From positions 1 to 64,000 of the forward strand of contig CALWGC010000024.1 in the NCBI GenBank assembly GCA_944378105.1: DNA of 64,000 nt. Direction: 5' to 3'. Numbering within the stretch: the first letter of the stretch is position 1; each line of letters starts with the position of its first letter. Made by a program: the position numbers and the translations under genes. The DNA comes from an uncultured Clostridia bacterium. GTDB taxonomy: Bacteria; Bacillota; Clostridia; Lachnospirales; Anaerotignaceae. The notes under the pieces were generated by a model that ran no database searches, was not told the DNA's origin, and saw only the letters and a program-made list of their open reading frames with translations. This document shows positions 1-64,000 of this stretch, in pieces.

Positions 1-81
1 AATTTATTTTAGTAATGCGGTCGCCAAACCTTCATTCTAAAATTATAATTAGGAGGTTTTGTATACTAAAGTATTTTATTT

Positions 82-108
82 ACCCCTAGTAAAACTAGGG
101 GTTTTGTT
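82..108 (+). terminator. Rho-independent terminator of a gene to the left of the window
   Basis: A 9-bp perfect stem (ACCCCTAGT and ACTAGGGGT) with a three-base loop is followed by a short T-run. No reading frame in the first 80 bases accounts for it, so it probably ends a transcript entering from the left. An AGGAGG-like sequence near position 51 has no start codon after it. Confidence 0.6.
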
Positions 109-121
109 AAGCTAAAGCACC

Positions 122-170
122 CAACAAAAAAGCCGTCCAAACCAAACTGGTTTGACGGCTTTCTTTTTTT
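122..170. terminator. Bidirectional terminator
   Basis: Inverted repeat AGCCGTCC-AAACC / GGTTT-GACGGCT (one bulged base), flanked by A-run and T-run, so it can work in both directions. It lies directly after the stop of the minus-strand metal-binding miniprotein gene and probably ends the arsR operon. Confidence 0.75.
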
Positions 171-177
171 GTTTTTT

Positions 178-390
178 TTATTTTTCTTCCTGGGCCTGCT
201 GATGATGTCCACAGCAGCCTTCATGATGGGCATGGTGCTGATGGCGGCCACAGCAGCCTTCATGGTGTGGGTGAGGTTTGGCCTGCAACGCATCGGCTAA
301 GCCGGAAAGCGGCACCGTCTGTTCTGGCTGAAACTGTGCTGTCGTGTTCTGATTGTCTTTTTCTTTGAATAAATCGCCCAAATCCTGCAT
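178..390 (-). CDS. Small His/Cys-rich metal-binding protein
   Basis: A 70-residue soluble protein of no family I recognise. The first 45 residues are acidic and polar. The C-terminal part holds two copies of HHEGCCG followed by R/H-H-Q, with ten His and four Cys in 25 residues, which should bind soft divalent metals such as Zn, Ni, Co or Cu. The ATG at 390 is chosen because GGAGG stands eight bases upstream; a longer frame to 417 lacks this. It follows the ArsR-type repressor gene by 60 bases on the same strand and precedes a terminator, so it is probably part of the metal-controlled operon. A metal buffer or chaperone role is inferred. Confidence 0.75.
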   Translation of the reverse strand: MQDLGDLFKEKDNQNTTAQFQPEQTVPLSGLADALQAKPHPHHEGCCGRHQHHAHHEGCCGHHQQAQEEK

Positions 391-450
391 CTTTGGTTCC
401 TCCTTTTCAAAAAACAACCCTTCTTTTGCCTCTACAAAAACCGGATGGCC

Positions 451-831
451 CTAGTCCCTCCAGGTACTTCCATATCCTTTTTTATGTTTGATGTGGCTCA
501 TCCCTTGGCAAAGCACCATTTCCACATGGCTGTCGTCCAAGGCATAATACACAGTTTTGCCTTCCTTGCGATAACAAACCAAACCGCTTTGCCGCAGCAC
601 CCGCAGCTGGTGACTGACGGCCGACTGGCTCATTTGCAGCTTTTCTGCCAAATCCGTCACACAAAGTTCGCCATCCAATAATAACAATAGCATCTTCACC
701 CGGGTGGTATCGCCAAAGACTTTAAAAAAGTCCGCCACATCCCGCAAAAAATCTTCGCCCAAGTCCAATTCCTCAGATCCTGGCCCATGCTCTAAACACT
801 GACTGCATGGGATTTGTTTTTCTTCTTCCAT
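451..831 (-). CDS. ArsR/SmtB-family metal-sensing repressor (CzrA-like)
   Basis: A 126-residue winged-helix repressor. The DNA-binding segment reads ELCVTDLAEKLQMSQSAVSHQL. The C-terminal helix has D-x-H-x10-H-x2-H, the alpha5 site that binds zinc or cobalt at the dimer interface of CzrA and SmtB. The alpha3 cadmium motif ELCVCDL is degenerate, with Thr for the second Cys, so an alpha5 zinc/cobalt sensor is more likely than an arsenic or cadmium sensor. The N-terminus also has a C-x2-C pair and a His. GAGGTGA precedes the ATG. A perfect 24-bp palindrome lies 27 bases upstream, so autorepression relieved by metal is expected. Confidence 0.9.
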   Translation of the reverse strand: MEEEKQIPCSQCLEHGPGSEELDLGEDFLRDVADFFKVFGDTTRVKMLLLLLDGELCVTDLAEKLQMSQSAVSHQLRVLRQSGLVCYRKEGKTVYYALDDSHVEMVLCQGMSHIKHKKGYGSTWRD

Positions 832-857
832 GGTTCACCTCATATACAGGAATACCC

Positions 858-881
858 ATACATGAATACCTATTCATGTAT
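858..881. promoter_or_regulatory. ArsR-family operator (perfect 11-2-11 palindrome)
   Basis: Half-sites ATACATGAATA and TATTCATGTAT are exact reverse complements separated by CC. The length, AT-richness and TGAA/TTCA core match operators of ArsR/SmtB repressors. It lies between the arsR start and the uppP stop. Confidence 0.85.
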
Positions 882-900
882 TCAGCTTATCATACTTCCC

Positions 901-1737
901 TCATGCTGTCAATGGCGCAGCCAGAAAAAACCCATACAGCAGCACCAGTACCCCCAGCACAATGCGATAATATCCAAACACTTTAAAATCATGGCCTTTG
1001 ATGTACTGCATCAAAAACTTGATGACGGCCACCGATACCAGAAAGGCCACCAACATCCCGACCACCAACAAACCGCCTTCTGTGGCCGTAAATCCTTCTT
1101 CAAACTTGATCAACTTCAATAAACTTGCCCCAAACATCACAGGGATGGCCAAAAAGAACGTAAATTCTGCCGCCACCGTCCGGCTTACCCCCAACATCAG
1201 AGCCCCCACAATGGTGGCCCCGGAACGGCTGGTGCCGGGAAATACAGCAGCAATCAGCTGAAAAAGCCCAATGAGAAAGGCCGTCTGAAAAGACAACTGG
1301 CTCACTTTGGTCACCGTCGGGCGGGCCGATTTGTTTTTCGTCTCCACCACCAAAAACAATACGCCAAACAAAATCAACATAATGGCAACGGTGGTATAAT
1401 TATAAAACAGCTCGTTGATTTTATCATCAAACAAAAGCCCCACCACGGCCGCCGGCACACAGGCCAGCACAATCTTACACCAAAGTAAAAACTTGGATGT
1501 ACTGATTTTCACTTTTCCGTCCTTGCGGAAAAAAGGCCAAAGCTTTCTCCAATACAACAGCACCACCGCCAGTATGGCGCCAAGCTGCACAACCACCAAA
1601 AATAAATTCCAAAATCCTTCCGAAACATCCATCTTCAAAAATTCTTCCAGCAGGATCATGTGTCCTGTGCTGCTGATGGGAAGCCATTCTGTGATGCCTT
1701 CCACAATGCCATAAATGGCCGCAAACAAATAGTCCAT
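901..1737 (-). CDS. uppP: Undecaprenyl-diphosphatase
   Basis: A 278-residue polytopic membrane protein of the BacA/UppP family. It dephosphorylates undecaprenyl pyrophosphate to recycle the lipid carrier of cell-wall synthesis, and extra copies give bacitracin resistance. The family signatures are present: GIVEGITEWLPISSTGH at the N-terminus and FPGTSRSGATIVGALMLGVSR in the centre, which hold the catalytic Glu, Ser and Arg residues. Length is normal for the family. A GGAGG ribosome site precedes the ATG. It has its own promoter upstream and is separated from arsR by the palindromic operator, so it is probably not metal-regulated. Confidence 0.95.
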   Translation of the reverse strand: MDYLFAAIYGIVEGITEWLPISSTGHMILLEEFLKMDVSEGFWNLFLVVVQLGAILAVVLLYWRKLWPFFRKDGKVKISTSKFLLWCKIVLACVPAAVVGLLFDDKINELFYNYTTVAIMLILFGVLFLVVETKNKSARPTVTKVSQLSFQTAFLIGLFQLIAAVFPGTSRSGATIVGALMLGVSRTVAAEFTFFLAIPVMFGASLLKLIKFEEGFTATEGGLLVVGMLVAFLVSVAVIKFLMQYIKGHDFKVFGYYRIVLGVLVLLYGFFLAAPLTA

Positions 1738-1769
1738 CCATTGTGCCTCCTTTTTCTATTCTGCCTTTC

Positions 1770-1798
1770 ATCATACCCTATCCCTGCCATTTCTTCAA
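1770..1798 (-). promoter_or_regulatory. SigA-type promoter for uppP
   Basis: On the minus strand, TTGAAG and TATGAT are separated by 17 bases, about 33 bases upstream of the uppP ATG. Confidence 0.55.
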
Positions 1799-1816
1799 TA
1801 AAAAAAAGAAGATTGA

Positions 1817-1845
1817 TTGCATTTTGTCCCCTCTTGTGCTACACT
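1817..1845 (+). promoter_or_regulatory. SigA-type promoter of the thi operon
   Basis: TTGCAT and TACACT are separated by 17 bases and lie about 20 bases before the 5' strand of the TPP riboswitch P1 helix. Confidence 0.55.
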
Positions 1846-1864
1846 GGGAAAAGAAAAAATTGCT

Positions 1865-1974
1865 GGGGGTGCTGTCTGCTTTGAAAGCAGGCTGGCTGAG
1901 AGAGTTTTCAACCCTTTTTGACCTGATGCGGATAATGCCGCCGAAGGGAAGCCGTCAAAACAAGCAGACACCCC
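1865..1974 (+). ncRNA. TPP riboswitch (THI element)
   Basis: The conserved thi-box segments are present: GGCTGAGAGAG, then ACCCTTTTTGACCTGAT, GGATAATGCCG and GAAGGGAAG. P1 is formed by GGGGGTGCTGTCTGC and GCAGACACCCC. The RNA senses thiamine pyrophosphate and here controls the salvage operon thiW-thiD-thiM-thiE. The final CCCC of P1 is shared with the downstream terminator stem, so the two structures compete. Confidence 0.95.
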
Positions 1975-2001
1975 TCTTTTTCAAGAAAGAAGGGGTTTTT
2001 T
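1971..2001 (+). terminator. Riboswitch-linked terminator overlapping the thiW ribosome site
   Basis: CCCCTCTTTTT and AAAGAAGGGG form a stem followed by seven T residues. The 3' strand contains AAGGGG, the only plausible ribosome site of thiW, and the T-run ends two bases before the thiW ATG. The same hairpin could therefore stop transcription or hide the ribosome site. Confidence 0.75.
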
Positions 2002-2002
2002 T

Positions 2003-2497
2003 ATGACAAAAACAAAGAAATTAACGGCAGCGGCCATGTTGGTGGCCATCGGGCTTTTAACGGGTACCCTCATTTATATTCCCGTTGGCGCCTCCAAATG
2101 CTTTCCGGTGCAGCATGCCATCAATGTCCTTTGCGCCGTTTTTTTGGGCCCGGCCTATGGGGTGCTGACAGCTTTTTGCATTTCCCTTGGCCGTAACCTT
2201 TTGGGCACCGGCTCCATCATGGCCTTTCCTGGCAGCATGGTGGGGGCGCTTTTGGCAGGGCTGCTGTACCAAAAAACAAAGAGCAAACTGTCTGCTGCCG
2301 TGGGTGAAGTCATTGGCACCGGGATTTTGGGCGGTCTCATCTGTGTACCCATGAGCAAACTATTTCTGGGCACGGAAGTGGGCGCATTGTTTTACGTGGT
2401 GCCGTTTCTCATCAGTAGCGTTGGCGGCGCCATCATTGGCTATCTGATTTTAAAATCCACCGAAATTTTCCGTTTGAGCAAACGACTGAACCAATAA
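2003..2497 (+). CDS. thiW: ThiW, thiazole-type ECF transporter S component
   Basis: A 164-residue protein with about five hydrophobic membrane segments. It resembles ThiW, the predicted substrate-binding (S) subunit that takes up hydroxyethylthiazole together with a shared ECF energizing module. The start follows directly on the riboswitch terminator. It heads a tight operon with thiD (17-base gap), thiM and thiE. No ATPase or T-component genes are nearby, as expected for group II ECF systems whose energizer is encoded elsewhere. Substrate is inferred from the family and from the adjacent thiazole kinase. Confidence 0.9.
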   Translation: MTKTKKLTAAAMLVAIGLLTGTLIYIPVGASKCFPVQHAINVLCAVFLGPAYGVLTAFCISLGRNLLGTGSIMAFPGSMVGALLAGLLYQKTKSKLSAAVGEVIGTGILGGLICVPMSKLFLGTEVGALFYVVPFLISSVGGAIIGYLILKSTEIFRLSKRLNQ

Positions 2498-2514
2498 AAA
2501 GGAGGCTTTTTTCC

Positions 2515-3321
2515 ATGAAACACGTCTTAACCATTGCCGGTAGCGATACCTGCGGCGGCGCCGGTATCCAGGCCGATTTAAAAACCTTCAGCGCCCATGG
2601 CACCTATGGCATGAGCGTCATCACCGCCGTTACGGTACAAAACACCATGGGCGTTTTTGGCTGCCAAGACATTGCACCAGAGATTGTCAAAGGCCAAATT
2701 GACGCCATTTTTGAAGATATCCGCGTGGATGCCGTTAAAATCGGCATGGTGAGCCAAACCGAAACCATCAACACCATTGCCGATTGCCTGGAAAAATACC
2801 AGCCCAAAAATCTGGTCATCGATCCCGTCATGATTTCCAAAAGCGGCTTTGACCTGCTCCAGCCTTCGGCCAAAGAAGCCCTCATCAAACGGCTGATTCC
2901 TCTGGCCACGGTCCTCACCCCCAACCTGCCGGAAGCCGAAGCCATCTGCGGATTGGAAATGAAAAATCTTTCCGATATGGAACGGGGCGCCAAAGCCATC
3001 CACGACATGGGGGCCAAGTACGTCTTTGTCAAAGGCGGCCACCTCTCAGACGATGCCACAGACTTGCTCTATGACGGCAAAACCCTTTTGACCTTCCCCG
3101 GTAAACGCATCGACACCAAAAATACCCATGGCACCGGCTGCACCATCTCCTCTTCCATTGCCGCCAACTTGGCCCTGGGATACAGCGTGGAAGAATCGGT
3201 GCGCCTGGCCAAAGCATACATCACCGACGCCATCGCCCATTCCTTCTCCATCGGTCATGGCGTAGGCCCAACCAACCATTTTTATCGCTTGTACGAGAAA
3301 GCAGGCCTTTCCAATGACTGA
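2515..3321 (+). CDS. thiD: Hydroxymethylpyrimidine/phosphomethylpyrimidine kinase
   Basis: A 268-residue ribokinase-fold enzyme that phosphorylates HMP and HMP-P to HMP-PP, the pyrimidine half of thiamine. Visible signatures are the N-terminal AGSDTCGGAGIQADLKTFSAHGTYG block and the C-terminal anion-hole/catalytic motif NTHGTGCTISSSIAANLA with its Asp-replacing Gly-Thr-Gly-Cys core. GGAGG lies eight bases or so before the ATG. Its stop overlaps the thiM start by eight bases, so the two are translationally coupled. Confidence 0.95.
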   Translation: MKHVLTIAGSDTCGGAGIQADLKTFSAHGTYGMSVITAVTVQNTMGVFGCQDIAPEIVKGQIDAIFEDIRVDAVKIGMVSQTETINTIADCLEKYQPKNLVIDPVMISKSGFDLLQPSAKEALIKRLIPLATVLTPNLPEAEAICGLEMKNLSDMERGAKAIHDMGAKYVFVKGGHLSDDATDLLYDGKTLLTFPGKRIDTKNTHGTGCTISSSIAANLALGYSVEESVRLAKAYITDAIAHSFSIGHGVGPTNHFYRLYEKAGLSND

Positions 3322-4117
3322 TTTTTCTGCCTTGCTGCAAAGCGCCTGCAAAACGATTGCATCCCAAAAGCCCATTGTCCACCAAATCACCAATTTTGTC
3401 ACCATGACCGACTGCGCCAACACCGTCTGCGCCGTGGGCGCTTCGCCGGTGATGGCCTATGCACCGGAAGAGGCGGCGGAGGTGACGGCCCTTTCCCAGG
3501 CCTTGGTGTTGAATTTGGGTACCCCCGACGCCCTCCGCTTTCAAACGGCCATCCGCTGTGGTCAAGTGGCCAATGAAAAGCAGATCCCCGTGGTGCTGGA
3601 CCCGGTGGGTGTGGGGGCCACTACCTTTCGCAAAGAAAACATGGCCCGCCTGCTCCAAGCCGTCCACCCGTCCATCATCAAAGGCAATGTGGCGGAAATG
3701 AAAACCTTGTCCGGTCTTACCCCCGGCCAAAACCGGCTCATCGATTCCTCCGATGCCTTGACGGCACAAACGGAAGAAGCCCTGGTGGCCTTGGCTGCGG
3801 CCCGGAAAACGGTTTTGGTGGTTTCTGGCCCCGTCAATTTTTTGACCGACGGACAAAAACGGCTCCATGTACCCGGCGGTTCCCTCTTTTTTACCCGCTT
3901 TAGTGGAGCCGGGTGCATGACCGGCGCCCTGATGGGGGCCTTTGCGGCCGTTTGCCCGCCTTTGGAGGCGGCCTATTTGGCCGTTTGTGTCATGAACGCC
4001 TGCGGAGCCTGGGCCGAAGAAAAGGCCTGCGGTGTCGGCTCCTTCAAACAATATCTGTATGACGGTCTTTCCCGTCTGCCAAAACTGGAGAAAGAAGGAA
4101 TGTTCCTTGGATCGTAA
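3314..4117 (+). CDS. thiM: Hydroxyethylthiazole kinase
   Basis: A 267-residue enzyme that phosphorylates the thiazole alcohol for thiamine salvage. Family motifs include VHQITNFVTMTDCANTVCAVGASPVM near the N-terminus, DPVGVGATTFR in the middle, and the catalytic segment FSGAGCMTGALMGAF, whose Cys is typical of ThiM. It starts inside the end of thiD and overlaps thiE. Its presence with thiW, and no thiC or thiG in the operon, points to salvage of the thiazole rather than de novo synthesis at this locus. Confidence 0.95.
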   Translation: MTDFSALLQSACKTIASQKPIVHQITNFVTMTDCANTVCAVGASPVMAYAPEEAAEVTALSQALVLNLGTPDALRFQTAIRCGQVANEKQIPVVLDPVGVGATTFRKENMARLLQAVHPSIIKGNVAEMKTLSGLTPGQNRLIDSSDALTAQTEEALVALAAARKTVLVVSGPVNFLTDGQKRLHVPGGSLFFTRFSGAGCMTGALMGAFAAVCPPLEAAYLAVCVMNACGAWAEEKACGVGSFKQYLYDGLSRLPKLEKEGMFLGS

Positions 4118-4733
4118 GCAATTGAAATTATATCTGGTCACCGATACCCATGCCCTGCGGGGCCGGGACTTTTTTGACGTGGTGGAGGCGGCGCTGATGG
4201 GTGGCGTCACCATGGTGCAGCTGCGGGAAAAAACGCTGCCTACTGCCGATTTTTTGAAAAAAGCCAATGCCCTGCGCACCATGACAGAGCGCTATGGCGT
4301 GCCGCTCATCATCAACGACCGGCTGGACATTGCCTTTGACAGCAAGGCTTGCGGGCTTCATGTGGGGCAAAAAGACATCTCCGCCAGCGACTCCCGTCGG
4401 ATTTTGCGCAAAGACACAGGCAAAATCCTTGGCGTGACCGCCAACACCATCGCCCAGGCCCAGGCCGCCGAAGCTGCCGGGGCGGACTATATCGGCGCCG
4501 GAGCCATGTTTGCTACCCAAACCAAAGGCGACACCACGCCCCTTTCCAAAGAAGCGCTGAAAGCCATCGTGGAAAGCATTTCTATCCCCGTGGTGGCCAT
4601 TGGCGGCATCAATGTCCAAAACGCCAAAGAGCTGACCGGTCTTGGATTGGCTGGCCTTGCCATCTCCTCCGGCATCATGGGCGCAGAAAACGTCTATGAA
4701 ACAGCCAAGGCTTTGGCTGCACTGAAATTATAA
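4107..4733 (+). CDS. thiE: Thiamine-phosphate synthase
   Basis: A 208-residue TIM-barrel enzyme joining HMP-PP and thiazole phosphate to thiamine phosphate. Motifs seen: YLVTD at the N-terminus, QLREK, INDRLDIAFDSKACGLHVGQKD, ADYIGAGAMFATQTK and AIGGI. I choose the TTG at 4107, preceded by AGGA with eight bases spacing; it overlaps thiM by 11 bases and gives the usual family length. The longer frame back to 4032 would lie wholly inside thiM. A strong terminator follows. Confidence 0.93.
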   Translation: MDRKQLKLYLVTDTHALRGRDFFDVVEAALMGGVTMVQLREKTLPTADFLKKANALRTMTERYGVPLIINDRLDIAFDSKACGLHVGQKDISASDSRRILRKDTGKILGVTANTIAQAQAAEAAGADYIGAGAMFATQTKGDTTPLSKEALKAIVESISIPVVAIGGINVQNAKELTGLGLAGLAISSGIMGAENVYETAKALAALKL

Positions 4734-4751
4734 CGTTGTTCCAACAAAAAT

Positions 4752-4787
4752 ACCCCCTGCCAGGGTTCCCCGGCAGGGGGTGTTTTG
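4752..4787. terminator. Terminator between thiE and the SLH gene
   Basis: CCCCCTGCC and GGCAGGGGG form a strong stem followed by TGTTTT on the plus strand. It can end the thi operon and also lies just past the stop of the convergent SLH gene. Confidence 0.85.
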
Positions 4788-4790
4788 TCG

Positions 4791-7265
4791 TTATTCTACT
4801 ACATTTTCTTCAAACTGCATCAACATCGTTGCAACCTGGGCCCGGGTGGCTACGCCTTGGGGCTGTAGATACCCATTTCCCATGCCTTGTATGATTTCTT
4901 CGTTGACGGCCCATTGCACGCTGTTTTTGGCCCAAGACGAGCACAGATAGCCGTCGCGGAATGCATTGAGATTGCCGCTTACACTGGTGGAATAGCCGCA
5001 ATAGCCGGCATAGCGGTAAAGCACCGCCGCCATCTGTTCTCTGGTCAAAGGATCATTTGGTCCAAATTTTCCATTGCCATAGCCTTCCATCAGTCCCTTG
5101 TTGTAGGCCCAGGAAACGGCGTCAGCATACCAGGCGTTTCTGGTCACATCGGTAAAGGACGTATTGCCGCTGTTCCACGGCCTTCCTTCCCGGTTATAAA
5201 GCACCTGGGCAATCATGGCGCGGGTGAACAGGGTGTTTGGTTCAAACCGATGCTGGGACATGCCTTCCATCAGCTCTGCTTCATAGACATAGCCCACGGA
5301 TTCATAGAACCAATCGTCTTCGTCCACATCGTCAAAAGGGTTTTTCCACTGTGGTTCTTCTTCCTCTTCTTCTTCCTCCACCTGGGTAAAGGATACGGTG
5401 ATATACACTTCCTTGTTTGGCATGGTGAAGGTGGCCTCGTTGTCATCTTCCCAGTCCAGTTTGATGATATAGTCATCCTCGTCGGTTACTACCACGTTTT
5501 TCACTTCATACCCTTTGGCCGGTTCCACCGTCAAAGTAACTTTGTCGTCTTTTCTGGCCCGTTCGGGGTCCACTTGGGCCGAGCCGCCTTTGGTCACCGA
5601 TACATGAATATCCTTTTTCGATGGCCGGTATTGTGGGCTGCCGGTGTCGTCGCTATTATCTTTTTTCCAAAGGGCTGTCAGCGTGGCGTCGCCTTGGATG
5701 GTATAGTCCGCATTGGCGCCATAGGTGGTGGTGCCGTCGCTCCAACCGCGGAATTTATAGTTTTTGCGGCTAGGGGCTTGCGGTGTTTTGATGACGGTTT
5801 CATATTTTTCCGAAAATCCACCCGCTACCACATCGTTGTATCCTTTAAATTCCACATGATAGGTGTTTCTTTTGTAATAAGCAAACACCTGATTGTCTTC
5901 CACTTTTACTTTTTGAAACGTAAAATGCTCATAGCTTGGCAGTTTCTCATAAACCTCTTCTTTTGCTACGTTTTCCACCTTCCGGTCCGGGTCTTCTGTA
6001 TGGACGTCATCCGCCACATTTTCCAGGCACGGAATGATGGTATAGATTCCTTCCGGAATGGCCGGGCCTTTTTTCACCAAATAGGCCGCATCGGTTTCTT
6101 CCAGATGGAAATTGGTTCCGGCTTGGATTGGGGCCGTGTGTCCATTTTTCTGGATGGTGGCTTCTTGGGCAATGGTGATTGGGTCTGTGAGATCGGCCAC
6201 CAAAGTCAGATTGGTTTTTCCCTCTGCCAATCCGTCTGCGATGGTTTTGTAATAGGTTTTTCCGTCTGTCCCTTTCACCACAGCGCCTGCGGCCGCCGCC
6301 GTTTCATCGGTATATGGCCCCACTTGATACGTCGTTGCGGCTTTCAACTGGCCATAACCTGCCGGTACATACGCTTCCATATCCTGCACAAAGGTCCCGC
6401 CTTTGGCCGTCAATGTGCCGCCGTTTACGGTGATGGCTTTTTCAAAAACGCCGTTTTCCACCGTCAAAGCGCCACTGGTCACCGTGGCCCCCTGGTACTG
6501 CCCGGTCACAAGGCGCACCGTGCCGCCTGTCACGGCCAAATTACCAGAAAGCACCACGTCGCTTGCATCATCGGCATTCTGGGCGATGGTGGTGGTGCCT
6601 GCGGCTGCTTGCACTGCCACAGGGGCCTGGATTATGGCACTATCCAGGGTCAGTTGTGCACCGTTTTGGGCTACACCAACGCCGCCTGCCGTAAGGGAGA
6701 TATTTTCCAGTTGTAAAATGCCGCCTGCTGCATTTTCCAAAGCCGTATTTTGGCCACTGCGATAGGTGCCGCCGACGATGGTGGCAGTACCATGATTTTC
6801 CAAAATACCGTTTGTCGCCTGCACGCATCCTTTCTGACCCTCTGGGGAGCTATCGGTCAGTTTCCAGGTGGTATTGGCCGGCACCTGAAACACGGCCTGA
6901 TCCAATGTGGATACCAACGTATGACCGTTTAAGTCAAAGGTGATAGTTTGCCCTGCCGTAAAAATAATGGGCTCTGTCAAAGCCATCGACTGGGTTACTT
7001 TCATCGTGGCCGGCGTTGTTCCTACTGCCTGGATTGCTTCTGCAAAAGAAGCATATTCTTTCGTTTCCGTTCCCGTGGTCACCGTTACCACCGTACCGGT
7101 GGCGGGGATGGGCTTTGCCGGCTCCAATGGTGTCATGGGCACCGATTGCTCGTTGGTCGGTTCGCCTCTTTGGCTGGGGGTCGCCCAAGCGGTCCATGGC
7201 AAAGCCGATGCTGTCATAGTCAAAACCATGGCCAACGCCATGCCTTTTTTCCAATTCCGTTTCAT
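4791..7265 (-). CDS. Secreted S-layer-homology (SLH) surface protein
   Basis: An 824-residue exported protein. Residues 1-30 form a signal peptide (basic start, hydrophobic core, AWA cleavage site). Residues of about 45-310 are short Gly/Thr/Val-rich repeats of the GGT/GG(T/V) kind that suggest a beta-helix. About 415-530 holds an InlB B-repeat-like module ending in the typical DATLTALWKK, then a beta domain with KGYEV, then an acidic linker of consecutive Glu, then three SLH domains to the C-terminus, which anchor to pyruvylated wall polymer. The second ATG (7265) is chosen because AGGAGG sits eight bases upstream; the first is too close. Function beyond wall attachment is unknown. Confidence 0.9.
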   Translation of the reverse strand: MKRNWKKGMALAMVLTMTASALPWTAWATPSQRGEPTNEQSVPMTPLEPAKPIPATGTVVTVTTGTETKEYASFAEAIQAVGTTPATMKVTQSMALTEPIIFTAGQTITFDLNGHTLVSTLDQAVFQVPANTTWKLTDSSPEGQKGCVQATNGILENHGTATIVGGTYRSGQNTALENAAGGILQLENISLTAGGVGVAQNGAQLTLDSAIIQAPVAVQAAAGTTTIAQNADDASDVVLSGNLAVTGGTVRLVTGQYQGATVTSGALTVENGVFEKAITVNGGTLTAKGGTFVQDMEAYVPAGYGQLKAATTYQVGPYTDETAAAAGAVVKGTDGKTYYKTIADGLAEGKTNLTLVADLTDPITIAQEATIQKNGHTAPIQAGTNFHLEETDAAYLVKKGPAIPEGIYTIIPCLENVADDVHTEDPDRKVENVAKEEVYEKLPSYEHFTFQKVKVEDNQVFAYYKRNTYHVEFKGYNDVVAGGFSEKYETVIKTPQAPSRKNYKFRGWSDGTTTYGANADYTIQGDATLTALWKKDNSDDTGSPQYRPSKKDIHVSVTKGGSAQVDPERARKDDKVTLTVEPAKGYEVKNVVVTDEDDYIIKLDWEDDNEATFTMPNKEVYITVSFTQVEEEEEEEEPQWKNPFDDVDEDDWFYESVGYVYEAELMEGMSQHRFEPNTLFTRAMIAQVLYNREGRPWNSGNTSFTDVTRNAWYADAVSWAYNKGLMEGYGNGKFGPNDPLTREQMAAVLYRYAGYCGYSTSVSGNLNAFRDGYLCSSWAKNSVQWAVNEEIIQGMGNGYLQPQGVATRAQVATMLMQFEENVVE

Positions 7266-7351
7266 GCGCATAACCTCCTTTTCGTCCCCTTTGCTTTTTG
7301 GTTTGCCAAACCATCTGCCTGTTTTCTATTTTTATTTTACCATGTTTCGGA

Positions 7352-7425
7352 AATAAAAAACAACCGCCTGCCAAGCCTCAAAGTTTACGTTTTTCTTACG
7401 CTTTTGAGGTAGTATGACAGGCGGT
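7352..7425 (-). terminator. Large two-part terminator after purH
   Basis: On the minus strand the outer stem AACCGCCTG / CAGGCGGTT encloses a second stem CCTCAAA / TTTGAGG and is followed by GTTTTTTATTT. It lies 56 bases past the purH stop. The T-run may also serve as the -35 region (TTGTTT) of a weak promoter for the SLH gene. Confidence 0.7.
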
Positions 7426-7480
7426 TTACAATTGTTACGTTACACTAACAATCCCATTACAATCTGGTTACAGCGTTTTT

Positions 7481-9037
7481 TTAGTGTTTAAAATGGCGCA
7501 TTCCCACAAACACCATGGCAATACCATATTTGTCGCAGGCGGCAATACTTTCTTCGTCTTTGACAGAGCCACCGGGCTGAATGATGGCAGTGATGCCGGC
7601 CTTGGCGCAAGCTTCCACACAGTCTGGGAAGGGGAAGAAAGCGTCGCTGGCCAAACTTGCTCCTTTGACCACATCGGCCCCCAGGTGATTGGTGCCATGG
7701 TCAATGGCCTGTTCGCAGGCCCAGATACGGTTTACCTGGCCTGGGCCAATGCCAACGGATTGTTTGTTTTTGGCAATGGCAATGCCGTTGGATTTGGTAT
7801 GTTTCACCATTTTGAAGGCAAATTTCATGTCTTCGATTTCTGCTGGCGTCGGTGTTTTTTTGGTCACCACGTTCCAGTTGGCTTCGTCAAAGAGCGTGCT
7901 GTCCAATTCCTGCACCAAAAGCCCGCCGGACACTTTTTTCAAGTCCACGGCCGTTTTTGGCTGTTTGGTCAAAATATCTGGCAATTCCATCACACGGATG
8001 TTTTTCTTTTGGGTCAGCACAGCCAGTGCATCGGCGCTGAAGGAAGGCGCCACCACGATTTCCACAAAGATTTTAGCAATTTCTTCTGCCATTTTCTTGT
8101 CCACTTCGCGGTTGGCCACGATGATGCCGCCAAAGATGGAAACGGGGTCGCTGTTGTATGCTTTCAGATAAGCTTCGGAAATGGTATCGGCGCTGCCTAC
8201 GCCGCAAGGGTTGGCATGTTTGCAGGCCACAACGGTGGGTTCTTCAAATTCTTTCAGCAATTCCAAAGCGCCGTTGGTGTCGTTGATGTTATTGAAAGAC
8301 AGTTCTTTGCCGTGCAGCTGTTTGGCGTTGGTCAGCATCCCCTTGGTATTGCCGATTTCCCGATAGAACGCAGCTTTTTGATGGGGGTTTTCGCCATAAC
8401 GCATATCCTGTACCTTTTCAAAGGTCATGGTAAAGGTATCGGTGAATACGTCCATGCCGGCCTGTTCTTTCATGTAGGCAGCAATGAGGCTATCGTAATG
8501 AGCCGTGTGCATAAACACTTTGGTGGAAAGACGGAATTTCGTTTCCAGGCTTACTTCGCCGTTTGTTTTCAGTTCTTCCAATACCGTCCCATAATCCTTC
8601 GGGTCCACAATCACGGCCACGTCCTGATAGTTTTTGGCAGCGGCGCGGATCATGGTTGGACCGCCAATATCGATATTTTCAATGGCTTCGGCACGGGTGA
8701 CGCCGTCTTTTAAGATGGTTTGTTTAAAAGGATACAAGTTTACCACCACCATATCGATGGGGTCAATGTGCTGTTCGGCCAGTTGTTTCATGTGTTCTTC
8801 GTTGCTGCGAATGGCCAAAAGGCCGCCATGGATGGCCGGATGCAGTGTTTTTACTCTGCCATCCAAGCATTCTGGAAAACCGGTGATATCCGAAACACCA
8901 ATCACCGGAATCCCGGCTTGTTCCAATGTTTTGTGGGTGCCACCAGTGGAAATCAGCTCCCACCCCAAAGCAACCAATTCTTTTGCGAAATCCACAATGC
9001 CCGTCTTGTCCGAAACACTCAATAATGCTCTTTTCAT
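7481..9037 (-). CDS. purH: Bifunctional AICAR transformylase / IMP cyclohydrolase
   Basis: A 518-residue enzyme for the last two steps of IMP synthesis. The N-terminal MGS-like cyclohydrolase domain runs from [20 protein letters not shown] to about residue 195 and holds [18 protein letters not shown] and [13 protein letters not shown]. The C-terminal formyltransferase domain contains the K-H pair in [14 protein letters not shown]. The ATG at 9037 follows AGGAG and gives the family length; the frame extends upstream only into the riboswitch leader. It stands alone, with no other pur genes adjacent, and is preceded by a ZTP riboswitch, so expression should respond to the formylation block sensed as ZTP/AICAR. 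Confidence 0.97.
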
Positions 9038-9054
9038 CTGTTTATACGCTCCTT

Positions 9055-9095
9055 TCTGTGGGGGCCAATAAAAAAACCGGCCCCCTGTGCAAATC
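9055..9095 (-). promoter_or_regulatory. GC-rich expression-platform hairpin in the purH leader
   Basis: On the minus strand GGGGGCC and GGCCCCC can pair around a loop containing six T residues, ending just before the purH ribosome site. The GGGGGCCGG-TTTTTT portion could alternatively be the 3' half of a terminator paired with the 3' end of the ZTP aptamer. Which fold is used cannot be decided by eye. Confidence 0.45.
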
Positions 9096-9112
9096 AAACA
9101 AAAGTTGTAATC

Positions 9113-9192
9113 TTTGCCCAGGCGGTCGGCATCCTCTTTCATACTCCCCGTGGTTTCTTCCACTTGTTTCCGCCAGTTGTATGAAAGTCATT
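9113..9192 (-). ncRNA. ZTP (pfl) riboswitch controlling purH
   Basis: The minus-strand leader contains the pfl-motif segments in order: AACTGGCGGAAAC, GTGGAAGAAACCACGGGGAG with its short GTGG/CCAC hairpin, and the 3' conserved CCGACCGCCTGGGCA, whose CCGCC can form the pseudoknot with GGCGG. This RNA class binds ZTP and AICAR phosphate and upregulates purine and one-carbon genes; PurH consumes AICAR with a formyl-folate. Confidence 0.88.
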
Positions 9193-9245
9193 TCTTCATT
9201 TCCCATTTATTGTACCTGGTTTTTGGCCGAAAGTCAAGCGGTAAC

Positions 9246-9278
9246 CAAAAACGCTGTGCCTTTGGCACAGCGTTTGGG
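9246..9278 (-). terminator. Terminator of the purine permease gene
   Basis: AAACGCTGTGCC and GGCACAGCGTTT form a 12-bp perfect stem with a 3-base loop; on the minus strand it is followed by TTGG after five T. It lies about 30 bases beyond the permease stop. Confidence 0.8.
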
Positions 9279-9305
9279 ATACATCCGTTTTGCTCTTTTC
9301 TTCTG

Positions 9306-10634
9306 TTACAGTATCAGTTTCAAGAAAAATAAGATTGCGATAATGATAATGACTGGGTTCAGCTCTTTGCTTCTGCCACTCAACAGTTTCAACAGCACAT
9401 AAGAAAGAACGCCAAATACCAACCCTTCAGAAATGCTGTAGGCAACCACCATCATCAAAATGGCAATGAAAGCCGGGAACCCTTCAGTGTAATCGCTAAA
9501 ATCGATTTTCATCACCGATTCCATCATGAAAAGCCCCACCGTAATCAAAGCCGGTGTTGTGGCAAAGGATGGAATGGCCGTGATGATGGGGGAGAAAAAG
9601 AGGGCCAGCAAGAACAACACCGCCGTTGTCAAAGACGTTAACCCGGTGCGTCCCCCGTCGGTCACACCAGAAGCACTTTCCACAAACGTGGTAACCGTCG
9701 AAGTACCCAGCACGGCGCCAGCCGTCGTGGCCACGGCGTCTGCCATCAATGCGCCTTTGATGCGAGGCAGCTTTCCGTCCTTATCCAAATATCCGGCTTT
9801 GGAAGAAACGCCAATGAGGGTGCCCAGCGTATCAAATAAGTCCACAAACAGGAACGAGAAAATAATCGTCACAAATTCCAAAGAAAACACGCTGGAAAGA
9901 TCCAATTTCCCAAACACCGGCAAAATGGATGGTGGCATTGCCATCACACCGCTGGGTAACAGAGAAAAATTGGTTTCATCCACCACATAAATACCAGCAA
10001 ACTGGCAAACAATGCCCAAAGCATACGTAATCAAAATGCCCCAAAGCAGCGCCCCTTTGATTTTACGAATGACCATAACCACCGTCAAAATCGTCCCAAT
10101 GAGGGCCAAAGCCACCGGCACCGATTTTACATTGCCCAGTGCCACAAGCGTCGAAGACTCTGCCACAATGACACCGGCGTTTTGCATCCCGATAAACGCA
10201 ATGAATAACCCGATGCCCACACTGGTGGCCGTTTTCAATGTCTTTGGAATGGCGTTAAAGATGGCCTCCCGCACATTGGTGGCAGAAAGCAAAATAAACA
10301 CAATCCCTTCCACGAATACGGCGCCCAAAGCCATCTGCCAAGAATAACCGTATTGCAATACCACCGTAAAGGCAAAGTAAGCATTTAACCCCATGCCTGG
10401 TGCCAAAGCAAACGGATAGTTGGCAAGAAGTGCCATGCAAAGCGTACCCAAGGCCGATGCCACCGCCGTGGCCGTCAAAATGGCCCCGGCGTCCATCCCC
10501 GTCGCACTTAAAATGCTGGGGTTGACGATCAAGATGTACGCCATGGTCATAAACGTGGTTAGCCCCGCAGAAAGTTCCGTCCGCACCGAAGTGTGGTTTT
10601 CCTGCAAATGAAAATGCTGTTCCAAAAAGCTCAT
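9306..10634 (-). CDS. NCS2-family guanine/hypoxanthine permease (AzgA/PbuG-like)
   Basis: A 442-residue protein with about 12 to 14 membrane segments. It takes up purine bases by proton symport. Typical family segments are TELSAGLTTFMTMAYILIVNPSIL at the N-terminus, LAPGMGLNAYFAF, and the C-terminal ALLFFSPI-type helix region near TAVLFLLALFFSPI. The start at 10634 (MSFLEQ) is supported by GGAGG ten bases upstream; a further in-frame extension to 10664 has no better site. It is downstream of nothing in the same operon and next to ZTP-controlled purH, consistent with a purine neighbourhood. Guanine versus hypoxanthine versus adenine preference cannot be read from sequence. Confidence 0.92.
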   Translation of the reverse strand: MSFLEQHFHLQENHTSVRTELSAGLTTFMTMAYILIVNPSILSATGMDAGAILTATAVASALGTLCMALLANYPFALAPGMGLNAYFAFTVVLQYGYSWQMALGAVFVEGIVFILLSATNVREAIFNAIPKTLKTATSVGIGLFIAFIGMQNAGVIVAESSTLVALGNVKSVPVALALIGTILTVVMVIRKIKGALLWGILITYALGIVCQFAGIYVVDETNFSLLPSGVMAMPPSILPVFGKLDLSSVFSLEFVTIIFSFLFVDLFDTLGTLIGVSSKAGYLDKDGKLPRIKGALMADAVATTAGAVLGTSTVTTFVESASGVTDGGRTGLTSLTTAVLFLLALFFSPIITAIPSFATTPALITVGLFMMESVMKIDFSDYTEGFPAFIAILMMVVAYSISEGLVFGVLSYVLLKLLSGRSKELNPVIIIIAILFFLKLIL

Positions 10635-10725
10635 CTCATTTGTTCCTCCCTTTTTCGTCTGCAAGCAAAACAGATTTTTACGGCAACATATTATCAGATT
10701 CTAAAACAGATTTCAATTGCACTTT

Positions 10726-12165
10726 TTATTCTATGACTCGCCGCAAGGTGAAGGAAAATTCCGTTTCTTTGCCCACTTCGCTTTTCACCTGCACCGTTTC
10801 GCCATGGGCTTTGACAAATTCTTTGACAATGGCAAGGCCCAACCCTACGCCGGATTTATCTAACCCTCTGGAACTATCGGCCTTAAAAAACCGCTCAAAG
10901 ACTTTCTTTTGTTCTTCTGCTTTGATGCCTTCGCCGGTATTGCGCACGGCAATTTGCACTTTTTGCGGTTTTTTCTTTTCTTTTTTCAACAACTTCGTCT
11001 CCACCGTAATGGTGCCATCCATCGGCGTAAATTTGACGGCATTATCCAGCAAATTGTGGATCACCCGGTGGATCATATTGGCATCGGCTTCCACCAGGAT
11101 GCTTTTTTCTTCAAAAATCGCCTGGGCGTGGATGTTTTTATCCATCAGCCGCCGCTCGAACACCGACAAAGCATCGCGGATCATTTCGTTGATGTCAAAT
11201 TCGCACACTTCCAGCTGGACGCTGCCGGCTTCGGCCTTGCTCAAATCGGTCATGTCGTTGGCCAATTTCGAAAGCCTTGCCGTCTCTTCCAGCACGATGT
11301 TAAAATATTTCGCCTGTTTTTCCGGCGGAATGGTGCCATCGGCCATGGCGCCAATGAAGCCTTGGATACTGGTCAGCGGTGAACGGAGGTCATGGCAAAT
11401 ATTGGAAATAAACTTCTGCCGGTTTTTCTCGTTGGTTTCCAAACTTTCTGCCATATAGTTAAAGCTTTGGGCCAACTGTCCCACCTCGTCAGCGCTTTCC
11501 ACTTCCAGCCGGTTTTCAAAATTGCCGTCGGCAATGACTTTCGCCGCCTCGTTCATATCCCGCAACGGCTGGCTAATCCGCTTGGAAGAAATATAAATCA
11601 ACACCGCCCCCACCAAAAAGGCCGGCACCATGCACCCGGCAATGACCATCTGCATTTCTCCCGCCGCTTCCTGCATCACCGTGATGGGTTTACACATAAA
11701 AATACCGCCCACCAGCGTATCGCCCAATATGATGGGATAGCCCACCGTGAGCACCGTTTCGTTGAACATACCGCCCACTTTTCCCCGGACGGTGGCAATT
11801 TTGCCATCCAGCACCACATTGACCGCTTCGTCGGTAATGGTTTGGCCAATCCAGCGTTCATTTAAGCTTTGGCTGACCAAACTGACCTGGCCTTGGCTAT
11901 TCATAAAAAAAACACTGGCACCCATATAATTTTCCATCACCTGTAACTCAAAGGACATCCGGCTGGTGTCAAAGACGCCGGTCAAATAGAGGCTATTCAT
12001 GCTCTCTTTAAACCGCTCCCCTTGCACAATCAGCTGTTGCTCCTGTTCTTTGATGTATTGATTGGTGTAAACAATGGAAATCCCCGCCCCAAAAAAACCA
12101 AATAACGCAAACAAGATACCCATGTATAGGATCATCTGCTTTTGAAAAATGGTTTTGATTTTCAC
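10726..12165 (-). CDS. Sensor histidine kinase
   Basis: A 479-residue membrane kinase. TM1 is about residues 10-33 and TM2 about 172-193, enclosing an extracytoplasmic sensor of roughly 135 residues. A HAMP linker follows (about 194-247), then the H-box SNICHDLRSPLTS with phosphoacceptor His258, and the ATPase domain with HNLLDNAVKFTP (N box), VRNTGEGI (G1) and GVGLGLAIVK (G2). It starts at GTG, with GAGGTGA lying inside the last codons of the response-regulator gene two bases upstream, so translation is coupled. Signal unknown; the architecture resembles WalK/PhoR-type kinases. Confidence 0.92.
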   Translation of the reverse strand: MKIKTIFQKQMILYMGILFALFGFFGAGISIVYTNQYIKEQEQQLIVQGERFKESMNSLYLTGVFDTSRMSFELQVMENYMGASVFFMNSQGQVSLVSQSLNERWIGQTITDEAVNVVLDGKIATVRGKVGGMFNETVLTVGYPIILGDTLVGGIFMCKPITVMQEAAGEMQMVIAGCMVPAFLVGAVLIYISSKRISQPLRDMNEAAKVIADGNFENRLEVESADEVGQLAQSFNYMAESLETNEKNRQKFISNICHDLRSPLTSIQGFIGAMADGTIPPEKQAKYFNIVLEETARLSKLANDMTDLSKAEAGSVQLEVCEFDINEMIRDALSVFERRLMDKNIHAQAIFEEKSILVEADANMIHRVIHNLLDNAVKFTPMDGTITVETKLLKKEKKKPQKVQIAVRNTGEGIKAEEQKKVFERFFKADSSRGLDKSGVGLGLAIVKEFVKAHGETVQVKSEVGKETEFSFTLRRVIE

Positions 12166-12167
12166 TG

Positions 12168-12860
12168 TTATTTCACCTCAAATTTATATCCCACACCCCA
12201 GACGGTTTTGACACCCCAGGGTTCGTTGTCTTCAAACTTTTCTCTGATTCGTTTGATGTGCACATCCACCGTGCGGGTATCACCGATGTATTCATAGCCC
12301 CAGATTTTATCCAACAACTGGTCTCTGGTGAACACCTGCCCCGGCCGTTTGGCCAGGAAATACAGCAGTTCAAATTCTTTGGGCGGAAAACTCAGCTCTT
12401 TGCCATGATAGGTCACGGTGTAGTTATTCATGTTGATTTCCAGGTTTTCAAAATGCAGCACATTGCTTTCTTCCGGTTTTTCCTCTTTCGTTTCGTACCG
12501 GCGCAAAACGGCTTTCACCCGGGCAATCAATTCCTTTGGCTCAAAGGGTTTGACCACATAGTCGTCGGCCCCCAGCTCCAGCCCCAGCACTTTATCAAAG
12601 GTTTCGCCTTTGGCCGTCAGCATGATGATGGGTACATTGCTGGTTTTGCGGATGCGTTTACAAACTTCATAGCCATCGATGCCTGGCAGCATGATGTCCA
12701 ATAAAATCAAGGCCGGTTGATAACTTTCAAAGGTCTCCACCGCCGAAAGCCCCGTGTAGGCCTCCTGCGTGTCATACCCTTCCCGCACCAGATATAAAGA
12801 AATCAGCTCTGCAATGTGTTCGTCATCATCTACCACTAAAATTTTCGTTTTGTCCGACAT
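12168..12860 (-). CDS. OmpR/PhoB-family response regulator
   Basis: A 230-residue regulator. The receiver domain has the acidic pair DDD at 11-13, phosphoacceptor Asp55 in LLDIMLPG, and the conserved Lys in VVKPFEP. The C-terminal winged helix contains LTPPKEFELL-like FPPKEFELLYFLAKRPGQVFTRDQLL and the recognition helix TRTVDVHIKRIREK. It is followed at two bases by its sensor kinase and lies 12 bases after mutS2, so the pair may be read through from mutS2 or use a promoter inside it. GGAGGTACCCT precedes the ATG. Confidence 0.93.
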   Translation of the reverse strand: MSDKTKILVVDDDEHIAELISLYLVREGYDTQEAYTGLSAVETFESYQPALILLDIMLPGIDGYEVCKRIRKTSNVPIIMLTAKGETFDKVLGLELGADDYVVKPFEPKELIARVKAVLRRYETKEEKPEESNVLHFENLEINMNNYTVTYHGKELSFPPKEFELLYFLAKRPGQVFTRDQLLDKIWGYEYIGDTRTVDVHIKRIREKFEDNEPWGVKTVWGVGYKFEVK

Positions 12861-12872
12861 AGGGTACCTCCT

Positions 12873-15248
12873 TTACTTCAGTTCCACCACCGTAACCCCC
12901 ATTTCCCCTTCGCCATAAACGCCGGGACGGAAGGATACCACATGGGGATTGGTTTTCAAATATTTTTGCACCGCATTTCTCAAGGCCCCGGTGCCTTTGC
13001 CATGGATGATGGTCACTTGTTTTAAGCCGGAAAGGTAGGCATCATCCAAATATTTATCAATATTGCCCAGCGCTTCTTCCACCAACTCGCCGCGGCAGTC
13101 GATTTCTGCCCGGACACTCATGGCTTTGCCGGCCTTGGCCCTTGGCGGCGTGGTTCTGGCTTTGGTTTTTGGCGCTTCTTTTTCCACAAAGGTGTCGATA
13201 GAAAGTTCTCTTAAAGGCACTTTCACTTTCATAATCCCCATCTGCACCATCACGTCTTTGTTGTTGTCCGGCGCCGTTAAGGCCACACCATGCTGGTCAA
13301 AGCTAACCACATAGACTTTGTCGCCGGGACGCAGGCTTTCTGGCGGACGATGGGCTTTCCGTTTTTTCATGAGGCTTTTGTTGATTTCGCTATCGATATT
13401 GGAAAGGCCTTCTTTGATTTTTTGCCGGCTTTCGTTCATTTTGTTTTGGTTGGCCTTTTCTCTGGCGTCTTTATGCATTTGCTTGATGATGGCGTCGGCT
13501 TCTTCTTTGGCCTTGCGGTAAACGCTTTGGGCCTCTTCTCTGGCGTTGGCCAAAATCTTTTCTTTCTGGGCCGCAATTTTTGCCTGCTGTTCTTCCACTT
13601 CTTTTTTCAGCCGTTCGGCTTCCTTGCGATACTGTTCGGCCCGTTCTTGTTCATAGACCACCGTTTTTTTGCTGATTTCCAGGTCTGTGATGACGTCTTC
13701 AAACCGCATTTCGTCCTGGCTCATAAAGGTTTTGGCCGCCTCAATGACATCGTCTTTTAACCCCAGCCGCTTGGAGATGGCAAAGGCGTTGGATTTACCG
13801 GGAATGCCAATCAAAAGCTTATAAGTGGGCCGCAGCGTTTCCACGTCAAACTCGCACCCGGCATTTTCCACCCCATCGGTGGAGAGGGCATAGACCTTCA
13901 GCTCGCTATAGTGGGTGGTGACGGCGGTGCGGATGTTGCGGTCTTTGAGACGTTGGATGATGGCCAAGGCCAGTGCCGCCCCTTCCACCGGGTCCGTCCC
14001 CGCCCCCAATTCATCAAAGAGCACCAAAGACCGGCTGGTCACTTGATTTAAAATGGAGACAATGTTCACCATGTGGGCCGAAAAGGTACTGAGGCTTTGT
14101 TCAATGCTTTGCTCATCGCCAATATCGGCAAACACTTGGTCAAAGACGGCCAAAGACGAATTGTCAAAGGCCGGGATATGAAGCCCCGCTTGACCCATGA
14201 GGGTAAAAAGCCCCAATGTTTTTAACGCCACCGTCTTGCCGCCGGTGTTGGGCCCAGTAATCAGCAGTGTGGTAAAATCTTTTCCCAAATAAAGCTCAAT
14301 GGGCACCACCGTTTCTTGGTTTAAAAGGGGATGGCGGCCTTTTTTGATATGGATATAGCCGGAGGTATTCAGTTTTGGCCGAGAAGCTTTCATATTCACA
14401 GCCAGATTCCCCTTGGCAAAAATGAAATCCAGCTGGGTAATCCAGGCCAAATTGGCTTCCAAAAAGGCAGCATTTTCTGCCACCAAGGCCGAAAGGGCCT
14501 GGAGCACTTTTTCCATCTCCACTTTTTCTTTGCTTTGCAATTCTTTGATTTTGTTGTTCAGCTGCACCACGGCCATGGGCTCGATAAAGAGCGTGGAACC
14601 GGTGTTGGATTGGTCATGGACCATGCCAGGAAACATGGAGCGGTATTCGCTTTTGACCGGCAGACAATAGCGGTCGTTTCGGATGGTAATGACGGCATCT
14701 TGCAGCATGGTCCGGGCGGAATTCATGACGCTGTTTAACTGTTCTCGAATGCGATTGTTGGCCCCATGGATTTCCCGGCGCACACTGGCCAGTCCCGGCG
14801 AAGCATGGTCGCTCATTTCCACATCAGAAACAACGCAGCGGCCAATTTCCTTTTCCAACTGGGGCAAAAGCTGCACCTGTTCCAACATTTCTTCCAACAA
14901 CGGATAGTGCTCCGCCTTATTTTCGTTTTTGGCATAGCCCTTCACTTTCCGGCAGACATATAAAAAATCGCCCACCGCCATCAAATCGGCCAACCCCAGC
15001 ACGCCGCCGGCCATGGCCCGGCCAATCTGGGGGCGAATTTCTTTGATGCCGCCCAAGGGGATATTCCCTTTACGCACCACCATGGCGGCCGCCTCCGATG
15101 TTTCCTGCTGCCAACGGTCAATCTCGCTGATATTATCCGTAGGCCGAAGGGACAGGGCCATTTCTTTCCCCATGGGGGAAATGGCCAAAGACGCCAACTG
15201 TTCCAGTATTTTATCAAACTCCAATGTATGAATGGCTTTTTCGTTCAT
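12873..15248 (-). CDS. mutS2: Endonuclease MutS2
   Basis: A 791-residue MutS-family ATPase with a C-terminal Smr nuclease domain. Visible: core/lever segments at the N-terminus (EKAIHTLEFDKILEQLA), Walker A GPNTGGKTVALKTLGL near residue 335, Walker B LVLFDELGAGTDP, a long charged coiled coil at about 510-620, and Smr DCRGELVEEALGNIDKYLDDA with the HGKGTGALR motif at the end. Family roles include suppression of recombination and rescue of collided ribosomes in Bacillus. ATG 15248 follows GAGGT at seven bases and gives normal length. Confidence 0.95.
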   Translation of the reverse strand: MNEKAIHTLEFDKILEQLASLAISPMGKEMALSLRPTDNISEIDRWQQETSEAAAMVVRKGNIPLGGIKEIRPQIGRAMAGGVLGLADLMAVGDFLYVCRKVKGYAKNENKAEHYPLLEEMLEQVQLLPQLEKEIGRCVVSDVEMSDHASPGLASVRREIHGANNRIREQLNSVMNSARTMLQDAVITIRNDRYCLPVKSEYRSMFPGMVHDQSNTGSTLFIEPMAVVQLNNKIKELQSKEKVEMEKVLQALSALVAENAAFLEANLAWITQLDFIFAKGNLAVNMKASRPKLNTSGYIHIKKGRHPLLNQETVVPIELYLGKDFTTLLITGPNTGGKTVALKTLGLFTLMGQAGLHIPAFDNSSLAVFDQVFADIGDEQSIEQSLSTFSAHMVNIVSILNQVTSRSLVLFDELGAGTDPVEGAALALAIIQRLKDRNIRTAVTTHYSELKVYALSTDGVENAGCEFDVETLRPTYKLLIGIPGKSNAFAISKRLGLKDDVIEAAKTFMSQDEMRFEDVITDLEISKKTVVYEQERAEQYRKEAERLKKEVEEQQAKIAAQKEKILANAREEAQSVYRKAKEEADAIIKQMHKDAREKANQNKMNESRQKIKEGLSNIDSEINKSLMKKRKAHRPPESLRPGDKVYVVSFDQHGVALTAPDNNKDVMVQMGIMKVKVPLRELSIDTFVEKEAPKTKARTTPPRAKAGKAMSVRAEIDCRGELVEEALGNIDKYLDDAYLSGLKQVTIIHGKGTGALRNAVQKYLKTNPHVVSFRPGVYGEGEMGVTVVELK

Positions 15249-15391
15249 CCTTGATACCTCTTTGATTTTTTCTCCCAACAAAACCACAACCTGTGGTTTT
15301 TCGTACCCTTTATTGTACCACGTTTTCTTTCAGTTTGCCACAGACAATCATCCCCCGCAACAAAAAGGGGCCAAAGTTTACAAAATGTTTG

Positions 15392-15443
15392 CAAAAAAAA
15401 AGAAAAATCCCACCCACCCCAATTTGTGGCAATGCAGGATTTT
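15392..15443 (-). terminator. Terminator of murA
   Basis: On the minus strand AAAAATCC and GGATTTTT close a stem with an inner CCAC/GTGG pair and a long T-run. It lies a few bases beyond the murA stop and separates murA from mutS2. Confidence 0.65.
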
Positions 15444-15449
15444 TCTGTC

Positions 15450-16721
15450 TTACTGTTCTTCCGTCTCTTCTTCCCGGTGCAAACAAGCGCCAATGGACTG
15501 CAATTTTTCTTCCAAATGGCAATACCCCCGGTCGATATGATAGACATCCTCAATTTCCGTCTGTCCCTGGGCCAAAAGCCCCGCAATCACCAGCGCCGCC
15601 CCGGCCCGCAAATCCGGCGCACAAACGGAAGTGCCAGTCAAGCTTTTGACGCCTTCCACCACGGCCATGCGCCCTTCCGTTTTGATATCGGCCCCCATCC
15701 GTAACAGTTGGGAGGCCTGTAAAAACCGGTTTTCAAATAACGTCTCCGTCACCACCGACGTTCCCTTGGCCACCGTGGCCAGCACCATGAATATGGCCTG
15801 TAAATCCGTGGGAAACCCGGGATAGGGCATGGTCTTGATGTCAAAAGAAGATAGATTGCCGTCGGAGACAATATGAATCCGTCCGCTTTCCACCGTCAGC
15901 TGCACCCCGGCTTCTTTCAGCTTGGCCAATATGGCTCCCAAATGTTCCGACGGCGCGTTTTGCACCGTCACATCGCCCCCCACAGCCGCCACTGCCGCCA
16001 AAAACGTACCTGCCTCCACCCGGTCGCTGATGACCGTGTGTCTCGCCCCGCCCAACTGACGCACCCCCGTTACCACCAGGTGGGTAGTGCCGGCGCCTTG
16101 GATTTGGGCGCCCATTTTTCTTAAAAATGCGGCCAAATCCACAATCTCCGGTTCTGTGGCCGCGTTTTCAATTTCCGTCCTTCCCTCCGCTGTCACCGCT
16201 GCCATCAACAGCTGTTCTGTGGCCCCGACGCTTGGCACATCCAAATAAATCCGGCTGCCTTGAAACCGCCGGCATCTGGCCAACACATCCCCATGCTCCA
16301 ACTTCACCTTGGCCCCCATCTGTTGCAGCCCCTTCAAATGCAAATCCACCGGCCTTGTCCCAATGGGGCATCCGCCCGGCAGCGGCACCTGGGCCCGATG
16401 CTTTCTGGCCAAAAGCGGGGCCAACACAAAAAAAGAAGCCCTCAGCTTTTCTGCCAATGCAGCATCTTCCCTTGTGGATGTCAATTTTTTTGCCGTAATT
16501 ACCGCCATCTGTTTTTTAGCATCATAGAGGACTTCTGCGCCCAAACTACGTAGAATTTTTAACAATACCAATACATCCGTAAACGGCGGCACCTGCCGAA
16601 TGGTACAAGTCTCTTCCGTCAAAAGACAAGCACACAGCACCGGCAGCGCCGCATTTTTGGACCCACCCACAGCCACACATCCACTGAGCGGTCCGCTGTG
16701 CTCCACAACTAATTTCGCCAT
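15450..16721 (-). CDS. murA: UDP-N-acetylglucosamine 1-carboxyvinyltransferase
   Basis: A 423-residue enzyme for the first committed step of peptidoglycan synthesis, transferring enolpyruvate from PEP to UDP-GlcNAc. The substrate Lys-Asn pair is in GGSKNAALPVL. The fosfomycin-reactive catalytic Cys is present in LPGGCPIGTRPVDLHL. The C-terminal half has the matching fold motifs FPTDLQ and HIDRGYCHLEEKL. The ATG 16721 is preceded by AGGAG with 11 bases spacing and gives the family length. It is a single-gene unit bounded by a terminator. Confidence 0.95.
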   Translation of the reverse strand: MAKLVVEHSGPLSGCVAVGGSKNAALPVLCACLLTEETCTIRQVPPFTDVLVLLKILRSLGAEVLYDAKKQMAVITAKKLTSTREDAALAEKLRASFFVLAPLLARKHRAQVPLPGGCPIGTRPVDLHLKGLQQMGAKVKLEHGDVLARCRRFQGSRIYLDVPSVGATEQLLMAAVTAEGRTEIENAATEPEIVDLAAFLRKMGAQIQGAGTTHLVVTGVRQLGGARHTVISDRVEAGTFLAAVAAVGGDVTVQNAPSEHLGAILAKLKEAGVQLTVESGRIHIVSDGNLSSFDIKTMPYPGFPTDLQAIFMVLATVAKGTSVVTETLFENRFLQASQLLRMGADIKTEGRMAVVEGVKSLTGTSVCAPDLRAGAALVIAGLLAQGQTEIEDVYHIDRGYCHLEEKLQSIGACLHREEETEEQ

Positions 16722-16936
16722 CTTCGCCACATCTCCTTTTCTCTTTTGGCTAGTATGGCTCAATGACGCAAATCTTAGACAGGAAAAAAATCGGCTTTCT
16801 TTCTTCTTCTTTTTGGCATTTTGCCAAAGAAAACCGTAACTTTTTTTCTGGCCTTTCCTGATAAATTTCAGAAAACTACGAAAAATATTGCTATCATTGT
16901 AACAAATTTTTGCTATACAATTTTGCGAAATTCGGA

Positions 16937-16942
16937 TATAAT
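16937..16942 (+). promoter_or_regulatory. -10 box of the pfkA promoter
   Basis: A perfect TATAAT about 57 bases upstream of the pfkA ATG. The -35 is weak: TACAAT at 16 bases is the best candidate. Confidence 0.45.
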
Positions 16943-16998
16943 AAGGCAGACATCAAAGAGCGAAAAGAAAAAAGAGAACAAAGAGGAGGAGTCCATCC

Positions 16999-18114
16999 AT
17001 GGCAAAAAAGAAAGTTGCTGTGCTCACCGGCGGCGGCGATGCCCCCGGCTTAAACGCGGTCATCTACACGCTGACCAAAACTTGTATTTTAAAATATGGC
17101 TATGAACTCATCGGCTATAAGTTTGGCTATCGCGGTCTTTATACCAACGATTTCATGCCTCTGACCCTGGAAAACACCACAGGTATTTTGCACAAAGGCG
17201 GTTCCATTTTATACAGCTCCAATAAGGACAATTTGTTTGATTACAAAGTAATGGAAAACGGCGTGCCTGTCCGCAAAGACGTGTCCCATGTGGCCGTGGA
17301 AAACTTGAAAAAAGAAGGCGTAGACGTCTTGGTGGTTTTGGGCGGCGATGGCACATTGACCAGCGCCCGCGACTTTAGCCGCCTTGGCATCAACGTCATT
17401 GGCGTGCCAAAAACCATCGATAACGACCTGATGGCAACCGACCGCACCTTCGGTTTTGACACCGCCGTCAACATCGTGACCGAAGCTTTGGGCCGGCTTC
17501 ATACCACCGCCGAAAGTCATCACCGTGTCATTGTGGTGGAAGTAATGGGCCGTAACGCCGGCTGGATTGCCCTCTATGGCGGCATTGCCGGTAGCGCCGA
17601 CATCATTTTACTGCCAGAAATTCCTTACACTGTGGACAATATTGTTCAGAAAATTCGGGAAAGAGATGCCAGAGGCAAAATGTTTACCATCATCGTCGTT
17701 TCCGAAGGCGCCAAAGAAGAAGGCGGCGAAGTGACCGTCAGCAAAGTGGTGGCCGACAGCCCCGACCCCATCCGTCTTGGCGGCATTGCCCATAAACTGA
17801 GCTATCAATTGGAAGAACGCATTGGCGAAGAACATGAAATTCGTCCCGTTGTGCTGGGCCACACCCAACGCGGCGGCGAAACCTCGCCTTACGACCGGAT
17901 TCTTTCCGCCCGCTATGGCTCCCATGCGGCCCGCATGATCCACGACGAAGCCTATGGCCAAATGGTATGTCTCAAAAAAGGCGAAATCAGCTCCGTACCG
18001 TTGGAAGAAGTGGTTGGCGCTCAAAAATTGGTTGACCCCAACTGCGAATTGGTGCAGGTGGCCAGAGACTTGGGCATTTCCTTTGGCGACCGCCATGTGC
18101 ATCGCTTCAAATAA
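16999..18114 (+). CDS. pfkA: 6-phosphofructokinase (mixed-type, group III)
   Basis: A 371-residue glycolytic kinase. The phosphate-donor motif is GGDGT, where the Gly is typical of ATP enzymes and Asp would mark PPi enzymes, but the partner motif is PKTIDNDL, with the Lys typical of PPi enzymes. Gly plus Lys is the pattern of group III enzymes that usually use ATP. MGRNAGWIAL, the substrate-binding motif, and GHTQRGG are intact. Start: GGAGG about ten bases before the ATG. Monocistronic, with a terminator 12 bases after the stop. Confidence 0.93.
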   Translation: MAKKKVAVLTGGGDAPGLNAVIYTLTKTCILKYGYELIGYKFGYRGLYTNDFMPLTLENTTGILHKGGSILYSSNKDNLFDYKVMENGVPVRKDVSHVAVENLKKEGVDVLVVLGGDGTLTSARDFSRLGINVIGVPKTIDNDLMATDRTFGFDTAVNIVTEALGRLHTTAESHHRVIVVEVMGRNAGWIALYGGIAGSADIILLPEIPYTVDNIVQKIRERDARGKMFTIIVVSEGAKEEGGEVTVSKVVADSPDPIRLGGIAHKLSYQLEERIGEEHEIRPVVLGHTQRGGETSPYDRILSARYGSHAARMIHDEAYGQMVCLKKGEISSVPLEEVVGAQKLVDPNCELVQVARDLGISFGDRHVHRFK

Positions 18115-18123
18115 AAAACAAAC

Positions 18124-18157
18124 GCAAAAAACACCAGGCAAAACCTGGTGTTTTTTT
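18124..18157 (+). terminator. Terminator of pfkA
   Basis: AAAACACCAGG and CCTGGTGTTTT pair around CAAAA and are followed by a T-run. Confidence 0.9.
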
Positions 18158-18289
18158 ATGGCAAGTGGCCTTAGAAAAAATCGCCATCCAAAAGCGGTTT
18201 CCTAAGAAGAAAACATTATTTTTGTTTTTTCTTCTTTTCTTCTGGGAAATTGCGATAGCAGTCTTTAGAAGAAAACAACCTCAGCAAAA

Positions 18290-18345
18290 ATAAAATGGCT
18301 GCAATCCTGTTTATACGAGGATTGCAGCCATTTTTGTTTTCTTAG
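18290..18345. terminator. Bidirectional terminator after rny
   Basis: AAAATGGCTGCAATCCT and AGGATTGCAGCCATTTT form a 17-bp perfect stem with a nine-base loop. It lies past the rny stop on the minus strand; T-rich on both sides. Confidence 0.85.
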
Positions 18346-18376
18346 AAAGCTGCGCCAAATGGGATGGCGTTTTCTA

Positions 18377-19930
18377 TTATTTGGCATATTCCATAGCTCT
18401 GGTTTCCCGCACCAAGCTGACTTTGATTTGGCCAGGATATTCCAGTTCGTCTTCGATTTTTTTGGCAATTTCCCGGGCCAACAAAGGCAAGCCTTCGTCG
18501 TTGATGTCCTCGGGAATAACCATCACCCGCAGTTCGCGGCCGGCCTGGATGGCAAAGGATTTTTCCACTCCCTTGAATCCATCGCCGATTTCTTCCAATT
18601 TTTCCAAACGTTTGATGTAAGATTCCAGCGTTTCCCGTCTGGCCCCAGGTCTTGCAGCAGAAATGGCGTCGGCAGCTTGTACCAACACGGCAATGATGCT
18701 TTCTGGTTCCACATCCCCATGATGGGCTTCCACGGCGTTAATAACAAGGGCAGATTCCCGATGTTTTTTCAACAGCGAAACGCCAATGCTCACATGAGAG
18801 CCTTCCACTTCGTGGTCAATGCTCTTACCAATGTCATGGAGCAAACCAGCCCGTTTGGCCATGGTCACATCCACACCCAATTCGGCCGCCATCAAGCCGG
18901 TCAAATGGGATACTTCGATGGAGTGGCGCAATACGTTTTGGCCATAGCTGGTACGGTATTTCAATTTTCCAAGCAGGCGAATCAGTTCTGGATGCAGGCC
19001 ATTGACGCCTGTTTCGAAGGTGGCCGCTTCGCCTTCTTCCCGAATGATGGTTTCCACTTCTTTCTTGGCTTTTTCCACCATTTCTTCAATGCGGGAAGGA
19101 TGTACCCGGCCATCGACAATGAGTTTTTCCAAGGCAATCCGGGCAATTTCTCTTCTGACCGGATCAAAACCAGACAAAATAACGGCTTCCGGCGTATCGT
19201 CGATGATGAGATCGATACCGGTTAAGGTTTCCAAGGCACGGATGTTGCGCCCTTCCCGGCCGATGATGCGGCCTTTCATTTCATCGTTTGGCAGCTGCAC
19301 CACCGAAACGGTGGTTTCTGTCACATGGTCCACAGCACAGCGCTGGATGGCATTGGCCACAATTTCCCGGCTGCGTTTTTCCGCATCCATTTTTGCCTTT
19401 GCTTCCACTTCTTTGACCAGCATGGCTGCTTCATGCTTCACATCGTTTTCCACAATGCTTAACAAGTGCTGTTTTGCTTCTTCTTTGGTGAAACCGGAAA
19501 TCCGTTCCAGTTCCTGTAAATGTTTTTCATACACTTTCTGCGCTTCTTCTTTTTGCGCTTCCAGTTCCGAAAGTTTGCGGTTGAGCTGTTCTTCCTTCTT
19601 TTCGTACTGATCGCTCTTTTTGTCCAAGCTTTCTTCCTTTTGAATCAAGCGTTTTTCGGTGCGTTGCAATTCGTTGCGTCTTTCCCGCACTTCTTTTTCC
19701 AGTTCGTTTTTTGCTTTTAAGTTTTCCTCTTTGGCTTCCAGCAAAAGCTCTTTCTTTTTCGCCTCTGCCGCCTTCTGGGCATCTTCAACTATTTTTTCCG
19801 CTCTTGTTTCGGCTACGCCAATTTTTGCCTCTGCAATCCGTTTTCTATAGTGAAAGCCTATCAATAAGCCAAGAATAAGTGTAATGAGTCCAACCAAAGC
19901 AGGTACTATGATGGGTCCTATGTCAAACAC
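18377..19930 (-). CDS. rny: Ribonuclease Y
   Basis: About 517 residues, membrane-anchored endoribonuclease that initiates mRNA decay. One N-terminal membrane helix ([18 protein letters not shown]) is followed by a long Glu/Lys-rich coiled coil to about residue 200, a KH domain with [15 protein letters not shown], and an HD domain with the HD pair in [20 protein letters not shown]. The start is uncertain. The likely GTG at 19930 is only two bases from AGGAGG, while the best-spaced codon is an ATA 12 bases further on; the longer frame to 20032 lacks family support. Size matches the Bacillus enzyme. Confidence 0.92.
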
Positions 19931-20180
19931 CTCCTCCTGATTTATGCGCTTTTTGCCTTTGCAGCAAACCAAAAAAGCATTTTTGTCTCGGTACAGCCCA
20001 CCGAAACCAACTGCCATGGAACCAAGTTCCATCCCTTTGATACAAAGATAAAATGCGCCTTTTTAATTTTAAACCCTTTCTACAATGAAGTCAAGTTTCT
20101 TTTCTCTGCTTTGGCAAAAAAGAATATAAAATGCACAAAAAACTACAAAAAAAGCAACCAAAAAACAGTATCTTGCAAAA

Positions 20181-20212
20181 AAAGTGCCGGTTTTTTAATG
20201 AAAAAACCGGCC
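20181..20212 (-). terminator. Terminator containing the gpr stop codon
   Basis: GCCGGTTTTTT and AAAAAACCGGC pair around CATT; the gpr stop TAA lies within the 3' arm, so the last codons of the gene are part of the hairpin. A long T-rich tract follows on the minus strand. Confidence 0.75.
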
Positions 20213-21118
20213 TTGATCTTTCCGTTTAAAATTGGGATGGACGGCGGCATTGATGGCAGAGGCCAATGTGGCCGCCAGGCGGTCCACCACCGCATCCATT
20301 TCCTTTGGTGTCACAAAAAGCTGGGATGCATAAGGCACCAGCACTTCCTCCACCGTTTCTTCCCATCGGCTCTCCTCCGCCTGGGCCAGCGCCAATGTGT
20401 CATACACCAGTGTTGCTGCATCCACCACCGTCGGCACGCCAATGGCAAACACCGGCACCCCCAGCGTCTCTTTGCTTAAAGCCATCCGTTTATTGCCCAC
20501 GCCGGAACCTGGCGCAATGCCGGTATCGCTTAACTGTATGGTGGTATTGATCCTAGAAAACTTTCTGGCCGCCAGTGCATCCACCGCCAGCACCACATCG
20601 GGCTTGGCCTGCTGTACAATGCCCCGCACCATCTCCCCCGTTTCCAGTCCCGTAAGCCCCATCACCCCCGGAGACACAGCCGCCAAAGGGCGAAAGGTTT
20701 CAGCCAATTCCTTAGGCAAAGTCTGCTGTAAATGGCGGGTGACAAAGACCTGCTGCACCACCTTGGGCCCCAGGGCATCGGGGGTGACGTTCCAATTTCC
20801 AAGGCCCACCACCAGCACCGTTTCGTTTCCTTTTAATCCCATCAGCCGCTTGAGCGCGTCTTCCACCACCGCCCCCGCCTCTTCCAAGGCCTCTGGGTGA
20901 TTTTCTTTCAACGTCTCCCCTTCGATGGTCCAATAGCGCCCCATGGGCTTTCCCATCTGCTCGCTGGCCTTTGGCGTTTGGATTTCCACCTCGGTCAGAG
21001 TCACAAAGGTGCCCTTTTTTTCCACCGCCAAAACGCCTTCTTCCAATGTAATTTGCCGGCTTTGCAGCCATTCTTTGTTTTCCAGCGCCAAGTCTGTGCG
21101 CCCATACCATTTGTTCAA
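20195..21118 (-). CDS. gpr: Germination protease GPR
   Basis: A 307-residue aspartic protease (MEROPS A25) that degrades small acid-soluble spore proteins at the start of germination; its presence marks a spore former. Family blocks seen: GRTDLALE, in which the zymogen is processed, VVGLGNWNVTPDALGP, and DALAARKFSRINTTIQLSDTGIAPGSGVGN. The start is TTG at 21118, preceded by AAAGGAGG at nine bases; the frame reaches further up to 21154 without a better ribosome site. In Bacillus this gene is forespore-specific. It directly follows the AraC regulator gene on the same strand, which may be incidental. Confidence 0.95.
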   Translation of the reverse strand: MNKWYGRTDLALENKEWLQSRQITLEEGVLAVEKKGTFVTLTEVEIQTPKASEQMGKPMGRYWTIEGETLKENHPEALEEAGAVVEDALKRLMGLKGNETVLVVGLGNWNVTPDALGPKVVQQVFVTRHLQQTLPKELAETFRPLAAVSPGVMGLTGLETGEMVRGIVQQAKPDVVLAVDALAARKFSRINTTIQLSDTGIAPGSGVGNKRMALSKETLGVPVFAIGVPTVVDAATLVYDTLALAQAEESRWEETVEEVLVPYASQLFVTPKEMDAVVDRLAATLASAINAAVHPNFKRKDQGRFFH

Positions 21119-21165
21119 ACCAGACCGCCTCCTTTTGCCACTAGTCTGTGCCAAACAAGGGGCCT

Positions 21166-22422
21166 TTATACGGTTTCTTCCTTTTGATACATCCTGCGGT
21201 ATTCCGAAGGGGACAACTGCTCGCTTTTTTTAAAGACTTTGGAAAAATAAAACACATCTTGATACCCCACGGCCAAAGCAATCTGGGCCATGGCCTCGTC
21301 CGTCTGTTGCAGCAACTGTTTCGCCTGCTCCATCCGCACCATCGTCAAATATTTGGAAGGCGACATGCCCACCTCTGCCTGAAAACGGCTGCTGAAATAA
21401 GACCGGCTTACCCCCAGACGTTTGGCCATCTGCTCCACCTGTAACGGCTTTTGATATTCTTTTTCCATCCATTGCTTGGCCTGTTGCACCATGCGGCTAC
21501 TGTGCCGCTCCACCAATACTTCCCGCTCGGAGCGAAAGGGCGGCTGATAAAAGCAAAACCGGTCAATGACCACATCGCAGTTGGTTGCTTTGCTGTTTTT
21601 TTCTCCCGTGCAAAAGATTTTGATGATATGGGGCCCCGGCGTTAATTTTGTATTGACATAAAGCAGCTGATGGGGCAATCGCTCTGGCGAATAAGTATCC
21701 AGGGTCGTTTGATAGCGGCCGTCCACAATCACATCGGCCTTGCCACAGTCAAAATTCATCGTGCCATACCAACGAATCCCGGTGCCATAAAAATGAAACT
21801 CGGCATAGGCTTTGGGCTGGGCCGTATAGACTTCCTCAATGCGGTCATTGGAAGGCCACCATTTCCACTGTCCCGTGTACATAACGGCCTCTTCCGTTGG
21901 CAAAACAGAAATCCATTTCTGGGAGGGCACGGCCTCCAGCACCAAACTGGCCACCAAATATAAATTGGATAACAGCCGCAAATGGTCCACCGGCGTCATA
22001 TGTCCTGTGTCATGCAAAAGCAACGGAAACTGCTGGCTTAGGCGGGGGTTTGAAATTCCCGAGACCACCAACTGGCTGCTGTCGATGCCGGCCTGTGCTA
22101 AAAATGGGCCCACGCCGTCGCCATACAGGTCCACCCAAAACACCTCAGCCTTGCCGCCTCGCTCCACCACCAGTTGGGCTTCCTGCCCCGGCAGCAGGAA
22201 AAACACGTCGTTTTTATGTACCCACTCCCGTTTCTTTTCCGTCTTCCACATGCCGTTTCCCTCGGCCAAAAAAAACATCCTCGTCCTCGTTTTGGCTTCA
22301 TAGGGCTCCACCGCTTCTCCCACCACAACCATCCGTCCGCTTTGCGCAAGATAAAGACCGGAAAGCAAATCCATTTGGTCCATGCGGGGCCAAACTTGGT
22401 TGATGGTTTGTTGTTCGATCAT
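21166..22422 (-). CDS. AraC-family regulator with an internal jelly-roll domain
   Basis: A 418-residue regulator. The N-terminal 120 or so residues resemble the AraC cupin (FFLLPGQEAQLVVERGGKAEVFWVDLYG). The C-terminal 100 residues form two helix-turn-helix units (MAKRLGVSRSYFSSRF and AVGYQDVFYFSKVFKKSEQLSPSEYR). Between them, about 195-310, is an unusual insert with FHFYGTGIRWYG, ADVIVDG and GPHIIKIFCTG, which reads like a galactose-binding jelly-roll module of the sort found in glycosidases. ATG 22422 follows AGGAG. It is divergent from the PLP enzyme gene, which it may control. A sugar or polysaccharide ligand is only inferred. Confidence 0.88.
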   Translation of the reverse strand: MIEQQTINQVWPRMDQMDLLSGLYLAQSGRMVVVGEAVEPYEAKTRTRMFFLAEGNGMWKTEKKREWVHKNDVFFLLPGQEAQLVVERGGKAEVFWVDLYGDGVGPFLAQAGIDSSQLVVSGISNPRLSQQFPLLLHDTGHMTPVDHLRLLSNLYLVASLVLEAVPSQKWISVLPTEEAVMYTGQWKWWPSNDRIEEVYTAQPKAYAEFHFYGTGIRWYGTMNFDCGKADVIVDGRYQTTLDTYSPERLPHQLLYVNTKLTPGPHIIKIFCTGEKNSKATNCDVVIDRFCFYQPPFRSEREVLVERHSSRMVQQAKQWMEKEYQKPLQVEQMAKRLGVSRSYFSSRFQAEVGMSPSKYLTMVRMEQAKQLLQQTDEAMAQIALAVGYQDVFYFSKVFKKSEQLSPSEYRRMYQKEETV

Positions 22423-22674
22423 GTGCTTCGCTCTCCTTTCTGCGCTTTGTTTTATTGTACCCAAATCGCCTAAGGGGCACAAGCATCTTTTCCCCTTTTC
22501 TTCCCTTTTTTGCCTCTGGGTTTGTGACGCTTTTGGGGTGGGGTTTGGAAAATGGAAAAAAGAACAAAAATACAAAACAAACTTCCATGCTGCCGTCATT
22601 TTTCCATGTTCCATTTCCCCCAAATTTCGTACAATGGGAAAAACGCTCAGAAAAAATCCCAAGGAGGAATGCAT

Positions 22675-23859
22675 ATGTCTACCCCAAAACAACCAGGCCC
22701 ACTGACCACCTGTATCCATGCCGGAAACCGGAAAAACGACGTCTATGGCGCCATTGCCACCCCCATTTATTTGACCAGCAATTATCGTCTGCCCACCGAC
22801 GGCACCCCCGTGGACTGGAGTGGCATTGAAACCAACATCTATATGCGAAACGGAAACCCCAACCAGTTTGTGCTGCAAGATAAGCTTTGTGCCATCGAAG
22901 GCGCCGAAGACTGCGTCACTTTGGCCAGCGGCGTAGCCGCCCTTTCGGCCACCTTCGTCACCTTCTTAAAAACCGGCGACCATGTGGTCTGTTCCAAAGT
23001 TTGCTACAGCGCCACCAGCATTTTATTCCATGAATTACTGCCGGAAAAATATCAAATTTCCGTCACATTTGTAGACGCATCCAACACCGAAGAAGTGGCC
23101 CGGGCCATCACCCCCAACACCAAACTGGTCCACATCGAAACCCCAGGTAACCCCACCACAGAAATTGCCGATATCCCGGCCATCGCTGCCTTGGCACACA
23201 AAGTGGGGGCCTTGCTTTCGGTGGATAGCACCTTTGCCTCTCCGCTGTTATTAAAACCATTACAACTGGGCGCCGACTTAGTGATCCACAGCATGACCAA
23301 ATACATCAACGGCCATGGCGATGCCTTGGGCGGCTGTGTCATGGGCAAAAAAGAACTGATTCGAAAAATCAAAGAACAGGCCATGGTCAATTTCGGCGGC
23401 ATTTTAAACCCCATGACGGCCTACCTCATCGCCCGCGGCCTTGCCACACTGCCGCTGCGGATGAAGCAATATTGTGAAAACGCCATGGCCGTTGCCACCT
23501 ATCTTTCCGAAAGCCCTGCCGTGCGGTTTGTCTACTATCCGGGGCTCAAAAGCCACCCCCAGTACGAACGGGCCAAAACACTGATGCCAAATGGCTATTC
23601 CGGCATGCTCTCCTTTGACATCAAAGGCGACGAAGCAACCCACACCAAATTTTTGTCGGCATTACAGCTCATTTCCCATGCCGTTTCTTTGGGCGATTTG
23701 GAAAGCTTGATTGTCTATACCCAGTCCGACAGCCCCAAAATGCAGTACTATCCAGAAATTTTCCGCTCCGGCTTTTTCCGTTTTTCCATTGGTCTGGAAA
23801 ACGCGGAAGATATCATTGCCGATTTGGAACAGGCCTTTGTTTCCTGCGGTTTATTGTAA
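22675..23859 (+). CDS. Cys/Met-metabolism PLP enzyme (trans-sulfuration family)
   Basis: A 394-residue fold-type I PLP enzyme of the cystathionine gamma-synthase/methionine gamma-lyase superfamily. The Schiff-base Lys is in SMTKYINGHGDALGG, the cofactor Asp in VDSTFASPLL, and the phosphate-binding segment is YMRNGNPNQ. The segment that carries Tyr-Gly-Cys in methionine gamma-lyases reads CYSATS, so the Cys is replaced by Ala and exact activity is open. It could be a methionine or cystathionine gamma-lyase or an O-acetylhomoserine enzyme. The ATG 22675 is preceded by AGGAGG at seven bases; a second ATG two codons upstream is too close. Divergent from the AraC regulator. Confidence 0.85.
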   Translation: MSTPKQPGPLTTCIHAGNRKNDVYGAIATPIYLTSNYRLPTDGTPVDWSGIETNIYMRNGNPNQFVLQDKLCAIEGAEDCVTLASGVAALSATFVTFLKTGDHVVCSKVCYSATSILFHELLPEKYQISVTFVDASNTEEVARAITPNTKLVHIETPGNPTTEIADIPAIAALAHKVGALLSVDSTFASPLLLKPLQLGADLVIHSMTKYINGHGDALGGCVMGKKELIRKIKEQAMVNFGGILNPMTAYLIARGLATLPLRMKQYCENAMAVATYLSESPAVRFVYYPGLKSHPQYERAKTLMPNGYSGMLSFDIKGDEATHTKFLSALQLISHAVSLGDLESLIVYTQSDSPKMQYYPEIFRSGFFRFSIGLENAEDIIADLEQAFVSCGLL

Positions 23860-23872
23860 TCCTGTTTTTCCC

Positions 23873-23905
23873 TGCCGTCTCGTTTTGTACGAGGCGGCAT
23901 TTGTC
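23873..23905 (+). terminator. Probable terminator after the PLP-enzyme gene
   Basis: GCCGTCTCG and CGAGGCGGC pair with one mismatch around TTTTGTA, followed by a pyrimidine-rich tract. Confidence 0.6.
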
Positions 23906-23924
23906 CTTTTTTCCAAAAAAACAG

Positions 23925-23952
23925 CACCTTTTTGCGCTTGCTGCATATATTG
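23925..23952 (+). promoter_or_regulatory. Sigma-K-like promoter in front of sigK
   Basis: CAC, 16 bases, CATATATTG. The sigma-K consensus is AC, 16-17 bases, CATAnnnTA. It lies 31 bases before the sigK ATG. The same CAC-16-CATAnnnTG form occurs before the glycosyltransferase-collagen operon at 34846-34873. Confidence 0.45.
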
Positions 23953-23982
23953 ATGTTATGCTGAGCGTTTCGGAGGTGCTTT

Positions 23983-24660
23983 ATGTCCGTTTATGTAGAA
24001 GCTTATCCCGTTTTTGCCTGTACCGGTACCAATTCTTTTCCCAAACCCCTTTCCCCTAAAGAAGAGCAAGACTGTCTTGCGCGCATGCGCGATGGAGATG
24101 TGACGGCAAGAGACACTTTGGTGGAACACAATCTGCGCCTGGTGGCCCATATCGTCAAAAAATACGCCACCGGAAACGACACCGAGGACTTTATCTCCAT
24201 CGGCACCGTGGGGCTGATGAAAGCCGTCCTCTCCTTCCACCCCGACAAAAACACGCGCCTGGCCACCTACGCGGCCCGCTGCATTGAAAACGAAATTTTG
24301 ATGTACTTTCGTTCCAGCAAAAAATACCGCGGCGATGTCTCCTTACAAGAGCCCATCACCCGCGATAAAGACGGCAACGAAGTCACCATCCTCGATACCC
24401 TTTCTCAGCAGGAAGCACCCTTCAGCGACACCTTGGAAAAAAATTGCCAACTACAAGCCCTATCCTCCTTCCTCGATACCCTACCCCAACGAGAAAAACA
24501 AGTGCTCATCCTCCGCTATGGTCTGGACGGCGGCCAAGAGCGACCCCAGCGGGAGGTGGCCGACGCCTTGGGCATTTCCCGTTCCTATATCAGCCGCATC
24601 GAAAAAAAGGCCATCGAAACCTTGCGCGCGGCCCTGGCGGCCGAAGAGCTGCTGTTTTAA
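23983..24660 (+). CDS. sigK: RNA polymerase sporulation sigma factor SigK
   Basis: A 225-residue sigma-70 factor for late mother-cell transcription. Region 2 reads LVEHNLRLVAHIVKKY and ISIGTVGLMKAV, then RLATYAARCIENEILMYFR, which is strongly SigK-like; region 4 ends in ALGISRSYISRIEKKA. The gene is continuous, with no skin-type interruption. The stretch before FPKPLS is about 18 residues, shorter and less hydrophobic than the Bacillus pro-sequence, so proteolytic activation by SpoIVFB may be reduced or absent, as is known for Clostridioides difficile. GGAGGTG precedes the ATG. Confidence 0.93.
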   Translation: MSVYVEAYPVFACTGTNSFPKPLSPKEEQDCLARMRDGDVTARDTLVEHNLRLVAHIVKKYATGNDTEDFISIGTVGLMKAVLSFHPDKNTRLATYAARCIENEILMYFRSSKKYRGDVSLQEPITRDKDGNEVTILDTLSQQEAPFSDTLEKNCQLQALSSFLDTLPQREKQVLILRYGLDGGQERPQREVADALGISRSYISRIEKKAIETLRAALAAEELLF

Positions 24661-24675
24661 TCCTTTCTTTCAAAA

Positions 24676-24712
24676 AAGAAAGCCCTTCGTGTTTCCACGA
24701 AGAGCTTACATA
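24676..24712 (-). terminator. Terminator of the sugar isomerase gene
   Basis: CTTCGTG and CACGAAG pair around a GAAA-type loop; on the minus strand GGGCTTTCTTTTTT follows. It lies about 100 bases past the isomerase stop. Confidence 0.6.
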
Positions 24713-24813
24713 CCTTCTTCTTTCTCTCAAAAAGGCTTTTCTTCCCATTCCAATCTGTTTACTTTCTTCTTTTCCTCTTGCCTTTTGTTTTCCTTGGCAC
24801 TTGAAGCGTCGTC

Positions 24814-25593
24814 TCAGCCATTCATCCACTTTTGCATGATGGACAAGCCTTCCTTGCCGTATTCTTCAAAATACCGGGCATCGGCTTCAATGGTGATGGT
24901 GCCGTCATAGCCCACACGGGCAAAACTTTCTTTCAAGTCTTTCAAAAATGGCTCGTCCTCTGGCAGGATATATTGCCGGTCGTTATTGGGCCCTCTGTGG
25001 TTGATATGGAAATGACGCACCCAGGGCATATATGGGTCAAAATGGAGCAGATCTTCGCCCATCACATCCATATTATAAAAATCCAGCACCATCCACAAAT
25101 TGTCGTCGCCGATGGCTTCCACCATGGCTTTGCAATGTTCGGAATAATTGCAGTAGTCGCAATAATCCTTGTGGACTGCTTCAAACAACAACCCAACACC
25201 TCTGGCCTTCATTTCTTCATTGGTGATTTCCAAAAACCGTTTGGCATGAGCATCGGCTTTTTCCATGGGGTATCCTTCCGGCAGCATTCTGGCCTTGGGC
25301 GCCCCAATGCCCACATCTTTCATGCCAAGCCGGGCGGCAATATCGGCCATTTTTTTGGCATAGGCCCTGGTCACCTCTTCCGAGAAACCGTCGTTTGCCA
25401 CCACCACCGAGTCGTCACAATAGCTGTTCATCCCCAGTACCCTTAGCCCCGTCTTTTTCACTCTCTCTTCCAGTGCTGCCACTTCTTCTTCCGTCAGCTT
25501 GCAAAGCTCCACCCCAGGAAACTCCACATAGTCATATCCCATCTGGGCTGCCAATTCATAATACTTCGTTGGAATTGCCGTACCAATTTTCAC
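24814..25593 (-). CDS. Sugar phosphate isomerase/epimerase (xylose isomerase-like TIM barrel)
   Basis: A 259-residue TIM-barrel protein of the AP endonuclease 2 superfamily. Candidate metal ligands lie in FEAVHKDYC (Glu, His), MVLDFYNMDVMG (Asp), HFHINHRG (His) and TITIEADAR (Glu), the usual order for this group. Related proteins include hydroxypyruvate isomerase and inositol or tagatose epimerases; the substrate is unknown. It starts at GTG with AGGAGG nine bases upstream. It stands alone between sigK and ilvD, on the opposite strand from both. Confidence 0.85.
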   Translation of the reverse strand: MKIGTAIPTKYYELAAQMGYDYVEFPGVELCKLTEEEVAALEERVKKTGLRVLGMNSYCDDSVVVANDGFSEEVTRAYAKKMADIAARLGMKDVGIGAPKARMLPEGYPMEKADAHAKRFLEITNEEMKARGVGLLFEAVHKDYCDYCNYSEHCKAMVEAIGDDNLWMVLDFYNMDVMGEDLLHFDPYMPWVRHFHINHRGPNNDRQYILPEDEPFLKDLKESFARVGYDGTITIEADARYFEEYGKEGLSIMQKWMNG

Positions 25594-25793
25594 GTTTCAA
25601 CGCCTCCTTTTCTTTTTCAACATACCGCTACTTCCAGTATACGAAAAAGCCACCCAAACCGCAAGATGTTCTCGCAAAAGAACAAATGTATTATTTATAA
25701 ACATTTTCTTTGTTTTTTTGAAAAAGTCAAAATATACAGAAATTTTTGTGCAGTTTTTTTGCCATTCTGTTTTGTTTTTAAACATATATGCCC

Positions 25794-25823
25794 TTGTTTT
25801 TTCCCTTTGCTCTATGGTATATT
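25794..25823 (+). promoter_or_regulatory. SigA-type promoter of ilvD
   Basis: TTGTTT and TATATT are separated by 18 bases, 66 bases before the ilvD ATG. The 5' leader is too short for a T-box, and none is seen. The preceding 200 bases are AT-rich without a reading frame. Confidence 0.5.
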
Positions 25824-25889
25824 GATGGTAATGTATGAAAAGCAATCTATTAGTCAACGACGACTCTATATCAAAGGGGGAACCATCTT

Positions 25890-27548
25890 ATGAGAAGCCA
25901 CATCACAACCAAAGGCTTGGAAAGAGCAACCCACAGAGCGCTTTACTACTCCATGGGCCTTCTGCCAGAAGATTTGGAAAAACCAATCATCGGCGTGATT
26001 AACTCTCAAAACGAATCCATGCCTGGCCACCGCCACCTGGACACCATTGCCCGGGCTGTCAAAGAAGGCATCATCGCTGCCGGCGGTACACCCATCGAAT
26101 TTCCTACCATCGGCATCTGCGACGGCATTGCCCAGGGGAACTATGGCATGCATTACCCACTGGCCAGCCGCGAACTGATCGCCGACAGCGTGGAATGTAT
26201 GATGAACGGCCATAGCTATGACGCCATGGTCATGATTACCGACTGTGATAAAATCACCCCAGGTATGCTCATCGCAGCAGCCAGACTGGATTTGCCAACC
26301 ATCATCGTCAGCGGTGGTGTTATGGCCACCGGCTCTTTCAAAGGCCAAAAAGCCGGCTATACCGACTTGATGGAAGCTTCCGGACAAGTACAGAGGGGCA
26401 TTATGACGCCGGAAGAACTGTCCGAACTGGAACAAAACGCCCTGCCTGGCTGTGGTGCTTGTAATCTGTTGGGTACGGCCAACTCCATGAACTTTTTGAC
26501 CGAAGCTTTGGGTATGTGCCTGCCTGGCGCAACGGCCGCTGCCACCAGCAGCCGCAAGCTGATGATTGCCAAACGCACCGGTATGAAAATCATGGAACTG
26601 TTGGAAAAAGGCATCACTGCCAAACAGATCTTGAACGAAAAAGCCGTGCACAATGCACTGATTGTGGACATGGCCATCGGCGGCAGCTCCAACACCATGC
26701 TGCACTTGGCTGCCATCTGCAAAGAAGCCGGCATTCCTTTCAGCTTCGATGAAGTGGAACGCATTGCAGCCATCACGCCACACTTGGTAAAACTGAAACC
26801 ATCCGGCCCACACTATCCTGCCGATTTGGACGCCGCAGGCGGCATTGCAGGGTTGATGAGCCGTTTGAAAGAATATGGCCTGCTGGAAGACAACTTGACG
26901 GTCACCGGCAAGAACGTATTTGAAAATATTGCCACTGCTAAAGTAACTGATGACGACGTAGTACGGACCAAAGAAACGGCCTACTCTCAAACCGGCGGGT
27001 TGAAAATCCTCTATGGCAACCTTTGCGAAGGCGGCGCCGTATGCAAAAAAGCCGGCGTTGTGCCAGAAATGATGCGCCATACCGGTCCAGCCCGCGTCTT
27101 TGACCAGGAAGAACCAGCCGTAGCAGCCATTTATGGCGGCGAAATCAAACCGGGCGATGTGGTTGTCATCCGTTATGAAGGCCCCAAAGGCGGCCCTGGC
27201 ATGAGAGAAATGCTCACCCCAACCTCTGCCATCATTGGCATGGGTCTTGGTTCCTCGGTGGCCCTGATCACCGACGGCCGTTTCTCCGGCGCCACCCGTG
27301 GCGCAGCCATCGGCCATGTTTCTCCCGAAGCGGCAGAAGGCGGCTTGATTGCCTTTGTCAAAGACGGAGACTCTATTTCCATTGATATTGAAAACGGTAC
27401 GGTGACTTTGAACGTAAGTGAAGAAGAAATCGAAGCCAGAAAAGTGGGTTGGGAACCACACAAGCCTCCTGTAAAACCAGGTAGCTACCTGGATCGTTAC
27501 AGCAAAATGGTTTCCTCCGCGATGGAAGGCGCCGTTTTCAAAAGATAA
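25890..27548 (+). CDS. ilvD: Dihydroxy-acid dehydratase
   Basis: A 552-residue iron-sulfur dehydratase making 2-ketoisovalerate and 2-keto-3-methylvalerate for valine, isoleucine and leucine. Cluster and metal ligands are in [12 protein letters not shown] and [17 protein letters not shown], and the C-terminal motifs [12 protein letters not shown] and [21 protein letters not shown] are intact. Length is normal. GGGGG precedes the ATG by ten bases. It is monocistronic with a strong terminator; other ilv genes are not in the window. Oxygen-sensitive cluster fits an anaerobe. Confidence 0.97.
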
Positions 27549-27595
27549 ATCTTTTTTATTTATCATTTATCCTTTTTTTCGCTGCATATTTTTTA

Positions 27596-27638
27596 AAAAA
27601 GAACAGACGTCCTTTGACGTCTGTTCTTTTTTTATAAA
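27596..27638. terminator. Bidirectional terminator between ilvD and lysR
   Basis: AAAGAACAGACGTC and GACGTCTGTTCTTT form a perfect stem around CTTT with A-run and T-run on either side; it serves both convergent genes. Confidence 0.9.
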
Positions 27639-27649
27639 AACCCCTGGGT

Positions 27650-28561
27650 TTACATCTGCCGCGTTTCTTTCACCTTGCCATTTTCATACTCTCTTTGGGT
27701 GCAATACCGGAAAAAGCGCCGGGCCGCCTTCGATACATACCCTTCTTTGCATACCGCCACATAAATTTCCCGACACCACCCCTCATTTAAAATCGATAAC
27801 TCCTTCAGCGGCAACTGCCAATTCACATACAAATGAGGCAGTATGGCCATTCCAAACCCATTGGCCACCATCCCCGCAATCACCTGATCCTCCTCAATTT
27901 CCATCAACGTCTTTGGCTGCAACCCCATTTTTTCAAACAAATGCCGAAAAGTGCCATGCAAACTGCTCTCCGGTGCAAACCCCACATAGGGATACTCCAA
28001 GGCCTCTTCCAAAAACACGGCACTTTTCACCGCCAACGGGTGCTGCTCATTGACCACCACATAAAACGGCTCGATAAACAGCGTATATTTTTCCAAAGCG
28101 TTTAAATTTTCGTTTTCTGCACAAAAAATGATGTCAAACTCTCCATCCAACAACTGCTCCGAAAGGCCGCCGGAAAAACCGGTATGTACCTGCACCTCCA
28201 CCTGCCGCCCCTCTGGGGATTGGACAAAATCATGCAGTAGCCGTGGCACCAGTTCAATGCCCAGCGGCCTTGTGCAGCCCACCCGCAGTCTCCCGCCGCC
28301 TTCTTTCACATCTTCCATCTGCCGCACGCCAATTTCCAAACTTTGTAACGTTTCCTCCACCGAACCATAGAAAAGTTTTCCGTTTTGATTCAAACGAATG
28401 TTGCGCCCCGTTTTTTCAAATAAGGGCACCCCCAACTCCTCTTCCAGCGCCGCCATGGCATGGCTCAAACTGGGTTGGGAAATATTCAGCTGGGCTGCCG
28501 CCTTTCCATAATGCTCCAATTTGGCCAAAACCGTAAAATATTGCAAATGATACAAATTCAT
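27650..28561 (-). CDS. LysR-family transcriptional regulator
   Basis: A 303-residue regulator. Residues 1-60 hold the winged helix (NLYHLQYFTVLAKLEHYGKAAAQLNISQPSLSHAMAALEEELGVPLFEK). The rest is the periplasmic-binding-like effector domain, with the hinge around VGFAPESSLHG. It is divergent from the YczE-like membrane protein gene, with 138 bases between the starts, and is likely to control it and itself. Effector unknown. Confidence 0.93.
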   Translation of the reverse strand: MNLYHLQYFTVLAKLEHYGKAAAQLNISQPSLSHAMAALEEELGVPLFEKTGRNIRLNQNGKLFYGSVEETLQSLEIGVRQMEDVKEGGGRLRVGCTRPLGIELVPRLLHDFVQSPEGRQVEVQVHTGFSGGLSEQLLDGEFDIIFCAENENLNALEKYTLFIEPFYVVVNEQHPLAVKSAVFLEEALEYPYVGFAPESSLHGTFRHLFEKMGLQPKTLMEIEEDQVIAGMVANGFGMAILPHLYVNWQLPLKELSILNEGWCREIYVAVCKEGYVSKAARRFFRYCTQREYENGKVKETRQM

Positions 28562-28699
28562 CCCTTCGCCCCCTTTTCTTTAGCTTACCACAATCCATTT
28601 ATTTTATCTATGGATTTTAATATAATTTTGCATTTGTATTTATGGAAATTTTGTTTTATAATAGCGCCAAGAAAAAAATTTGGAACGGAGGAACGGAGA

Positions 28700-29395
28700 A
28701 TGGAACAAAAAAGATTACCTGGTGAATTGGCACTCTTACTGATCATCGTCATCAACAGCCTGGGCGTCACGTTCATGACCAAAAGCGGCTTTGGGATTTC
28801 TTCCATTTTTTCTGTTCCCTATGTCTTTAGCCAAGCCTTTGACTTTCTCAGCTTTGGGACGTGGAACTATTTATTTCAAACGTCGCTGGTGGTGCTTTTG
28901 ATGGTGCTTTCCCACAAGATCCAGCCGGTGTATCTGGTGTCGTTTCTGGTTGGGGTTGGGTTTGGCAAAATGATTGATGTCCACGAGGCCTGGGTGCTGG
29001 CCCTGCCCGATGGTTTTGCCTTTCATGTGCTCTATTTTGTACTGGGCTTTTTGCTCATTGGTTTTGGCATTTGCATCGGAAACTTGTGCGGCTTACCCAT
29101 CATCCCCACCGATACATTCCCGCGGGATTTATCGGCCTTGCTTGGCATTTCCTATGGCAAAGTAAAAACCAGCTTTGATTTGTTGTGCCTGGCCGTCACG
29201 GTGCTGCTTTCTTTCACCGTGCTGCGCCAACTCATTGGCATTGGCATCGGCACCGTACTTTGTGCTTTTACCATGGGCAAATACATCTCTTTCCTTCGCC
29301 CTTATGTGGAAAAGCAGGTTTGTTTTTATTGTGGGACCAAGGCAGTTTGGCAAACAGTCAAAACCATGTTCTTGCCCCTTACGCCCCTTCGCTAA
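28700..29395 (+). CDS. YczE/YitT-like integral membrane protein
   Basis: A 231-residue protein with about five or six hydrophobic membrane segments, resembling the YczE/YyaS/YitT group. Conserved-looking features are GFGISSIFSVPYVFS near the N-terminus, GFGICIGNLCGLPIIPTDTFPRDLS in the centre, and a final cytoplasmic CFYCG. Function of the family is not established; a transporter-like role is possible. The ATG 28700 follows GGAGG at eight bases. Divergent LysR regulator suggests it is induced by a small molecule. Confidence 0.75.
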   Translation: MEQKRLPGELALLLIIVINSLGVTFMTKSGFGISSIFSVPYVFSQAFDFLSFGTWNYLFQTSLVVLLMVLSHKIQPVYLVSFLVGVGFGKMIDVHEAWVLALPDGFAFHVLYFVLGFLLIGFGICIGNLCGLPIIPTDTFPRDLSALLGISYGKVKTSFDLLCLAVTVLLSFTVLRQLIGIGIGTVLCAFTMGKYISFLRPYVEKQVCFYCGTKAVWQTVKTMFLPLTPLR

Positions 29396-29413
29396 CATCT
29401 TTTTTTCATAGAA

Positions 29414-29453
29414 ATGGCAGGCCATGCGCCGCCAATACCGCATGGCCTGCCCG
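29414..29453. repeat. GC-rich inverted repeat
   Basis: GGCAGGCCATGCG and CGCATGGCCTGCC pair perfectly around a ten-base loop, without a T-run. It lies between the YczE-like gene and the terminator below. Confidence 0.6.
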
Positions 29454-29501
29454 TTTGATTAAATTAGCAGCCCCCCTCACAAGCTTTGGGCTGCCTTGCC
29501 C

Positions 29502-31780
<2,279 letters not shown>

Positions 31781-31849
31781 GGCTCCTTCCTCCCCCGCCC
31801 TTTTGTTTCTTTCAATTCTTCCCATGTGGGCCCTTTGGGCGCATAAAAG

Positions 31850-31880
31850 AAAACCACGGGTTTTTCCGTGGTTTTTCGCT
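31850..31880 (-). terminator. Terminator of mutY inside the element
   Basis: AAAACCACGG and CCGTGGTTTT form a stem around GTTTTT. It lies 70 bases past the mutY stop and separates mutY from the recombinase gene, so the recombinase probably has its own promoter. Confidence 0.75.
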
Positions 31881-31949
31881 TTTTCTTGTGTTCCATATCT
31901 TCGCCTTCTTTTTTTCCTTTGCAATCACTTTATGCGCCAAGGCCGTTTT

Positions 31950-33065
31950 TTAACACCGGCGCAATAATTCGGCTTCAAAGGCCGCAAAGGCCGAAGGCAA
32001 GGGGTAAGCTTGCTTCAGTTGGGTCGGCGTCACCCATAAAAAGGGCGCCACTTCCTCCTCTGCTTCCACCCAAAAACCGGTCATGTGCCACTCGATATGG
32101 GTAAAAATATGCTTGGCTGTTTTGAGCGGCAGCGCCTTGGCTTCTATGCCCCAAGTTTCCAACACCGCCTGGGCCTCATTGGGGGTGCCTTCTTTTTGGG
32201 GAAATTCCCATAAATCGGCCAACAAGCCTTTGGAAGGCCGCTTTTGTAGTGCAATTTTCCCCTTGTGGTGGAGCAAAAACACCAGCCGTTCCTCCACCCG
32301 CCGTGGTTTTTTGGCCGCTTTCACTGGGTATTGCAGCATGGTATTTTCCCGAAACGCCGCGCAGTGGGCCGCCACGGGGCATTGGTCGCACAAAGGCGCC
32401 CCATTGGGCAGACAAACGGTGGCCCCCAGTTCCATCAACGCCTGATTAAACGCCCCCGTCATGGGATGGGGCAAAATTGCTTGTACCTGCTTTGTAATCT
32501 CGTTTTTCACCGATTGTTTCATAATGTCGCCGCCATTGGCCGTCCAGCGGGTCACCACCCGCAGCACATTGCCATCCACCGCCGGCACCGGCAACCCATA
32601 GGCAATGGAGGCAATGGCCCCCGCCGTATAAGGCCCAATGCCCGGTAACTGTAACAACGCCTCATAATCGGCCGGCAGTTCTCCGCCATACTGTTCCACC
32701 ACCACCTGGGCACATTTTTGCATATTGCGCACCCGGTTATAGTACCCCAATCCTTCCCATAGCTTTAACAGCGTTTGTTCCTTGGCCTCTGCCAAGTCCT
32801 GGATGGTGGGTAGCGCTTCCAAAAAACGCTGAAAATAAGGTTTCACCGCCTCCACTCTGGTTTGCTGCAGCATAATTTCCGACACCCAAACCCGATAGGC
32901 CGTGGGGTGATTACGCCAAGGCAGAATGCGCGCATGTTCCTCAAACCAATGTAATAACGGAGCCACCATCTGGGGCAGATGGTCCGTCTGGGGCGGCTTT
33001 TCTTCTATTTCTACCGTTTCCTGTAACGATAATTCCAGTTGTACCGGTTCTTTTTCCTCTGTCAT
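31950..33065 (-). CDS. mutY: A/G-specific adenine glycosylase MutY
   Basis: A 371-residue base-excision enzyme that removes adenine opposite 8-oxoguanine. Catalytic Glu is in [11 protein letters not shown], the helix-hairpin-helix in [14 protein letters not shown], the catalytic Asp in AVDGNVLRV, and the 4Fe-4S ligands in C-x7-C-x2-C-x5-C ([18 protein letters not shown]). A NUDIX-like 8-oxoG recognition domain ends the protein. The ATG overlaps the stop of the truncated collagen frame (ATGA), and a consensus promoter lies 33 bases upstream, within the element. An unusual cargo for a recombinase-borne element. Confidence 0.95.
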
Positions 33066-33712
33066 GTTCTCCAAATCCTTTCTGGCCTTGTCCCTTTATT
33101 GTAGAGGGCGAACAAGCATTTGTCAATGCGGGGCGCAAAACCGGTATGCCCAGTGGCGCCTGTGGCACCCGTCTGGCCGGTGGCTCCGGTGGCGCCGGTT
33201 GCACCGGTAGCGCCCGTTGGGCCGGTTGGGCCGGTGGCACCCGTTGGGCCAACGGCAGTAATCAGGGTATAATCTGGCGATGTGCCAGGGATCCCGCTTG
33301 GGTTATTGATATCGGCACGATAGAGGCTGCCGTTATAATACACAAAATCGCCTGCGGAATAGAAGGCAAAGGGGCTAAATGCCGTTGCCGTATCCAAGCC
33401 TTGGCCTGTGGCCCCGGTGGCGCCGGTTGGGCCGGTAGCACCTGTGGCTCCCGTTGGGCCGGTTGGGCCGATGGGGCCTTGCAGACCTTGCGGCCCCTGG
33501 GGACCGGTGGCACCCGTTGGGCCGGTTGGGCCCTGAGGACCGTTTAAACCTGGCGCACCGGTGGCACCGGTTGGGCCGGTTGGGCCTTGGCACCAGCAAG
33601 TTGCGCCACAACAGGAGTTACACCCGTTTTGGCAACCATTGGAACAATGATTTTGGCAGCCACTTTGGCAACCACAGCGATTGGCGTTACTTCTCACTCC
33701 GTAACAATACAT
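33062..33712 (-). CDS. Collagen-like spore-surface protein, N-terminal part (split gene)
   Basis: In the present arrangement it encodes 216 residues. Residues 1-42 are Cys/Asn/Gly-rich ([15 protein letters not shown]). Then come collagen repeats ([10 protein letters not shown]), a carbohydrate-binding-type module with [17 protein letters not shown], a second collagen stretch, and, after the ACT at codon 187, a 29-residue out-of-family tail from the element. ATG 33712 follows AGGAGG at eight bases and overlaps the glycosyltransferase gene by 19 bases. Joined to the part at 29529-30365 it gives a complete BclA-like glycoprotein with trimerising C-terminus. Confidence 0.9.
33098..33126 (-). promoter_or_regulatory. 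Consensus SigA promoter for mutY, inside the element
   Basis: TTGACA, 17 bases, TACAAT on the minus strand, between the recombination site and the mutY ATG. It makes mutY independent of the host gene's promoter. Confidence 0.75.
33133..33174. other. Recombination half-site at the right end of the intervening element
   Basis: Element arm GCGCAAAACCGGTATGCCCA, then the GT crossover dinucleotide (33153-33154), then collagen repeat. Shares CCAGT with the left end; reading frame across the joint is preserved at an ACT codon. Confidence 0.8.
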
Positions 33713-34800
33713 ATTGTTTCCTCCTCTTTTCTTTTTTTTGCAAAATAGGCTTCGTTCCATTTCACTGCATCAGATTGGGGACGGAAGGATTTGGCCACAT
33801 CATTCCACTTTTGCGCTTCTTTCCAATTTCCCTGTCGGTCATAGCAAAGACAAAGCTGGATGGCCGGCAAATAATGATAACATTCTTCCTGTACAAAACC
33901 GCCGAAATTTTTGTCTAACTTCGTCCGAAAGGCCGCCTCATACCAGAAGATGGCCTCGGCCAAGCGGTTTTGCTGCAAAAAGTGATACCCCAATGCACAA
34001 CAAAGTTCCCCGCGGGGCACCGAAAGCTTCAGCCCTTCCAACAGGGCCTCCAACGCCTTTTCCTCTTCGCCCAGCTCATCAAAGGCGGCCGAGCGCAGAC
34101 GGCAGGCTTCCAACTGATCCGGCAGCCACCCATCCTTGCGGCGCAAAAACGCCTCAAACCGCTCCGTCGCTTCCTGCCACAGCCGGTGGTAGAATAACTC
34201 CCGGCCAAAATAGTAAAGTTCTCTGGCAGAAAAAGACTGGCCCTTTGCTTCCATATCCCGATAGATATTCAAATTTCGGTCGGGATCGGCCACACGCAGT
34301 TTTTTGTGGTACACCGTAATGTCTTCGTGTAAAATTTTCCCAAAGGGTGCCACCACTTCGTGCACCCGCCCTTCCCAAACGGGACGATGGATGTTTTTGA
34401 TGAGCCGCTCCCGCCGGAAGCGGAAGGTGGGGTTGCCTGCTTCGTCAAAGCTTGTGGCGTATTGCATCATCACCACATCGACATCCAAAACCGTCAGCCG
34501 TTTTTTCAGCGCCAACAGTTTCTCCTGCTCCGCCTTTGGCAGTACGTCATCGGCATCCAGCCAGAGCCAAAATTCTTTGGTGGCCTTCAAAAACGCTGCA
34601 TTTCTGGCGGCAGCAAAATCGCCCTGCCAGGTAAAGTCATAGACTTTGTCGGTAAATTGCCGCGCAATTTCTTTGGTGCGGTCGGTGGAACCGGTATCCA
34701 GAATGATGATCTCATCGGCCACAGGCCCCACGCTCTCTAAACAACGCCCCAACACCTCCTCCTCATTTTTCACAATCATGCATAAACTAATGGAAATCAA
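33694..34800 (-). CDS. GT2-family glycosyltransferase with TPR-like tail
   Basis: A 368-residue enzyme. The N-terminal GT-A domain has [31 protein letters not shown] and the metal-binding WLDADD; the C-terminal 160 residues are helical repeats of TPR type ([24 protein letters not shown]). It starts at TTG 34800, with AGGGGGTGA upstream, and overlaps the collagen gene by 19 bases, so the two are coupled. A GT2 gene next to a collagen-like exosporium gene recalls sgtA beside bclA3 in Clostridioides difficile; it probably glycosylates Thr in the collagen repeats. A sigma-K-like promoter precedes it. Confidence 0.9.
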
Positions 34801-34845
34801 AGCCTCACCCCCTCAACTGGATCGGAAGGTTTCCTTCCTTGATAA

Positions 34846-34873
34846 CAGAGTATGAAGAAGGGGGAAATATGTG
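34846..34873 (-). promoter_or_regulatory. Sigma-K-like promoter of the glycosyltransferase-collagen operon
   Basis: On the minus strand CAC, 16 bases, CATACTCTG; same form as before sigK. It starts transcription about 38 bases before the TTG start. A perfect GGAAGG-TTT-CCTTCC palindrome (34824-34838) lies at the start of the transcript. Confidence 0.5.
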
Positions 34874-34925
34874 AGAAAAAAGAGAAAAAAAGCAGGTCTA
34901 TCTTTCTTTTCGCCTTTTGGGCAAA

Positions 34926-34966
34926 CAAAAAGCCACTACAGAACCTTGGTTCTGTAGCGGCTTTCC
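34926..34966 (-). terminator. Terminator of the V-ATPase operon
   Basis: AGCCGCTACAGAACC and GGTTCTGTAGTGGCT (minus strand) form a 15-bp stem with a mismatch, followed by TTTTTGTTTG. It lies just past the stop of the last gene. Confidence 0.85.
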
Positions 34967-34982
34967 TCTTCTTGCGCCTTTT

Positions 34983-35669
34983 TTAGCCCACTTCTTTTTG
35001 GAAAGCGGCTTCATCCCGTTTCCGTTTTTCTTCGATGGCACGTTGTGCAATCAAATCTTTCACTTTCATCAAACGGGTGGTATTGGCACGATCATTTTCT
35101 TCCAATTTCTGAGAAATATATTTGATGGTTTCCTGATAATTGGGAATCATCACGTTTTCCAGAGCGTTCACACGGCGTCTGGTTTTTTCAATTTCCTGGG
35201 CCAACAGCTGGGTGGTTTTTTCACTTTCTGCCAGCAACAGCAGCGGCTCCATGGCGCGGGAGAAAGCTTCTGTGGCGCTATCCAATTCGCCGGAGGTGAA
35301 GGCCAGGCCATAGGGATAGATTTCGCCCTTGCCGCCTTCTTCTTTGAATTGGAATTTGGGCACATCTACACTCATGATGTTTTTGGTCCCAACGCCCACC
35401 GCAATCTTTTGCCGTGGCATCATCAAGGCCTCGCCCATCCATTCTTCGCTCATCACACCGCGGGCAATGATAAAGCTTTTGTAAGCTTCTTCCAAAGCCG
35501 ATTCCGCTTCCATTCTCAGCCGTTTGTTTTCTCTCACCAGCTCCAGAAATTGCTTCATCAGCTCATCCAGCTTGTCTTTGAGCAATTTGTGGCCCCTGCT
35601 TGCTGTTTTCAGCTGCTTTTTCAGATTGGTCATTTCCATTCTGGTAGGGTTTACGTTTAATCTTGCCAC
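34983..35669 (-). CDS. ntpD: V-type ATP synthase subunit D
   Basis: A 228-residue central rotor-shaft subunit, mostly two long helices (MARLNVNPTRMEMTNLKKQLKTA and, at the C-terminus, ENVMIPNYQETIKYISQKLEEND). It starts at GTG 35669, where AAGGAG is eight bases upstream and overlaps the stop of subunit B; the frame's upper end at 35678 is not well spaced. Last gene of the operon, ended by a terminator. Confidence 0.93.
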   Translation of the reverse strand: MARLNVNPTRMEMTNLKKQLKTASRGHKLLKDKLDELMKQFLELVRENKRLRMEAESALEEAYKSFIIARGVMSEEWMGEALMMPRQKIAVGVGTKNIMSVDVPKFQFKEEGGKGEIYPYGLAFTSGELDSATEAFSRAMEPLLLLAESEKTTQLLAQEIEKTRRRVNALENVMIPNYQETIKYISQKLEENDRANTTRLMKVKDLIAQRAIEEKRKRDEAAFQKEVG

Positions 35670-35674
35670 AGCAA

Positions 35675-37048
35675 TCACTCCTTAGGCAGATATTTGTCCA
35701 AATATTCGTCCCGTACACGTTTCAGCTCGCTGCGAGGCAAAATATTCAGCAATTTCCAACCGATTTCCAATGTCTGTTCAATGGTCCGATCGGTCTGGAA
35801 GCCCTGAGAAACGTATTCTTTCTCAAATTCATCGGCAAATTTTGCATAGAGAAGGTCAATATCGGTCAAGGCCGATTCGCCCAAAATGGCCATCAATTCC
35901 TTGGCATCTTTCCCGCGGGAATAGGCGGCAAAAAGCTGGTTCATGGTATCGGCATGGTCTTCTCTTGTTTTGCCTTTACCAATCCCTTTGTCTTTCAAAC
36001 GGCTCAAAGAAGGCAGTACGTCAATGGGTGGCTGCAATCCTTTTTTGTAAAGGTCACGGCTCAAGATGATCTGGCCTTCGGTGATATAACCGGTCAAGTC
36101 AGGGATGGGGTGGGTTTTATCGTCTTCGGGCATGGTCAAGATAGGGATCATGGTGATGGAACCATCAATGCCCCGGTGCTTGCCGGCCCGTTCGTACATG
36201 GTAGCCAAGTCTGTATAGAGGTAGCCAGGATAGCCACGGCGGCCGGGTACTTCTTTTTTGGCGGCGGAAATTTCACGCAAGGCTTCGGCGTAGTTGGTGA
36301 TATCGGTGATGATAACCAATACGTGCATGTTTTGTTCAAAAGCCAAATATTCCGCAGCCGTCAGCGCCATACGCGGCGTACAGATACGTTCTACTGCCGG
36401 GTCGTTGGCCAAGTTTACAAACACCACCGAACGGTCGATGGCGCCGGTTTCTTTGAAGTCGTTGATGAAAAATTCCGCATCTTCAAAGGTGATGCCGACG
36501 GCGGCAAACACAACGGCAAACTTGCTATCGGTACCCAATACTTTGGCCTGACGGGCAATCTGTACGGCCAAGTTTGCATGGGGCAAACCGGAAGCCGAGA
36601 AGATGGGCAGCTTTTGCCCACGCACCAGTGTGTTCAGACCGTCAATGGCCGAAACGCCGGTTTGGATAAATTCCGAAGGATAGTCCCGGGCGGCCGGGTT
36701 GATGGGCGCGCCGTTGATGTCCAGACGTTTTTCTGGAATGATTTCCGGCCCGCCGTCAATGGGCTGGCCCATGCCGTTAAAGACACGGCCCAGGATGTCT
36801 GGCGAAACGCCAAAGTCCAAGCTCTTGCCCAAAAAGCGTACTTTGCTATCGGAAAGGTTAATCCCGGTGGAGCTTTCAAACAGCTGTACCAAAGCCGTAT
36901 CGCCGTTGACTTCCAACACTTTGCAGCGGCGGATTTCCCCGTTGACCAACTCAATTTCGCCCAATTCGTCATATTTGACGCCTTCCACGCCGCCAACCAG
37001 CATCAAGGGGCCTGCGACTTCCTGAATGGATCGATATTCTTTAATCAT
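35675..37048 (-). CDS. ntpB: V-type ATP synthase subunit B
   Basis: A 457-residue non-catalytic nucleotide-site subunit of the V1 head. It contains [18 protein letters not shown] in place of a classical P-loop, [14 protein letters not shown], and [22 protein letters not shown]. It overlaps subunit A by four bases (ATGA). Length and order are as in Enterococcus and Clostridium operons. Confidence 0.96.
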
Positions 37049-38820
37049 TCTTCTTCCGCCTCCCTTGCAATCAGGTCTTTGACTTCGGCGCGGATGGCTG
37101 CCGAGATTTCATCAAAGACGGCATCCACGTCTTTTTCTTCCGTATATTTGGCACGGCCAATCCGTTCAATCACAGGCATTTTCGTCAGTTTGTTGATGGA
37201 AACGCCGGCTTTGATGGCTTCGCCTGCCACTTCGTAATATTCCAAAATCAATCCCAACATTCTAAATTGTTTATGCAGGGATGTATAGGTATCCACTTCG
37301 TGGAACGAGTTTTGATGCAAAAAGTCTTCACGGATGGAACGAGCCACTTCCAAAATCAAACGGTCGCCAGGGGACAGAGAGTCCACGCCGACCAACTGCA
37401 CGATTTCTTGCAGCTCTGCTTCTGTCTGCAACAGACGCATGGCCGTTGCTCGTTGTTCGGAGAATTTTTCATCCACGTTTGCGTCGGCCCAGCGGTCAAT
37501 CTTATCCTGATAGAGGGAATAACTGGTCAACCAGTTGATGGCTGGGAAGTGACGTTTGTAGGCCAAGGAAGCATCCAGGCCCCAGAACACTTTGACGATA
37601 CGCAGTGTGGCCTGGCTGACAGGTTCGGAGGTATCGCCACCAGGAGGCGATACAGCGCCGATGGCCGTCAAAGTGCCTACACGGTCGTCGCTACCCAAGC
37701 ATTCCACACGGCCAGCTCGTTCATAGAACTGGGCCAAACGGCTACCCAGATAAGCAGGATAGCCTTCTTCGCCGGGCATTTCTTCCAGACGACCACTCAT
37801 TTCACGCAAGGCTTCTGCCCAACGGCTGGTGGAGTCTGCCATCAAGGCTACGCTGTAGCCCATATCGCGGAAATATTCGGCGATGGTGATGCCGGTATAA
37901 ATGGAAGCTTCTCGAGCGGCTACGGGCATGTCGGAGGTGTTTGCAATCAGCACCGTCCGCTGCATCAAGCTTTCGCCGGTACGAGGGTCTTTCAATTCTG
38001 GGAATTCCAGCAAAACGTCGGTCATTTCGTTGCCACGTTCGCCACAGCCGATATAAACCACGATATCGGCGTCGGCCCACTTAGCCAGCTGATGCTGGGT
38101 TACGGTTTTACCGCTACCGAAGGGGCCAGGGATGGCGGCTACACCGCCTTTGGTGATGGGGAAGAAGGTATCGATGACACGCTGGCCTGTGATGAGCAAG
38201 CTATCTGGGCTTACCTTTGCCTGATAAGGACGCTCTTTACGCACCGGCCATTTTTGCATCATCGGGATGGTCACATCCACGCCTTTTTCGTTGGTCACCA
38301 CGCAAATTTCTTCTTCTACGGTAAATTCACCGGCTTTGATGACTTTTACCGTACCGTTCAGCTTTGGCGGCACCATAATCCGGCATTCCACCACCGGCGT
38401 TTCTTGTACCACACCAATGATGTCGCCGCCTTTGACGGTGTCGCCCACTTTCACCCGTGGTTCAAAAAGCCATTTTTTCTCCCGATCCAAGGAAGGTACT
38501 TCGACGCCTCTTTGGATGTTGTCGCCGCTTTTTGCATATAATTTTTCCAGCGGACGCTGGATTCCGTCGTAAATGGTGGAAATCAGCCCAGGGCCCAGTT
38601 CTACGGACATAGGCCGTCCTGTGGAAACCACTTCTTCGCCAGGGCCCAAACCGCTGGTTTCTTCATAAACCTGGATGGATGCACGGTCGCCGTGCATTTC
38701 GATGATTTCACCAATCAAGTGCTTGTCGGAAACACGCACCACGTCAAACATATTGGCATCTCGCATGCCTTCTGCAATGACCAACGGCCCCGACACTTTC
38801 ACGATTGTGCCTGTATTCAT
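37045..38820 (-). CDS. ntpA: V-type ATP synthase catalytic subunit A
   Basis: A 591-residue catalytic subunit. The P-loop [17 protein letters not shown] is near residue 233, and the catalytic Glu is in [45 protein letters not shown] is the family signature. The long non-homologous insert typical of V-type A subunits is present at about 110-200. ATP hydrolysis drives ion pumping; the direction in vivo is not determinable here. Confidence 0.97.
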
Positions 38821-38844
38821 TGTTTTCTCACCACTCTATTCTCT

Positions 38845-39168
38845 TTAATCGTTTTCGTTAAACAACAAATCCATACCTGTCGCCCGTTTGGCCGACTCTC
38901 GTACAGCGTTCAAACCAAGGCCCATACTGCCTGTAATCCCCGGAACTACAATGATGGCCGGCAGGGTGTTGTCCTTATATTTTTGGATGGCATCCTGCGC
39001 CATGAGGCTGGCCTGTTCCGTGATATAGATGATGGCATATTCTTCCTCTGCCAGCTTATGCAGGGTTTTTTTGATTTCATCTGCCTCATAAACGGGGAAG
39101 ATGTCAATGCCCAAGGCCAGGAAGCCCATGACGCTGTCTTTGTCACCAATGACTCCTACCTTATACAT
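38845..39168 (-). CDS. V-type ATP synthase subunit F
   Basis: A 107-residue central-stalk subunit (called NtpG in Enterococcus hirae). It has KVGVIGDKDSVMGF at the start and the EEEYAIIYITEQAS segment of the family. The ATG at 39168 is chosen over 39174 for its spacing to GAGGG. It overlaps the stop of subunit C. Confidence 0.92.
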   Translation of the reverse strand: MYKVGVIGDKDSVMGFLALGIDIFPVYEADEIKKTLHKLAEEEYAIIYITEQASLMAQDAIQKYKDNTLPAIIVVPGITGSMGLGLNAVRESAKRATGMDLLFNEND

Positions 39169-40129
39169 AAGCATCCCTCAATCTTTCTTTGATCACCGCA
39201 GCCTCAATGCCATTGGTTTTGCCGTTTAGAATGATGCGTACGGTTTTCACTTCCGCTTCCACCGCATATAAATACGCAACCATCGGCTCCAGCGTCAATG
39301 CCGCATATTTGGCTTCTTTCATATAGTCCATCAATACATTGTCACATGCTTTTTCAAACGCCGTATAGCCCAAACGCAATTCTTCGGTCAAAGCTTGATA
39401 AGGACTGTTTTTCCAAGCCCCAATGGCATCTTCATTGCCAAAGGCTGCCTGAAAAACGGCCAAGTCCAAATCGCCGCCTGGCACAAACACATCGCGCAAC
39501 AGTTCAAAGGGTTTCTTCATTGCCTTTACCCGAAAGAAGCTTTTGAGGTTGGTTAAATTGGCAAGCCGGGTCAAATAGCCTTCCACAAAGGGATGACGGC
39601 TTTCTTTGGCTTTTTTTGCCATGGCGGCAAAGGCCGCCCGGTCCAACACCACATCAATCATCTGCCCGCTTGCGGTTTTGGCATAGACTTCTCTGGCCTG
39701 CTGCACATCTTCCACAAAGAAAGGCGGCAACACGTCAAACGCCTTGGTTTCAAAGGCCTGCCGCATTACTTCCACATCCACCGTGCCCCCACCAATGAGA
39801 TAGGCCGAACCGTCCACGCCGGATACTTCTTCTTTGAGCAGTACTTTCAGGTTATGATAATCGTTTTTGAGCAAAAAGACATCCAAAAAGCTTTGGCCTT
39901 CGGCCAGCTCTGCAATGTCGTCATAGGCTTTTTTCTGCCGGGCGGCCAAGGCGGCGGAAACATTTTGTTCCGTCAAGCCTGCGCCATATCCTGCCTCAGA
40001 AAGCAGCTTTAAGACTTCTTGCATGCTTTTTGCCTCTACCATTTGACTGTATTGCTTTTCGGTGAGTAAGCTGCGCTCCAGCATACGCACCCGGGCCACG
40101 GCGTATGGATACATTTTGTTTTTTGACAT
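39161..40129 (-). CDS. ntpC: V-type ATP synthase subunit C
   Basis: A 322-residue subunit of the AC39/d type that links the rotor shaft to the membrane ring. It shows YPYAVARVRMLERSLL at the N-terminus, a repeated all-helical fold with LKNDYHNLKVLLKEEV, and a terminal AVEAEVKTVRIILNGK. Start ATG 40129 lies 11 bases from AGGAGG; the TTG at 40138 is too close to it. Confidence 0.93.
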   Translation of the reverse strand: MSKNKMYPYAVARVRMLERSLLTEKQYSQMVEAKSMQEVLKLLSEAGYGAGLTEQNVSAALAARQKKAYDDIAELAEGQSFLDVFLLKNDYHNLKVLLKEEVSGVDGSAYLIGGGTVDVEVMRQAFETKAFDVLPPFFVEDVQQAREVYAKTASGQMIDVVLDRAAFAAMAKKAKESRHPFVEGYLTRLANLTNLKSFFRVKAMKKPFELLRDVFVPGGDLDLAVFQAAFGNEDAIGAWKNSPYQALTEELRLGYTAFEKACDNVLMDYMKEAKYAALTLEPMVAYLYAVEAEVKTVRIILNGKTNGIEAAVIKERLRDAYV

Positions 40130-40153
40130 CTGTTCCAAACCCTCCTTTGCCCG

Positions 40154-40735
40154 TTAGAAAAACAGAATTTGGGCTGCCGTCTGTTCCAGCAGTTCCTTTT
40201 CCACCGTCAAGATGGAAGAAAAGGAATAATTGTATTCAATATCGCCTTGTTTTACCACAAAGCCACCATCCAACTCTCTGGTTTCTTCGCTGATGGTATA
40301 GCCGCGGGAGGCAATGTCTGCCCCAAAGGCTTCTTTATCCTGTTCCGAAAAAATCAGTTCGGCCCCTTCTGCCACTTGGGCCTGATCCAACATGCCAATC
40401 AACACCACTTTATATTCCGTGCCGGAAAGGCTGTGGAGTTTTTCTTTGGCTTCTTGCATCACTTCTTCAATCAGCTGTTGCTTTTTGGCCAACACCTGTT
40501 TTTTGGCCTGCATATCGGCAGCAGAAAGTTCCTTGCTTTTGGCTTTTTCCGCCTCTATGGCATATAGGGCCATGGTCTTTTCCGTTTCTTTCTGGGCTTT
40601 TTGGCGCGCCGCTTCTAAGATTGCTTCGGCTTCGGCTTTGCCTTTGGCCAAAATGGCATCGGCTTCGGCCTGGGCTTCGGCCAAGATGGTCTCTCGAATC
40701 TGGCGTCCTTGTTCCAGTTGTTTTGTATCACTCAT
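40154..40735 (-). CDS. ntpE: V-type ATP synthase subunit E
   Basis: A 193-residue peripheral-stalk subunit. The first 100 residues are an Ala/Glu/Lys-rich coiled coil (ILAEAQAEADAILAKGKAEAEAI), and the C-terminal head has GGFVVKQGDIEYNYSFSSIL. It pairs with the small coiled-coil subunit encoded at the head of the operon. An AGGAGG-like site lies 12 bases before the ATG. Confidence 0.92.
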   Translation of the reverse strand: MSDTKQLEQGRQIRETILAEAQAEADAILAKGKAEAEAILEAARQKAQKETEKTMALYAIEAEKAKSKELSAADMQAKKQVLAKKQQLIEEVMQEAKEKLHSLSGTEYKVVLIGMLDQAQVAEGAELIFSEQDKEAFGADIASRGYTISEETRELDGGFVVKQGDIEYNYSFSSILTVEKELLEQTAAQILFF

Positions 40736-40777
40736 TGGAAATGCTGCCCCTCCTTTCCTTTCTGTATTTGGTTTTTC

Positions 40778-41257
<480 letters not shown>

Positions 41258-43240
41258 TTACTTTTCCTCCTTTACGATATCCACGTATTTTGTATTTCTG
41301 CGGAAAGGACGAAAGGCCCGTCCACCGCCTTCAAAGAACTTTCCGAAAAATTCCACATACTGCAAACGGCTGGCGTGTACGAAGGAACCCATGACGTTGA
41401 TGGCCATGTTAAAGACGTGTCCCACCACAAAAACAACCAGCATCACAATGGCGCCCACCACACCGCCACCGGCCAAAGAGCCTAAGGTGTTGATGACCTG
41501 TGCCACAATCCCTGTTGCAAGGCCAAGGGCCAGCAAACGGGAGTAGGAAAGTACATCGGAAAGGTAACTGGTAATGCCATACAAAGAACCAAGGCCGCCA
41601 ATGAGTTTGCCTATGATTCCTTTTTTGCTGCGTCCGCCGGTAAACAAAATACCCACGGCGCCCACAATGCTCATCCATTTGCCGATGGTCGCCACCACCT
41701 CTGCAACGCTTCCGCCAATGCCAAAGAGCACCAGCCCAATGAGCAGCAGATACCACAAAAAGATATCAAAAATGGCATCCAATACCTGCCCATGACGAAT
41801 CAGTTGATACGCCTGTAAGCCCATCCCAGCAAACAGGTGAATGGCGCCCAAAATCAACGAGAACACCAACAGTGTCATTGGATCGGACACCGGATCAAAC
41901 CAAACCGGGGGAAGCGTGAAATCCGAATGGAAGAAGGTGCTTGCAATGACGGAGATGGCATTGCCAAAATACCCGCCAAACAAGATCCCCCAAAAGGCAG
42001 TGGAGATGCCGCAGTAGAAAAACATGGTAATCAACTGTTTCATCATGCCTTCCAGCCGGAATTTCTTTTTGATGATAAAGCAGGCCACACTTAAAATCAG
42101 CCCGTAGGCCGCATCCGAAAGCATGAGCCCAAAGAAAATAAAATAGAATGGCGCCAAATATGGCGTTGGGTCCAAATCTCGCACCGAAGGGGTGCTGTAA
42201 AGATCGGTGATCACCTGGAACGGTTCTGCCAATCCCTTCTGTCTTAACAGCACCGGATGGTCTTCTTCTTCGGCCGGTGCCGCAATTTCATAATAACATT
42301 TGTTTTCTTCCAATACGCTGCGTACAGCCGCTTCCGCGTCATAAGGCATCCAGCCGTCGAAATAGAAGGCTGTTTTTGTCACCAACAAATCGCTGTAGGC
42401 CGCTGCCCGGTCCCGGCAGATGATGCAGCTATCGTGCCAAAGCTCAATTTCGCTTTGGCGGGAAGCCAAAGAAGCCACTTCCTGCTCCAAGGCCTTCTCC
42501 TTTTTCTCCCATTCTTGTTTCTGCTCAGAAAGCAGGGTGATGGTTTCTGATGGGGTTTTTTCATAGTCCCCAAAGGAGATGAGATTAAAGTTTTTGCTCC
42601 GCAAGGCATCCAATACCTGGTCTTTGTTTTCTTTGAGGCAAACGACGTTAAAATAGAGAAACTCCTTGTCTGCAAAGACTTGCTGAACAATGGCGCTCTC
42701 ATCGGCCGCTTGCACCTCGTTGACCAAGGCCGAAAAGCCCACTGAGGCCGGCACTGTACCAAGAAAGATACTGGCCCGTTTCGTTTCCGTCAGAGAAAGC
42801 GGTGCATCATAGGCTTTCCACGGCGTTAAACTGAAAATTGCCGTATCCAGCTGAACCATTTCACTTTTTGCCGCATTGATTTCTTTTTGCCGCTGATTGA
42901 TCCCTTGAACCAGCTGCTCAGCCTCCCCATTTTGGCTAAGTCTCTGGCCAAATTCTGCTTCTGAAAGAGGGGTTCTGCCGGCAAAGAGGGATTTTTTTGT
43001 GCCGCCCAGCTGCTGCAAGGTTTCTAAGGCCGCCGCTGCCGCTGCAATTTTGCTATCCATCTCATAAACCGTCTGTTCGTCGCTGTCTTTTTTCACCAAC
43101 GCCGCCCATTCTTCTTCTTTCAGCCGCTCTTCCTGGCTGTTTAATTCCACCACGCCAAGACGCATCAACGACTGCAACAGAGCATCCTTTTGCGGCAAAA
43201 GGCCAATGACGCTCAGTTTGCGCATTTCAACACTTGCCAT
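41258..43240 (-). CDS. ntpI: V-type ATP synthase subunit I (a-type stator)
   Basis: A 660-residue subunit. The N-terminal half is a soluble coiled-coil domain; from about residue 370 on there are seven or so membrane helices, with the ion-channel segment SRLLALGLATGIVAQVIN holding the essential Arg. The ATG at 43240 overlaps the end of the preceding gene by 14 bases. It ends one base before the ntpK frame begins. Confidence 0.94.
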   Translation of the reverse strand: MASVEMRKLSVIGLLPQKDALLQSLMRLGVVELNSQEERLKEEEWAALVKKDSDEQTVYEMDSKIAAAAAALETLQQLGGTKKSLFAGRTPLSEAEFGQRLSQNGEAEQLVQGINQRQKEINAAKSEMVQLDTAIFSLTPWKAYDAPLSLTETKRASIFLGTVPASVGFSALVNEVQAADESAIVQQVFADKEFLYFNVVCLKENKDQVLDALRSKNFNLISFGDYEKTPSETITLLSEQKQEWEKKEKALEQEVASLASRQSEIELWHDSCIICRDRAAAYSDLLVTKTAFYFDGWMPYDAEAAVRSVLEENKCYYEIAAPAEEEDHPVLLRQKGLAEPFQVITDLYSTPSVRDLDPTPYLAPFYFIFFGLMLSDAAYGLILSVACFIIKKKFRLEGMMKQLITMFFYCGISTAFWGILFGGYFGNAISVIASTFFHSDFTLPPVWFDPVSDPMTLLVFSLILGAIHLFAGMGLQAYQLIRHGQVLDAIFDIFLWYLLLIGLVLFGIGGSVAEVVATIGKWMSIVGAVGILFTGGRSKKGIIGKLIGGLGSLYGITSYLSDVLSYSRLLALGLATGIVAQVINTLGSLAGGGVVGAIVMLVVFVVGHVFNMAINVMGSFVHASRLQYVEFFGKFFEGGGRAFRPFRRNTKYVDIVKEEK

Positions 43241-43553
43241 GGTTTCCCACAACCTTTCCAATCACAGCCTGCACGGCTTGTTGTTTTTTTTGTGCAGCCT
43301 GTTCTGCCACTTGCGCACATGTTTTTTGTGCGGCCATTTTTATGGATTCAATGTCGCCCCTGGTGCTTTCCACCGCTTGTTGCACTTGATTTTGCCCCTG
43401 TTGCTTTGCCTCCTCCCTGGCTTTTGCCAGCAACTGATCTGCTTGTTTCTTTGCGGCTTCCTTTTCTTGTTCGGCCTTTGAGAATGCCTCCGCTTTTCTT
43501 GTTTCCGCCTCTTTTTCTGCTTCCACGATACTTTGGATAACTTCAAACGCCAT
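43227..43553 (-). CDS. V-type ATP synthase subunit G/H (peripheral-stalk coiled coil)
   Basis: A 108-residue coiled-coil protein, Ala/Glu/Gln/Lys-rich throughout (EAEKEAETRKAEAFSKAEQEKEAAKKQADQ). Position at the operon head, before subunit I, matches NtpF of Enterococcus and subunit H of clostridia. The ATG at 43553 is preceded by GAGGTGAGG. First gene of the nine-gene operon. Confidence 0.88.
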   Translation of the reverse strand: MAFEVIQSIVEAEKEAETRKAEAFSKAEQEKEAAKKQADQLLAKAREEAKQQGQNQVQQAVESTRGDIESIKMAAQKTCAQVAEQAAQKKQQAVQAVIGKVVGNHGKC

Positions 43554-43761
43554 CTGCCTCACCTCTCCTTCTGTGCAGCTAACCATACATTGGATGCCCT
43601 GGGACGCCACACTCACTTTGTTAAAAAATTGTTTTTTCTGTTTTTTGCCATTTGCCGAAAAAAAACTACAGCAAATCGCAATCTACAGTTAGAACACAGT
43701 TGTTCAAATGATACGATTTTTTTTCAATCCAATCGAAATCTTCGACAACTATGCTGTATCA

Positions 43762-43790
43762 ATGATAAAGCAAACAAAAGTTTTTGTCAA
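43762..43790 (-). promoter_or_regulatory. SigA promoter of the V-ATPase operon
   Basis: Minus strand TTGACA, 17 bases, TATCAT: a near-consensus promoter about 200 bases before the first gene. Confidence 0.75.
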
Positions 43791-43958
43791 GCGTTACCGC
43801 CAAGAAAGGAAATTTTCCATCCAAAATTTGTTTATTTCGAGTTTAAATTTGTACATTCTTTCATAGTCGTTATTTTTTTCACTATTTTTTCTTTCTATTT
43901 GCCCTATTTTTCCTCTTCTTTTCTCTTTAAATACGGTAATCCTCCTCTGGATTCCTGC

Positions 43959-43987
43959 TTGCAAAGAAAAAAACTTTTGGGTATACT
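43959..43987 (+). promoter_or_regulatory. SigA promoter of the ROK regulator gene
   Basis: TTGCAA, 17 bases, TATACT, 42 bases before the ATG. Confidence 0.65.
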
Positions 43988-44028
43988 GATAAAAAAAGGG
44001 AACTGCCAAAAAAAGGAAGGTGGGTAAA

Positions 44029-45132
44029 ATGACGATTGCAAACCAAGCCATGATCCGAGAAATCAACCGCAGGACCGTATTAGAAACCGTCATTTTTCAC
44101 CCGTCCATTTCCCGCGCCGCCCTCACCGACCAAACCAACCTCACCGGCGGCACCATCACCGCCATCGTCCAACAGCTTTTGGACGAGCAGTTGTTGGAAG
44201 AGGTGGGCACAGTGGGCGGAGGAAAGGGACGGAGAAGGCTTTTGCTGCAATTAAAGGCCGATAGCGCCTGCTGCATTGCCGTCACCGTCGGAAAAGAGCA
44301 GTTTCGCCTGATGCTTTGCGATTTGGGTGGCACGCCGTTACAAAGGGCCCACTGCCCTGCCGTCTATGATTCCTTTTCGGCTTTTTTGGATACTTTGGTC
44401 TCCTTTGTGGACCCTTATTTGAATACCGATTATCCCCTTGGCGTTGGGGCCGTTGTGCTGGCGGTAGAAGGCACCATCACCGAAGAGGAGCTATCCATCG
44501 GCGGCCTCTCCTGTAGCCGCCAAGCCTTGCGCACAAAGCTGCAAGACGCCTGGGGTACGCCGGTGTGGATGGAGCATGTTTCCAGGCTTTCTGCCTTGGG
44601 CGAAAACGCCTATGCCATGAAATGCCAAAACATGGCCTATCTTCATGCAGAAAACACCATGGGGCTGGGCCTCATTGTGGAAGGGAAACTGTTTTGTGGC
44701 CGCTATGGCCGCGCCTGTAACATCAGCCAGATGCGCCTTTGGCCGGATGGCCCTTTTTCCGAAACGGCTTCTGTCCCGGCCCTTTTGGCCAGATACGGCT
44801 TTTCCTCTTTTGCGTCCTTCCAAACTGCCTTTCGGGAAGAAACGCCGCAGGCCATGGAAACGGCCCACGATTTTTTACAGTTTTACACCCTGCTACTGGA
44901 AAACATCTTTTTGCTCTATGATACCGAACGACTGGTGATCCATTGTCCTTTCACTTCCATGGGGGATTTATTGTTCTTGCAGCTGAAAAACCGCCTGGGG
45001 CCCTTCAAAAGCCGTCTCTACCGTTCTTTTTTGCAAGAAGATGCCCCCCTTTGCGGCGGCGCAGTTTTGGGTATCTGCCAATTTCTAAACATCCAAACCT
45101 TTGCCCCCTCCAAAGGCTATGGCGTTTTATAG
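44029..45132 (+). CDS. ROK-family transcriptional regulator
   Basis: A 367-residue regulator. The N-terminal winged helix (about 1-75) has IFHPSISRAALTDQTNLTGGTITAIVQQLL. The sugar-kinase-like domain follows, but the ATP-binding DxGGT motif is reduced to DLGGTPLQ and the zinc Cys cluster of ROK proteins is not evident, so it is likely a pure regulator with a degenerate ligand domain. It is divergent from the V-ATPase operon, possibly without functional link. ATG chosen eight bases after GGAAGG. Confidence 0.85.
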   Translation: MTIANQAMIREINRRTVLETVIFHPSISRAALTDQTNLTGGTITAIVQQLLDEQLLEEVGTVGGGKGRRRLLLQLKADSACCIAVTVGKEQFRLMLCDLGGTPLQRAHCPAVYDSFSAFLDTLVSFVDPYLNTDYPLGVGAVVLAVEGTITEEELSIGGLSCSRQALRTKLQDAWGTPVWMEHVSRLSALGENAYAMKCQNMAYLHAENTMGLGLIVEGKLFCGRYGRACNISQMRLWPDGPFSETASVPALLARYGFSSFASFQTAFREETPQAMETAHDFLQFYTLLLENIFLLYDTERLVIHCPFTSMGDLLFLQLKNRLGPFKSRLYRSFLQEDAPLCGGAVLGICQFLNIQTFAPSKGYGVL

Positions 45133-45145
45133 CACCGTTTCAAAC

Positions 45146-45188
45146 AAAAAACTCTGTATGTTTGATCCAAACATACAGAGTTTTTCTT
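45146..45188 (+). terminator. Bidirectional terminator after the ROK gene
   Basis: AAAACTCTGTATGTTTG and CAAACATACAGAGTTTT: a long perfect stem with short loop and T-run, ending at the stop of convergent tsaD. Confidence 0.9.
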
Positions 45189-46212
45189 ATTTTTCGCCCA
45201 GCTGCAAATTGGGGTTGGCATTTAAATCCAGCCCGTCTCTCCGTCCGGCACAATATTCATAATACCCAGCCGCACCAATCATGGCAGCGTTGTCGGTGCA
45301 AAAGATGGGGTTTGGCACCTGTAAATGGAATCCGTTTTCCTCGCAGGCCTTCTGCATGGCTTGCCGCAAAGCGGAGTTGGAAGAAACTCCGCCGGCCATG
45401 GCCACGGCTTGGACCCCTTTTTCTTTGGCCGCCCGGATGGTCTTTGCCACCAATACTTCCACCACCGCCGCCTGGAAACTGGCCGCAACATCCACCTCAC
45501 AAATTTCGTGACCTTGCATCTGTTCTTTGTTCAAATAATTTAACACCGCGCTTTTTAAGCCGCTGAAGCTAAAGTCATAGGTATCCTCTTCCAGATACAC
45601 CCGGGGAAAGGCAATGGCTTCGGCGTTGCCTTCCTTGGCGGCCCGGTCAATTTTTGGCCCGCCCGGATACCCCATGCCAATGGCACGGGCCACTTTGTCA
45701 TAAGCTTCTCCGGCGGCATCGTCTCTCGTCCGGCCCAAAATTTCATAGGTATGATAGTCTTTCACATATAAAATATGGGAATGGCCGCCGCTGACCACCA
45801 GCGCCACATAAGGCGGCTTAAAATCGTTTTCCAGATAATTGGCGCAAATATGCCCTTCGATATGGTGCACGCCAACCAAAGGCTTTTTGGCTGCATAAGC
45901 CAACGCCTTGGCCTCGGCCAGCCCCACCAAAAGCGCCCCCACAAGACCTGGTCCATAGGTGACGGCAATGGCGTCTATCTCCTCCAATGTCTTTTTCGAT
46001 TCCGCTAACGCCTCATCAATGACTTGGTCAATGGCTTCGATATGTTTGCGCGAGGCAATTTCCGGCACCACGCCGCCAAAGACCGTATGCAAAGCAATTT
46101 GGGAAGAAATGACATTGCTCAGCACCCGCCTGCCATTGGCCACCACCGCCGCCGCCGTCTCATCGCAACTGCTTTCAATGGCCAAAATCAAAACTTCCTT
46201 CTCTTCCGCCAT
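45187..46212 (-). CDS. tsaD: tRNA N6-adenosine threonylcarbamoyltransferase
   Basis: A 341-residue ASKHA-fold enzyme that puts the threonylcarbamoyl group on A37 of ANN-decoding tRNAs, working with TsaB and TsaE. The metal ligands are His117 and His121 (HHIEGH), with a further Asp in [12 protein letters not shown]. The start motif [15 protein letters not shown] is intact. Last gene of the minus-strand cluster, four bases after the membrane-protein gene. TsaB and TsaE are not in the window. Confidence 0.97.
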
Positions 46213-46216
46213 AGGT

Positions 46217-46945
46217 TCATTCCTCTCTTAAGATAATTTTACGCATCCGTTTCCGATCAAAGGGCGCTTTCTTCTTTTGCCCCGTTTGACAAATGGTGCA
46301 TTTGTTTTCCAGCAAAATGCCAAAAGCGCCCATGGAAAGCGCCGGGAAAACAAATAACAAAAACGTCACGCCCACCAAATGGACACTGACGCAAAACATC
46401 ATCAACATGGCCCCAATCCAAAAATTGTAACTGGAGCGGCGGTCGTTGCCCCGATACCATTGCTGCACCTGTTCGCCCAAATAAAGGGCCACCGGTATGG
46501 CGGCCACCACATCCGCAAGGCCAAACAAAATCGCAAGCCCCAGCGCCACCGGCGCCCCAATGACGGAATAGGCAAACACCAAAATCAAAATCCACCGGGC
46601 AAAATAAATCAAAAGCCCCCGGCGCATCACCCGCGCCGCATCGGTTTTGAACAGTTCTCCCATTTCCTCAAAAGGCTTTGGCGCCAATCGAAACACCAAA
46701 AAATCGAACACAGAAAAGAGCAACAAAAAAGAAAGGATCGTCACCGAAGGCGGCAAAGCGCAAAGCCATTGGATGGGCTTTTGCAAATGAAGTACCCCCA
46801 AAACAGCCCAAAAGTCTGTGGCAATCATCCCCGCCAAAGACAGCATCACCTGGGACCGCAACACCACCCATTTGAGCAGTGTCAAAGCGCAAACAGCCAG
46901 TAACCCCATCCCACACATTTCTTTCCAGTTGAATTTCTTTTCCAT
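46217..46945 (-). CDS. Uncharacterised membrane protein in the ECF sigma operon
   Basis: A 242-residue protein with about six hydrophobic segments and a basic C-terminal tail containing a C-x2-C (KCTICQTG). I do not recognise a family. It lies eight bases after the anti-sigma gene and four before tsaD. It could be a further part of the envelope-stress system or an unrelated membrane protein. Confidence 0.65.
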
Positions 46946-46953
46946 TTTTCACC

Positions 46954-47517
46954 TTACTTTCTGCGTAACCGCATCACCTGCACCACGCATAATCCAAGGA
47001 TGGCCAACAACAGTGGCCCCGCCAAAGCCGTCAAAATGGCATCGGCCCGCATCAGCACTTGTTCTATCACCACCAGCAGCTCATTGCGCTGGCTATGCAT
47101 CATCTGGGCCACCGGCAACAGAGCCTTGGCATACTGGCCCGTTGCTTCGTTGTTTGCCAAATACGTCAACACCTGCTCTTGGTTGGATACCAACCATGCA
47201 CCAAGGCCAAATAACAGCGCAAAGGCGCCGCCAAACCAAAACTTCAGCCGGTCTTTTTTGCTGTAACGAACAGCCCTTTGGGGGGCAGGTATGGCCTGAA
47301 TTTGCAGCATCACTGCCTCTTCCAGTCCTTCCGGCGCCACCACTTGTGGCAAAGCGGCAAAGGATTCCATCATTTGGTCATAGGCCAAAAAAGCCTCTTT
47401 GCATTGTTTGCATGTTTCCACATGGTCCGCCAACGCTTCGGCCTGGGCCTCTGTCAACGTCCCATCCATATAACGCATCATCCACTGTTCTGCTTTTTCA
47501 CATGTCAACTTCTTCAC
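46954..47517 (-). CDS. Zinc-finger anti-sigma factor
   Basis: A 187-residue membrane protein. The N-terminal zf-HC2/ZAS domain has H-x3-C-x2-C (HVETCKQCKE) with an upstream Cys. A membrane helix is at about 90-110, and a second hydrophobic stretch is near the C-terminus. It overlaps the ECF sigma gene by 20 bases, the classic arrangement of a sigma factor with its anti-sigma partner. Presumed to hold the sigma factor at the membrane until a cell-envelope signal releases it. Confidence 0.88.
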   Translation of the reverse strand: MKKLTCEKAEQWMMRYMDGTLTEAQAEALADHVETCKQCKEAFLAYDQMMESFAALPQVVAPEGLEEAVMLQIQAIPAPQRAVRYSKKDRLKFWFGGAFALLFGLGAWLVSNQEQVLTYLANNEATGQYAKALLPVAQMMHSQRNELLVVIEQVLMRADAILTALAGPLLLAILGLCVVQVMRLRRK

Positions 47518-48070
47518 CTTCTTTTTTCTGCAACAGGCGATCTTTCAGCAGCTTTCTGCCGCGAAAAATGCGATTTTTCACCTTCGAGAGAGGAATTTGT
47601 AGTGCCGATGCAATTTCTTGATAACTCATATCCTCCATATGGTAGAGCACAATGGGCAGTCGATACATTTCCGGCAAGGACGCAACGGCCTCTTCCAACT
47701 CGGCGCGCTTCTCCTTCTGGGCCACCCATTCTTCCGGGTTGTCTTTGCCCGCCACTTCCACCACCATTTCGTCCATGCTCACCGCATCCAATCGTTTTTT
47801 TCTGCGAAAATCAATGACGGTATTGGTGGCAATGCGGATCACCCAGGTGGAGAATTGATAGGCCGGGCTATATTTATCTAAATTGCGATAAATCTTGATG
47901 AATACTTCCTGGGCCAGGTCATTGGCGTCCTCCGGTTGATTGACCATCCGCAGCACCACCGAATAGACCAGGTTTTTGTACCGGCGCACCAATTCCCCAA
48001 AGGCGTCCTGGTTGCCGTTACAACTCTCCTGCACCAGTTCCATATCTGTTTTTGTCTGCAACAACTTCAT
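47498..48070 (-). CDS. ECF sigma factor (SigW/RpoE type)
   Basis: A 190-residue sigma factor with region 2 (YKNLVYSVVLRMVNQPEDANDLAQEVFIKIYRNLDKY) and region 4 (LPEMYRLPIVLYHMEDMSYQEIASALQIPLSKVKNRIFRGRKLL). It overlaps the anti-sigma gene. The promoter of the cluster could be its own target, but no AAC/CGT box is clear to me. Lies 58 bases after rnz. Confidence 0.92.
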   Translation of the reverse strand: MKLLQTKTDMELVQESCNGNQDAFGELVRRYKNLVYSVVLRMVNQPEDANDLAQEVFIKIYRNLDKYSPAYQFSTWVIRIATNTVIDFRRKKRLDAVSMDEMVVEVAGKDNPEEWVAQKEKRAELEEAVASLPEMYRLPIVLYHMEDMSYQEIASALQIPLSKVKNRIFRGRKLLKDRLLQKKEGEEVDM

Positions 48071-48128
48071 TTCCTCACCATTTTCATATACGCCACGTTG
48101 CTTCTAAAAGTCTGTCAAGGTCAACCTT

Positions 48129-49046
48129 TCAGCCTTCCTGGCAAAAAAGCAGGGTATCCATTTTTCCATCAAACCCCAGTTCTGTTGTGGAAAAAACGGC
48201 CTGGGCCGTATCCAAATACAGCTCCGGTTCCTTTAAGGCCGGACTAAAGTGGGTCAGCCAAAGCCGTTTGGCCTTTGCCTCCTTGGCCAACTGCGCCGCT
48301 TCCCGAAACAGCATGTGCTTGTTTTGCAGTGCCTTTGGCAGCTTTTCCTCTTCGCCATACATGCCTTCGCACACAAATAAATCGCTGTTCTGGGCAAAAT
48401 GCGGCAGCTGCGGTGTGGGACGGCTATCGGTGCAATACGTTAACTTCAAGCCCTTTCGTTCTTCTCCCAAGACCATCTCTTTGGTGTACGTCTTGCCGTT
48501 CACTTCCACCTCGTCGCCCCGCTGGAGTTTGGACCAATACTGTCTTGGTAAGCCCAGCGCCTTTGCCTTTTCCGCATCAAAACGCCCCTGTCTGCGTAAG
48601 GAAAACTGGTACGCCAAACAAGGCACCGAATGTTCCACCGGTAAAAACGCCATCTCCAGCCCTGCCACCTGATATGAGTCGTTGTCCGGCTTTCCCAGCT
48701 CGTAAAACTCAATCAAAAACGGCAGCTCCTGGGCAATGCGCCTTAATCCATCCACCACATACATCAACCCCTTTGGTCCAAACAGGGCCAAAGGCTCCGT
48801 CCGCCCCGCATTGGCAATGGCCAATAACATGCCCGGTAGCCCCGAAATATGGTCTGCATGATAATGGGTAAATAAAATGGCGTCAATATTTTTAAACCCC
48901 CAGCCCACATTTTTGAGGGAAACTTGGGTACCTTCGCCACAGTCCACCAGCACCAACCGGCCGTTGACCCGCAGCATCATAGAAGATAAAAACCGGTTGG
49001 GCATGGGCATCATGCCACCGGTTCCCAATAACACAACATCCAACAT
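48129..49046 (-). CDS. rnz: Ribonuclease Z
   Basis: A 305-residue metallo-beta-lactamase-fold nuclease that matures tRNA 3' ends. HYHADH at 61-66 is the HxHxDH zinc motif, with further ligands in PVEHS, TDSR and LTHFSP. The exosite segment is the Gly/Lys-rich loop near LPRQYWSKLQRGDEV. Six bases follow the EamA-type gene stop. Confidence 0.93.
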   Translation of the reverse strand: MLDVVLLGTGGMMPMPNRFLSSMMLRVNGRLVLVDCGEGTQVSLKNVGWGFKNIDAILFTHYHADHISGLPGMLLAIANAGRTEPLALFGPKGLMYVVDGLRRIAQELPFLIEFYELGKPDNDSYQVAGLEMAFLPVEHSVPCLAYQFSLRRQGRFDAEKAKALGLPRQYWSKLQRGDEVEVNGKTYTKEMVLGEERKGLKLTYCTDSRPTPQLPHFAQNSDLFVCEGMYGEEEKLPKALQNKHMLFREAAQLAKEAKAKRLWLTHFSPALKEPELYLDTAQAVFSTTELGFDGKMDTLLFCQEG

Positions 49047-49052
49047 ATCCGT

Positions 49053-49937
49053 TCATCCTTTCTGCTGGTGCGCCACAAAATTTTTGTGGAAAAACAGCAC
49101 CACGCCGCAGAGTATGATCAAACCGCCCAATAACGTCTTGCCATCTGGCACCTCTTGGGCAAACACAAATCCAAACACCGCCGTAAAAAACGGCGTCACA
49201 AACATATAATTACTGACCGAAGCCGTATTTTTTGCCTTGGCAAAGGCCTTGGCCCAGGACAAATACGCCAAGGCACTGGCAAAAATGCCCAGCACCAACA
49301 AATTGATATACTGTCCTCGCGGTGCGCTTTGTAATTCCTCCACCGCCTGGGGCGCAAAAATCAACAACATGGCCGTTCCACAAAAAATGCTATAGGAAGA
49401 AATGGTCACGGCGTCATATTGTTTCGTCACCTTGCGCTGCAATAAATTATAAGTGCTTAAGGCCAGTGCGGCGCCCAACAACCAGAGGATGCCTTCGTTT
49501 AATTGGAATCCGCCGTCTTCCCAGGTCAAAACAATAATCCCGCAAAATTCAATCCCAATGGCCCCCCATTGATAAGGTGCCAATTTTTCTCCAAAGAAAA
49601 TCCTGGCCAAAAACGCCGTCATCACCGGCGCCGTTGCAATCACCACACTGCTTGTGGCGGCCGGCACCAACTGGGTGCCTCGGTTAAAGGTCAGCATATA
49701 AAGGAAAAATCCAGCCGCGCCGCAGGCGATAAACCAAGGAAAGTCCTGGGCCTTGGGCGGACGAATTTTACCAATCACCACCACAAACGCCAAAAAGATC
49801 GTCGCCACCACATACCGCAATAGCCCCAGTGGATACGGGGAAAAATGCACCATCGCCAACCGGGAAAACACATAGGCCAATGCCCAAAAAATCACCGTGA
49901 TTAACGCATACGGATGATAGCTCTGCTTCCAGTTCAT
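49053..49937 (-). CDS. EamA/DMT-superfamily transporter
   Basis: A 294-residue protein with ten membrane segments in two repeats of five (EamA domains). It begins YHPYALITVIFWALAYVFSRLA and has TRGTQLVPAATSSVVIATAPV at the end of the first repeat. Substrate unknown; likely a metabolite exporter. First gene of the minus-strand cluster, with AAAGGAG before the ATG. Confidence 0.9.
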   Translation of the reverse strand: MNWKQSYHPYALITVIFWALAYVFSRLAMVHFSPYPLGLLRYVVATIFLAFVVVIGKIRPPKAQDFPWFIACGAAGFFLYMLTFNRGTQLVPAATSSVVIATAPVMTAFLARIFFGEKLAPYQWGAIGIEFCGIIVLTWEDGGFQLNEGILWLLGAALALSTYNLLQRKVTKQYDAVTISSYSIFCGTAMLLIFAPQAVEELQSAPRGQYINLLVLGIFASALAYLSWAKAFAKAKNTASVSNYMFVTPFFTAVFGFVFAQEVPDGKTLLGGLIILCGVVLFFHKNFVAHQQKG

Positions 49938-50005
49938 ACTCCGGCTCCTTTCTTCCTTCTTCTGCTCATTTTTTCATTATACAACAAAACCGTATCCTTG
50001 GAAAT

Positions 50006-50048
50006 AAAAAAACCCGATTTTCCTTGGAAAAGGAATCTCGGGTTTTGT
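50006..50048 (-). terminator. Terminator of gdhA
   Basis: AAACCCGA and TCGGGTTT with an inner CCTT/AAGG pair and T-run, just past the gdhA stop. Confidence 0.8.
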
Positions 50049-50064
50049 GCAAGGACGAAATTTT

Positions 50065-51411
<1,347 letters not shown>

Positions 51412-51441
51412 TTATATGTAGTTGAATTTTAATTCCTCCTT

Positions 51442-51470
51442 ATTATACCCAGAAATCTCCTCCGTTACAA
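51442..51470 (-). promoter_or_regulatory. SigA promoter of gdhA
   Basis: Minus strand TTGTAA, 17 bases, TATAAT, about 45 bases before the gdhA ATG. Confidence 0.7.
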
Positions 51471-51630
51471 TAGTTTTTTCTTCATTTTAGCACATTTTTT
51501 ATAAAAAAAAGCATTTTTCTCAATTTTCTTGCAGAAAATGTCGATTTTTTCGTTTTTTTCGTGCGTTTTTTCATCAGAAGGCGTATAATGATTACGAATA
51601 TGCGAAACATTTTAAAGGAAAGGATCTCCC

Positions 51631-52602
51631 ATGGACACACCTTATGTCAGTTTAAACCAATGGCTGCGCCAGCAATTTCAAACAAAAGTCATCAAATTAA
51701 GCCTCAACGCCAATTTGGGCTGCCCCAACCGCCAAAACGGAAAGAGCGGTTGTATTTTTTGCAGCGCCGGCGGCAGTGGCGACTTTGCCGGACCAAAAGA
51801 GGCCTCCATCACCGCCCAGCTGCAACAGCAAAAAGCGCTTTTGGCCAAAAAATGGCCTTCTGCCCGCTATATTGCCTACTTCCAGGCCTATACCAATACC
51901 TTTGCCCCGGTGGATGTACTGCGCAGGCTTTATGAAGAAGCGTTATCCTTTGAAGGTGTGGTGGGGTTGGCCATTGCCACCCGTCCTGACTGTTTAGGAG
52001 AAGATGTTCTTACCTTATTAAAGGAGCTTTCCAAACGCACGTTTCTTTGGGTAGAGCTGGGGTTTCAAACCTCGAAGGAAAGCACGGCCCGCTCCATCAT
52101 GCGTGGATATGACAATGCCGTCTATGACCAGGCCGTCTCTGCCCTGGCCGCCTGCCAAATTCCGGTGGTGACCCATTTGATTTTTGGTCTCCCCGGCGAA
52201 ACGACGGAGGACATGCTCTCTTCCGTGCGCTATGTCTGCCGCCGCCCCCTTTGGGGCATCAAATTACAGCTGCTGCATGTACTGCGCCAAACGCCGCTGG
52301 CCCAACAATATGAAACGGCGCCTTTTCCCCTTTTGGACCAAGAAACCTATCTGGATTTACTCTGCCGCGCCTTGCCGCTGATTCCGCCCCATGTGGTCAT
52401 TCACCGACTGACGGGAGACGGTCCCAAAAAAGATTTGATCGGTCCTTTGTGGAGCGCCAACAAAAAAGCCGCCCTCAATGCCATGCAAAAGGCATTTGTA
52501 GACAAAAAAGTTCGTCAAGGTTCGGACATTTTCGCCAAAGAATGTAAAAATTACTTTCCGACGGCTTTTCTCTCTTGTCGAAAGACAGGTTTTGATATAT
52601 AA
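51631..52602 (+). CDS. YtqA-like radical SAM protein (TIGR01212 type)
   Basis: A 323-residue radical SAM protein. The cluster motif is C-x9-C-x2-C (CPNRQNGKSGCIFC), as in the YhcC/YtqA family, and the SAM-binding region includes ELGFQTSKESTARSIMRGY. Function of the family is unknown. TATAAT at about 50 bases upstream is a likely -10 (51583-51588). The following gene has its own promoter within the last 30 bases of this gene. Confidence 0.88.
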   Translation: MDTPYVSLNQWLRQQFQTKVIKLSLNANLGCPNRQNGKSGCIFCSAGGSGDFAGPKEASITAQLQQQKALLAKKWPSARYIAYFQAYTNTFAPVDVLRRLYEEALSFEGVVGLAIATRPDCLGEDVLTLLKELSKRTFLWVELGFQTSKESTARSIMRGYDNAVYDQAVSALAACQIPVVTHLIFGLPGETTEDMLSSVRYVCRRPLWGIKLQLLHVLRQTPLAQQYETAPFPLLDQETYLDLLCRALPLIPPHVVIHRLTGDGPKKDLIGPLWSANKKAALNAMQKAFVDKKVRQGSDIFAKECKNYFPTAFLSCRKTGFDI

Positions 52603-52603
52603 T
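52575..52603 (+). promoter_or_regulatory. SigA promoter of the DUF4364 gene
   Basis: TTGTCG, 17 bases, TATAAT, overlapping the stop codon of the radical SAM gene. Confidence 0.65.
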
Positions 52604-52648
52604 GAATGTTGCTCTTTTCATCAGAATCTTGCAAGGAGGAAACGACGT

Positions 52649-53197
52649 ATGTCAGACGATGGCACGCTGGCGGAAAATAAGTTAATTTTGTTATATCTGC
52701 TTCAAAAAATGAATATTGCGTTGTCCAACAACGATATTTGCCAGTTTGTCATGGAACAAAATGTGATGGACTATTTCCTGGCCCAAAGTTATTTAAGCCA
52801 GTTAGTCAATGCCCACTTTCTGGATGAACTGACCGAAAACGGCACCACCCGCTATCAAGTGACACCAAGCGGACGGGAAGCCTTAGGTTTTTTTGAAAAC
52901 CGCATCAGCCCTTGGCTGAAAAATGCGGCCAATGAATACATTGCCAACAACAAAAGCCGCATCAAATCGGAATACGAAACTTCTGCCAACTATTTTCCAG
53001 AAATCAACGGAGAATATTTGGTCAAATGCGCCGTCTGCGCCTTGGATGGCACCCAGATTATGGAGGTGGATGTCACCGTCCCCACCAAAAAACAGGCGCA
53101 AATCATCTGCACCAACTGGAAACAAAATGTCAACCATATTGTTTCCGACATCTTTGCCAGCCTCATCGGCACCGGCAAAACCACACCCAAAGCCTGA
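52649..53197 (+). CDS. DUF4364-type winged-helix protein
   Basis: A 182-residue protein. The N-terminal 80 residues form a PadR-like winged helix (LILLYLLQKMNIALSNNDICQFV, TRYQVTPSGREALGFFENRI). The C-terminal half (NGEYLVKCAVCALDGTQIMEVDVTVPTKKQAQIICTNWKQN) is the DUF4364 domain. Probable DNA-binding regulator, target unknown. ATG 52649 follows AGGAGG; the longer frame from 52592 is not preferred. Confidence 0.82.
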   Translation: MSDDGTLAENKLILLYLLQKMNIALSNNDICQFVMEQNVMDYFLAQSYLSQLVNAHFLDELTENGTTRYQVTPSGREALGFFENRISPWLKNAANEYIANNKSRIKSEYETSANYFPEINGEYLVKCAVCALDGTQIMEVDVTVPTKKQAQIICTNWKQNVNHIVSDIFASLIGTGKTTPKA

Positions 53198-53201
53198 CCC
53201 A

Positions 53202-53236
53202 AAACACCTTGTAAAAAACAAGGTGTTTTTTGATCC
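53202..53236 (+). terminator. Terminator after the DUF4364 gene
   Basis: AAAACACCTTGT and ACAAGGTGTTTT around five A residues, followed by T. Confidence 0.88.
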
Positions 53237-53359
53237 AAAAAACTTCGGTACAGCTTTACCAAAAAAACAATGGCAGGGATCCCACAAAACAAAGGATTCC
53301 TGCCATTTTCTTTTTCCAACCGTTCTTTTTTTTGGAAAGCCGCTTTCCACAACACGCTG

Positions 53360-53539
53360 TTACACTTCCGAGGGCAAAACGGCCCACAATAAAAGATAAA
53401 CCACCAAAACCGGCGTACGCAGCAGCAGCAAAAGCAACACCGCTATGATCCGTACCAACGACACATCCAGCCCAAACCGTTGGGCCAGGCCGCCACAGAC
53501 ACCGGCTATTTTTTTGTTTTTGGATAAACAAAGACGCAT
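53360..53539 (-). CDS. PspC-domain small membrane protein
   Basis: A 59-residue protein, too short for a 60-residue ORF cutoff. It begins MRLCLSKNKKIAGVCGG, the diagnostic PspC start with the Lys-rich tail and GVCGGLA, then FGLDVSLVRII and a hydrophobic helix ending YLLLWAVLPSEV. It is a single PspC domain, of the kind seen in envelope-stress and phage-shock systems. AGAGGGG precedes the ATG. It lies 82 bases before ysxC on the same strand. Confidence 0.9.
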   Translation of the reverse strand: MRLCLSKNKKIAGVCGGLAQRFGLDVSLVRIIAVLLLLLLRTPVLVVYLLLWAVLPSEV

Positions 53540-53620
53540 GTTTCTGCCGCCCCTCTCTTTGTATTCGATTCTAAATACGAAAAACGGACGGCCTAGTCTG
53601 CCAAAAACCCAATTTCTTTT

Positions 53621-54241
53621 TTATTTTTCTTCCTGCTCTTCTGGTTCCGCTTCCAAAGGCCAAAGCAGCCCCTCAATGACGTCCCAAAGCTCCGGCACAC
53701 CGGCCTTTGTCTCGCCCGAAAAAGGCAGCAAGCGGTCTTCCTTGCGCAGCCCCAAGCCCTTGCGGATCACCGATAGCTGTTTTTGAATCTGGCTGCGATT
53801 GATTTTATCCAACTTGGTGGCCACCACCACAATTTCATAGCCATAATGGCAGAGCCACTCATACATCATCACATCGTTTTTGCCCGGTTCATGACGAATA
53901 TCCACCAACAGCACAATGGCCTTCAGTGTTTCTCTCTGCTGCAAATAGGTTTCAATCATCTTTCCCCATTTTTCAATTTCTGCCTTGGGCGCCTTGGCAT
54001 AGCCATAGCCCGGAACGTCCACAATATACATCTTGTGTTCCACTTCATAAAAATTGATGGTACGGGTTTTTCCCGGGGAAGAACTGGTGCGGGCCAAGGC
54101 TTTCCGCCGCACCATGGCGTTGATGAGTGTGGATTTTCCCACATTGGACTTACCCACAAAGGCCACTTCTGGCAGGCCGTCTTTGGGATATTGTTCCATT
54201 TTCACACCCACTGCCGCCAGGGATACTTGATTTACTTCCAT
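53621..54241 (-). CDS. ysxC: Ribosome-biogenesis GTPase YsxC/EngB
   Basis: A 206-residue essential GTPase for 50S assembly. G1 is GKSNVGKST, G3 is VDVPGYG and G4 is TKLDKI; the switch segment RTSSSPGKTRTINFY is typical. Overlaps the end of lon by ten bases, a common lon-ysxC pair in Firmicutes. AAGGAG lies eight bases before the ATG. Confidence 0.96.
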   Translation of the reverse strand: MEVNQVSLAAVGVKMEQYPKDGLPEVAFVGKSNVGKSTLINAMVRRKALARTSSSPGKTRTINFYEVEHKMYIVDVPGYGYAKAPKAEIEKWGKMIETYLQQRETLKAIVLLVDIRHEPGKNDVMMYEWLCHYGYEIVVVATKLDKINRSQIQKQLSVIRKGLGLRKEDRLLPFSGETKAGVPELWDVIEGLLWPLEAEPEEQEEK

Positions 54242-56568
54242 GTCATTTCTCCTTCAACAAAGGCCGTTTTCCATACCTCTTCTACACATCCGGCATAGCA
54301 AATGGTCATACCCTGCCAAACGCTTTTTTCCATTTCTGCCACGTCTGCCTCGTTTTCTTTTGGCACAATCACCGTCGAAATACCGGCTTGTCTCGCCGCC
54401 AGCAGTTTTTCTTTCAACCCACCAATGGCTAACACGCGCCCGGTGATGGTCACTTCCCCTGTCATAGCCACATCGGAACGTACTTTTTTCCCGGTGATGG
54501 CCGAATAGATGGACGTGGCCATGGTGACGCCGGCCGAAGGCCCATCTTTGGGCACGGCCCCGGCAGGGATATGGACATGAATTTCTTTTTTCTGGAACCA
54601 GTCTGCCTCTTTGCCCACCGATTCCAGACTACGTACATAGGTTAAGGCCGTCTTGGCCGATTCCTGCATCACATCGCCCATGCTGCCCGTTAACACCAGC
54701 TGGCCCTTGCCTTCCGTCAATACCGTTTCCACTTCCAGCGTTTCTCCGCCAGCCGCCGTCCAGGCCAATCCCCGTACCACGCCAACCAAAGGCGCTTCGT
54801 TGGCCATCAAATGCCGCACTTTGGGCATACCCAAATAGCGGTTGACGCCTTTGGCCGTCAAGCGAATGGGGCGGGTGCGCCCTTTGAGACGGTCTTTGAC
54901 CACTTTGCGGCAAACCTTTCCGATGGTCCGCTCCAGCTGTCGCACACCGGCTTCTCTGGTATATCCTTCCACCATGGCAAAAATGGCGCCTTTTTCAAAG
55001 CGCAGGTCCGCTTTCGTTAACCCGGCCAGTTCCAGTTGTTTTGGGCAAAGATGGCGCAAAGCAATTTCCACTTTTTCATCCAGTGTATACCCCGAAAGAG
55101 AAATCACTTCCATCCGGTCCCGCAAAGGCCCAGGAATCTTTTCCACTTCGTTGGCCGTACACAAAAACAGCACCTGAGAAAGGTCATAGGGGATTTCCAA
55201 ATAATGGTCCGTAAATTGGCTGTTTTGCTCTCCGTCCAACACTTCCAACAGCGCCGCCGCCGGATCGCCGTTATAAGAAATGGAAAGCTTGTCCACTTCA
55301 TCCAGCAAAATCAGCGGATTGATGACACCGGCTTGTTTCATGGCGCTTAAAATCCGGCCGCTCATGGCACCCACATAGGTGCGGCGGTGGCCGCGAATTT
55401 CGCTTTCATCCTTCACGCCGCCTAAGCTCATCCGCACATACTTGCGTCCCAACGCCCGGGCAATGGATTTTGCAATGGACGTTTTGCCCACACCCGGAGG
55501 TCCGGCCAAGCAGAGAATGGTGGCGCCCATGCGCCCGGTTTGCTGCTGCACCGCCAAAAATTCCAAAATTCTCTCTTTGACTTCTTTCAATCCATAGTGA
55601 TCTTCTTGCAATACGGCCTCTGCCACAGCAATATCCACTTTCTCTTCTGTTTTTTCTTCCCAAGGCAGGGCCAAAATATGCTCCACATAATTGCGGGATA
55701 CATTGGCTTCTGGGGCAGAAATGGCCATTTTTTTCAGCCTTTCGCTTTCTTGCTCCACCACAGCCATGGCCTGGGGTGGCAGATGCTTTTCTTTGGCCGC
55801 CTGCACATAGCCATCGGCCAACGCCGTTACGCCGTCTTTGTCCCCCAGCTCTTCTTGGATCACTTTCAGCTGTTCCCGCAAATAATATTCTTTCTGGGCC
55901 TCTTCCATCCGCGCCCGTACTTTTTTATCCAGCTCATCTTTCAACTGCAAAATTTGCAGTTCGTCATTTACTTTTTGTAACGTCATCGAAAGCCTAGCAA
56001 CCGGGTCCAAGGCCTCCAACAGTTCCTGCTTTTCTTCCGGCGAAATTTGCAGCCCCGCAGCAATGACATCGGCCATCTGTCCGGCATTTTTTGCCGCAAC
56101 CACATTGACCATCGTGTCATTTTGGCCGCTGCTTCCGCCCAGGCGCACATACTCGTCATAGCGTTCTGCCGCCAGACGCATCATGGCCAGCACGCTGGTG
56201 TTTTCTTCCCGCCCTTCCTTTTCTTCTTCCAGCGGTGTAAAATCGGCTCTTTGGCAAGGCTCTCCTTCCAATAAATCCTCCAGCCTTCCCCGGAACAGCC
56301 CTTCGGCAATGACATGGGTCACATTGCCCGGAAGCCGCAGCACCTGCTTGATTTTTACCACCGTACCCATCTGGCACAAATCTTCCAACGCGGGATCTTC
56401 TTCTTCTGCCTGTTTTTGTTTCACCACGAAAACCAGGTTTTCACCGGCTTGGGCTTCTTCCAGCGCCCGCAGCGATTTTGCCCGTCCAATGGGAAAACTG
56501 ATGACCATATGGGGAAAAATCGTCATGCCTCGAAGCGCAATGAGCGGCAAAATCTGTCGTGTTGTCAT
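54232..56568 (-). CDS. lon: ATP-dependent protease Lon
   Basis: A 778-residue AAA+ protease. N-terminal LAN domain, Walker A GPPGVGKTSIAKSIARALG, Walker B LILLDEVDKL, and the C-terminal protease domain with the catalytic Ser in PKDGPSAGVTMA and a Lys after it. ATG 56568 is preceded by GAGGTGAG; the longer frame is unlikely. Operon with ysxC. No CIRCE or CtsR box was recognised upstream. Confidence 0.96.
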   Translation of the reverse strand: MTTRQILPLIALRGMTIFPHMVISFPIGRAKSLRALEEAQAGENLVFVVKQKQAEEEDPALEDLCQMGTVVKIKQVLRLPGNVTHVIAEGLFRGRLEDLLEGEPCQRADFTPLEEEKEGREENTSVLAMMRLAAERYDEYVRLGGSSGQNDTMVNVVAAKNAGQMADVIAAGLQISPEEKQELLEALDPVARLSMTLQKVNDELQILQLKDELDKKVRARMEEAQKEYYLREQLKVIQEELGDKDGVTALADGYVQAAKEKHLPPQAMAVVEQESERLKKMAISAPEANVSRNYVEHILALPWEEKTEEKVDIAVAEAVLQEDHYGLKEVKERILEFLAVQQQTGRMGATILCLAGPPGVGKTSIAKSIARALGRKYVRMSLGGVKDESEIRGHRRTYVGAMSGRILSAMKQAGVINPLILLDEVDKLSISYNGDPAAALLEVLDGEQNSQFTDHYLEIPYDLSQVLFLCTANEVEKIPGPLRDRMEVISLSGYTLDEKVEIALRHLCPKQLELAGLTKADLRFEKGAIFAMVEGYTREAGVRQLERTIGKVCRKVVKDRLKGRTRPIRLTAKGVNRYLGMPKVRHLMANEAPLVGVVRGLAWTAAGGETLEVETVLTEGKGQLVLTGSMGDVMQESAKTALTYVRSLESVGKEADWFQKKEIHVHIPAGAVPKDGPSAGVTMATSIYSAITGKKVRSDVAMTGEVTITGRVLAIGGLKEKLLAARQAGISTVIVPKENEADVAEMEKSVWQGMTICYAGCVEEVWKTAFVEGEMTWK

Positions 56569-56654
56569 TTTTCTCACCTCAAACAAATCAATTCACATTA
56601 TTATACACCATTTCCCGCAAAGGAACAAGAAAAAGCCGTTTTTTCGCTTTTTCG

Positions 56655-56687
56655 CAAAAAAAGCGCCTCCATACAGGAGGCGCAAAA
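56655..56687 (-). terminator. Terminator of the superoxide reductase gene
   Basis: GCGCCTCC and GGAGGCGC around TGTAT or ATACA, with seven T residues on the minus strand. Confidence 0.85.
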
Positions 56688-56705
56688 GAAAAAGAAAGAA
56701 GAAAC

Positions 56706-57092
56706 TTAGCCTTGGATGGTTTCTGTTTTCCAAAGACCATGTAAGTTACAATATTCATAGGCGGCCACAAAGGTTTCGCCTTCGGCCAAGGCAAAGGTAG
56801 CCACTGGTTTTTCGCCAGGATAGGTGTATTTGATCTGTACGCCCTGGCTGGTTTCTACGGCCACAAAGGAAATGTGGTGTTCTTCCAGCATCGGGTGTTC
56901 CACTTCGCCCACACAGACGGTCAGCACATTGCCGTTTTTCGTCACATGGGGCACATGTTTTTCCTTGGCAGCATCCACCGTATTGGCCACCAGTTCTGTC
57001 ATTTTTTGGCCACAGCACATCACCGGCACGCCTTTATCTTCCAAAAACGTAATGATATTTTTACAATGGTCACAACGGAATACGCGGAACAT
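56706..57092 (-). CDS. Superoxide reductase (desulfoferrodoxin, 2Fe class)
   Basis: A 128-residue enzyme reducing superoxide to peroxide. N-terminal desulforedoxin centre: Cys7, Cys10, Cys26, Cys27. Catalytic centre: His46, His66, His72, Cys115 and His118, with Glu44 and Lys45 of the EKH motif. Start ATG 57092 follows AGGAG. A PerR-type box and a TATAAT lie upstream, so peroxide/iron control is likely. Typical of strict anaerobes. Confidence 0.95.
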   Translation of the reverse strand: MFRVFRCDHCKNIITFLEDKGVPVMCCGQKMTELVANTVDAAKEKHVPHVTKNGNVLTVCVGEVEHPMLEEHHISFVAVETSQGVQIKYTYPGEKPVATFALAEGETFVAAYEYCNLHGLWKTETIQG

Positions 57093-57111
57093 AATCAACA
57101 CTCCTTTTTAA

Positions 57112-57139
57112 ATAATAATTATTCTTAAATAATATTATA
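57112..57139 (-). promoter_or_regulatory. Promoter with PerR/Fur-like box
   Basis: A perfect ATAAT-A-ATTAT inverted repeat (57112-57122), the core of the PerR consensus TTATAATnATTATAA, lies just downstream of a TATAAT -10 (57134-57139). Position would block transcript start. Confidence 0.6.
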
Positions 57140-57205
57140 CCCTATTTTTTCCGTTTGTATAGCCCTATTTTTTCACAAAAATACAACGTTGCTCCCTACT
57201 GCTTT

Positions 57206-58072
57206 TTATGCTTCTTTTTGGCTTCTGACCCATTTGCCTGCTTCTAAGCCCGCAATGGCGCCATCATGAACGGCTTTGGCCACCTGGTAAAGCCCCGGCA
57301 CACAGTCGCCGCAGGCAAATAATCCCGGCACATTGGTCTGCATCCGTTCGTCCACCACGATTTGGGCCCCTGTGGTTTCTGCCCCAATTTTCTTGGCCAA
57401 ATCCACCACACCGGCTACGCCTTCTGCCACAAAAAGCCCCGCAAGGGCCACCTTTGTGCCGTCTGCCAGCTCCACTGCTTCCACACTTTCTGTTCCCCGC
57501 ACGGCGGCCAACGGACGTTCCTCCACCATAATCCCTTCTGCCACCGGCACGGCCATGGGCCGCCCATTGGTGAAAATGGTGACAGAGGAGGCCAAAGGCA
57601 AAAGCGCCTGGGCTTCGTGGAGGGCATATTCTCCATTGCCCAACACACCAACATCCTTTTGCCGGTAGAAAAATCCATCGCAAACGGCGCAATAGCTGAC
57701 GCCCTTGCCTTCCAATTCCTTAATCCCGGCCAAGTTGGGCGTCTTGCGGGAAGCCCCCAGGGCCAGCACCACGCCATAAGCCTGATAGCTTTCCACATTG
57801 GTGGTCACCGTCAGGGCCTCCGTAAAGCCAAGCCCCACCACTTCTTCTGTCTTGACTTCCACCCCCAGCTCTTTGGCCTGGGCGATGCCGGCCTCAAACA
57901 AGTCCTTTCCCGAAATACCTTTTGGAAAGCCATAATAGTTTTCAATGGTATGGGCCCGCAGCAAGGCACTGTCGTCCATGCCAAGCACCAACACCCGAAG
58001 CCCGGCGCGGGCGCCATAAATGGCCGCCGAAATCCCCGCCGGTCCTTTTCCTGCTACAATCAAATCATACAT
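57206..58072 (-). CDS. Thioredoxin reductase-like FAD oxidoreductase
   Basis: A 288-residue flavoprotein. FAD motif GKGPAGISAAIYGARAG at the start (first Gly in an altered GxGxxG), redox C-x2-C in YCAVCDG, NADPH-domain GNGEYALHEA and the closing GLFACGDC. The C-terminal part is slightly shorter than TrxB. Start ATG 58072 with AAGGAGG upstream. Probably thioredoxin or a related peroxidase-system reductase. Confidence 0.85.
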   Translation of the reverse strand: MYDLIVAGKGPAGISAAIYGARAGLRVLVLGMDDSALLRAHTIENYYGFPKGISGKDLFEAGIAQAKELGVEVKTEEVVGLGFTEALTVTTNVESYQAYGVVLALGASRKTPNLAGIKELEGKGVSYCAVCDGFFYRQKDVGVLGNGEYALHEAQALLPLASSVTIFTNGRPMAVPVAEGIMVEERPLAAVRGTESVEAVELADGTKVALAGLFVAEGVAGVVDLAKKIGAETTGAQIVVDERMQTNVPGLFACGDCVPGLYQVAKAVHDGAIAGLEAGKWVRSQKEA

Positions 58073-58169
58073 GTGGTTCCCTCCTTTATTAAGGTATCCA
58101 ATCTTTGGATTTCTATACAAAAAACGGCGGTTGTCCTCTCGAACATCACGCCGTCTGAAACTCTCGTCC

Positions 58170-58403
58170 TCATTGGATGGGGCCGCTGGCCACCAGCGCC
58201 TCATAGACAATTTGGATGCCATAGACAATGGAAAAAATCATAATCATCCACCAAATGGCCGTCTTGGGTTCCCCCTCTTCTTTTTTCGCTGCTCTCTTTC
58301 GCCCGCCGATGAGCCGCTCATACACCGTCATAGGACGTTGTTTTCTGTCACTATCCAGTTGCAGTTGATAGTCTTTGATTTTTCGGAATTCTTTATCATC
58401 CAT
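58170..58403 (-). CDS. Small single-pass membrane protein
   Basis: A 77-residue protein with a charged N-terminal 45 residues and one C-terminal membrane helix (AIWWMIMIFSIVYGIQIVYEALVA). No family recognised. GGAGGTGA lies before the ATG at 58403. It is 97 bases upstream of the flavoprotein gene on the same strand and may be co-transcribed. Confidence 0.7.
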   Translation of the reverse strand: MDDKEFRKIKDYQLQLDSDRKQRPMTVYERLIGGRKRAAKKEEGEPKTAIWWMIMIFSIVYGIQIVYEALVASGPIQ

Positions 58404-58460
58404 CACGGTTCACCTCCTTTGCTTGCTTGTGTCTTATTGTATGGGAAACGGACCGTTTTG

Positions 58461-59288
58461 TCAAACAAAATCCAGACCGATAAGGCGATAGAGATCGGTG
58501 CGCCGGTTATGGAAAAGGCCCAACTGGCTGCGCACCCGCTTGCCTTCTTCTAATAAAATGGGCGCCAAAAGCACCTTGGGGCTTTCTTCTGCTTCGGCCA
58601 ACACCTGGCCCCAAGGGTCTATGATCATGGAATGGCCGTAGGATAGATAGCCGCTTTTTTTCCCACACTGGGCCGCGGCCAATACATAGGCCCCGTTTTC
58701 CACGGCCCTGGCCCGCAGCAACACTTCCCAATGGGCCCGCCCGGTGGGGTAGGTAAAATTGGCCGGAACCACAAACACCTGGGCGCCTTCCAGGGCCAAA
58801 AGCCGAAACTGCTCCGGAAACCGCAGGTCATAGCAAATGGATAACCCTAAATTTCCCACTTCTTCCGTCTGTGCCACCACAAACCGCCGTCCCGCCGAAA
58901 CGGTCTTGCTTTCTTGGATCTGCGGCCCCGCCTCTACAGCCACATCAAACAAATGCACCTTTTGATAAGAGGTCAATAGGCGGCCTTTCGTATCAAACAA
59001 CAGACTGGTGTTATAAGGTTTTCCCTCCGGCCCCACTTCAAATAGGGTGCCACAGTGCAGATAAATCCGCAACTCTCTGGCCAAGGCAGAAAACCGTTTA
59101 AAGGCAATGGCATAGGTCTGTCTTGCCTGTTCGTTGCTGCACCGGCCTTCATAGACGGCGTGTTCTGGCAAAACCACAAGCTTTGCCCCCTTGGCCGCCG
59201 CCTGACGAATCAAATGTTCCGCCTGCTCCCAATTATCGTCCACGTTTTTTCCCGTATCCAACTGAATCACTGCTGCAAGATAAGTCAT
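58461..59288 (-). CDS. Carbon-nitrogen hydrolase (Nit2/omega-amidase-like)
   Basis: A 275-residue nitrilase-superfamily hydrolase. The Glu-Lys-Cys triad is visible: Glu42 in LPEHAVYEG, Lys in SYQKVHLFD, Cys in SICYDLRFPE. The start motif follows AAGGGGG. Likely amide substrate, such as a 2-oxo acid amide or deaminated glutathione; not fixed by sequence. Confidence 0.9.
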   Translation of the reverse strand: MTYLAAVIQLDTGKNVDDNWEQAEHLIRQAAAKGAKLVVLPEHAVYEGRCSNEQARQTYAIAFKRFSALARELRIYLHCGTLFEVGPEGKPYNTSLLFDTKGRLLTSYQKVHLFDVAVEAGPQIQESKTVSAGRRFVVAQTEEVGNLGLSICYDLRFPEQFRLLALEGAQVFVVPANFTYPTGRAHWEVLLRARAVENGAYVLAAAQCGKKSGYLSYGHSMIIDPWGQVLAEAEESPKVLLAPILLEEGKRVRSQLGLFHNRRTDLYRLIGLDFV

Positions 59289-59356
59289 GCCAAAGCCCCC
59301 TTTCCTTCTTCTTTCATTATATACGTTTTTGGCCAAAAAAACTTCTTTTTTTCAAA

Positions 59357-59396
59357 AAAAAATGACCAAACCCAAGGATTTGGCCATTTTTCCGCT
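59357..59396. terminator. Terminator between the nitrilase and dehydratase genes
   Basis: AAATGACCAAA and TTTGGCCATTT with one mismatch and T-run on both strands; it ends the dehydratase transcript. Confidence 0.7.
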
Positions 59397-59412
59397 CTTT
59401 TTGATTCTTCTT

Positions 59413-60639
59413 TTATTCTTCCTTTGGAAGCAGCACGCCTGCCAAATCATCCCCTGGGGATTGGGCCCAAGGGTCGCCGGTGACGGCAAACATTTGGTCA
59501 TGGCTTGCTTCTTTGGTCACCTGGCGAATGGTATCCTTGGCCTTTAGCACATCCTCCCGCAGGGCAATGCCAAGGCCTGGGCGGTCACTTAAAAACAGGT
59601 GGCCATCTCGAATATCCACGCCCACGTCGGTGATGTCAAAGGTCTGGTACAACGCCCGGACTGTTTCGATGCCGTTGGTATTGGGACAGCTCATCATCAA
59701 ATGGGCCACCACCATGGTCATCACCGGCGAACCACAGTTATGGGTGGTCACAGGCAAATGGTAAGCCTCGGCCATGGCCGCAATTTTCTTACACTCGGTA
59801 ATCCCGCCGCAATAGCTGACGTCAAACATGGCAATGTCGCAGGCATCTTTTTCAAACAATTCCCGGAACTGATATTTTGTGGCCAATCGTTCGCTGGCCA
59901 AAATGGGCAGTTTTGTTTTCTTTCTCAAATTGGCAAAGCAGGTGATGTTGTCCACCGGAATGGGGTCTTCAAACCACATGGGGTCATACTGTTCCAGTTC
60001 TTCTGCAATGCGCACCGCCATGGGCAAATTCCAGCGGGAATGGCCTTCAAAGGCAATTTCCATTTTGTCTCCCACGGCATCCCGAATTTTTTGAAACGGC
60101 AGAAGGCCCCGCCGGATGTCGGCCCGGCTGATATACTGGCCGTTATAGCGGGTAGAAAGCCCGTCCATGGGCCAAATTTTCATGGCCTTGATGCCGTTTT
60201 TCAATAAATCCTTGGCCAATTCTCCGGCGTCTTCCATGAACCATTCCCGGTCCCGCACCTTTCCATAACTGATACAGGTGTTATAAATCCGCAGGCTTTC
60301 TTGGGTTTTACCGCCCAATAAATCATAGACCGGCATTTGGGCGGCCTTCCCTTTGATATCCCAAAGCGCCATGTCCACGGCCCCCATGGCCCGCATCTCT
60401 GCACCCATATAGCCGGTGTAATTGGCACTGTCATACATCATGGCCCACAATTTTTCATTTTCCAGCGGGTTTTGCCCCAGTATGATTTCGGCACAAAACC
60501 GGTGGACGGCCGTTTTGGTCAGCTCCACTTTGTCCGTGGCCTCCCCAATGCCCGTCAGCCCTTCATCGGTATGTACTAGTACCCAAAGATGTCTGGGATG
60601 GGCCGGCAGTTGTACGGTTTCGACGGCAGTGATTTTCAT
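59413..60639 (-). CDS. Enolase-superfamily sugar-acid dehydratase
   Basis: A 408-residue mandelate racemase/muconate lactonizing-type enzyme. Metal ligands and catalytic residues: FEGHSRWN, WFEDPIP, LASERLATK, and the general base region THNCGSP. Sequence order fits the acid-sugar (gluconate, galactonate or mannonate) dehydratases; substrate open. A GntR-type operator overlaps its promoter region, and the GntR gene is adjacent upstream. Confidence 0.88.
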   Translation of the reverse strand: MKITAVETVQLPAHPRHLWVLVHTDEGLTGIGEATDKVELTKTAVHRFCAEIILGQNPLENEKLWAMMYDSANYTGYMGAEMRAMGAVDMALWDIKGKAAQMPVYDLLGGKTQESLRIYNTCISYGKVRDREWFMEDAGELAKDLLKNGIKAMKIWPMDGLSTRYNGQYISRADIRRGLLPFQKIRDAVGDKMEIAFEGHSRWNLPMAVRIAEELEQYDPMWFEDPIPVDNITCFANLRKKTKLPILASERLATKYQFRELFEKDACDIAMFDVSYCGGITECKKIAAMAEAYHLPVTTHNCGSPVMTMVVAHLMMSCPNTNGIETVRALYQTFDITDVGVDIRDGHLFLSDRPGLGIALREDVLKAKDTIRQVTKEASHDQMFAVTGDPWAQSPGDDLAGVLLPKEE

Positions 60640-60655
60640 AAAAACGCCTCCTTTT

Positions 60656-60672
60656 TAGTATGTAACATACTA
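60656..60672. promoter_or_regulatory. GntR-type operator in front of the dehydratase gene
   Basis: TAGTATGT-A-ACATACTA is a perfect 17-bp palindrome, the form bound by FadR/FCD-type GntR regulators, 17 bases before the dehydratase ATG. Confidence 0.75.
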
Positions 60673-60688
60673 GATAACGGGAAAAAGC

Positions 60689-60713
60689 AGCGCTTTTCGC
60701 TTGGAAAAGCGCT
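60689..60713 (-). terminator. Inverted repeat after gntR: terminator or catabolite (cre) site
   Basis: AGCGCTTTTC and GAAAAGCGCT pair perfectly around a five-base loop, then GCTTTTT on the minus strand. The centre AAGCGCTT is also the core of CcpA cre sites, so it may instead repress the dehydratase. Confidence 0.6.
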
Positions 60714-60748
60714 TGTTACTTTCAATATACTGCGCCTAACATCGTTTG

Positions 60749-61402
60749 TCAATGTTCTTCGGCCAAAATATGTTTGCAGCGGTCAAAATGGCGGGCAAAA
60801 CTTTCCACCACATCTTCCACCCGGCCCATACTGATGGCATCGATGATGGCCTGGTGTTCTTCCAGCACCCGCATGGTCCGCCCTTCGCTGTATAACGAGC
60901 GGATGCCCAGCAAATTGATTCTGGCCCGCAGCCGTTCCATGCTATCGGAAATTTGGCGGTTATGGAGATAGTCGATGATGGCCTGGTGAAAGGCAAAATC
61001 ATGAACCATCCATTGTTCCACCGGCTCGTCCTTTTCAAAGGATTCTTTTTGGGCCTGGTTATGTTTTTTCAGTTTTTGCACCAAGGCTTTGCTGCGGGAC
61101 GAGGTGGCGTTGCGCGCCGCCATGCAGGCGCAATAGCTTTCTAACGCCGCCCGGTATCCAAACAAGTCCTCCACTTCTTCTGCCTTTACTTTTTTCACCG
61201 AAAAGCCTTTGTTTGGATATACCTGCAAAAACCCTTCCTGGGCCAACTGCATCACGGCCTCCCGCACCGGCGTGCGGGAAATACCAAGCAAGTCGGCAAA
61301 ATACTGTTCGCTGTAGACTTGTGTGGATAAAATTTCGCCTTTTAGTACGGCATGATATAAATAATCATAGGCCTGGTGCTTTAACGTAATCCGTTTAATC
61401 AT
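60749..61402 (-). CDS. GntR-family (FCD-type) transcriptional regulator
   Basis: A 217-residue regulator. The N-terminal winged helix contains QYFADLLGISRTPVREAVMQLAQEGFLQV. The FCD domain has the metal/ligand His residues in HDFAFHQAI, HNRQI and HQAIIDAI. ATG 61402 follows AAGGAG at six bases and overlaps the coaBC stop by eight bases, so it is translated from the coaBC transcript. The likely target is the dehydratase operator. Confidence 0.92.
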   Translation of the reverse strand: MIKRITLKHQAYDYLYHAVLKGEILSTQVYSEQYFADLLGISRTPVREAVMQLAQEGFLQVYPNKGFSVKKVKAEEVEDLFGYRAALESYCACMAARNATSSRSKALVQKLKKHNQAQKESFEKDEPVEQWMVHDFAFHQAIIDYLHNRQISDSMERLRARINLLGIRSLYSEGRTMRVLEEHQAIIDAISMGRVEDVVESFARHFDRCKHILAEEH

Positions 61403-62603
61403 GGGCTCTCCTTCCCGTCTTTGCCAAAATCCGATCGAAAATGACATTGGATACTTCTTCTTTGGTCATCTGTTCCAACTGCTCCTCGCTGTCTTTGGTG
61501 ATGAGGGTGACAATGTTGGTATCGGTGCCAAAGCCGGCGCCTGCCTGTTTTAAGTTATTGGCCACAATCATATCCATGTTCTTTTTCGCCAATTTGGCTC
61601 TGGAGTTTTCCAGCATGTGCTCCGTCTCCATGGAAAAGCCACACAAAAACTGACCTTCCCGGCGATGCTGGCCCATATATTGAATGATGTCTGGATTGCG
61701 TTCCAGTTCCAAAAACAAATCTCCGTCTTTTTTCTTGATCTTTTCTTCTGCCACCTGTTTGGGCCGGTAATCGGCCACCGCCGCCGCTTTGATGATGATA
61801 TCATAATCCAAAAACCGGCTTTGGAAGACGTCAAACATATCTCTGGCACTGGTAACGGGAATCGTTTCCACAAACCGGGGCGCCGGTAAATTGGTCTTTC
61901 CGCTTACCAGCGTCACCTCTGCCCCGCGTCTTGCCGCCGCCTTTGCCAATTCATACCCCATCTTACCGGTGGAATGATTACTAATATAACGCACCGGGTC
62001 CATGGCCTCCATGGTGGGCCCAGCCGAAACCATCACTTTCAGCCCCTGCATATCTTTTTTATGGGCAATTTCTTGCACCACATAATCCACCAACGTTTCT
62101 TCGTCCGGCAGTTTCCCCTCGCCCGTATCGCCGCAGGCCAAATGGCCGCTTTCTGGCATAATCACCGTATAACCAAACCGTTCCAATTTGCTCAAATTGT
62201 CCTGGACAATGGGGTTACGGAACATGGCCGTGTTCATGGCCGGCGCCACCAACACTTTGCACCGCATGGCCATGGTGCTTGTGGTCAACATATCATCGGC
62301 AATGCCGTTTGCCACTTTTCCAATGACATTGGCTGTGGCCGGGGCCAACAACATCACGTCGGCCTTTTTGCCCAACGAAACATGGGCCACATGAAATTGG
62401 AAATTGCGGTCAAAGGTATCCACCAGGCATTTGTTATTGGTCAATGTCTCAAAGGTAATGGGATTGATGAAATGACAAGCATGTTCTGTCAGAATCACAT
62501 GAACATCGGCGTTCAGCTTTTTTAATTTGCTGACCACATTGGCCATTTTATAGGCTGCAATGCCGCCGCTGACACCAACCACCACCGTTTTTCCGCTTAA
62601 CAT
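61395..62603 (-). CDS. coaBC: Phosphopantothenoylcysteine decarboxylase/synthetase
   Basis: A 402-residue bifunctional coenzyme A enzyme. CoaC: GVSGGIAAYK and PAMNTAMFRNP (FMN and catalytic region). CoaB: VSAGPTMEAMDPVRYISNHSTGKMG and the CTP-binding FCGFSMETE. ATG 62603 with GAGGTGAG upstream gives normal length. It precedes, with overlap, the GntR regulator gene. Confidence 0.96.
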   Translation of the reverse strand: MLSGKTVVVGVSGGIAAYKMANVVSKLKKLNADVHVILTEHACHFINPITFETLTNNKCLVDTFDRNFQFHVAHVSLGKKADVMLLAPATANVIGKVANGIADDMLTTSTMAMRCKVLVAPAMNTAMFRNPIVQDNLSKLERFGYTVIMPESGHLACGDTGEGKLPDEETLVDYVVQEIAHKKDMQGLKVMVSAGPTMEAMDPVRYISNHSTGKMGYELAKAAARRGAEVTLVSGKTNLPAPRFVETIPVTSARDMFDVFQSRFLDYDIIIKAAAVADYRPKQVAEEKIKKKDGDLFLELERNPDIIQYMGQHRREGQFLCGFSMETEHMLENSRAKLAKKNMDMIVANNLKQAGAGFGTDTNIVTLITKDSEEQLEQMTKEEVSNVIFDRILAKTGRRAHD

Positions 62604-62739
62604 AGGGAAACTCACCTCACAGATAAAAACATTTTTTTGATATTTTGTCATACTTTCTTTATTATAGCAAAAAACCCGTTTTCTCGCTACCCTGAAATTA
62701 ACAAAGTGTTTCTTTATGTAGAATAATTCTTATTTTCAC

Positions 62740-62768
62740 TTGAAAACAATTCTCTTTTTATGTATGAT
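62740..62768 (+). promoter_or_regulatory. SigA promoter of msrAB
   Basis: TTGAAA, 17 bases, TATGAT, 62 bases before the ATG. Confidence 0.65.
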
Positions 62769-62829
62769 AAAACTAACCGTGGGCTCGTCCCCAGAGAGGT
62801 TGATTCCATTTTCTAAGGAGGTATGTTTC

Positions 62830-64000
62830 ATGAAAAAACCCATTTCATTGGCACTGGTTTCTCTCTTGTTGTTTTCTCTCACCGCCTGTCAATCTTCGGC
62901 CCGTTCCTCCTCTGCTGTGGAGACGCCCAAAGAGACGGTGACCGACGACCGAAAGCAAAATGCCAACACCATCTATTTTGCCGGTGGTTGTTTTTGGGGC
63001 GTCGAAAAGTACATGGAAGCCATTCCCGGTGTCATCGACGTGGTCAGCGGCTATGCCAACGGCACTTGGGACAAGGAAGAACCGTTAACCTACAAAGACG
63101 TCTCCACCGGCCTCACCGGGTTTCGAGAAACGGTGGAGGTGGAATACGATCCAGAACAAGTCAGCCTGGATGCACTGCTGTTTTCCTTTTTCTATCTCAT
63201 CGACCCCACCGTGGAAAACCGCCAGGGGCCCGACGTGGGCAGTGAATACCAAACCGGCGTCTATTACACCAACGAAGCAGACTGGGAAACCATTGCACGT
63301 ATTGCAGCCATTGAAAAAGAGCGCTACCCTGCCTTTTTGGTAGAATTAGAACCATTGGAAGTCTTTTATCGCGTCGAAGAGGAGCACCAGGACTATCTGG
63401 CCAAAAACCCCAACGGCTATTGCCATATTGCCCCGGGGCAAATCAACTGGGTCAGCAAAATGCAGGTGGACCCGGCCAATTACCCCCGCCCGGACGACGA
63501 AACCATCCGCCAAATGTTAACCCAGGAACAATATGAAGTCACCCAACAAAATGCCACCGAACCGGCCTTTGCCAACAAATACTATGACTTTGACGAGCCG
63601 GGGATCTATGTGGATATCGTCTCCGGGGAGCCGCTGTTTTCCTCCCGGGATAAATACCAATGCACAAGCGGCTGGCCGGCCTTTTCCAAGGGCATCGATG
63701 TCAACACCTTCTTTTTCACCCTGGATGATTCCCTGGACATGGAACGCATCGAAGTACGCAGCCGGTCGGCCAACTCCCACCTGGGCCACCTCTTCCAAAA
63801 CGACCCCGAATCCCCCACCAGCCAGCGCTATTGCATCAACAGCGCCGCCCTGCGGTTCATTCCCTATGAAGAAATGGACGCCGCCGGCTATGGCAGCTTC
63901 AAAAACCTGGTGGAAGAAGACGCCTTTGCCGCTTCTTATCAGGTGATTACGCCCCAAGAAGCCAAACAATGGATGGACAACACAGAGGACGTTGTGGTGC
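62830..64000 (+). CDS. msrAB: Secreted MsrA-MsrB methionine sulfoxide reductase lipoprotein (truncated by window end)
   Basis: At least 390 residues, running off the window. A lipoprotein signal with LTAC (Cys20) is followed by MsrA (catalytic Cys54 in AGGCFWG, HQDYL) and MsrB (SGWPAFSKGID, RSRSANSHLGHLF, catalytic Cys335 in RYCINSAALRF). It repairs oxidised methionine in surface proteins. ATG 62830 follows AGGAGG at eight bases. Confidence 0.95.
   Translation, partial: MKKPISLALVSLLLFSLTACQSSARSSSAVETPKETVTDDRKQNANTIYFAGGCFWGVEKYMEAIPGVIDVVSGYANGTWDKEEPLTYKDVSTGLTGFRETVEVEYDPEQVSLDALLFSFFYLIDPTVENRQGPDVGSEYQTGVYYTNEADWETIARIAAIEKERYPAFLVELEPLEVFYRVEEEHQDYLAKNPNGYCHIAPGQINWVSKMQVDPANYPRPDDETIRQMLTQEQYEVTQQNATEPAFANKYYDFDEPGIYVDIVSGEPLFSSRDKYQCTSGWPAFSKGIDVNTFFFTLDDSLDMERIEVRSRSANSHLGHLFQNDPESPTSQRYCINSAALRFIPYEEMDAAGYGSFKNLVEEDAFAASYQVITPQEAKQWMDNTEDVVV

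Follow-up and report, generated by a model that had tools for sequence, protein, structure and literature searches.

A probable sigma-K-class promoter before a glycosyltransferase–collagen operon split by a two-gene serine recombinase element

Within the window analysed here, 64,000 nucleotides at positions 1–64,000 of contig CALWGC010000024.1 (assembly GCA_944378105.1, genome 2.04 Mb), a glycosyltransferase–collagen operon lies behind a promoter of the sigma-K class resembling one in front of sigK, and a 2,789-bp element carrying only mutY and a serine recombinase gene interrupts its collagen-like gene. We propose that sigma-E-timed excision of the element in the mother cell would restore the collagen gene, which could then be read from the sigma-K-class promoter, and we give this model as a whole a probability of about 0.77. 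The genus is represented by three members, G000 (the genome of the window), G001 and G002.

Promoter boxes in front of sigK and the glycosyltransferase gene

Both genes are preceded by a site of 28 bases in which CAC is followed after 16 nt by CATA, as the original prediction held, running from 23925 to 23952 before sigK and from 34873 to 34846 before the glycosyltransferase gene.

34846–34873, minus strand: sigma-K-class promoter of the glycosyltransferase–collagen operon, CAC-16-CATACTCTG; full site CACATATTTCCCCCTTCTTCATACTCTG
33694–34800, minus strand: SgtA-like GT2 glycosyltransferase with a TPR-like C-terminal half (PF00535, 1.1e-21)
23925–23952, plus strand: sigma-K-class (autoregulatory-type) promoter of sigK, CAC-16-CATATATTG; full site CACCTTTTTGCGCTTGCTGCATATATTG
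23983–24660, plus strand: sigK, uninterrupted, 225 aa (NCBIfam NF004471 SigK, 293.6 bits, cut-off 252)

The two boxes had been placed at matching distance from their genes. This is not the case, the −10 box standing 30 nt ahead of the start codon of sigK (ATG at 23983) and 45 nt ahead of that of the glycosyltransferase gene, which starts with TTG at 34800 and has a strong ribosome binding site, GAGGGGGTGAGG. The glycosyltransferase box recurs in place in G002 (CACATATTTCCCCTTTCTTCATACTCTG) and G001 (CACCTTTTTCTCTGTTTTTCATACCATG), the sigK box is likewise kept in both, and the two boxes also stand at the same place across much of the family. No promoter of the sigma-70 type was found upstream of the glycosyltransferase gene. 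The window holds three CAC-16-CATAnnnTR sites in all, the third lying at 6942 to 6915 on the minus strand.

The sigK reading frame is intact, and an interruption by a skin element in this genome is thus rejected. The protein scores 286 bits against the equivalog model TIGR02846, under its cut-off of 298.65; a separate SigE, encoded elsewhere in the genome behind a spoIIGA-like gene, passes the SigE cut-offs. The gene for the germination protease GPR lies near sigK (20195–21154), and the minus strand has a ZMP/ZTP riboswitch at 9109–9190 (65.8 bits, Rfam RF01750).

Counting the motif genome-wide, as the original prediction had proposed, gave a divided answer. With a spacer of 16, CAC-16-CATAnnnTR occurs at 25 sites in the 2.04 Mb, compared with 7 sites of the pattern in reverse, but when spacers of 14–19 are pooled there is no genome-wide excess (57 + 57 sites against 54 + 59 in the control). 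Since the pooled counts equal the control, the motif alone is not enriched, and we rejected genome-wide counts as proof of a promoter. For so short a motif, counts by themselves are no basis for a judgment. Its density of ~6 per Mb per strand corresponds to a chance of ~6e-4 that any particular upstream stretch of 100 bp contains a site. What argues for the boxes as promoters is their conservation at the same place across the genus and much of the family.

A family-wide footprint of the sigma-K class

Promoters of C. difficile sigma-E and sigma-K have a common −10 element and differ at −35, which is ATA for the former and AC for the latter (PMC3789822). With one script we scanned the upstream regions of the family for the glycosyltransferase gene (n = 25) and sigK (n = 23), taking the sigma-E targets spoIVA (n = 29) and spoIIID (n = 31) as control. 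AC-16/17-CATAnnnT was present in 13 of the 25 glycosyltransferase and 11 of the 23 sigK upstreams, against 0/29 for spoIVA and 1/31 for spoIIID. ATA-15/16-CATAnnnT was distributed in the opposite manner, being absent from all 25 glycosyltransferase and all 23 sigK upstreams, and found before spoIVA in 12 cases and spoIIID in 7. Shuffled sequences gave 0.2–0.6 matches per case (0.23 for AC-16/17-CATAnnnT at the glycosyltransferases). We dropped dpaA as a sigma-K control gene, the genus being without a true match.

The glycosyltransferase and sigK sites have a −10 close to CATAnnnTA and AC at −35 across a spacer of 16–17 nt, distinct from the ATA of sigma-E. Both had been predicted to fit AC-16/17-CATAnnnTA apart from the last base, and this is borne out. 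The −10 reads CATAnnnTR in 24 of the 25 glycosyltransferase upstreams, mostly CATAnnnTG, and a final base at odds with the B. subtilis consensus is therefore usual in this family. About half of these upstreams have no exact AC at −35, and several read GGCA there.

An early mother-cell promoter read by sigma-E would share the CATA −10, which suits both factors alike, and sigK of C. difficile is first transcribed by sigma-E, its second promoter being of the sigma-K type (PMC3789822). We nevertheless consider it distinctly improbable that the shared box belongs to sigma-E, given that the ATA form is missing from every glycosyltransferase and sigK upstream, whereas spoIVA has it and never AC. There is an ATA in the G000 box, but the 13 nt between it and CATA fall short of the 15/16-nt spacing that was scanned. 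The spoIVA and spoIIID control led us to reject a reading of the shared box as a sigma-E site.

The sigma-K-like class that had been claimed for both boxes is thus well supported by comparison, with use by sigma-K itself the likely corollary. Such a footprint is consistent with late mother-cell expression of the interrupted operon, as was originally suggested. The collagen-like genes bclA1–3 of C. difficile are members of the sigma-K regulon (PMC3789822).

A collagen-like gene in two parts

The last 19 nt of the glycosyltransferase gene overlap the start of a Gly-X-Y collagen-like gene, so that the two form one operon. The collagen gene is found in two parts.

33153–33712, minus strand: collagen-like gene, 5′ part as far as the att core (PF01391)
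29529–30365, minus strand: 3′ part, with a BclA_C-like C-terminal domain and no in-frame start of its own at the junction

The frame of the 5′ part continues into the element and stops at 33062. The match of the C-terminal domain to BclA_C is 27.7 bits, below the cut-off of 38 bits. A GT2 gene (PF00535) immediately 5′ of a Gly-X-Y gene (PF01391) with a BclA-like C-terminal domain is the layout of the SgtA–BclA pair. In C. difficile, sgtA is likewise immediately upstream of the collagen-like exosporium gene bclA3, and SgtA places O-GlcNAc on Thr of the collagen repeat; unlike the gene described here, bclA3 is not reported there as interrupted (PMC7157674). The sigma-K-class promoter, the neighboring glycosyltransferase and the BclA_C-like domain together point to a role in the spore for the collagen gene, presumably as a BclA-type surface protein and substrate of the glycosyltransferase, by which it would be glycosylated.

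The two-gene element

Between the two parts lies the element, bounded by putative attachment sites and encoding its recombinase beside them, as in skin-type elements. It has two genes, and the prophage-like content usual in skin-type elements (which gin does not share) is absent.

33131–33176, minus strand: attL, with a probable AC core at 33154–33153
33098–33126, minus strand: sigma-A-type mutY promoter inside the element, TTGACA-17-TACAAT, 11/12 matches
31950–33065, minus strand: mutY, A/G-specific adenine glycosylase (TIGR01084, 329 bits, over cut-off)
31926–31953, minus strand: possible sigma-E-like recombinase promoter, TTA-16-CATAAAGTG
31850–31875, minus strand: hairpin with a T-rich run after it, between mutY and the recombinase gene (−15.9 kcal/mol, z −4.2)
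30356–31780, minus strand: large serine recombinase, 475 aa, with resolvase, recombinase and zinc-ribbon domains (PF07508, PF00239, PF13408)
30342–30387, minus strand: attR, with a probable AC core at 30365–30364

Each genome of the genus has one mutY match at E <= 1e-30, and between G000 and G002 the gene has dN 0.078 and dS 0.91. TTGACA-17-TACAAT is the only minus-strand match within 29400–35100, and TTGACA-17-TANAAT precedes mutY at the left end of the element in G000, G002 and G001; from its sequence we take this to be a vegetative promoter.

The recombinase also matches the phrog_95 integrase. It is under purifying selection (dN 0.29 and dS 1.9, G000 against G002) and keeps the RLS resolvase motif. 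Against the NCBIfam XisF model it scores 104 bits where the cut-off is 375, so it is not an XisF member, and membership of the Ccr family was rejected in the same way. No close relative was found outside the genus in 344 genomes of the order, the best having 40% identity; comparison with recombinases from named genomes was uninformative, the closest having only 31–44% identity.

Predicted rejoining of the collagen gene

When the flanks are joined at AC, they give a frame of 464 aa in G000 and 416 aa in G002, compared with 216 and 202 aa unjoined. The Gly-X-Y register is intact through the joint, and the C-terminal domain is gained. The predicted attB junction of G000 is GGCGCCACTGGTGTAACCGGC. 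The corresponding attP has a dyad centered on the core, with 14/22 positions paired in G000, 17/22 in G002 and 15/22 in G001, and in all three genomes the AC join is the best-scoring dyad position among all those tested. The insertion is present in 3/3 genomes of the genus, the halves of the gene lying on different contigs in G001. The predicted split is real, and a gene that would need excision to be expressed whole is the reading that the restored frame favors.

In one assembly there is a sequence of the kind expected for the excised circle. Contig C78 of G001 opens with 99 bases identical to the 3′ end of the recombinase gene (L071 1–99 and 2724–2822) and passes from them directly into the mutY side of the element. 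This junction is probably the attP of the circle, although a tandem copy would read identically. As 99 is a common assembler word length, the contig probably records circle-derived reads.

All three assemblies show the gene split, as they would if the element were a dead insertion and the two halves relics. We regard a permanent split as highly improbable. The distal half has kept its frame without a start of its own and is under purifying selection (dN 0.047 and dS 0.66, G000 against G002), the recombinase is likewise under purifying selection and retains its RLS motif, and at the junction the Gly-X-Y register is perfectly restored. Excision of the element from the collagen gene is, on this evidence, very likely, and by its anatomy the element belongs with the sporulation gene-intervening elements.

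Proposed timing of excision

When the recombinase is made probably depends on a promoter separate from, and earlier than, that of the operon, one that the original prediction had not noted. CATAnnnTG is found between mutY and the recombinase gene in 3/3 species, as CATAAAGTG in G000, CATATACTG in G002 and CATAAAATG in G001, against a background in the window of ~0.019 per 100 bp per strand. It lies ~15–16 nt past the mutY stop codon in G000 and G002, and at the end of mutY in G001. The triplet 16 nt to its 5′ side is TTA in G000, TTG in G002 and ATA in G001 (giving a full ATA-16-CATAAAATG). In G001 the likeness of the box to the sigma-E form is clear. It is less marked in G000 and G002, where the TTA or TTG makes a weaker case for the possible control by sigma-E.

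The hairpin and T-rich run lie between this candidate promoter and the start of the recombinase gene, and similar hairpins with a T-rich run are found downstream of CATAnnnTG in G002 and G001. The hairpin may end mutY transcripts or attenuate the recombinase. It overlaps a 39-aa open reading frame (31850–31895) with a KRKTTEKPVVFFY core common to G002; 37 nucleotides of this region are identical between G000 and G002, which fits an RNA structure equally well. The frame is a candidate leader peptide or tiny (directionality) factor, or may be a mere part of the terminator. A search of the element for a directionality factor gave nothing convincing, only an unassigned frame of 35–55 aa before the recombinase gene, without a PHROGs match.

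In growing cells the collagen gene would be split, with mutY read from its own sigma-A-type promoter. During sporulation sigma-E would probably switch on the recombinase in the mother cell, leading to the joining of attL with attR at the AC core and departure of the element as a circle. RNA polymerase with sigma-K could then read the rejoined glycosyltransferase–collagen operon, while the forespore would retain the element and hence mutY. These promoters are most simply read as sigma-E acting first, on the recombinase, and sigma-K later, on the rejoined operon. The skin recombinase of B. subtilis is timed in the same sigma-E-first order. Expression of the skin recombinase is sporulation-specific (PMC5595907).

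Excision might alternatively be random or linked to growth phase, as a form of phase variation of the spore or cell surface, with no timing by sporulation sigma factors. The circle junction comes from an assembly not known to derive from sporulating cells, excised forms of yin in C. botulinum were seen at every time sampled (PMC10747680), and read-through from the sigma-A promoter of mutY into the recombinase gene could occur. Yet the hairpin and T-rich run separate the two genes, CATAnnnTG precedes the recombinase in three species, the interrupted operon has a promoter of the sigma-K class, and loss of the element throughout a population would cost the only mutY found. Untimed excision is thus unlikely, and we favor sigma-E-timed removal in the mother cell.

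Comparison with known intervening elements

The skin elements in sigK (SpoIVCA in B. subtilis; CD1231 and CD1234 in C. difficile) similarly split a mother-cell sporulation gene with a serine recombinase element, whose excision restores it (PMC5025042). Here, in contrast, it is a spore-surface collagen gene that is interrupted, and sigK is whole; the element is 2.8 kb, with phage genes absent, the sole mutY found as cargo and no RDF homologue identified. Closer in content is gin, in gerE of B. cereus ATCC10987 (GirC/GirX), a non-prophage element with a DNA-repair gene (recJ) aboard and a dyad at att; however, it measures 28.6 kb, with 31 genes and three recombinases, and its distribution among strains is patchy (PMC5595907), whereas the element here, with its two genes, occurs in each of the three species of the genus that were examined.

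SP-beta in spsM (B. subtilis), yin in yabG (C. botulinum) and vfbin in spoVFB also have late mother-cell targets (PMC4191935, PMC10747680), and SP-beta interrupts a spore-surface gene as well, one for a glycan (PMC4191935). All three are prophages or prophage-like, in other target genes. The fdxN element of heterocyst-forming cyanobacteria is similarly excised by a serine recombinase (XisF) in a terminal cell type, in a different lineage and target. A literature search of partial coverage yielded no paper on a collagen or bclA gene split by an intervening element, or on mutY as the cargo of one. The element is unusual in its target, in its size, in having the sole mutY found as its cargo and in its presence in all examined species of the genus.

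Collagen genes as a probable repeated target

Insertions at collagen genes are found in other genera. In G020 (L072 2809–7340, contig C40) a different element of 3,557 bp splits the first collagen gene after the same glycosyltransferase. Besides its own recombinase, this element carries a second collagen gene and a DUF6870 open reading frame. At an AC core its attP has a dyad of 17/22, and joining the flanks gives a frame of 328 aa. In G016 and G030 (L264 2099–4784 and L265 5700–7827) a related DUF6870–recombinase pair abuts antisense collagen sequence, L265 having a short collagen fragment only. In G081, of another family (L269, reverse strand, ~1730–4800), a DUF6870-like frame and a recombinase are directly followed by a startless collagen 3′ half, and the 5′ half is absent from the contig stretch examined. 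Collagen repeats thus look like a repeated target of serine recombinase elements.

In these elements the DUF6870 frame precedes the recombinase. CATAnnnTG lies 36–44 nt before it in G020, G016 and G030 (L072 5128, L264 2099 and L265 5700), accompanied by ATA-17 in two of the three. The DUF6870 frames are a candidate family of directionality factors timed to the mother cell.

Significance

Only a handful of genes are known to be targets of programmed excision in the terminal mother cell, and spore-surface collagens would join that list. A 2.8-kb element with a housekeeping repair gene as cargo, genus-wide in the species examined, suggests a route to permanence, in which the cargo penalizes loss from the germ line and loss in the mother cell carries no penalty. 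We see even odds that the genus has domesticated a minimal two-gene developmental element holding the only mutY found. Because mutY would be under selection both in dividing cells and in the forespore, the element would be kept, and removal timed by sigma-E and then sigma-K in the doomed mother cell would assemble the spore collagen. Gly-X-Thr collagen genes would then be a recurrent landing site in the order, and the insertions in other genera suggest that they are a favored target.
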